NCBI GenBank assembly: GCA_021297815.1
Contig: JAJTGK010000043.1
Coordinates: 9,202-43,476, forward strand
DNA: 34,275 bases
DNA from: Planctomycetaceae bacterium
Lineage (GTDB): Bacteria > Planctomycetota > Phycisphaerae > Phycisphaerales > SM1A02
Direction of reading: 5' to 3'
Position numbers and translations under genes: made by a program. Within the stretch, counting starts at the first letter, position 1; each line of letters begins with the position of its first letter. This document shows, piece by piece, positions 1 through 34,275 of this stretch. The notes under the pieces were generated by a model. It saw nothing but the letters and a program-made list of their open reading frames with translations, was not told the origin of the DNA and searched no databases.

Positions 1-470
1 CGCACCGCGGCGGCCTCGAGCCGCAGGTTGGCCACCGCGGCCGTCTGCGAACGGCTGCGGTAGATCGCATCGGGGTCTGGCCTGTTCTTGTCGGCAAGCG
101 CCTCTGCCCATGCAGGCATCGCGGGCAGCACTGCCGCCACGCCGAGGTTCGCAAGCACCGCCTCGGCCCGCGCCGCCAGGCGGTCGGCCGCGGCGGTCGC
201 GCCCACAAGCCGCCCGTGGCGCACGAGCGCCGCATCGAGCGACGCCCGCAGCTTCTCGCCGTTCACGCGCGCCACCTCGAGGCAGTGCGGGCACACGGGC
301 TCGCCGATCGCCTTCGCGCACCGCGTGCAGAAGAGCGACCACCGCGGCACCGCGCAACGGCACGCCGCCGCGGCGCCGACCGCCCGTTCGACGCCACAAC
401 CCGCGCAACGCTCGACGGTGCGCGCGGCGATCAGGGGACGGGCGGAGAGGGAGGGGGTTCCTGCGGACAT
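1..470 (-). CDS. Zinc-ribbon-containing hypothetical protein, truncated by window edge (3' end missing)
   Basis: Reverse-strand frame open from ATG at 470 to the edge: MSAGTPSLSARPLIAARTVERCAGCGVERAV...CRCAVPRWSLFCTRCAKAIGEPVCPHCLEVARV; CxxC pairs typical of zinc ribbons. Absent from the ORF track because it has no stop inside the window. Confidence 0.6.
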   Translation of the reverse strand, partial: MSAGTPSLSARPLIAARTVERCAGCGVERAVGAAAACRCAVPRWSLFCTRCAKAIGEPVCPHCLEVARVNGEKLRASLDAALVRHGRLVGATAAADRLAARAEAVLANLGVAAVLPAMPAWAEALADKNRPDPDAIYRSRSQTAAVANLRLEAAAV

Positions 471-528
471 CTCGAGGGGGAGACGATATCCGCGCCGTCA
501 CAAGACGGCTTTCAGTCAGCGCTCGGAC

Positions 529-1635
529 TCACCCGACCAGCCGCTTCGCGACTTTCACCGCTTCGGTGGCCGAGCAGGCGCAGCCGTCGGCCCCGACGAC
601 CTGCCAGAGGTCGGGGATCGAGCAGAAGGCGCCGCCGCCGACCATGATCGGGACATCGGCGGGGCCCGTCTCGGCGCGGAGCGCGGCCACGGCGTCGGTC
701 ATCGTGCGCACGGTCAGGCCTGTGCTCGCCGAAAGGGCGATCAGGTCGTAGCCGCCTGCAGCCGCGGTCTCGCGCAGCCGCTCGATCAGGTCGCCCGTGG
801 GCATGTTGGCGCCGAGGCACTCGACATCGAAGCCCTCGCTCTCGAGGAGGTCGGCGACCATGCGGATGCCGATGTCGTGCAGGTCGCCGCCCACGCTCGC
901 GGCCAGGACGCGCAGGCCGTTCGGCGTCGCACGCGGCAGCTTCATGCGTAGGATGGCCATCGCCGACTGCGTCGCGGCGGTCACATAGTGTTCGTCGGCA
1001 ACGGTCGCTTCCTTCAGGTGCCAGAGCCGGCCGACCTCGCTCAGCGCGGGCCCGATGACCGTCTCGTAGACCTCGGCCACCGACTTGCCCGAGCGCACGG
1101 CGTCGAGCAGCACATCGACCGCCTTCGACTGGTGGCGCTCGAGGAGATGCATCAGGTAGAGCCGCGCGCGCGTGCCATCGACGCCTTCGTGGTCGAGCAC
1201 CGACGGCGCCGCCGCATCGACGGCGTTCGCGACGGGCTTGCGCAGCGCGGCGATGCCCTCGGCGACCACGCGGCACGCGCGCGTCGCCACCTGCGACGGG
1301 AGTTCCGCCCGCAGCGTCTCGTCGAGCGCGAGCAGGCTGTCGACGAGGTCGGCCTCGTCCATCTCACGCGCCGCGAAGGCCGCGCGCGCCCACTCGACCG
1401 AGTTCACGAAGATCGCGGGGCGGTCGGCTGCGATCGCCTCGGCGAGGTACTGCAGGCGGTTGACGAACTCGCCCTTCCAGAGGTCGCGGCCCTCGGGCCC
1501 GTAGCGCGCCTCGAGGTCGACGCGCCGCTCGTACAGGAGCGACAGCGACCACTCCGCGAGCGCGCGCGAGACGCCGTCGATCGATTCAGCGAACTGCCTG
1601 TCGAGGGGGAGCATGGCTCGGACGGGGGTTTCCAC
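529..1635 (-). CDS. Cobalamin (B12)-binding domain protein
   Basis: GGDLHDIGIRMVADLLESEGFDVECLGANMPTGDLIE matches the B12-binding DxHxxG motif; later GGGAF. Start is either GTG 1635 or ATG 1614. Confidence 0.8.
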   Translation of the reverse strand: METPVRAMLPLDRQFAESIDGVSRALAEWSLSLLYERRVDLEARYGPEGRDLWKGEFVNRLQYLAEAIAADRPAIFVNSVEWARAAFAAREMDEADLVDSLLALDETLRAELPSQVATRACRVVAEGIAALRKPVANAVDAAAPSVLDHEGVDGTRARLYLMHLLERHQSKAVDVLLDAVRSGKSVAEVYETVIGPALSEVGRLWHLKEATVADEHYVTAATQSAMAILRMKLPRATPNGLRVLAASVGGDLHDIGIRMVADLLESEGFDVECLGANMPTGDLIERLRETAAAGGYDLIALSASTGLTVRTMTDAVAALRAETGPADVPIMVGGGAFCSIPDLWQVVGADGCACSATEAVKVAKRLVG

Positions 1636-1689
1636 GGCGGCACCGTCTTCGGCGGTTGGCGCGGTCGGATTCGGCCAACCGCGGGCGCA

Positions 1690-3702
1690 TCATCGCGATT
1701 TTGGGCCCGCGCGCTCGGCTAGGCTGCCCGAGGGCCTGCCCGTGAGCTGCGCGTGCCGCAGCAGGTACTTCGTGGTCACGATCATGACCGTCGCGTGCGA
1801 CCAGGTCAGCGGGCTCACGGATATCGGAGCACCCGAATAGGGGTCGAACTGCTCGGCAAGCACGCCCGAGGGCAGCGCGCGGTCGGCCGTCCAATGGAGG
1901 TACGGCAGCGCCAGCTCGAGCTCCTCGACCGTCTCCGCCTTCTCGACGAGCCACTGCGCGACCCACAGCGAGCAGATCACCCACGGGTTGCCCGGCACAT
2001 CGCCGAGGTTCGTGTGCTCGACGCGGTGGTAGTAGTCGTTCTCGTAGCGCGCCATGCCGCCGATGTGGGTCTTCACCCACAGCCGCTCGCGCAGCGCCTC
2101 CATCTGCGCCACGACCTTCGGGTCGCTCGCGCTCATCGCGCCGAACGCGAACAGCGCGAACGCGCTCGAGTCGAGCGTCATGTCGAGGCGGTAGGTCCCG
2201 TCGGGAAGCGGCGTCGCCATGCGGGCGAAGCGCCCGCGGTCGGGCTCCCACATGTGCCGCAGCATCGCGCCGCGCATGCGCTCGGCGCCCTCGTTGTACT
2301 CGGCGGCGCGGTCGAACGCGCCCATGTCCTGCGCGAAGCTCGCGGCGGCCTTCAGCGCGCCGATCGTCGAGGCGACCGTGAAGAGGTGCACGCCGCGGCG
2401 CTCCTCCCACAGGTCCCACGACTGCTGCGGCAGCCCGTTGTGGTCGCGGTATCGGAGGAGCCAGTTCGCAGGCTCGACCACCAGCGTGTTGTAGGTCGTC
2501 TTGATGAACTCGACATCGCGGAACACCTGGAAATGCCTGCGCAGCGCCCAGATCACGAGCGAGGTCTCGTCCTGCTGGATCGGCAGCACGCGCTGCCCGT
2601 CGAGCACCGACGGATGCCAGCTCGACGCCAGCGTGCCCGTCGGGTTGTACTTGTGCAGGAAGTAGCCTTCCTTCGAGATCACCTTCTCGCAGAAGCGGAA
2701 GAAGTTCCGCGACAGCTCGCCGTGGCCCGAGAGGACGAGCGCGTGCGACACGAGCGCGCCGTCGCGCGGCCACATGTACGAGTAGGTGTCGCCCGCGAAG
2801 TGCGTGATGTCGTAGTCGTTCGCGGCGATGATCGCGCCGTCGTTGTCGATCTGCGTGCGGCAGATGATCTGGCTGCGCACATAGAGGTCGCGCACGCGCT
2901 CGGGGAGCGGCGACAGGTCGATCGGCTCCTTCAGCGCCCACAGCCGCCAGTACGCCTCGGTGCGGTCCATCATGCGCTGCGGCGTCTTCGTGCGCACCTT
3001 CTCGTTGAGCGAGAGCACCGCGTCGTGCGTGCGGCCCGCGGCCAGCCAGCAGTACAGGCTTCCCGAGCCCCACGGCGACAGCGCGAGCGCGAAGCCGATG
3101 GTCGAGTCGACCGAGCCCTGCGCGATCGAATGCCGCGACAGCAGGCCGTCTTCCGCGTCGCGCCAGGTGCCTTCGGCGTCGCCGATGCGCTTCGCGCCCG
3201 TGGCCCAGTAGTCGACGCCGAAGCGGCCCGACGAGCAGCCGTTCAGCAGGAAGTAGACATTGTCCTTGTAGTGGACGAGGCCCGCCGACTGCGGGTCGAA
3301 CATCACCGTGTCGCCGACGGGCGACTCGTTGACGCTGATGTCGTGGTGGAAGAAGACGCGGACATCGCGCGGCTTGCCGAGGATGTCGGTCACCACCACG
3401 CGGCGGAAGTACACGGGGCTCCAGTAGTCGACCGCGTCGTTGCACACGAGCTCGATGCCGAGCCGCTCGTGGCGCAGGCGAACCTCGGTGACCATCGTGT
3501 CGGGCTTGTAGCGCAGGTCGCGCGTCCAGCCAGGCGAGTCGATCCACGCGAACTGGCCGTCGGCCCACACGCCGAAGCGCTGCAGGTGGCCGCCCGTGTG
3601 GTTCGGCTGCCCGACATGCGGCCAGTAGAGGTCGCGCATGCGGTACTGGTCGTCGAACGCGACGAGCATCTCACCGTTGCCGACGGGGATGTTGCGGGGC
3701 AT
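1690..3702 (-). CDS. Glycoside hydrolase family 15 (glucoamylase-like) protein
   Basis: MPRNIPVGNGEMLVAFDDQYRMRDLYWPHVGQPNHTGG...TYSYMWPRDGALVSHAL...NPWVICSLW; characteristic GH15 layout with the WPRDGA segment. Confidence 0.85.
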   Translation of the reverse strand: MPRNIPVGNGEMLVAFDDQYRMRDLYWPHVGQPNHTGGHLQRFGVWADGQFAWIDSPGWTRDLRYKPDTMVTEVRLRHERLGIELVCNDAVDYWSPVYFRRVVVTDILGKPRDVRVFFHHDISVNESPVGDTVMFDPQSAGLVHYKDNVYFLLNGCSSGRFGVDYWATGAKRIGDAEGTWRDAEDGLLSRHSIAQGSVDSTIGFALALSPWGSGSLYCWLAAGRTHDAVLSLNEKVRTKTPQRMMDRTEAYWRLWALKEPIDLSPLPERVRDLYVRSQIICRTQIDNDGAIIAANDYDITHFAGDTYSYMWPRDGALVSHALVLSGHGELSRNFFRFCEKVISKEGYFLHKYNPTGTLASSWHPSVLDGQRVLPIQQDETSLVIWALRRHFQVFRDVEFIKTTYNTLVVEPANWLLRYRDHNGLPQQSWDLWEERRGVHLFTVASTIGALKAAASFAQDMGAFDRAAEYNEGAERMRGAMLRHMWEPDRGRFARMATPLPDGTYRLDMTLDSSAFALFAFGAMSASDPKVVAQMEALRERLWVKTHIGGMARYENDYYHRVEHTNLGDVPGNPWVICSLWVAQWLVEKAETVEELELALPYLHWTADRALPSGVLAEQFDPYSGAPISVSPLTWSHATVMIVTTKYLLRHAQLTGRPSGSLAERAGPKSR

Positions 3703-3786
3703 GCGCTCGGGACCTCGTGCTTCGTTGCGACGCGGACACCGCTCGGTGCCCGCAGGGAGTTCAGTCTACGCGTGGATCGATTCGCC

Positions 3787-4056
3787 TTAGCGGCCGCCGA
3801 GCGCGGCGACGCGCTCCGTCACGGCACCGACGCCCGTCAGGCGGACGCCGAAGTTCTCGCCGACCTTCACCGCACGGCCCGTGCCGATCCGCGTCGAGTT
3901 GACGAGGACATCGAGGTCGCCATCGACCTTCTTCGGAAGCTCGATGATCGAGCCGTGGGTCAGCGCCGTCACCTCGGACAGCGACATGCGCCTCTCCGCG
4001 ATCTGGACGATCAGCGGAACCTCGAGGCGGAGGATGCGGGACAGGTCACTCGGCAT
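3787..4056 (-). CDS. FliN/SpoA-domain (flagellar switch C-terminal-like) protein
   Basis: MPSDLSRILRLEVPLIVQIAERRMSLSEVTALTHGSIIELPKKVDGDLDVLVNSTRIGTGRAVKVGENFGVRLTGV; SpoA pattern (L.GSIIEL...V.VN....G.AV.V...FGVRLT). Internal Met at 4056 preferred over the track start. Confidence 0.75.
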   Translation of the reverse strand: MPSDLSRILRLEVPLIVQIAERRMSLSEVTALTHGSIIELPKKVDGDLDVLVNSTRIGTGRAVKVGENFGVRLTGVGAVTERVAALGGR

Positions 4057-4236
4057 GGCTTCCCTATCGACCAATGGCGGGGGGTGCCTTTGGCGGGGGA
4101 CGGAGGGTCCGCGGTGATTTCCACGGACACGGTGAGAAGCAGCCACCGCGCGGTGGTCTTTGCCCGAAATCAGCCGATTTCGTCGGGTACGGGGGGCTTC
4201 GCCTGTCTTGGTCGCCCAGCTGCGGGCGCCCGCGGG

Positions 4237-5493
4237 TCAGGAGAACCGCTTGAACACCAGGCTCACATTGTGGCCGCCGAAGCCGAAGGTGTTGTTCAGC
4301 GTGACATCGACCTTCCGCTCCTGCGCCACATTGGCCACGAAGTTGAGGTCGAAGCCCTCGTCGGGGTTGTCGAGGTTGATCGTCGGGGCGAGAACGCCCT
4401 CGTAGATCGCCATGATGGCCGCCACCGACTCGATGCCGCCCGCCGCGCCGAGGGCGTGGCCCGTCATCGACTTCGTGGAGCTCATGGCGAGGCGGTAGGC
4501 GTGCTCGCCGAACAGGCGCTTGACCGCGGTGACCTCGGCCTTGTCGCCCTGCGGGGTCGAGGTGCCGTGCGCGTTGATGTAGCCGACATCGCTCGCGTGC
4601 ACGCCCGCGTCGCGGAGCGCGACCTCCATCGCCTTGAACGCGCCCGAGCCCTGCTCGTCTGGCGCGGCGATGTGGTGGGCGTCGCCCGTCGCGCCGAAGC
4701 CGACGAGCTCGCAGTAGATGCGGGCGCCGCGCTTCTTCGCGTGCTCGAGCTCCTCGAGGACGAGGATGGCCGCGCCCTCGGACAGCACGAAGCCGTCGCG
4801 ATCGCGGTCGAACGGGCGCGAGGCCTTGGTGGGCGCGTCGTTGCGGGTCGAGAGCGCCTTCATCGACGCGAAGGCCGAGAGCGTGAGCGGCGTGATCGCC
4901 GCCTCGGAGCCGCCCGCGACCATCACATCGCAGTCGCCGCGCTGGATCATCTGCATGGCGATGCCGATCGCGTGGCCGCTCGAGGCGCAGGCCGACGCGA
5001 CGGCCGTGCTCGGACCCTTCAGGTTCAGCTGGATCGACACATTGCCGGGCGCCGCGTTGACCATGAGACGCGGCACGACGAACGGGCTGACGCGACGCGG
5101 TCCCGTCTCGAGGAGCTTCTTGTGCCCCTCCTCCATGGTGAGCACGCCGCCGATGCCCGATCCGATGATCGTGCCGTGGCGGTACGGGTCGCCCGCGCTG
5201 CGGAAGTCGAACCCCGAATCACGCGCCGCCTCGTCGGCGGCGACCATGGCCATCAGCGCCACGCGGTCGATGCGCTTCTGCTCGCGGCCATCGACCACCG
5301 ACGAGGCGTCGAAATCGTGGATTTCGCCCGCGAAACGCACGGTCCAGTCGTCGTTCTGCGGGAAGGTCCGCAGCGGCGTGATGCCCGAACACCCGTCCTT
5401 CATGGCCGACCAGGTCTTGGGGGCCGAAGTGCCGAGGTTCGAGATGGCTCCCATCCCCGTGACGACGACGCGGCGCAGTTGGATGGTCCTCAT
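4237..5493 (-). CDS. fabF: Beta-ketoacyl-ACP synthase II
   Basis: RRVVVTGMGAISNLG; ACASSGHAIG active-site region; NAHGTSTPQGDKAE; TKSMTGHALGAAGGIE; NNTFGFGGHNVSLVFKRF. Confidence 0.97.
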   Translation of the reverse strand: MRTIQLRRVVVTGMGAISNLGTSAPKTWSAMKDGCSGITPLRTFPQNDDWTVRFAGEIHDFDASSVVDGREQKRIDRVALMAMVAADEAARDSGFDFRSAGDPYRHGTIIGSGIGGVLTMEEGHKKLLETGPRRVSPFVVPRLMVNAAPGNVSIQLNLKGPSTAVASACASSGHAIGIAMQMIQRGDCDVMVAGGSEAAITPLTLSAFASMKALSTRNDAPTKASRPFDRDRDGFVLSEGAAILVLEELEHAKKRGARIYCELVGFGATGDAHHIAAPDEQGSGAFKAMEVALRDAGVHASDVGYINAHGTSTPQGDKAEVTAVKRLFGEHAYRLAMSSTKSMTGHALGAAGGIESVAAIMAIYEGVLAPTINLDNPDEGFDLNFVANVAQERKVDVTLNNTFGFGGHNVSLVFKRFS

Positions 5494-5517
5494 GGGCGGT
5501 CTCGCGTGGGGCGTTGG

Positions 5518-5772
5518 TCAGCCGCCCTTGAGGGCGCGGCTCACATGGTCGATCGCGTCGGCGACCGTCCGCAACTTGGTGGCGGCATCATCCGAGATCG
5601 AGATCTCGAACAGATCCTCGAACTCCATCATGAGCTCGGCCTTGTCGAGGCTGTCGCAGATCTTGTCGAACTCGCTCGAGCGCGTGACCTCCGACTTGGC
5701 GACGCCAAGCTGGTCCGCGATGGCCTCGACGACCTTCGCCTCGATCTCGGAATCCGACAGCGACTCAGACAC
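5518..5772 (-). CDS. Acyl carrier protein, second copy
   Basis: 84 aa with ACP motif ICDSLDKAELMMEFEDLFEISISDD; adjacent to acpP and fabF. Confidence 0.85.
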   Translation of the reverse strand: MSESLSDSEIEAKVVEAIADQLGVAKSEVTRSSEFDKICDSLDKAELMMEFEDLFEISISDDAATKLRTVADAIDHVSRALKGG

Positions 5773-5835
5773 GCGCGGTCTCCTTCGGGCTCTCCGCAGC
5801 GGCGGCGCAGGCCCCGCATGCGCGGGGCGCTGGCG

Positions 5836-6081
5836 TCAGCCCTGGCGGTTCGCCTTGATGAAGTCGATGGCCTGACCCACGGTGTGGATCTTCTCGGCCT
5901 GCTCGTCGGGGATCTTGGTGCCGAACTGGCCCTCGAACTCCATGAGCAGCTCGACGATGTCGAGGCTGTCGGCGTTCAGGTCGTTCGTGAAGCTCGTCTC
6001 CCGAGTGATCGCCTCAGGCTCCGTATCGGTGTGCTGGGCAACGATCTCGATGACCTTCTTCTCGATCTCGGCGTCGGTCAC
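5836..6081 (-). CDS. acpP: Acyl carrier protein
   Basis: 81 aa, LNADSLDIVELLMEFEGQFGTKIPDEQAEKIHTVGQAIDFI; canonical ACP. Confidence 0.96.
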   Translation of the reverse strand: MTDAEIEKKVIEIVAQHTDTEPEAITRETSFTNDLNADSLDIVELLMEFEGQFGTKIPDEQAEKIHTVGQAIDFIKANRQG

Positions 6082-6179
6082 GGTCTACTCCTTTGGTGGG
6101 CGTATGCCCGTCGGGTGGCGGTTGCCAGCCCTCGGGGCGTGCTGCGGGGCCTCGGAGGAGGCGTCCGTCAGGGCGTCGG

Positions 6180-6185
6180 AATATA
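6180..6185 (-). promoter_or_regulatory. Candidate -10 element (TATATT) upstream of acpP
   Basis: Reverse strand CCCCTTTTCGCTATATTCCGACG is an AT-rich patch in the roughly 176-nt fabG-acpP gap; no convincing -35 seen. Confidence 0.3.
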
Positions 6186-6257
6186 GCGAAAAGGGGTTGC
6201 GGCGGGAGGCCGTGGAACAAGTGGCATGGACGAAGCCATTACGGGACAGTTCCCGCC

Positions 6258-6992
6258 TCAGCTGGCCAGGCCGCCGTCGACGGCGATGACCTGCGCGGTC
6301 AGGTAGCCCGCCTCGTCGCTCGTCGCGTACGCGACCGCAGCGGCGATCTCCTCGGGCTTGCCGAACCGCTTCACGGGGATGTTGGGCAGGACGGCGGTCT
6401 TGACGGCGTCGCCGAGGATGTCGGTCATGTCGGTCTCGATGAACCCGGGGGCGATCACATTGGCGGTGATGCCCTTCGCGCCCATCTCCTTGGCCACGGT
6501 CTTCGAGAAGCCGACGAGCGCCGCCTTGGCCGCGGCGTAGTTCGCCTGCCCCGCGTTGCCCGTCAGGCCCGAGACGCTGCCGATGTTCACGATGCGCCCG
6601 AACTTGCCGCGCATCATCGGGCGGATGGCCGCGCGGCAGGCGACGAAGATCGAGCGCAGGTTCACATTGAGAACCTCGTCCCACTGCTCGTCGGTCATGC
6701 GCAGGAGCAGCGTGTCGCGGGTGATTCCCGCGTTGTTGACCAGGATGTCGAGCCGACCGTGCGTCTCGGCCACGGCCTCGACCATCGCGTTGACCGAGGC
6801 GCCGTCGGCCATGTCGCAGGGCCGAACCTCGCACGAGCCGCCTGCGGCCTTGATCGAGGCTTCGGTGGCCGCAAGGCCGTCGGCGCTTCGGGCGACCAGC
6901 ACCACATGGCGGCCGTCCTTGGCGAGGCGTTCTGCGATGGCCTTGCCGATACCGCGGCTGGCTCCCGTGACGATGGCGACGCGCTTGTCGAT
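6258..6992 (-). CDS. fabG: 3-oxoacyl-ACP reductase; apparent ATC start
   Basis: Frame reads (I)DKRVAIVTGASRGIGKAIAERLAKDGRHVVLVARSADG...VNNAGITRDTLLLRM...YAAAKAALVGFSK...GFIETDM. The track start (GTG 6905) would remove the TGASRGIG cofactor motif; GGAGGG lies 7 nt upstream of ATC 6992-6990. Confidence 0.93.
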   Translation of the reverse strand: MDKRVAIVTGASRGIGKAIAERLAKDGRHVVLVARSADGLAATEASIKAAGGSCEVRPCDMADGASVNAMVEAVAETHGRLDILVNNAGITRDTLLLRMTDEQWDEVLNVNLRSIFVACRAAIRPMMRGKFGRIVNIGSVSGLTGNAGQANYAAAKAALVGFSKTVAKEMGAKGITANVIAPGFIETDMTDILGDAVKTAVLPNIPVKRFGKPEEIAAAVAYATSDEAGYLTAQVIAVDGGLAS

Positions 6993-7053
6993 GGCTGGAC
7001 CCTCCGTCGCCGCGGTCGCGGCGAGCGGGCGGGATTCTACAGGTTCAAAAAGA

Positions 7054-7082
7054 CACCGCGCGCGGCTGCTGCCACGCGCGGT
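7054..7082 (-). terminator. Probable intrinsic terminator after the lipoprotein gene
   Basis: Reverse strand ACCGCGCGTGGCAGCAGCCGCGCGCGGT followed by GTCTTTTTG; GC hairpin plus T tract (extending to about 7046). Confidence 0.6.
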
Positions 7083-7104
7083 GCGATTCGAACGATTGAT
7101 GGCT

Positions 7105-7884
7105 TCACTTCGTGCCGAAGCCGGGCGCCTTCGGCGCGTCGATCGGCGCGCCAGGCGTGCGCTTGCCCTTCATGCCGCCAGGAGCGGACGGGGTCTCGAC
7201 GCCAGGGTCGGCCGCCGCGGACTCGGACTCCGTCTCGGTGAAGTCGCTCTGCGCCAGGGTGATGACCTCGTCGGGCTCGTCGGCCTTCGCGAGTTCGGCG
7301 CGGACTTCCTTGTACCAGACGCCGATCCAGTCGTCGCCCGTGAGCTTCTCCATGATCTTCGGCGGCGCGGCCACGGCCTCGAACTCGCCCGACTCGTCGC
7401 GCGAGGTGAACTGCCACAGCTGCGGCTCGAACGCCTCGGCGACATGGAACACGGCGAGCGCGCAGGCGTTGCCGTCTTCCTTGCCGCAGCGCACATCGAT
7501 GCGGGTCGTGGCGCCCGTCGCCTTCGAGAACTCGCCGCGCGAGACCATGCCGTCGAGGAGCACCGCGTCGGGGCCCGAGAGCATGGGCTTGAGCGCGTCG
7601 GCGTTGCCGCGCGCGAACGCGTCGAAGAACTTGAGCACCGCGATGCGGTCGGCGTCGTTGTCGGGCGCGCGCTCCTCGGGGAGGTTCACGCGGCCGTCGA
7701 TGTCGTAGCGCGCCATGAGCTCCTTGATCGGGGTGACCTTGGGAGCCTCGGGCTCGGGCGGCGGCGGGGGCGGCGCGACCTTCGCGACCGGCGGGGGGGC
7801 GTCTTCGGCGCATCCGACGAGGCCGCCTGCAAGCAGGGCGCCTGCCGCGACGGCAAGGGTGAGCGAGTTCTTAAGGAGCGTCAT
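7105..7884 (-). CDS. Hypothetical lipoprotein
   Basis: MTLLKNSLTLAVAAGALLAGGLVGCAEDAPPPVAKVAPPPPPPEPE: signal peptide with LVGC lipobox and Pro-rich linker. Start overlaps the fabD 3' end. Confidence 0.75.
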   Translation of the reverse strand: MTLLKNSLTLAVAAGALLAGGLVGCAEDAPPPVAKVAPPPPPPEPEAPKVTPIKELMARYDIDGRVNLPEERAPDNDADRIAVLKFFDAFARGNADALKPMLSGPDAVLLDGMVSRGEFSKATGATTRIDVRCGKEDGNACALAVFHVAEAFEPQLWQFTSRDESGEFEAVAAPPKIMEKLTGDDWIGVWYKEVRAELAKADEPDEVITLAQSDFTETESESAAADPGVETPSAPGGMKGKRTPGAPIDAPKAPGFGTK

Positions 7885-8824
7885 GGGGAATCACCTCGCA
7901 GGTCTTGTCGATCCGTCGCATCAGGCCCTTCAAGGTCGAGCCTGGTGCAAGTTCATGGAACGCCGCCATGGCGCGCGTGCCGTCGGCGGACATCGCCTCG
8001 AGCAGGTTCGCACACGACTGAGCCCATCGTACAGGTGAAACGAGCTGCTCCACCAATCGGTTGCGCAGAAGTTGGGCATTTCCCGCCTCGTGCGGCCGGG
8101 CGGTGACATTCGACCAGACCTCGGCCGAAAGGGGCGCGATCGCGACCGCGGACAGGGCCTCGCCGAGCTTCTCGGCCGCAGGGGCCATGAGCGGGCTGTG
8201 GAAGGCGCCCGCGACCTGCAGCTTGGTGGCGCGCACGCCGACCTCGCCCGCCGCGGTCACCGCGCGGTCGCACGCCTCGATCGAGCCCGAGACCACGATC
8301 TGGCCAGGGGCGTTGAAGTTCGCGGGGATCAGCACGCCGCCCTCGCGGGTCGCGAGCTCGCACACCTGCATGGCCTGCGCCTCGTCGGCGCCGATCAGCG
8401 CCACCATGCCGCCCTTCGACGACTCGGCGGCCTGCTGCATGAGCGCGCCTCGGCGCATCACGAGCCGCAGGCCCGTCTCGAAGTCGAACGCGCCCGCGAG
8501 GTGGAGCGCCGTGTACTCGCCGAGCGAAAGACCCGCGACGGCGCGCACCTTCAGGCCGCCGAGCGTGTCGCCGAGCGCGCGGTGCGCGGCGACCGCCGCG
8601 GTGAAGAGCGCGGGCTGGCTGATGTCGGTGCGCGAGAGCACCTCGACAGGCCCCTGGAACGCGATGTCGGAAAGCGTGCGGCCGTCGGGTCCCGTGCCAA
8701 AGATGCGGTCGGCTTCATCGACCACCGCCTTCGCGAGCGGGCTTGCGTCGTACCAGGCCTTGGCCATGCCGACGGCCTGCGCGCCCTGACCCGGGCAGAG
8801 AAGGACGATGCTGGTTGCGCTCAT
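7871..8824 (-). CDS. fabD: Malonyl-CoA:ACP transacylase
   Basis: IVLLCPGQGAQAVGMAKAWYD; VAGLSLGEYTALHLAGAF (GxSxG); GAFHSPLMAPA. Confidence 0.96.
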   Translation of the reverse strand: MSATSIVLLCPGQGAQAVGMAKAWYDASPLAKAVVDEADRIFGTGPDGRTLSDIAFQGPVEVLSRTDISQPALFTAAVAAHRALGDTLGGLKVRAVAGLSLGEYTALHLAGAFDFETGLRLVMRRGALMQQAAESSKGGMVALIGADEAQAMQVCELATREGGVLIPANFNAPGQIVVSGSIEACDRAVTAAGEVGVRATKLQVAGAFHSPLMAPAAEKLGEALSAVAIAPLSAEVWSNVTARPHEAGNAQLLRNRLVEQLVSPVRWAQSCANLLEAMSADGTRAMAAFHELAPGSTLKGLMRRIDKTCEVIPHDAP

Positions 8825-8929
8825 CGTGTTTCACGGTCCTTTCGTTGCTGCATGCGCTGCCGACGCGAAGTCCGACGCAACGACCGACGGACCCGCAGGG
8901 ACGCGTCGCCGTCTCAGGCGCGGCTTGGT

Positions 8930-9964
8930 TCAGGTCTGCCACACGCTGCTCGCCCAGGTCAGGCCGCCGCCGAAGGCGACCAGCATGAAGGGCTTGCCTG
9001 GCGTGATCTTGCCTGCGCGCCACAGCTCGTCGAGGCACAAGGGCACGCTGCCCGCGCTCGAGTTGCCGTAGCGGTCGATGTTCACATAGATCTTCGAGGG
9101 GTCGATGTTCAGCTTCTCGCGCGCGGCGTCGATGATGCGCACATTCGACTGGTGGCAGATCACCTGGCTCACATCGTTTGGAGTGAGGCCCGTCTTCGCG
9201 AACGCGTCCTCCATGACATCCTTGAACTTCGTCACGGCGAAGCGGAAGACTTCCTTGCCGTTCATGCGAAGGCAGCCGAGGCGGATCGGATTCGCCGCAT
9301 CCTCGGCGGGAACATCGGATTCGCGGCGCGGGATGTAGAGCGCCTGCCAGCCCGAGCCGTCGGCGCCCATGTGCTGGTAGATGCAGCCGACGCGCGGATC
9401 GGGGTCGGCCTGGATGATCGCGCAGCCGGCGGCGTCGCCGAAGAGGATCGAGACCGCGCGGTCGGTGTAGTCGAGGATCGAGCTCATCGCCTCGGCGCCG
9501 ATCACGGCGACCGTGCGGGCGCGGCCCATGCGCACCATCGACTCCGCCACATTGAGCGCGTAGACGAAGCCGCTGCACGCGGCGCCGAGGTCGAACGCGG
9601 CGGCGTTGGTCGCGCCGATCGCACCTGCGATGCGGCAGGCGACCGACGGGCAGGTCATCTCCATCGTGACGGTGGCCACGACGACCAGGTCGAGGTCGGT
9701 GGGCTTCAGGCCCGAGCTCTCGAGCGCGCGCTCGAGCGCCCGCTGCGCGATGGTCGAGCAGCCCTCGGTGCGCAGGTCGAGCACGCGGCGCTCGCGGATG
9801 CCCGTGCGCTGCACGATCCACTCGTCGCTCGTGTCGAGCATGCGCTCGAAGTCCGCGTTGGTGAGGCGGCGGTCGGGAACGAACGAGCCCGTGCCGAGGA
9901 TGCGCACGCCGCGCGTCGGCGTCGGCGGAGGAGGAAGCATGCCGTTCGTCGAGGGCACGCTCAT
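8930..9964 (-). CDS. fabH: Beta-ketoacyl-ACP synthase III
   Basis: VRILGTGSFVPDRRLTNADFERMLDTSDEWIVQRTGIRERR; DLGAACSGFVYALN; ICHQSNVRIIDA; NIDRYGNSSAGSVP. Start ATG 9964 overlaps the plsX stop (ATGA). Confidence 0.96.
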   Translation of the reverse strand: MSVPSTNGMLPPPPTPTRGVRILGTGSFVPDRRLTNADFERMLDTSDEWIVQRTGIRERRVLDLRTEGCSTIAQRALERALESSGLKPTDLDLVVVATVTMEMTCPSVACRIAGAIGATNAAAFDLGAACSGFVYALNVAESMVRMGRARTVAVIGAEAMSSILDYTDRAVSILFGDAAGCAIIQADPDPRVGCIYQHMGADGSGWQALYIPRRESDVPAEDAANPIRLGCLRMNGKEVFRFAVTKFKDVMEDAFAKTGLTPNDVSQVICHQSNVRIIDAAREKLNIDPSKIYVNIDRYGNSSAGSVPLCLDELWRAGKITPGKPFMLVAFGGGLTWASSVWQT

Positions 9965-10989
9965 GCGGCGGGCTCTTGGATCGACTCGAGGCGGGCGTTG
10001 ATGATGTCGTTGAGCCCGCTCAGCACGAACTGACGCGAGCGGAGCACGGCGTTCGCCATCGTGCGCGCCACGCTCGAGCCGTGCGAGATCAGGCAGGTGC
10101 CGTTCACGCCGAGAAGCGGCGCGCCGCCGTACTCGTGGTAGTCGTGCTTCGCGTAGATCGCCTTCACGACGGGCTCGAGCCGCACGGCGAGCTCGGGGTC
10201 GGTCTCGAGGACCTGCGCGGCGATCGCCTGGAACAGGCCCTTCGAGAGGCCTTCCGCGAGCTTGATCATCACATTGCCGACGACGCCGTCGGTCACCACC
10301 ACATCGGCCTCGCCGTCGAAGACGCCGCGGCCTTCGACATAGCCGATGAAGTTCAGGTTCTCCGCGCCGCGCAGGAGGTCGCGGGCGACCTTCATCTCGC
10401 TCGTACCCTTCTGCTCCTCGCCGCCGACATTCATCAGCGCGACGCGCGGGTTCTTCATGCCGAGGATGCCGCGGGCGTACGCATCGCCCATCACGCCGTA
10501 CTGCGCGAGGTGCACGGGCTTCGGCTCGATGTTCGCGCCCACATCGATCAGGACGACGGGGCCGGCGAAGGTCGGCACGGTGACCGCGATGCCCGGGCGG
10601 ATCACATTGGGCAGGCGGCGCATGTACATCTGGCTCGCCGTGACGCACGCGCCCGTGTTGCCCGCGGAAACCCATGCATCGCAGCGGTTCGGGTGCTTCG
10701 GGCTCGAGTATTCGGCCGCGCGCGAGATCGAGCTGTCGCGCTTCGAGCGCACCGCCTCGACGGGCGGGTCATCCATGCCGATGACCTCGGAGCAGTGCAC
10801 GACCTCGATGCGCGCGCCAGGGCCGTTGGTCGAGACGCCGCGGTCCTTGATCGACTCCTCGATGAGGTCGCTGTGGCCGAAGAGGACGAGCGTGTCCTCG
10901 GCAGGAAGCTTCGGGAGCACCGAGAAGCAGCCCTTGAGGATCTCGTCGGGGGCGTTGTCGCCTCCCATCACGTCGACACCGATGCGCAT
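9961..10989 (-). CDS. plsX: Phosphate acyltransferase PlsX
   Basis: MRIGVDVMGGDNAPDEILKGCF; SAGNTGACVTASQMYMRRLPNVIRPGIAVTVPT; EYGGAPLLGVNGTCLISHGSS. Confidence 0.96.
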   Translation of the reverse strand: MRIGVDVMGGDNAPDEILKGCFSVLPKLPAEDTLVLFGHSDLIEESIKDRGVSTNGPGARIEVVHCSEVIGMDDPPVEAVRSKRDSSISRAAEYSSPKHPNRCDAWVSAGNTGACVTASQMYMRRLPNVIRPGIAVTVPTFAGPVVLIDVGANIEPKPVHLAQYGVMGDAYARGILGMKNPRVALMNVGGEEQKGTSEMKVARDLLRGAENLNFIGYVEGRGVFDGEADVVVTDGVVGNVMIKLAEGLSKGLFQAIAAQVLETDPELAVRLEPVVKAIYAKHDYHEYGGAPLLGVNGTCLISHGSSVARTMANAVLRSRQFVLSGLNDIINARLESIQEPAA

Positions 10990-11183
10990 GGCGAGTCTGT
11001 CCTTGCTGTGGGATCGGTCGAGGGTCGGTCGGACGCGGACCTTCGGGGCATGCGGCTCCGAGGGCCGTGGACTGCATGACGTCATGCAGACGAAGCCGCG
11101 CACCAGGCGGATCGCGGAGGTGCGCGGAGGGGAAGGTTACTCGACTGTGAAGAATCGTGCGCGAAGCACGCGCCGAGGCGAGA

Positions 11184-11372
11184 TCACGCGGTCGGCGACT
11201 TGCCGACCTTGATCTGCAGGCCTGGGCGCACATAGCCGCACGACGAGCACGCGGTGTGCGAGCGCTTGGCGGCGCCGCAGTTCGGGCAGAGGGTCGTGTG
11301 GGAAGCCTTGATCGCCTGATGGGCGCGACGGCGACGGGTACGGCCAGGCGAGCAGCGGAACGGAGGAACCAT
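11184..11372 (-). CDS. rpmF: 50S ribosomal protein L32
   Basis: 62 aa, MVPPFRCSPGRTRRRRAHQAIKASHTTLCPNCGAAKRSHTACSSCGYVRPG with the L32 CxxC zinc ribbon; upstream of plsX as commonly found. Confidence 0.93.
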   Translation of the reverse strand: MVPPFRCSPGRTRRRRAHQAIKASHTTLCPNCGAAKRSHTACSSCGYVRPGLQIKVGKSPTA

Positions 11373-11522
11373 GGTCGATCTCTCAATCGTTGCGGAGCGG
11401 GGAGCGGAGTCCTCGCGCCAAAGTGCAGAAGGGAAAGTCTAGTGAAACGCGCGTGCATGTCAAGGTTTCGGCGTCGTGTGGCGGTGGTCAGATAACCGCG
11501 CCCCGTGCGCGAGGCGATGCGC

Positions 11523-11528
11523 TACGCT
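11523..11528 (+). promoter_or_regulatory. Candidate -10 box TACGCT, 9 nt before the rnhA ATG
   Basis: GCGCTACGCTCCGCCCCCCATG; no Shine-Dalgarno; part of a recurrent pattern. Confidence 0.4.
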
Positions 11529-11537
11529 CCGCCCCCC

Positions 11538-11975
11538 ATGTCGAAGCCGAAGGCCGAACTCTTCACCGATGGCGCGTGCTCAGGCAATCCCGGGCCTGGC
11601 GGCTGGGGCTATGTGCTGCGTGTCGACGGCGTCGAGACCGAGGGTTCGGGCGGCGAGCGCGAGACGACGAACAACCGCATGGAGCTGCTCGGCGCGATCG
11701 AGGGCCTGCGTGCGCTCGCCGAGCCGCGCGAGGTGAGGCTCGTGAGCGACTCCCAATATGTGGTGAAGGGTCTTTCCGAGTGGATGGACGGTTGGAAGCG
11801 CCGCGGATGGCGCCGTAAGGAAGGCCCTGTGCTCAATGTCGAGCTCTGGAAGGAGCTCGACAGGCTGCGCGCGGTCCACACGATTCGGCCCGAGTGGGTG
11901 CGTGGGCACCAGGGTCACCCTGAGAACGAGCGCTGCGACCGTCTGGCGGTCGCGGTTATCAGCCAGTTCCGCTGA
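11538..11975 (+). CDS. rnhA: Ribonuclease HI
   Basis: [67 protein letters not shown]. Confidence 0.96.
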
Positions 11976-12030
11976 TCGCGCGGAACTGCCGCGATTTCAG
12001 CCACTTCCTGACGAGACATCGCCGTGCGCC

Positions 12031-12059
12031 TTGCGTGGGGCGTGGCGTTTCGGTAGTCT
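12031..12059 (+). promoter_or_regulatory. Candidate sigma70-type promoter for rpsL (TTGCGT-N17-TAGTCT)
   Basis: TTGCGT 12031-12036, 17-bp spacer, TAGTCT 12054-12059, about 29 nt before the ATG. Confidence 0.5.
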
Positions 12060-12088
12060 TCTCGATCCCACTTCTCGCGAGTCACTCG

Positions 12089-12484
12089 ATGCCCACGATC
12101 AATCAGCTCGTCCGTAAGCCCCGCGTCGTCCAGGCCTCCAAGTCGAAGGTCAAGGACCTCGCCGCGTGCCCCCAGCGCCGCGGCGTGTGCCTGAATGTGA
12201 AGACGGTCACCCCGAAGAAGCCGAACTCGGCGCTTCGCAAGGTGTGCCGCGTGCGTCTCACGAACGGCAAGGAAGTCACGGCATACATCGGTGGCGAAGG
12301 CCACAACCTGCAGGAGCACTCGATCGTGCTCGTGCGCGGTGGCCGTGTGCGCGACCTTCCCGGCGTGCGCTACCACGTGGTGCGCGGCGCGCTCGACTGC
12401 CTCGGCGTCGATGGCCGCAAGAAGGGCCGCTCGCAGTACGGCGTGAAGAAGAAGGCCGCTGCGGCCGCGACCAAGAAGAAGTGA
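12089..12484 (+). CDS. rpsL: 30S ribosomal protein S12
   Basis: [12 protein letters not shown]...[74 protein letters not shown]. Confidence 0.98.
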
Positions 12485-12516
12485 TGAAGCGATCGCGCGG
12501 CGATCGAACGACATAG

Positions 12517-12587
12517 CCCCCGAGGTGGCTCGGGGGAGCTGAGTAATCGCGGATCCGAACCCAGGGAATGCCCATCTCCCATCCGCG
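12517..12587 (+). promoter_or_regulatory. Structured rpsL-rpsG intercistronic region (two hairpins)
   Basis: CCCCCGAG-GTGG-CTCGGGGG (12517-12536) and CGCGGAT (12548-12554) pairing with ATCCGCG (12581-12587). Confidence 0.5.
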
Positions 12588-12641
12588 GTGAAGAGCGGCC
12601 GAGGCGAACCCGCCAAGGCCTTCAGCCACAGGAGTGTTCAC

Positions 12642-13139
12642 ATGGCCCGTCATTTCAAGCGTCCCGACGATGTGTGGCTCAAGCCCGATCCGCGCTTCCA
12701 GGACAAGGTCCTGTCGAAGTTCATCAATTGCGTGATGATCGGCGGCGAGAAGGCCACCGCCCAGCGCTGCGTGTACGGCGCGCTCGAGGCGATCCAGACC
12801 CGCCTCGACAAGGAGAAGAGCGAGACGCTGCCGCGTTCGTCGATCGAGCTGTTCCACCTGGCGCTCGAGAATGTGCGCCCTGCGGTCGAAGTCCGCTCGA
12901 AGCGCGTCGGTGGCGCGAACTACCAGGTCCCGATGCAGCTCAACAAGCGCCGCCAGCAGTCGCTGTCGTTCCGCTGGCTCATCGAGGCCGCGCGCGAGGA
13001 GAAGGGCCGCCCGATGCACCTTCGCCTGGCGAAGGAACTGTGGGACGCCGCCAAGAACGAAGGCAAGGCCGTGACCACGAAGGAAAACACCCACCGCATG
13101 GCCGACGCCAACAAGGCGTTCGCGCACTTCGCGTGGTGA
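12642..13139 (+). CDS. rpsG: 30S ribosomal protein S7
   Basis: MARHFKRPDDVWLKPDPRFQDKVLSKFINCVMIGGEKATAQRCVYGALE...NVRPAVEVRSKRVGGANYQVPMQLNKRRQQSLSFRWLIEAARE; AGGAG upstream. Confidence 0.97.
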   Translation: MARHFKRPDDVWLKPDPRFQDKVLSKFINCVMIGGEKATAQRCVYGALEAIQTRLDKEKSETLPRSSIELFHLALENVRPAVEVRSKRVGGANYQVPMQLNKRRQQSLSFRWLIEAAREEKGRPMHLRLAKELWDAAKNEGKAVTTKENTHRMADANKAFAHFAW

Positions 13140-13187
13140 GCGCGAGTTTGAGCGCGAGCAACGCGTGATTGAGCGCGAGCAACTTTC

Positions 13188-13220
13188 ATCGGCGGCCCTG
13201 AACGGGCCGCCGATTTCTTT
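13188..13220 (+). terminator. Intrinsic terminator after rpsG
   Basis: ATCGGCGGCCC-TGAAC-GGGCCGCCGAT followed by TTCTTTG. Confidence 0.8.
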
Positions 13221-13267
13221 GCTCGCTTTGGTGCTCGGGGCGCGTGGGTGCTTGCGGCGGTGCGGAT

Positions 13268-13500
13268 CGTCGGGCTTCGCCCGACGCATCGAGCCGAGAC
13301 TGGGGGATCTTGCGACCCAGTGGCTTCGCACTGGGCACCCGTCGCGCGGAGCGCGACGGCGTCGTGCCGAGGTCGGAGGATCGGCATGAGGACCACCGAA
13401 ACCGCCGCCGGCCCTTGGCCGGCGGGTGCCCAGTGCGGAGCCACTGGGTCGCCCCGTTTCAGAATCTCGCGAGGGCGCGCGCGCGGAGCGCGCGGTCCTC
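13268..13500. repeat. Nested palindrome array (REP/BIME-like or structured RNA)
   Basis: 30-bp inverted repeat with one mismatch: GCGACCCAGTGGCTTCGCACTGGGCACCCG (13312-13341) versus CGGGTGCCCAGTGCGGAGCCACTGGGTCGC (13423-13452). Each arm is itself a CCCAGTG/CACTGGG hairpin; further hairpins lie inside and beside it. Confidence 0.75.
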
Positions 13501-13581
13501 CGCCATCCCGATCACCCGGCCCCGTCGGGAACCTCGGACCTCAGGATCCGAGATACTTGGGAGATATCCCCATCTAGACCT

Positions 13582-13609
13582 TTGTGCGTCCGCGCCCGAC
13601 CAGTACCGT
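13582..13609 (+). promoter_or_regulatory. Candidate promoter of the first H-NOX gene (TTGTGC-N16-TACCGT)
   Basis: TTGTGC 13582-13587, 16-bp spacer, TACCGT 13604-13609, 6 nt before ATG 13616. Confidence 0.45.
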
Positions 13610-13615
13610 GCCTGC

Positions 13616-14188
13616 ATGTACGGACTCATCAACCGCGCCGTCGAGGACCTCGTGCGCAGCAAGTTCGGTGCCGACGCCTGGCACCGCATCCGCACCCGCG
13701 CGGGCCTCCCCGACGAGCCGTTCGTCACAATGCAGAAGTACGACGACAAGTCGACCTACGACCTCGTCGGAGCCGCAAGCGCTGAGCTCGGTGCGCCGGC
13801 AGAGGCGATCCTTGAGGAGTTCGGCTTTTTCTGGACGGTTTACAGCGCCAACGCGGGCTACGGCGAGTTGCTGAAGTCGGTCGGCCGAACGCTGCCCGAG
13901 TTCCTCGGCAACCTCGACCAGATGCACGCGCGCATCAAGATCTCGTTTCCCGAGCTCGACCCGCCGAGCTTCGCCGTGTTCGACCGGACTCCGTCGAGCC
14001 TGAAGCTGCGCTACTACTCCGACCGCGCGGGCCTCGCGCCGCTTGTCCGCGGCATGCTCCGCGGCCTCGGCGACCGCTTCATGGTCGACATCGAGATGAC
14101 CAACCATCGCGTCGAGGACAACGGCCGCGCGCACGATCTGTTCGATGTCTCATGGAAGGAACGAGCAGGCGCACCGTCGCGCGCCTGA
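13616..14188 (+). CDS. H-NOX (HNOB) heme nitric oxide/oxygen-binding domain protein, copy 1
   Basis: MYGLINRAVEDLVRSKFGADAWHRIRTRAG; NLDQMHARIKISFPEL (proximal His region); LKLRYYSDRAGL (YxSxR heme-propionate motif). Confidence 0.9.
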   Translation: MYGLINRAVEDLVRSKFGADAWHRIRTRAGLPDEPFVTMQKYDDKSTYDLVGAASAELGAPAEAILEEFGFFWTVYSANAGYGELLKSVGRTLPEFLGNLDQMHARIKISFPELDPPSFAVFDRTPSSLKLRYYSDRAGLAPLVRGMLRGLGDRFMVDIEMTNHRVEDNGRAHDLFDVSWKERAGAPSRA

Positions 14189-14235
14189 GGCGCCTGAGAC
14201 ACCGTCTCCGCCAAGTTCGATACGCTACCCCGACC

Positions 14236-14802
14236 ATGTACGGACTCATCAACAAGGCCGTCGAGGGACTCGTCCGCAGCAAGTTCGGCGACGATGCGTG
14301 GAATCGCATCCGCACGCGCGCGGGCCTGCCCGACGAGCCCTTCGTCTCGATGGAGCAGTACGACGACAAGACGACCTATGACCTCGTGGGCGCCGCGAGC
14401 GTGGAGCTTGGTGCGCCCGCCGAGGCGATCCTCGAGGAGTTCGGCAGGTTCTGGACCGTCTACACCGCGGAGGCGGGCTACGGCGAACTGATGCGCAGCG
14501 CGGGCCACAACCTGCCCGATTTCCTGCGCAACCTCGACCAGCTGCACACCCGCGTGCGCCTCTCGTTCCCGCATCTCAAGCCGCCGAGCTTCTCGGTGTC
14601 GAACGAGAAGGCCGCAAGCCTCGACCTGCACTACTACTCCGACCGCCCAGGTCTCGCGCCGCTCGTGGTCGGGCTGCTCAAGGGCCTGGCCGAACGGTTC
14701 TCGGTGCAGGTCACCGTATCGTGGCGGCGGGTCGATGGCGTCGAGCGCCCGCATGACCTGTTCCATGTCTCGTGGACATCGAAGGGTGGCGGGCCCTCGT
14801 GA
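14236..14802 (+). CDS. H-NOX (HNOB) heme-binding domain protein, copy 2
   Basis: MYGLINKAVEGLVRSKFGDDAWNRIRTRAG; NLDQLHTRVRLSFPHL; LDLHYYSDRPGL (YxSxR); close paralogue of copy 1. Confidence 0.9.
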   Translation: MYGLINKAVEGLVRSKFGDDAWNRIRTRAGLPDEPFVSMEQYDDKTTYDLVGAASVELGAPAEAILEEFGRFWTVYTAEAGYGELMRSAGHNLPDFLRNLDQLHTRVRLSFPHLKPPSFSVSNEKAASLDLHYYSDRPGLAPLVVGLLKGLAERFSVQVTVSWRRVDGVERPHDLFHVSWTSKGGGPS

Positions 14803-16547
14803 GCGGCGTTCCGCGTCAGCCATCCGATCGATCCGGGGCCCGGCAGGGCGGTCCGTTCGGGCCGCCCGATTCGTCGGACCTGCCGCTTGTCCGCGCGCTC
14901 TTCCCGTTCTGCTTCGCGGTCGACGCGAGCATGCGCGTGGTGATGACGGGCGCGCGCTGGGACCGCTACACCTCGGAGCTTCGCCCAGGCGTCGGCTTCT
15001 TCGAGGTCTTTTCGATCGACCGCCCCGTCGGCGTGCAAGACGCGGCGGGCCTCGCCGCACGCACCGCCGATGTGTTTCTGCTCACGCTGAACTCGCGCCC
15101 CGCATTCAGGCTGCGCGGCCAGTTCGTGCCGCGCCGCGCACCCGATGGCAGCGCGCAGTACCTCTTCGTCGGTGGTCCGTGGCTCACGCGCATCGCCGAC
15201 ATGCATGCGCTCGATCTCGAGCTCGACGACTTCCCCCCGCATGATCCGCGCGGCGACTTCCTCGTGCTGCTCCAGACGCAGGAGTCGACGCTCGGCGACC
15301 TGAAGGCGCTGACCACGCGCCTGCGCTCGACCGCGTCGGCGCTCGAGGCGCGCACACGCGAGACGGAGCGCGAGATGGAGCTGCGCGCGCGACTCGAGGC
15401 GCAGCTGCGCCAGAGCCAGAAGATGGAGGCCGTCGGCCGCCTCGCGGGCGGCATCGCGCACGACTTCAACAACATCCTGATGGCGATCCACGGCTATGCG
15501 GCGCTCTCGCTGTCGCGGCTTTCGCCGGCGGATCCGACCAGGGGCTGGATCGAGCAGATCCGCGCCGCCGCCGACCGCGCCGCCGCGCTGACGCGGCAGC
15601 TGCTCGCCTTCAGCCGCCAGCAGGTGCTGCGGCCCGCGGCGATCGACCTCGCGAAGGAGATCCGCGAGATCGAGACGCTGCTGCGGCCGCTCGTCGGCGA
15701 GCGGGTCGACCTGCGCGTGACGGTCGCGGAGGAGCTCGGCTACGCGTGGGCCGACGCGAACGCGCTGCAGCAGATCGTGATGAACCTCGCGATCAACGCG
15801 CGCGACGCGATGCCCGACGGCGGGGTCGTCGAGATCGGCGTGCGGATCCACGAGGGTTCGCCGAGCGGCTCGCTGCGCGAGGGCGGGTTCATCGAGCTCG
15901 CCGTGCGCGACACGGGCACTGGCATGACCGAGGAGACGAAGGCGCGCCTCTTCGAGCCGTTCTTCACCACCAAGGAAGTCGGCAAGGGCACGGGCCTCGG
16001 GCTCGCCACCGTGTACGGGCTCGTCGAGCAATGCGGCGGCGCGATCGAGGTCGAGACCGAGCTTGGCAAGGGTTCGACCTTCCGCGTGCTGCTGCCGCGT
16101 GTCGAGCGCGAGGCGCCCGCCGATGCCCGCGCCACCGCGTCGACCGAGGGCGGGCGCGGCGAGCGCATCCTGCTTGTCGAGGACGAGCCGCTGGTGCGTC
16201 GCGTGCTCGACCAGATCCTCACGCGCGCGGGGTACCAGGTGGTGTCGAGCGGCGATTCGGGCGAGGCGCTGGCGATCGCGCAGAAGGAGCGCGCGTTCGA
16301 CGCGCTCGTCACCGATGTCGTGATGCCTGGAATGCTCGGACCGCAGCTTGCGCGCAAGGTCGAGGAGTCGTGCGGCGCGATGCCGACGGTCTTCATGTCG
16401 GGCCACACCGACGACGAGTCGCTGCGCAAGGGCACGCTCGCCGCGCACCAGCGCTTCATGCCGAAGCCGTTCACGCCGACCGAGCTGCGCGAGATCGTGC
16501 GCGAGCTCTTGGCGTCGAGCAAGGGCATGCGCGCGCCCGTGATCTGA
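14772..16547 (+). CDS. HNOBA-coiled-coil-histidine kinase-receiver hybrid sensor protein
   Basis: [26 protein letters not shown]...[59 protein letters not shown]. His[20 protein letters not shown]. HATPase: [34 protein letters not shown]...[12 protein letters not shown]...FMSGH...PKPF. Start overlaps copy 2 by 31 nt; no TM segment seen. Confidence 0.88.
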
Positions 16548-16656
16548 GCGGCGTTTCGCGGCGAAGGTCGGCCGTGCTTTTTCCGAAGAACTTTTGGTGG
16601 TCTTTTCGGGTTCGCCCTCGGCTGCGCCGTAGTCTCGCGCGCTCGGGAGGGAAGGT

Positions 16657-18020
16657 ATGCGTCGAATCTCGGAAGGAAAGGATCGTGCCGTCGCGTTGAC
16701 GGCGCTTGCTTTGGTGTTCGTGCGATGGGAAGCGTTGTGCGGCGTGGCTTGGTGCGGCGTGGCTTGGTGTGGCGTGGCTTGGTGTGGCGTGGCTTGGTGT
16801 GGCATGGTGCTGCGGCGCGTGGGCGGGTGCGGCGCACGCGGGTGTGCAGGCGGAGGGCTTGGTGCCAGCGGTCGGTCTCGGGCGTGGCGCGATCTCGCGC
16901 GTCCTGCCTGCGGCGCTGCGTGGCGACGCCGGCTCGTCGTGTGCATGCGGCGAATCGCCCCACCGAATCGCCGAGTCATGCGCGCGGGAAGCCGCGGCGC
17001 TGCTCGATTCGGCCGGCTGGTGCGAAGCGCCGCTGCAGTCGTTGGTCGTGCCGTCGCCCGATGCGCATGCGCCGCCATGCATCCTCGCCGCGCTTGCCTG
17101 CGAGGTAGGGCCGCGCGCGCGTGGTGCATGGCGGTCGCTCCGTCTCCAAGGCGGCTGCCAGGGAAACGCGTGGTCGGAACACGCGCGCGACGAGGTGCTC
17201 GACGCCGCGTACGCGCTCCTCGTGCTCGACGCGCTGCTTGCGGCGGTCGATGCCCATGGGGTGCTTGCGGCGGGCGAGGTCGCGCAGCTTCTCTCGCGCC
17301 TCCCTGCGATGGTTCCGCACCCAGGCTCGGTGCCGCGCGTGCGTGAGTCGCTGTCGCGGCTCGAGCGGTCGGGCATGCTGCGCGGGCGCAGGCTCGACCT
17401 GGCGCGCGTCGAGGCCGAGGCGCTCGCAGGCGCCATCGCGGTTGCCGAGATCTGGCGCGATCGATACGCATGCGCGCTCGACCGCATCGCGCGGCTCGCC
17501 GCGACTTCCGAAGGAAAGGCGCTCGTCGAAGTCCATCGCGCCGTCGCACTGCTCGAGGCAGGCTGGCTGGGCCTCGAGGAAGGCGTTGCGGCGCCGAGGG
17601 GATCGCGAGCGGGCGCGTTGCGCGGCGACCCTGTCGCGGTCGCCATCGCGAGATCCGCGACCGACGGCTGCCGACGCGACTGGCTCGCCACCGTGCTCGT
17701 GCGGCTGCGACCGTTCGAGTGCTCGCAGGTGCGCGGCGCTTCGGTCGGAGCCGAACCTGGCGAGGGCCGCGATCCTTCAGGGCGGCTCCATCTGAGCGAG
17801 GTTCGCGGCGGGCTCGCCGCCGAGCGGATCGACCGATGGCGCGCCGCGTGCGGGCTTCGCCGAGACGCCGCGGGGGGTTGGACAGGTGTGCCGCTGCGCC
17901 CGACACCCCGTGCGCCGCGCCTTCGCGATGCTCCATTCGGCATCAAGCCGCTCGGCCGTGCCGCAGCGATGCACGATGTCGCGAACGACGCGTCTGCGCG
18001 AGGCCGCTACCCTCCGCGTC
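16657..18020 (+). pseudogene. Hypothetical ORF, probably frame-disrupted (pseudogene, frameshifted gene or assembly error)
   Basis: Best start is ATG 16657 (SD GGGAGGGAAGG), but coding-like high-GC3 sequence (RDEVLDAAYALLVLDALLAAVDAHGVLAAGEVAQLLSRLPAMV...) is in the next frame, which has no ATG start and no stop before 19189. End coordinate is approximate. Confidence 0.4.
16741..16809 (+). repeat. 15-bp tandem repeat GGCGTGGCTTGGTGY, four units plus partial
   Basis: 16741-16755, 16756-16770, 16771-16785, 16786-16800, then GGCATGGTG; only one variable base among the four full units. Confidence 0.92.
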
Positions 18021-19115
18021 ATGACGCCGTTCGCCGACCGCTACCAGCGACAGATGCGGCTTCCGCGCTTCGGCGCCGATGCCCAGCGCAGGCTGCGCGC
18101 GTCGCGGGTGCTCGTCGCGGGCTGCGGTGCGCTCGGCACGATGGCGTGCGAGCAGCTGTGCCGCGCGGGAGTCGGCGCCATCGACATTGTCGACCGCGAT
18201 GTGGTCGAGCCCTCGAACCTGCAGCGGCAGACGCTCTTCACCGAGCAGGACGCGCTCCGCCGCGAGCCGAAGGCCGAGGCCGCCAAGGCCAGGCTCCGGC
18301 AGGTCAACGCCGAGTGCACCGTGCGCGCGTTCGTCGACGACCTGCACGCGGGCAGCATGCTGCGCTACGCGAGCGCGGCGGACATCATCCTCGACTGTCT
18401 CGACAACTTCGAGACGCGGTACCTGCTGAACGATGGTGCGGTCGAGCTGGGCCTGCCCCTCGTCTACGCGGGTGCGGTGGGGATGCGAGGCATGGCTGCG
18501 GCGCTCCTCCCCATCACCGGAGCGTGCCGCGCGGGCGCGCGCGTCGTCTACGGCGATGCGCGAGCGACTCCATGCCTCCGCTGCCTGGCTCCCGAACCGC
18601 CGATGCCTGGCGAGGCCGAGACCTGCGAGACGGTCGGCGTGCTCGGGCCGGCGGTGGGCATCGCCGCGTCGATCGAGGCGGGTCTTGCGATCAGGCTGCT
18701 TGCGGAAGGCGCCGATGCGGTGCCCGCGTCGATGGTGCGCTTCGACCTCGCGTCACTCGAGTTCCGCGATGCATCCATCGCATCGGCGCGCGACGCGTCA
18801 TGCCCGTGCTGCGCGCTCGGCGAGCGACGGTTCCTTCGAGCCGTGGAATCGCCGTGGAGGGTCCTTTGCGGCCGAAACGCCGTGGAACTGAGGTTGGCGA
18901 CCGCGACCGATGCCGCTGGTCTCGACCGTATCGCCGCACGGCTCGGCGCGGGCAGCGAGCGCGGCGCGCGGTCGGTGCGGGGGTCGCTCGATCCGAGCCT
19001 GGGCGCGACCTCGGTGCAGGTCCTGCTCGCGGAAGGCGGCACGCTCGTCCTCGTCGAAGGCACGACCGACCCCGAGCGCGCGCGCTCGGCCGTGGCCGCC
19101 GCGGTCGGGCTATGA
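18021..19115 (+). CDS. ThiF/MoeB/HesA-family E1-like adenylyltransferase
   Basis: RYQRQMRLPRFGADAQRRLRASRVLVAGCGALGTMACEQLCRAGVGAIDIVDRDVVEPSNLQRQTLFTEQDA; DCLDNFETRYLLND; zinc ligands CLRC and CPCC. Confidence 0.9.
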   Translation: MTPFADRYQRQMRLPRFGADAQRRLRASRVLVAGCGALGTMACEQLCRAGVGAIDIVDRDVVEPSNLQRQTLFTEQDALRREPKAEAAKARLRQVNAECTVRAFVDDLHAGSMLRYASAADIILDCLDNFETRYLLNDGAVELGLPLVYAGAVGMRGMAAALLPITGACRAGARVVYGDARATPCLRCLAPEPPMPGEAETCETVGVLGPAVGIAASIEAGLAIRLLAEGADAVPASMVRFDLASLEFRDASIASARDASCPCCALGERRFLRAVESPWRVLCGRNAVELRLATATDAAGLDRIAARLGAGSERGARSVRGSLDPSLGATSVQVLLAEGGTLVLVEGTTDPERARSAVAAAVGL

Positions 19116-19263
19116 CGGCAGACGGGTGCGAGTGTGCTTCCCGAACACCGTTCCCGCTTGGCGGGATGGTCCTGAAAGCTACACTCTGATGGCGGTTCTC
19201 CCTTGACAGAGGGGAACAGCCGCCCGATCCGGGGCGTTTCAACACGGGAAGGAGTCCGTTGCC

Positions 19264-19869
19264 ATGGCCATGACTTTTGCCGATCTCGTTGGGCGGATCG
19301 CGGAACTCGGGTGCGACTTCCGTGCGTCGCGCCAGCATTCCGAGGTGGTGGTCGCGGTACCTACCGAGAACTATGTCGACCCGCACGACGGGGAGAAGAG
19401 CCTGCTCCTGCATGTGATGCTGCAGGAGGACGGGCGCATGCTCCGCATCTGCGTGCCTGAGGTCTATACGACGAAGGAAGTCAAGAACCGTGGCGCGATG
19501 TGCGAGGCGATGCTCGCGGCCAACTGGCGCGTGCGCGTCGCGAGTTATGTCGTCGACGAAAGCGACGGCGAGGTGCGTGTGGTCTGCGATGTGCCCATCG
19601 AGGACGGCACCATCACCTCGACCCAGATCGGTCGCATGGTGACGATGGTCGCGTGGACGGTCGACCAGTTCGACCCTGCGATCCGCAAGGCATCCGAGGA
19701 CGGCACCATCGACCTGACGCAGGTCGACGCCAAGGTCCTGCAGGACTCGGAGGGACCTCGCCGACGCAAGAGCCGCTCCAAGCGGGAGAAGCGCGAGCTC
19801 GCCGACCTGATCAAGGCGGCTGGCGGCGTCGAGGGTCTGCGCAAGCTGCTGGAGGAGCACGGCCTCTGA
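19264..19869 (+). CDS. YbjN-like domain protein (hypothetical)
   Basis: LRICVPEVYTTKEVKNRGAMCEAMLAANWRVRVASYVVDESDGEVRVVCDVPIEDGTITSTQIGRMVTMVAWTVDQFDPAI; SD GGAAGGAG upstream. Confidence 0.6.
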   Translation: MAMTFADLVGRIAELGCDFRASRQHSEVVVAVPTENYVDPHDGEKSLLLHVMLQEDGRMLRICVPEVYTTKEVKNRGAMCEAMLAANWRVRVASYVVDESDGEVRVVCDVPIEDGTITSTQIGRMVTMVAWTVDQFDPAIRKASEDGTIDLTQVDAKVLQDSEGPRRRKSRSKREKRELADLIKAAGGVEGLRKLLEEHGL

Positions 19870-20019
19870 CGCTGGCGGAACGCGCGTGGCGCCACGGCGC
19901 GCGGCGACTCGCGGCGTAAGGCCGGGCCCCCGCGCGATATCGGCCCGTGCCGTGAGTCATGCGACTTCGTGCGCTCGGCAGGCAGCCGTGGGGGAAGCGG
20001 GGGGTACACTCCGCCTCCC

Positions 20020-20544
20020 ATGACCACCGCGACCGCGACAATACCCACCGTCGGACCCATGATCGCCTCGAGCCTTTCGCTCTCGCTGCGGTACACCGAG
20101 GACCTCGTCAAGACGATCCCCGCCGAGCGCTTCTGCGAGATGCCGACGAAGGACATGAACCACCCAGCGTTCTGCGTGGGTCACCTCGCGATCTACGCCA
20201 ACCGCGTCCTCGAGATGTGCGGCCGCGCCGACCTGAAGGTCGCGATGCCGTTCGGCGACGAGCACTTCAAGAACGGCGCTCCGTGCGTCGCGCAGGATGG
20301 CCGCTATCCGTCGAAGGATGTGGTCTGCGGTGCGTTCACGGCGGGCTGGGGTCGCGTGCTCGAGGCGCTTCCCACCGTCGACGACGCCGTGTTCGCCCGC
20401 GAGAACCCCGCGGAAGGCCGGTTCAAGGAGATGTTCCCGACCGTCGGCGGCGCCGTGAACTTCCTGTGCGGCGGGCACAACATGATGCACCTCGGCCAGA
20501 TCTCGACCTGGCGCCGCGCGGCGGGCCTCGGCTCGGCGCACTGA
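20020..20544 (+). CDS. DinB-like family protein
   Basis: SLSLRYTEDLVKTIPAERFCEMPTKDMNHPAFCVGHLAIYANRVLEM...GHNMMHLGQISTWRRAAG; His arrangement of the DinB/YfiT metal-binding bundle. Confidence 0.7.
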   Translation: MTTATATIPTVGPMIASSLSLSLRYTEDLVKTIPAERFCEMPTKDMNHPAFCVGHLAIYANRVLEMCGRADLKVAMPFGDEHFKNGAPCVAQDGRYPSKDVVCGAFTAGWGRVLEALPTVDDAVFARENPAEGRFKEMFPTVGGAVNFLCGGHNMMHLGQISTWRRAAGLGSAH

Positions 20545-20566
20545 GCCGCATGGGAGCGCTTCTGCC

Positions 20567-21727
20567 ATGACTCGCGCGTTCTCGATTCTCCGCACGACGC
20601 TTTGCTGCGCCGCCGCCGTCGCGATTTCCGCGCGTGCGGCCGCGCAGGAAGGCGCTCCGCCGCCCGCGGAGGAGCCGCAGGAACTCCCGAAGGCCGCCCC
20701 CGCGGACAGGCCGCTCCGCGTGGTGCCCTCGCTCATGGGCTACGACCGGATCGTTCGCGATCTCAGCGCACCGATCGTGGATGAAGCGCGTCGCGAGGAG
20801 CTGAAGACGCAGGTCGCGCGCCTCTGGGACGGCTACAACACGGGCTGGCAGCGTGTCGAGTCGAACGAGATCCAGATCGCGCGCCTCGCGGTGAGCGAGC
20901 TGAACGGACGGCAGCCGCCCTCGCCCGAGACCCTTCGTTCGCGCATGGCCGACGCGCTGGCGGCGGTGAACAGGTCGGACGCGGCGTTCTTCCTCGCGTT
21001 GTCCGAAGTGATTCCACCCGAATCGCGCGAGGCGCTCGAGTCGCTGAAGCGCGCGCGAACTCGCGCGATCTGCGGCCACGGCATGGCGCCGCAACTCGCG
21101 TTCGCGGTGCCGTTCCGCCTCATCGACCCGATGCGCTGGCTCGACGCGTCCACCGTCGAGGTTCCAGAGGACGCTCGGCGCGAGTACGACACGCGCATGA
21201 CCGCGCTCGTCGAGCGCTGGTCCGCGGCGAGGCGTGCGTTCGAGTTCCAGGCCTTGGCGCGTGGGCGAGGCTCGAAGGAGTTCGAGGCCATGCTCCCATC
21301 GGCGAGCAGGGAACTTCTGACGATCTCGCAGACGATGGGTAGCGAGACGGCCGCGGAGGTCGCGCGGCTGTCGTCGGCGCTGCCGCCCGCCGAGGTCGCG
21401 CGCATCCAGATCGCGCGCATCGAGGCGATCTACTTCGACACGCCCCGGCCCGAGCGCCCCGCGGTGCTCGATGCGCTGCCCACCGATCCGACCGCGCACG
21501 ACGCGTGGATCGCCGAGCGCGAGCGCACGCTGGTCGCCGACGCCGAGATCCTGCTGCGCTACGAGAAGCGCGCGATCGAGACGATGTTCGCCGCGCCGTT
21601 CTCAAGCCGCGGCGCCTACGACACGCGGCGCAAGATCGCCGACCCGTATCGCGAGGAGCGGACGAGGCTCCACGATCAGGCCGCGGAGCGCCAGAAGGTG
21701 ATCTCGGGGGCGCAGGCGGGCGGCTGA
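20567..21727 (+). CDS. Hypothetical exported helical protein
   Basis: MTRAFSILRTTLCCAAAVAISARAAAQE signal peptide; charged helical remainder. Confidence 0.7.
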   Translation: MTRAFSILRTTLCCAAAVAISARAAAQEGAPPPAEEPQELPKAAPADRPLRVVPSLMGYDRIVRDLSAPIVDEARREELKTQVARLWDGYNTGWQRVESNEIQIARLAVSELNGRQPPSPETLRSRMADALAAVNRSDAAFFLALSEVIPPESREALESLKRARTRAICGHGMAPQLAFAVPFRLIDPMRWLDASTVEVPEDARREYDTRMTALVERWSAARRAFEFQALARGRGSKEFEAMLPSASRELLTISQTMGSETAAEVARLSSALPPAEVARIQIARIEAIYFDTPRPERPAVLDALPTDPTAHDAWIAERERTLVADAEILLRYEKRAIETMFAAPFSSRGAYDTRRKIADPYREERTRLHDQAAERQKVISGAQAGG

Positions 21728-21787
21728 GCGGTGCGCATGTGACAAAGTGGGTGTGGAGAGCGGGGACTTCGCCAGAGGAGCAACAGG

Positions 21788-24346
21788 ATGAACCGGATCG
21801 GCATTTCGGTATCTGCGGTCGTTCATGTGGGGGTTCGCCTGATTCGCGCGGTGCGCGTGGCTTCGGCCTCGATGCTCCTCGCGCTTGCGGTGCTCGGTTC
21901 GACGCCGCAGGCTGCCGTCGGGCAGGGCGCTCGCGAACTCGTCCCAGGCGCGCTCACCACGCGGCGGTTCGAGCGCCTGCTCGAGGGCTATGTGCGGCCG
22001 AGCGACGCGGAGGCCGGGGCGATCGACCGGCTGCATGAGCAGTACCTCGAGCGATTCCGCCTCGAGATCGACCCCGAGATCGCGCGACTCTCGAGCTCGA
22101 TGTCGGGAGGCATGCCGTCGCGCCAGGAGTTCGACCGCTTCATGCGCGAGCTCGAGCGCCTGAACGCGCGGATCGCCGAAGCCGACGGCGCGTTTCTCGA
22201 CGCGTGCGCGGGCGTGGTCACCGAGGAGCGGCGCGCGGGATTCCAGCGCATCCGCGAGTCGCGCGAGCGCCAGCGGGCGCTGAGCGGGTTCGGGCAGATC
22301 GGCGGCATGATGTTCGGCACCTCGATCGGGTTCGTCGATGCGGTCGACCTGCTCCTTCGGCCCGAGTTCCTGCGCGCCGTGCCCGCCGAGTCGCGCGAGC
22401 GGCTCGATGCGGTCCTCCGCGCGCAGGAGCCGCGGGTGCTCGCGCAGGCGCGGGCCTATGCCGCGGAACTGCGCGACGGCATGGGCAAGTTCTTCGACGC
22501 GATGTCGCAGTCGATGGGCGGCGAGGCGCCCGACCCCGCCGCCATGCAGGCGTTCCGCGACTCGATCGCGGTGATCGGCAAGGACCTGCGCAGGCTGTTG
22601 CGGCAGAACTTCGAGCGAAACCGCGAGATGAGCGCGCAACTCGCCAGCGTGCTGCCCGAGCGCGAGCTGCTCGAGTTTCGCGAGATGCTCGCCCTGCGCA
22701 GCCTCGGTCCGCTCTCGGCCACGGTGATGTACGGCGGGGAGGCGGATGTCGATGTGGTCGCGTCGCGGATCGCGCGCGACCGTGCGATCAGCCCCGCGAC
22801 CAAGGCCGAGATCGATGCGATCGTGCTGGCGTGGAAGCGCGACTGGTGCGCGGCGCTCGATGAGGCGGCGGGCACCCTTGCCGCCGACGACACGCCGAGT
22901 TCGATGTTCGGCGCGATCGACGGAACCGACTCGCCTGCGACCCGTGCGGTGAAGACGCTGACCGAGACCCGCACGAGGCTCGCGAACTCCGCGCTCGAGC
23001 GCATCGCCGCGATGCTCGGCGAGCGTTCGGGCGAGTTCGTCGCCCGCATGGAGGTGTTCGACGGCGACCAGCCCGACGCGAAGCCGTCGGTGGTGTTCCA
23101 GGCGGTGAAGGCGCCCGACGACGACCCCGACGCCGCGGAGATCGAGGCCTCGACCGCCCGAATCGACGCGTTCGCACTCGGCGGCATGGTCGAGGCGCTC
23201 ACGGCGCGCGATGTGCTCGCGGTGCTCTCCTGCGTCGGTGCCGAGGGTGCGGAGCCTTCGGTCGTCGAGGCGCTCGTGGAGGAATGGACCACCTCGTCGT
23301 GGAACACGACGGTCGCGCCGATCCGCGAGGAGCTCGGCAAGCTCAACGAAGCGCGCTGGGTCCAGTCGCCCGAGGGCAGGTTCGAGGAGAACCCCGATGC
23401 GCGCGACCGCATCGCCGCGAAGCGCACCGAGCTTGCGCTCGCGGCGCTCGATGCCGACCGCAAGCTCATCGCGACCGTCGCGGGCGCGCTTGGCTTCGAC
23501 GCCGCCGCGCCCGAGCCCGTGCTGCTTCGCCTCGTCCGCATGAACATGCTGATGAACCGCGGCGCGGGCGTGACCGATCTCGGCTTCCCGCTGCCGCCCG
23601 CGCAGCTTCTGCGCAACGCGGGCGTCGATGCGCCGACCGCGCGCGCGGTGGCCATCGCCGCGCTGCCAGGGCTCAAGGAGATCGCCGACGCGTTGCCCGA
23701 CCTCGTGTCCGACAGCCTTGAGCGCGCGCAGCGGATCGCCGAGATCGAGTCTGCGTTCTCGTCGGGCGACCAGGCGCGCGTGCAGGCGGCGTCGGCCGAA
23801 TACATGCGCCTCCTGCAGGAAGGGCAGCGCGAGGACTCGCAGTTCGCCGAGCGATTCGCCAAGATCTACGACGAGGCCTGCGTGGCGGTGGTCGCCGACG
23901 AGGCGCAGCGCGCCGAGCTGCGGCGCTCCCGCCTGCGCTCGTCGTACCCGTCGGTCTACCGCACCGCCGACAGCGCTCTGCGCGAATTCGCCGCCGCGGC
24001 GCGCCTCGAGGGCCTGACCGACGACGAGCGCGCGCGGCTCGAAGCCATGCGCGCCGAGTACGAGGGCGTGTACGAGATGCTGTCGGAGCAGATGATCCTT
24101 CCCGCGTTCGATGTGGTTCCCGGCGACGGGTCGCCCGAGTCGTGGCAGGAATTCTCGAAGCGCGCCGAGGAGGCCGAGAAGCGCCGCTTCCAGCGCAGCG
24201 AACGCACCGAGAAGGCGCGCAACGAGCTGCGCCGCATGCTCGGCGAGGAGCGCGCGGCGCTCGTCCCTGGCCTCGTGCGCGACGAGGCCCGCCGCAAGGA
24301 GCGCGCGAAGCGCAACTTCAACCCGTTCGAGCAGGGCGACGACTGA
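21788..24346 (+). CDS. Large hypothetical exported helical protein (852 aa)
   Basis: ASASMLLALAVLGSTPQAAVGQG hydrophobic segment; AGAGGAG upstream; long Glu/Arg/Ala-rich helices. Confidence 0.75.
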   Translation: MNRIGISVSAVVHVGVRLIRAVRVASASMLLALAVLGSTPQAAVGQGARELVPGALTTRRFERLLEGYVRPSDAEAGAIDRLHEQYLERFRLEIDPEIARLSSSMSGGMPSRQEFDRFMRELERLNARIAEADGAFLDACAGVVTEERRAGFQRIRESRERQRALSGFGQIGGMMFGTSIGFVDAVDLLLRPEFLRAVPAESRERLDAVLRAQEPRVLAQARAYAAELRDGMGKFFDAMSQSMGGEAPDPAAMQAFRDSIAVIGKDLRRLLRQNFERNREMSAQLASVLPERELLEFREMLALRSLGPLSATVMYGGEADVDVVASRIARDRAISPATKAEIDAIVLAWKRDWCAALDEAAGTLAADDTPSSMFGAIDGTDSPATRAVKTLTETRTRLANSALERIAAMLGERSGEFVARMEVFDGDQPDAKPSVVFQAVKAPDDDPDAAEIEASTARIDAFALGGMVEALTARDVLAVLSCVGAEGAEPSVVEALVEEWTTSSWNTTVAPIREELGKLNEARWVQSPEGRFEENPDARDRIAAKRTELALAALDADRKLIATVAGALGFDAAAPEPVLLRLVRMNMLMNRGAGVTDLGFPLPPAQLLRNAGVDAPTARAVAIAALPGLKEIADALPDLVSDSLERAQRIAEIESAFSSGDQARVQAASAEYMRLLQEGQREDSQFAERFAKIYDEACVAVVADEAQRAELRRSRLRSSYPSVYRTADSALREFAAAARLEGLTDDERARLEAMRAEYEGVYEMLSEQMILPAFDVVPGDGSPESWQEFSKRAEEAEKRRFQRSERTEKARNELRRMLGEERAALVPGLVRDEARRKERAKRNFNPFEQGDD

Positions 24347-24358
24347 GCGGAGCGCCGC

Positions 24359-25897
24359 ATGCACGGACCGATCCTCGCGTTCGACCAGGGCACGACATCG
24401 TCGCGCGCGATCGTGTTCGCGCCCGACGAGAAGGGCACGCTTTGCGTGCGCGCCGTGTCGCAGCGCGAGTTCGCGCAGCATTTCCCGCAGCCAGGCTGGG
24501 TCGAGCACGATGCCGACGACATCTGGGCCACCTCGCTGGCCTGCGCGCGCGATGCGCTGGCGGGCGCGCGCATCGGTGCCGATGAACTCGCCGCGATCGG
24601 CATCACCAACCAGCGCGAGACGGCGGTCGTGTGGGAGCGCGCCACTGGCCGCCCGATCCACCGCGCGATCGTGTGGCAGGACCGCCGCACCGCGGCGCGC
24701 ATGGACGAGCTGCGCGCCGCAGGCCGCGGCGACGAGGTCGCGGCGCTCACGGGGCTCCGCCTCGACCCGTACTTCAGCGCCTCGAAGTTCGAGTGGATCC
24801 TCGACCATGTCGATGGCGCGCGCGCCCGCGCCGAGCGCGGCGAGCTCGCGTGCGGCACGATCGACGCGTGGCTCGCCTGGAACCTCACGCGCGGCGCCGC
24901 GCATGTGACCGACGCCTCGAACGCCTCGCGCACCATGCTCGCGCGCCTCGTGCCAGGCGAAGGCTGCGCGTGGGACGATCGTCTGTGCGGTCTCTTCGGC
25001 GTGCCGCGCGCGATGCTGCCCAGGATCGTCGACTCGTCGGGCATCGTTGCGCACGCGGCGAAGGAGGTGCTCGGCGCCGCAGTTCCCATCGCGGGAATCG
25101 CGGGCGACCAGCAGGCGGCGCTCTTCGGACAGCGCTGCCTGCAGGAGGGCGAGGCGAAGTGCACCTTCGGCACGGGCTGCTTCCTGCTTGCGAACGCGGG
25201 CGAAAGGCGGCCTGCGACGCCCGAGGGGCTCCTCGCCACGGTCGCGTGGCGGTTCGGCGGCAAGGCGGTGTTCGCGCTCGAGGGCTCGGTCTTCGTCGGT
25301 GGCAGCGCGGTGCAGTGGCTGCGCGACGGACTCTGCATCATCACGAGCGCGCGGCAGGTGAACGAGCTGGCCGCGGAGGTCGCCGACAGCGGTGGCGTGG
25401 TGGTCGTGCCCGCGTTCACGGGGCTCGGCGCGCCGTGGTGGGACGCCGATGCGCGCGGCGCGGTGCTCGGCATCACGCGTGGCTCGACGCGCGCGCATGT
25501 CGCCCGTGCGACGCTCGAGGGCGTGGCGCACCAGGTCGCGGACCTCGTCGAGGCGATCGAGGCGGGCGGCGTACAGATCGCGCGCCTGCGCGTCGATGGC
25601 GGCGCGGCGGCGAGCGACCTTCTGATGCAGATCGAGGCCGATCTCGCGGGGCGCGTGGTCGATCGTCCCGCCGTCCTCGAGACGACGGCCCTTGGCGCGG
25701 CGATGCTGGCGGCGCAGGGCGTGGCCGATGCGGGCGATGCATCGGCCGCCGTGCCCGCGATCGAGCGCGTGTTCACGCCCGCGATCGACAGCGCCGCTCG
25801 AGAAGCGGCACGCGCGCGCTGGCGGCATGCGGTCGCTACCGTGCGGGCGTTCGGCGGCGGCACTCCGCGCACCGCCGCGCTGCAGGAACACGCATGA
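24359..25897 (+). CDS. glpK: Glycerol kinase
   Basis: ILAFDQGTTSSRAIVFAPDEKG; WVEHDADDIWATS; GITNQRETAVVWERATGRPIHRAIVWQDRRTA; GDQQAALFGQRCLQEGEAKCTFGTGCFLL. Confidence 0.97.
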   Translation: MHGPILAFDQGTTSSRAIVFAPDEKGTLCVRAVSQREFAQHFPQPGWVEHDADDIWATSLACARDALAGARIGADELAAIGITNQRETAVVWERATGRPIHRAIVWQDRRTAARMDELRAAGRGDEVAALTGLRLDPYFSASKFEWILDHVDGARARAERGELACGTIDAWLAWNLTRGAAHVTDASNASRTMLARLVPGEGCAWDDRLCGLFGVPRAMLPRIVDSSGIVAHAAKEVLGAAVPIAGIAGDQQAALFGQRCLQEGEAKCTFGTGCFLLANAGERRPATPEGLLATVAWRFGGKAVFALEGSVFVGGSAVQWLRDGLCIITSARQVNELAAEVADSGGVVVVPAFTGLGAPWWDADARGAVLGITRGSTRAHVARATLEGVAHQVADLVEAIEAGGVQIARLRVDGGAAASDLLMQIEADLAGRVVDRPAVLETTALGAAMLAAQGVADAGDASAAVPAIERVFTPAIDSAAREAARARWRHAVATVRAFGGGTPRTAALQEHA

Positions 25898-27480
25898 GCC
25901 GACCATTCACGCGCACCTCGCACCTCGCGGCCCTCGAATCGCTGCACTTCGACATCCTCGTGGTCGGTGGGGGCGCGACGGGCCTCGGCATCGCGGTCGA
26001 CAGCGCGCAGCGCGGGTACCGCACGGCGCTCGTCGAGGCGCACGACTTCGCGAAGGGAACGAGCTCGCGCAGCACGAAGCTCGTGCACGGCGGCGTGCGC
26101 TACCTCGAGCAGATGCAGTTCGCGCTCGTCAGCGAGGCGCTCGAGGAGCGTGCGACGATCTGCGCGAACGCGCCGCACCTCGCGCACGACCTTGCGTTCG
26201 TCGTGCCGCGCTACCGCTGGTGGGAAGGGCCGTTCTACGGCGCGGGGCTCAAGCTCTACGACGCGCTCGCGGGCAGCCGAAACCTCGGCAAGAGCCGCGT
26301 GCTGTCGCGCGAGGAGACCATGCGCGCGATCCCTGGCGTGCGCGAGGACGGCCTCCTCGGCGGCGTCGAGTACCACGACGCGCAGTTCGACGACGCGCGC
26401 ATGGCGCTCGCGCTCGCGCGCACTGCGGCGGCGCGCGGCGCGGTGGTCGCCACGCGCGCCGAGTGCACGGGCCTTCTCAAGGAGGAGGGCGCGATCGTCG
26501 GCGCCGAGGTGCGCGACACGCTGTCGGGCCGCGCGCTGCGCGTGCGCTCCTCGACCGTGATCAACGCGACGGGCGTGTGGGCCGACACGCTGCGCACCAT
26601 CGACGACCCCGCCGCGACGCCGTCGCTCGAGCCGTCGCGTGGCGTGCACATCGTGCTTCCGCGCGAGTTCCTGCCCGCCGACCACGCGATCATGGTGCCT
26701 CACACCGACGACGGCCGCGTGCTGTTCGTCATCCCGTGGCACGGCCGCACGCTCGTCGGCACGACCGACACCGAGGTCGAGCGCGCCGAGCACGAGCCGC
26801 GCGCGAGCGGCGAGGACATCGGGTTCATCCTGCGCAACGCGGGCCGCTACCTCGCGCGGGTGCCAGGCGAGCGCGACATCCTCTCGGTCTTCGCAGGCCT
26901 GCGGCCGCTCGCGCGACCGTCCGACGAGAAGAGCTCGAAGAAGGTCTCGCGCGAGCACTCGATCGTGGTGGCGCCGAGCGGCCTGATCACCGTGACGGGC
27001 GGCAAGTGGACGACCTACCGCCGCATGGCCGAGGAGACGGTCGACGCCGCGATGGAGGCGATCGGCCTCGAGCCGCGCGCGTGCGAGACGGCCACCCTGC
27101 GGCTCCACGGCCACGACGACGGCGGGGGCGTCGAGGCAGACCTGCCCGTCACGCGGCGCATGTACGGCAGCGACCGCCTCGAGCTCGAGCGGATCGAGCG
27201 CATCGACAGGCTTCTCGGCGTGCCGATGCACCCGTCGCTCCAGGTCACGCCGTCGGAGGTGATCTTCGCGGCGCGCAGCGAGATGGCGCTCTCGGTCGAG
27301 GATGTGCTCGCACGGCGCACACGGTCGCTGCTGCTCGACGCGCGCGCCGCGGCCGAGATCGCCGATGAGGTCGCGCGGCTGATGGCGCAGGAACTCGACT
27401 GGAGCGCCGACGAGGCGCGGGTCAGTGCGGAGGCCTTCAAGGATCTCGCGCGCGGGTACCTGCCGCCTTCGGTCGGGTGA
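25894..27480 (+). CDS. glpD: Glycerol-3-phosphate dehydrogenase (FAD-dependent)
   Basis: DILVVGGGATGLGIAVDSAQRGYRTALVEAHDFAKGTSSRSTKLVHGGVRYLEQ; LVGTTDTEVE; VTGGKWTTYRRMAEETVD. ATGA overlap with glpK. Confidence 0.96.
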   Translation: MSRPFTRTSHLAALESLHFDILVVGGGATGLGIAVDSAQRGYRTALVEAHDFAKGTSSRSTKLVHGGVRYLEQMQFALVSEALEERATICANAPHLAHDLAFVVPRYRWWEGPFYGAGLKLYDALAGSRNLGKSRVLSREETMRAIPGVREDGLLGGVEYHDAQFDDARMALALARTAAARGAVVATRAECTGLLKEEGAIVGAEVRDTLSGRALRVRSSTVINATGVWADTLRTIDDPAATPSLEPSRGVHIVLPREFLPADHAIMVPHTDDGRVLFVIPWHGRTLVGTTDTEVERAEHEPRASGEDIGFILRNAGRYLARVPGERDILSVFAGLRPLARPSDEKSSKKVSREHSIVVAPSGLITVTGGKWTTYRRMAEETVDAAMEAIGLEPRACETATLRLHGHDDGGGVEADLPVTRRMYGSDRLELERIERIDRLLGVPMHPSLQVTPSEVIFAARSEMALSVEDVLARRTRSLLLDARAAAEIADEVARLMAQELDWSADEARVSAEAFKDLARGYLPPSVG

Positions 27481-27492
27481 TACGCTTCGGTC

Positions 27493-29466
27493 ATGGCCTC
27501 TTCCCAACGCGTCCTTGCCCGCGTCGCGCTTGCCTTCGTCGCGACGACCGCCGCGGTGGCGCAGGATGGCGCACAGGTCGCGGCCCCCGAGACGCCGTGG
27601 CCGATCGCGCTTGGACACCGAACGGTGGGCTTCGAACGCGCCTGGCCCGTGGTCGACCAGGTCGTGCTCGTTCCTGACGAACGCACCTATCTCGACGAAC
27701 TCTCGCGCTGGAGCGAGAAAGGCCGCTGGCCTGTCCTGATCGAGGACGGCTTCTTCGCGCCGCTCTTCGTGCGCGGTTTCGCGCCTGCGCGCGTCGTGCG
27801 CCGCGCGTCGGTGGGCGCGATGCCCGCCGACACCGCCGAGCGTGAGGCGCTGATCGCGCGTTGCGTCGCCGAAGCCGTCGCCGATGGCGCGGCCACGCTC
27901 GCCGAGGCGGCGGCGAAGCGATCGTGGACGCCGTCGATGGTCGTGCTCGCGAACGCGGCCGACCCCGCGTGGACCGCTGCCGCGGCGCTTTCCGCGGGCC
28001 GCGGCGCGCCGATCCGCTTCACGGGCCGCGAACCGCGCAACTACGCGGGGCCGTCCGACACGCTCGACCTCGACGCGTTCCGCAGGCTCTCGAGCGAGCT
28101 CGAGCGCGCGGCCGACACCACGGGCCTGCCGTGGAAGGGCCTCGGCGACGCGATCGATGCGTTCGTCGTTTGCCAGGATGTCGCGTTGAAGTCGGCGCCC
28201 GCGATGCCCGCCAGCGAGCAGGTGACGGTCGCGCAGGGGCCGCTGCCCACGCGCGCGGGCGACCCCGTGTCGACGGTGAACGCGCTTGCGCGCCACGCGG
28301 ACGGCGTGCCCTGGGCGATCGGCGGCGCGATCTTCGGCGACGCGCGGCGCTCGGCCTATGTCGCGATGTGCTCGCTCTTCATGCCGCGGCGCACTGCGTG
28401 GATGTTCGACACCTACGACGACGGCGGCGGCTGGAAGGACTATTCGCTCGAGACGGCGGTGCCCGTGCTCGAGCGGCAGGGTTTCGTGGTGCGCCGCTGG
28501 TCGCGCGAACAGTCCACGCTCACCGCGTGGCGGCCCGTGCTCATGGGCGGCTTCGACTGCGACGCGCTCTTCGTGAACTCGCACGGCATGCCGTTCGAGT
28601 TCGGGCTCGCAAGCGGCACGACCGCGAACGGCGGCGATGTGCCGCACTTCGACAGGCCCGCGATCGTGCATTTCCTGCACTCGTTCTCGCTGAACACGCC
28701 CGACAACCCCGATTCGGTCGGCGGCAGGTTCCTCGAGCACGGTGCGTACGCGTACCACGGGTCGGTGCTCGAGCCGTACCTCGTGGGCTTCGTGCCGCCG
28801 AAGTCGATCGTCGAGCGCACGGGCTTCGTGATTCCGTTCCTGCTTGCGTCGCGCGTCTACGAGGGGCCGTTCGCGCGGCCATGGCGCACGATGGGCTACG
28901 GCGACCCGCTGTGCGTGTTCGGGCCCGCCGAGAAGATGCTGCTGCCGCGCGTGCCCGCGCCCGAAGACGGCACGGCCGCGCTGCGCGAGTCGGCGGCGAA
29001 GGCGCTCGCGCGCTTCCGCGACGCGAAGGACGCCGCGGCGTTGGCCGAGGCCGCGCGCGACCTCTCGCTTTCGGGCGACGACGAGAAGGTGCGTGCGGTG
29101 TGGGCGCTCGCGAAGCCCACCGACGCGGCGCCCGAGGTCGCGCGCCATGCGCTGGGCGCGCTCTTCAGGAAGCGCGACCTCACGGCGTTCGCCGAGGCGT
29201 TCGCGCGTGTCGACACGCCCACGCTCTCCGAGAAGGACATGCTGTGGCACCTCGCGATGCCGCGCCTCGGGTCGTTCGACGATGCGCGCGTGCTCGCGCT
29301 CCTCGGCCGCAACCTGCGCGGCTGGGACCCGACGAACGACCTGAAGACGCTGAAGGACGCGGCGGTGCGCGTGCTCGGTGCGCGCGCGTGGCAGTCGGTG
29401 TGCGACGGCGCCGCGGCGCGCATCACCGACGCGGGAGTCAAGGCGAAGGTCGACGGGCTTCGCTGA
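27493..29466 (+). CDS. Secreted protein with predicted C25/caspase-like fold
   Basis: Signal peptide ...VALAFVATTAAVAQDG; CDALFVNSHGMPFEFG; DRPAIVHFLHSFSLNTPDNPDSVGGRFLEHGAYAYHGSV; TMGYGDPLCVFGP. Confidence 0.7.
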   Translation: MASSQRVLARVALAFVATTAAVAQDGAQVAAPETPWPIALGHRTVGFERAWPVVDQVVLVPDERTYLDELSRWSEKGRWPVLIEDGFFAPLFVRGFAPARVVRRASVGAMPADTAEREALIARCVAEAVADGAATLAEAAAKRSWTPSMVVLANAADPAWTAAAALSAGRGAPIRFTGREPRNYAGPSDTLDLDAFRRLSSELERAADTTGLPWKGLGDAIDAFVVCQDVALKSAPAMPASEQVTVAQGPLPTRAGDPVSTVNALARHADGVPWAIGGAIFGDARRSAYVAMCSLFMPRRTAWMFDTYDDGGGWKDYSLETAVPVLERQGFVVRRWSREQSTLTAWRPVLMGGFDCDALFVNSHGMPFEFGLASGTTANGGDVPHFDRPAIVHFLHSFSLNTPDNPDSVGGRFLEHGAYAYHGSVLEPYLVGFVPPKSIVERTGFVIPFLLASRVYEGPFARPWRTMGYGDPLCVFGPAEKMLLPRVPAPEDGTAALRESAAKALARFRDAKDAAALAEAARDLSLSGDDEKVRAVWALAKPTDAAPEVARHALGALFRKRDLTAFAEAFARVDTPTLSEKDMLWHLAMPRLGSFDDARVLALLGRNLRGWDPTNDLKTLKDAAVRVLGARAWQSVCDGAAARITDAGVKAKVDGLR

Positions 29467-29472
29467 GCGCCG

Positions 29473-30441
29473 TCAGGGCGCCGTGGCGGGCTTCTCGGGC
29501 GCGCTTGGTTTCGCGGCATCCTTGGGCGCCGCGGGCCTTCGCGGCGCGATCTTGCGCAGTTCGCCGCGCGCACGCTCATAGGTGCCCTCGGGCTCGGGCT
29601 CGCAGCCCTCGTCGGGCTTCTCGCACACCAGGCGCAGTTCGTCGGCGATCGCGCACGCAAGCCCCGCAAGGCCGAGCGGCGCGGGGTGCAGGCGGTCGTT
29701 CTGCAGGAGGGGCTTCCCTGCGCTCGACTCGAGCCGCGCTCCCGCGATGTCGAGGGTGTCGTCGGCCATCAGCTGCGCCTGCATCTTCGAGAGCGGCAGC
29801 ACGCGCACATTCGCGCGGCCGTGCGCCCATTCCTTCAGCCGGTCGTTCATGCGCGCGATCGTGTCGACCGCGGGCATCTGCGTGCGCGAGAGCATGCGGC
29901 CGACCGCGGGGCTCATGTCGGGCATGTCGCCCACGAACACGGGCACGGTGAACTTCGCGAGCTCCGCAAGCCCGAGCTCGAACTTCGCGAGACGCTCGTC
30001 CTCGGCCGCAAGCCGCTTCCCCTCGGGGCCGTCGTCGCCGTAGCCGTACCAGAAGAGGAAATCGAGCGCGACCACGCAGTCGGGCCTGAACTCCTGCGCG
30101 CGCTGCACCGCGCGCGCGCCGTTCCGCACGGGAGCGAGGAAGAAGAACCCGCTCGACATGTCGGTCGACAGGATCTCGAGCTCGGGGCATGCGAGCCGCA
30201 CCATGTCGATCAGGCGGAAGCTCGCGCTCCAGGTCTCTCCGCCGCGCTCTTCGCGCAGCGAGCAGCCGAACCCCGCCGACGCGCTCGCGCCGATCACCGC
30301 GACCCGCAGGGGCTTGGCGGGCTTCGGTTCCGAGGGCGCCGCGGCGGCTCCCTCGCTCGATTGCGCAGACGATGCAGAGGTCGCCGCCCAGCCGACGAGC
30401 ACGCATGCGGAAATCGTGAGGCAGGAACGAAGCCAGGTCAT
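29473..30441 (-). CDS. SGNH/GDSL-hydrolase-like exported protein
   Basis: LRVAVIGASASAGFGCSLREERG (GDSL-like block I), VALDFLFWYGYGDDG, LLQNDRLHPAPLG (DxxHP). ATG 30441 preferred over TTG 30447. Confidence 0.65.
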   Translation of the reverse strand: MTWLRSCLTISACVLVGWAATSASSAQSSEGAAAAPSEPKPAKPLRVAVIGASASAGFGCSLREERGGETWSASFRLIDMVRLACPELEILSTDMSSGFFFLAPVRNGARAVQRAQEFRPDCVVALDFLFWYGYGDDGPEGKRLAAEDERLAKFELGLAELAKFTVPVFVGDMPDMSPAVGRMLSRTQMPAVDTIARMNDRLKEWAHGRANVRVLPLSKMQAQLMADDTLDIAGARLESSAGKPLLQNDRLHPAPLGLAGLACAIADELRLVCEKPDEGCEPEPEGTYERARGELRKIAPRRPAAPKDAAKPSAPEKPATAP

Positions 30442-30471
30442 GCGCAAAGGCCCTCGGGTCTTGCGACCACG

Positions 30472-31707
30472 CTACCAGCCCAGTTCGGTCCGAACCTCGG
30501 CCACGCGCATCGCCTGTTCGTAGGGTAGGGCGATCCGACACTCGACGGCGAGGTCCCGCACCAGGACATCCTGCAGTCCGAGCGCGGGAACCAGCATGAA
30601 TGGACGGACGGGTGTCAGCACGCGGCCATCCGCCATGCGGCCCGAGCCCTTCAACACGGCGTTGGGAACGCCTGCGCGCATGTCGGCGAGGAGCATCACG
30701 CAGCTCGATGCATTCAGGTCGAGCGGAGTGGAGCGCGACGCGACCACATCGCCGATCGAGTCGAACAGGGTGATGCGAAGCACGGGTCGGCGGCGCGCGG
30801 CGGCGGTGACGGCTTGCTCGATCTCCTCGAAAGCGGTCGGCGTGAGGGTGAATGTCCGGCAGGTGTCGTCGTCGAGCTCGGCGAACATCGCCGTGCGGTC
30901 GGGCGAGTCGGGGTCCCAAGGGACAACGACATTGTCGAGCGGTCCAGGGAGCATCGGACTGCTCTCTGGCGTCAGCCGAGCGACCAGAGGCATGCCGTCG
31001 ACCACGCCGATCTCGACAGGGTGGGTCTCGAGGTCGCGGCGCCTGCTTCCGACATCGCGCCGACGCCAGATCGTCGAGGAGTCCTTGGAGCCAAGCGCGG
31101 CGAATGCGCGGCCGGCGCGATCCATGAACGAGCGCCACGCCGTCGCATCGGGCTTGAGGCGCAGCGGAACACGCACCACCGCGGAGCCGCCCCGCCGCTC
31201 GATCGCGGGCGAACCCGGCTCGGCCTCGAACAGTCCGATCGGGTATCGCGACTCGGCGAGCAGCGTCTTGAGCGTGGTCCACGCATCGACCGCGCGCTCG
31301 GCGGCGCTGACCGACGCGTTCTCATCCCGCGCCACCGTCGCGGTACGCGCTCCGTCGGTCTCGCGCATCACATCGTTCACGACGACCGCCTGGGCCTTGA
31401 TCCGCACCGAGCCGTCGCGCTCCACCTGCTCCGAGATGACGGTCATGGAGCGGACATAGCCATCGCTCATGCTGACCATCCGATCTTCGGTCATGCGGTC
31501 GCTTTCCACCGTGGTGCTGCTCAGAACGAGCGAGCCCACGGCCGCGCGGACCGCTTCGCGGCGAGCGTCGGCGACGGCGAGCGCGCGCGTGGCACCCGAC
31601 CCCGTGACGGTCACCGTCCGCAGCCCGTCGTCGGGCGCGCGCTCGGGCGTGCCGCAGGAGAACAGCGTGAGCGCGGCGGCGAGCAGCGCGAGGGGCCGTG
31701 CGGACAT
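30472..31707 (-). CDS. Hypothetical lipoprotein with FlgT-N/LPP20-like domain
   Basis: MSARPLALLAAALTLFSCGTPE lipobox; RALAVADARREAVRAAVGSLVLSSTTVESDRMTEDRMVSMSDGYVRSMTVISEQVERDGSVRIKAQAVV. Confidence 0.6.
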   Translation of the reverse strand: MSARPLALLAAALTLFSCGTPERAPDDGLRTVTVTGSGATRALAVADARREAVRAAVGSLVLSSTTVESDRMTEDRMVSMSDGYVRSMTVISEQVERDGSVRIKAQAVVVNDVMRETDGARTATVARDENASVSAAERAVDAWTTLKTLLAESRYPIGLFEAEPGSPAIERRGGSAVVRVPLRLKPDATAWRSFMDRAGRAFAALGSKDSSTIWRRRDVGSRRRDLETHPVEIGVVDGMPLVARLTPESSPMLPGPLDNVVVPWDPDSPDRTAMFAELDDDTCRTFTLTPTAFEEIEQAVTAAARRRPVLRITLFDSIGDVVASRSTPLDLNASSCVMLLADMRAGVPNAVLKGSGRMADGRVLTPVRPFMLVPALGLQDVLVRDLAVECRIALPYEQAMRVAEVRTELGW

Positions 31708-31741
31708 CGATGGACGGTCGATGCGTTCGTGAGGCATGGCT

Positions 31742-33223
31742 TCAGCGAGAGGGGTTCGCGCCGGCACCAGGTGCGCACTTCACGCGGATCTCCTCGGCGC
31801 GTTCGATGTCCGCTTCCGCGAAATCGAAGTGCAGCAGGCCGAACCACTCCGTGTCGAATCCCTGCGAGCCGCCCACCTTCACGGGCTTCAGGCTCGCGGT
31901 GGAGGTGTCGAAGTTGTTCTGGACCGTGCCGAACTCGCAGCCTCCCGGGACAAGCAGCAGCACAGGCTCCGGCTTCCCCGAGGCGAAGGCCTTCGTCCCG
32001 TCGCACAGGAACATGCCTGTCCCGCGACGCGGGCTGTACGACAGCGCGCATGAATCCGAGGCGACTGCGGCGCCGGCGCCATCGAGCAGCGAAATCTCGA
32101 TGCGTGCGCCCTTGACGGCGCTCCTTCGCAGTTCGGTCAGCGCGCCCTCATCAAGCCTGAAGTAGGTGAGCTTCGCCTTCGTCCCTTCGACGGCGTGCAC
32201 GATGCCGAGCACCGCGGGGGTCGCGTCGGGGTCGCTTGTGAACCCGACCCCCGAGCTGTCGACGGCATCGAGCCCCGATCCACGCGGAACCTGCCGAAAG
32301 CCTGACACGGTGAATGCGCCGTACGGCATCTGGCTGCTTGCGCGCGCCTGGTCGGCGCGCAGCGGGGGAGTCGCGGCTTCCGCAACCACGCGCATCGTCC
32401 AGGTGATCGCGGGGCCGCCCTTCGCGATCTCGGCCTGCACGGCGTCGGGATCACCCGACTTCACCCGCTCGTTGAGAAGCGTCATCTCCTTCTGGGCCTC
32501 CTTCGACTGAAGGCTCCATCCGCGCGCGTTGAACTCGGTGGATTCGATCGGCGCGCTGAAGGCCGTCAGCCGCTCGACCAGCGTGGCCGCGCTCGCGTTC
32601 CATCGCGCGAGGTCGACGGACAGCACCACAGGCGCGGGCAGCCCGCTGTCGCTGTCGGGCAACTTGAGCCCGATGACATTCAGGAACGCATCCTCGCTCA
32701 GGTGCGCCGAGAACGGCGCCTCCATCATGGCGCGAACGGACGGGATGAGCGTCTCTTTCAGGTTGCCCGCCGCCTGCTTCATGGACTTCCGCTTGGCCAG
32801 CAGGCTCTTGCCGCTCACCTTCGCCGACCCTTCGACGATCTCGCCCACCGCATCGACGATGGGCTTGCGGCTGATCTTCGCCTTGACGCGCACGACATGG
32901 CCCGCGGCCGTCTTCTGGTCGAACAGCACCTCGTAGCGCTGCACCACGCCGCCCGACAGCTGGCGCATGCGGTCCTTCACGAGCTGCTCGTTCTCGACGA
33001 TCGTCTCGGACTCGATGATGCCGCCGACGGCCGACATGACCGCTGCCTGCAGCGCCTGGTCGAGCGCCGCCGCGCGGTCGGCGCCGATTCCTTCGGCTTC
33101 GACCGTGATCGTCTCCTCCTCCGCCTGCACGGTGGCCGTTGTGGCGGCGCCCGACGACACGGGTGCCAGTCCGAGGGTTGGCAGGGCGAGGGCGACGGTG
33201 CAGAGCAGCTGGGCGGTGTTCAT
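31742..33223 (-). CDS. Hypothetical exported protein with FlgT-N/LPP20-like domain
   Basis: MNTAQLLCTVALALPTLGLAPVSSGAA signal; DRAAALDQALQAAVMSAVGGIIESETIVENEQLVKDRMRQLSGGVVQRYEVLFDQKTAAGHVVRVKAKISRKPI. Confidence 0.65.
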   Translation of the reverse strand: MNTAQLLCTVALALPTLGLAPVSSGAATTATVQAEEETITVEAEGIGADRAAALDQALQAAVMSAVGGIIESETIVENEQLVKDRMRQLSGGVVQRYEVLFDQKTAAGHVVRVKAKISRKPIVDAVGEIVEGSAKVSGKSLLAKRKSMKQAAGNLKETLIPSVRAMMEAPFSAHLSEDAFLNVIGLKLPDSDSGLPAPVVLSVDLARWNASAATLVERLTAFSAPIESTEFNARGWSLQSKEAQKEMTLLNERVKSGDPDAVQAEIAKGGPAITWTMRVVAEAATPPLRADQARASSQMPYGAFTVSGFRQVPRGSGLDAVDSSGVGFTSDPDATPAVLGIVHAVEGTKAKLTYFRLDEGALTELRRSAVKGARIEISLLDGAGAAVASDSCALSYSPRRGTGMFLCDGTKAFASGKPEPVLLLVPGGCEFGTVQNNFDTSTASLKPVKVGGSQGFDTEWFGLLHFDFAEADIERAEEIRVKCAPGAGANPSR

Positions 33224-33277
33224 GTGGAGTTCTCCATGCCGCTGCGCCTCGCAACGGCGTTCGGTTCCTGAGGTGGC

Positions 33278-34275
33278 TCAGTTCTCCTGAAGCCACTCGG
33301 CGATGCGGGTCGCTTCCCGCTGCTGCCAGCTGCCTTCGGGGGAAGGCGGCAGGGCGGCAAGCGCCGCCTTCGCATGCTCGCGCCATCCGAGGCGCTGCAG
33401 CGCGCGGGCAATGTTGACGGCGGCGAAAGGGTGCTGCCCATCGAGTGCCGCCGCCTGATGTGCGAAGGCCAGCGCCTGCAGAAGGTCGGTGGTCGCGGCA
33501 TCGGCGCGCGAAAGCCGAATGGCGGCGAGGAGGTTCAGCGCGTTCGCGTTCGGCATGCTGCATGCCTCGCGTGCGCGCGCCTCGGCCTCGGCGAGGTCGG
33601 GGGTCTTGGCCGAGTAGGCCTTCGTGGCCGACTTCTCGGCGGCGCTCCCCGTGGTTCCCTTGGCGGGAATCGCGCCTGCGTGGCGGATCACCGCCGCGAG
33701 CGCGGCAGGAAGACCGTCGGTCGGCACAGAGCTCCACGCATGTGCTTCCGCGATCGGTGCGGGGCTTGGCCACCCGAGCCGCGTCGGCGTCGCGTCGATG
33801 AGCGTGGCCGTCTGCGTCAGCCCGAGGTCACGGCAGCGCTGCGCAAGCGCGCCCCAAAGCGCTCGGTCGCCCGGGCGCATGGCTGCAAGCCGCGCAAGAT
33901 CGCCGACTCCGAGCGACGCGAGCTTGTCGCTTGCGATCAGGTCTGGCAGCTTCACGAGCGCTTCGGGCCATGCAGGCGCGGTCGGTTTCACGGACTCGTC
34001 GATCCGAACGGTGGCGAGTTCGAGCAGTTCCTTGCGGGCCGCAGGGTCGGCGCCTTCGGCAAGTGCCGCCGCCACGATCCAGCTCTGCGACGATTCCGCC
34101 ACTTCGCGTGCGCTCTTGCGCCACACGCTCCGCTTGGGCATGGCCGCGCATGCGTCGCGAGGAAGCGCGAGCACGGCGATGTCGTAGCCACCCGCGCGGC
34201 GCGACTCGACCCAGATGGTGCCTGCGGTCTGGATGCGGCCCGAATACCACGAGGAGTAGGCGTCCTCGAGAAGCG
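33278..34275 (-). CDS. Hypothetical protein, 5' end beyond window; possible TPR-like C-terminus
   Basis: Frame stays open past the track start to the edge: LLEDAYSSWYSGRIQTAGTIWVESRRAGGYDIAVLALPRDACAAMPK...; C-terminal ALAFAHQAAALDGQHPFAAVNIARALQRLGWREHAKAALAAL. Confidence 0.6.
   Translation of the reverse strand, partial: LLEDAYSSWYSGRIQTAGTIWVESRRAGGYDIAVLALPRDACAAMPKRSVWRKSAREVAESSQSWIVAAALAEGADPAARKELLELATVRIDESVKPTAPAWPEALVKLPDLIASDKLASLGVGDLARLAAMRPGDRALWGALAQRCRDLGLTQTATLIDATPTRLGWPSPAPIAEAHAWSSVPTDGLPAALAAVIRHAGAIPAKGTTGSAAEKSATKAYSAKTPDLAEAEARAREACSMPNANALNLLAAIRLSRADAATTDLLQALAFAHQAAALDGQHPFAAVNIARALQRLGWREHAKAALAALPPSPEGSWQQREATRIAEWLQEN

Follow-up and report, generated by a model that had tools for sequence, protein, structure and literature searches.

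The window (the whole stretch of 34,275 nucleotides analysed) carries, at 13616 to 16547 on the forward strand, two stand-alone H-NOX genes followed by the gene for a hybrid histidine kinase with an HNOBA domain. We consider it probable that this locus forms the NO-responsive input of a two-component system (phosphorelay), as a module of the H-NOX/HNOBA-kinase kind. Its observed basis is the gene set, the domains, the catalytic and heme-ligand residues, the fold match of the kinase N-terminus, the conserved linkage, and a gene overlap. An earlier note on this DNA, made from the letters alone, had read the region as two stand-alone H-NOX proteins and an HNOBA-coiled-coil-HisKA-HATPase-REC kinase; given the Pfam domains, the intact residues, and the lack of a membrane helix, that observation was right. 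The HMM search that it had proposed matched HNOB, HNOBA, HisKA, HATPase_c, and Response_reg, every domain over its Pfam cut-off.

Two H-NOX proteins of the NO type

H-NOX1 (13616 to 14188, forward strand) and H-NOX2 (14236 to 14802, forward strand) both start with ATG and are predicted to be stand-alone heme NO sensors of 190 and 188 amino acids. The HNOB profile (PF07700, cut-off 25.5 bits) is covered over its full length (1-162/163) in both, with 155.6 bits (E = 1.4e-45) for H-NOX1 and 173.5 bits (E = 4.2e-51) for H-NOX2. The two proteins are identical in 128 of 190 aligned columns, and each has the proximal His104 together with the Y133-x-S135-x-R137 motif; the proximal His was kept in all sixty-nine of the sGC-type H-NOX proteins that we compared.

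Matches to the Nostoc H-NOX Alr2278 are strong (E = 1.6e-55 for H-NOX1 and 5.5e-57 for H-NOX2), followed by sGC beta structures in the PDB at E-values from 1e-25 to 1e-33. A further structure described as an NO-binding heme-dependent sensor protein (4u99), which we take to be the Shewanella H-NOX, matches both proteins far more weakly (1e-4 to 1e-5). Nostoc H-NOX and sGC beta are NO-type H-NOX proteins, and as the nearest structures they argue against O2 or CO in place of NO as the physiological ligand, a reading that we think very improbable; the nitric oxide synthase (NOS) encoded in the same genome, described below, also argues against it. Members of the H-NOX family do bind NO, CO, and, in some cases, O2 (PMC8738867), but the distal-pocket Tyr that O2-binding H-NOX proteins require (PMC8738867) is absent from helix G of both H-NOX1 and H-NOX2, which places neither in the O2-binding subgroup. 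The locus had been described as NO/O2-responsive, and because helix G has no tyrosine in either protein, the O2 half of that description is unlikely.

A hybrid kinase with an sGC-like N-terminus

The kinase gene (14799 to 16547, forward strand) is predicted to encode a cytosolic protein of 582 amino acids starting at GTG 14799. The earlier note had used GTG 14772, which gives an overlap of 31 nt with H-NOX2. The downstream GTG overlaps the H-NOX2 stop codon by 4 nt as GTGA, and an in-frame NTG is found at exactly this position in 8/8 scorable loci of the genus, the window included. From this conservation, GTG 14799 is most likely the better start and the overlap is probably 4 nt.

All domains of the kinase lie on the forward strand. 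The HNOBA (H-NOXA/PAS) domain at 14889 to 15380 matches PF07701 in two stretches (E = 1.3e-14; 54.7 bits against a cut-off of 23.4). It leads into a long signalling helix or coiled coil at 15246 to 15425, predicted as a single unbroken helix (model residues 130-189), and then into HisKA at 15435 to 15620 (PF00512, E = 1.2e-8), with the phospho-acceptor His221 in an AHDFNN motif at 15459-15461. HATPase_c at 15753 to 16100 (PF02518, E = 2.1e-23) has its N, G1, F, and G2 boxes intact, and the protein ends in a receiver at 16167 to 16502 (PF00072, E = 3.3e-21) with the acceptor Asp506 at 16314-16316. The residues needed in a hybrid kinase (His221, N329, D371, G397, Asp506, Ser534, and Lys556) are all present. 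As had been noted from the sequence, HisKA, HATPase, and REC stand in place of a cyclase; the Pfam matches of H-NOX1, H-NOX2, and the kinase include no class III cyclase catalytic domain. The kinase also has no transmembrane-like segment (maximum 19-residue Kyte-Doolittle value 1.46), in agreement with the cytosolic location proposed for it.

The N-terminus had been likened to the H-NOXA/PAS region and coiled coil of sGC. It aligns with residues 302-391 of human sGC beta-1, which span the end of the PAS domain and the coiled coil (whole-sequence E = 5e-5). A better alignment (E = 3e-6) is to 2P04/2P08, structures of the H-NOXA domain from a histidine kinase of Nostoc punctiforme. The structure prediction suggested in the earlier note was made for the kinase N-terminus alone: an AlphaFold2 model of 190 residues from this region, made on an alignment of fifty-eight sequences, has a mean pLDDT of 92.2 and consists of a PAS-like domain followed by a single helix of sixty residues. 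In a Foldseek search the best matches of this model were human sGC chains (sGC beta, E = 1e-9), and the 2P04/2P08 chains were found with target TM-scores of 0.79-0.84. By alignment and by predicted fold, the resemblance of the kinase N-terminus to sGC is real.

Genomic surroundings

The source genome, from a freshwater planctomycete, is a metagenome-assembled genome (MAG) of 3.03 Mb in 180 contigs. It is 88 per cent complete, so absences from it are weak evidence. In the H-NOX scan its nearest named relatives were planctomycete MAGs from lakes and ponds, several bearing the name Phycisphaerales or Phycisphaera. The site of the operon between rpsG and thiF was the same in 10/10 genus genomes examined, and the block plsX-rnhA-rpsL-rpsG-[H-NOX]-kinase-ORF-thiF-ybjN-dinB is kept in those ten except where the fetched stretch or the contig ends.

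A terminator-like hairpin at 13188 to 13214 (forward strand), with an 11-pair stem and a T-rich tail, follows rpsG and would mark the boundary between ribosomal genes and H-NOX operon; it comes from a consensus scan only, which is not evidence of function. Because of this candidate terminator, a promoter for the operon itself probably lies within 13215-13615. A search for sigma-70-like promoters 5′ of H-NOX1 found none, and no RNA family reached its gathering score in the window.

Two repeats flank the operon. Upstream of H-NOX1, 13312-13452 holds a 50-nt inverted repeat pair built on the palindrome CCCAGTGGCTYCGCACTGGGC, which has about fifty copies in the genome, several in close pairs, against zero for the reversed control pattern. 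From this copy pattern we class the element as a REP/BIME-like interspersed repeat. Just downstream of the kinase, 16737-16807 holds 4.7 copies of the 15-nt tandem repeat GTGTGGCGTGGCTTG, near the start of a long open frame (16706-19189) whose part at 16706-17878 has no Pfam match.

Distribution and gene order

A scan of 85,462 species with an H-NOX alignment found 487 relatives; we analysed the best 80. In seventy-nine of these best 80 loci an HNOBA gene adjoins the H-NOX gene; the remaining locus is cut by a contig end. These loci come from Planctomycetota, Cyanobacteriota, Verrucomicrobiota, Acidobacteriota, Chloroflexota, Myxococcota, Pseudomonadota, and Actinomycetota, some of the MAG names being unreliable. 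Because linkage is this regular across many phyla, an H-NOX gene beside an HNOBA gene is an ordinary bacterial arrangement, already known, with parts common to animal sGC, and not a split sGC. The earlier note had called the locus a split guanylate cyclase. What stands of that claim is that modules shared with sGC are distributed over three polypeptides; the locus has no cyclase and is not special, being like the others in the best 80, and the label reads history from the animal end. The window also has the defining feature of a Nostoc-type operon, an H-NOX gene adjacent to and, via the GTGA overlap, translationally close to an HNOBA kinase.

H-NOX was present in 15/16 genomes of the genus, and the family of the window accounts for sixty-nine of the seventy-seven H-NOX-bearing genomes sampled in the order. 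Among the papers searched, none names H-NOX together with Planctomycetes. The range of the known module thus extends to Phycisphaerales, with one family of the order commonly carrying it; what is less usual at the window is a doubled sensor and an NOS in the same genome.

Gene order and kinase type vary elsewhere. Two loci of genus g162 (L084 and L094) have the reversed order, with the HNOBA kinase before H-NOX. In other genera of the family (L090, L103, and L111) HNOBA is joined to kinases of the HWE/HisKA_2 type, not HisKA, and in two cyanobacterial loci (L173 and L180) HNOBA-GAF-PAS-GGDEF-EAL proteins adjoin H-NOX.

Duplication of H-NOX

Tandem H-NOX pairs were found at twelve of the forty-six loci of the order with an sGC-type H-NOX and HNOBA, and in two of the fifteen H-NOX-bearing genomes of the genus. 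The upstream copies of the genus's two tandem loci form one clade (support 99/96), and the upstream copy at L082 has the longest branch of all copies in the genus (0.40). A single ancestral tandem duplication was rejected, as the upstream copies of the order do not form one clade (AU P = 6e-9). Separate duplications are indicated at least for the window's genus, g158, and g161/g166, and in g184, too, the two copies group together. By these comparisons, tandem H-NOX arose several times independently, with the heme His always kept. We read the tandem copies as a lineage-specific duplication that added another receptor of this kind.

Alternatively, the copies may have split roles as a subfunctionalised receptor pair, for example one as NO sensor and the other as scaffold, second-affinity sensor, or heme-independent redox sensor; the kinase dimer would then hold a hetero-pair of H-NOX proteins, comparable to alpha and beta in animal sGC. 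The frequency and repeated origin of tandem pairs, the clade of upstream copies in the genus with its longer L082 branch, and the concentration of H-NOX1/H-NOX2 differences in residues 77-155 are in favor of this reading, but both copies retain every heme ligand checked, unlike sGC alpha, which has lost its heme, and the distal Tyr is missing equally from both. Moreover, since so few of the genus's H-NOX-bearing genomes have the pair, it is not needed for function. We regard split roles as doubtful and keep to the reading of two receptors of one kind.

The identity of H-NOX1 and H-NOX2 is 87 per cent over residues 1-76 and 61 per cent over residues 77-155, whereas H-NOX1 and the single-copy H-NOX of another locus (L075) show even identity (74-79 per cent). 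A possible explanation of this split is partial gene conversion, affecting the 5′ half. Third-position identity across 13616-14700 also falls near residue 76, from about 0.70 to 0.58. At a different locus (L104, genome G385), the HNOBA kinase gene precedes two H-NOX genes; one of these has a very long branch (1.18) but keeps the heme His.

A possible source of NO

The same genome encodes an NOS oxygenase outside the window (G000:C113:14432-15487; locus L227:5962-7626), unlinked to the H-NOX operon. It scores 420 bits against PF02898, its best structure match is 2FLQ (E = 4e-90), and it has the RCIGR motif with the heme-thiolate Cys. NOS genes occur in 6/16 genomes of the genus and in 6/301 genomes sampled in the order. 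Copies in three other genus MAGs are 61-66 per cent identical to this one, which argues against contamination. Copper nitrite reductase was rejected as an NO source, as no NirK match was found in this 88 per cent complete genome.

NOS was present in 2/2 genus genomes with tandem H-NOX and 4/14 of the others, and a tie between the two was rejected as not significant (Fisher P = 0.125). Across the order, NOS was found in 4/77 genomes with H-NOX and 2/224 without (P = 0.04); this association rests on one genus and so is not independent evidence. All that follows from the NOS is that an endogenous NO circuit is possible. It seems improbable that the genome holds an animal-like circuit in which its own NOS would feed a doubled sGC-type H-NOX/HNOBA receptor and a phosphorelay, with non-equivalent H-NOX copies on one kinase dimer. 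One question that PMC6195638 treats as unresolved is whether cells that make NO with a bacterial NOS have a receptor dedicated to it, and an NOS in the same genome offers a way to ask this.

Signal transfer and output

Heme and NO binding, docking, the sign of regulation, the HPt step, and the output are the predicted parts of the module. Either or both of the cytosolic H-NOX proteins would hold heme through His104 and bind NO on the ferrous iron, and liganded and unliganded H-NOX would dock differently onto the HNOBA (PAS) domains of the dimeric kinase. As happens in animal sGC, a parallel coiled coil would relay the resulting change, and the altered HNOBA/coiled-coil geometry would set the balance of autophosphorylation and phosphatase activity at His221. 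Phosphate from His221 would pass to Asp506 in the receiver of the kinase itself. An unlinked response regulator would take it up from there, probably with an HPt protein in between; a REC-HD-GYP c-di-GMP phosphodiesterase is the most plausible regulator for this role.

The operon in the window has no output gene beside it; the earlier note had likewise seen no adjacent DNA-binding partner. In three genera of the same family (g161, g164, and g166) the kinase is followed by a REC gene, and 3/3 of those checked encode REC-HD-GYP proteins. The window's genome has a single HD_5 match, in a REC-GAF-HD-GYP protein (G000:C178) that is a candidate partner of the kinase; its GAF domain is absent from the neighboring regulators of the related genera. 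Control of histidine kinases and c-di-GMP enzymes by H-NOX is established elsewhere (PMC8846402, PMC8738867). Because of the regulators of related genera, the genome's own REC-GAF-HD-GYP protein, and this known link, c-di-GMP is our best guess for the output, by analogy across genera.

A serious rival is that the kinase steers transcription or the cell cycle through an HPt protein and a DNA-binding regulator, in a CckA-like manner, and not c-di-GMP. It arises because the kinase core (the AHDFNN HisKA and the C-terminal REC) scores best against the NCBIfam CckA models, at 363 bits, but this is far under the equivalog cut-off of 1000, so the likeness is of the core only and the kinase was rejected as CckA. 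With REC-HD-GYP genes in the operon of several related genera also speaking against a CckA-like route, we find it the less likely of the two and keep c-di-GMP as the preferred output.

Comparison with known systems

The closest parallel is in Nostoc, where a stand-alone sGC-type H-NOX gene is likewise followed by a soluble HNOBA-coiled-coil-HisKA-HATPase kinase (locus L210, N. punctiforme NIES-2108). The Nostoc kinase has no C-terminal REC and is paired with a single H-NOX, whereas the window has a hybrid kinase and a doubled H-NOX; other cyanobacterial versions (L174 and L208) do include REC domains, as in the window. Structures have been solved for the Nostoc H-NOX (Alr2278) and for the H-NOXA domain of the kinase, the latter listed for N. 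punctiforme Npun02000820 as PDB 2P04/2P08 (Ma et al. 2008, as reported in PMC2828450 and PMC8196705).

Shewanella HnoX-HnoK resembles the window in that a stand-alone H-NOX partners a histidine kinase. To our knowledge, HnoK has not been described as carrying HNOBA. Judging by the weak 4u99 match, the Shewanella H-NOX probably belongs to a more distant branch than those of the window. Its system has a c-di-GMP output through the HnoB phosphodiesterase (PMC8846402), which for the window is only proposed.

In animal sGC the signal likewise runs from H-NOX through HNOBA/PAS to the coiled coil, and there are matches to the window in both sequence and fold. Animal sGC differs in having one polypeptide per subunit and a cyclase end, where the window has separate H-NOX proteins and a histidine kinase with REC as output. 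The natural series of loci with a single H-NOX, a tandem pair, a swapped order, or a REC-HD-GYP neighbor is suited to studying how H-NOX signals through the HNOBA/coiled-coil relay, which is one that animal sGC still uses.
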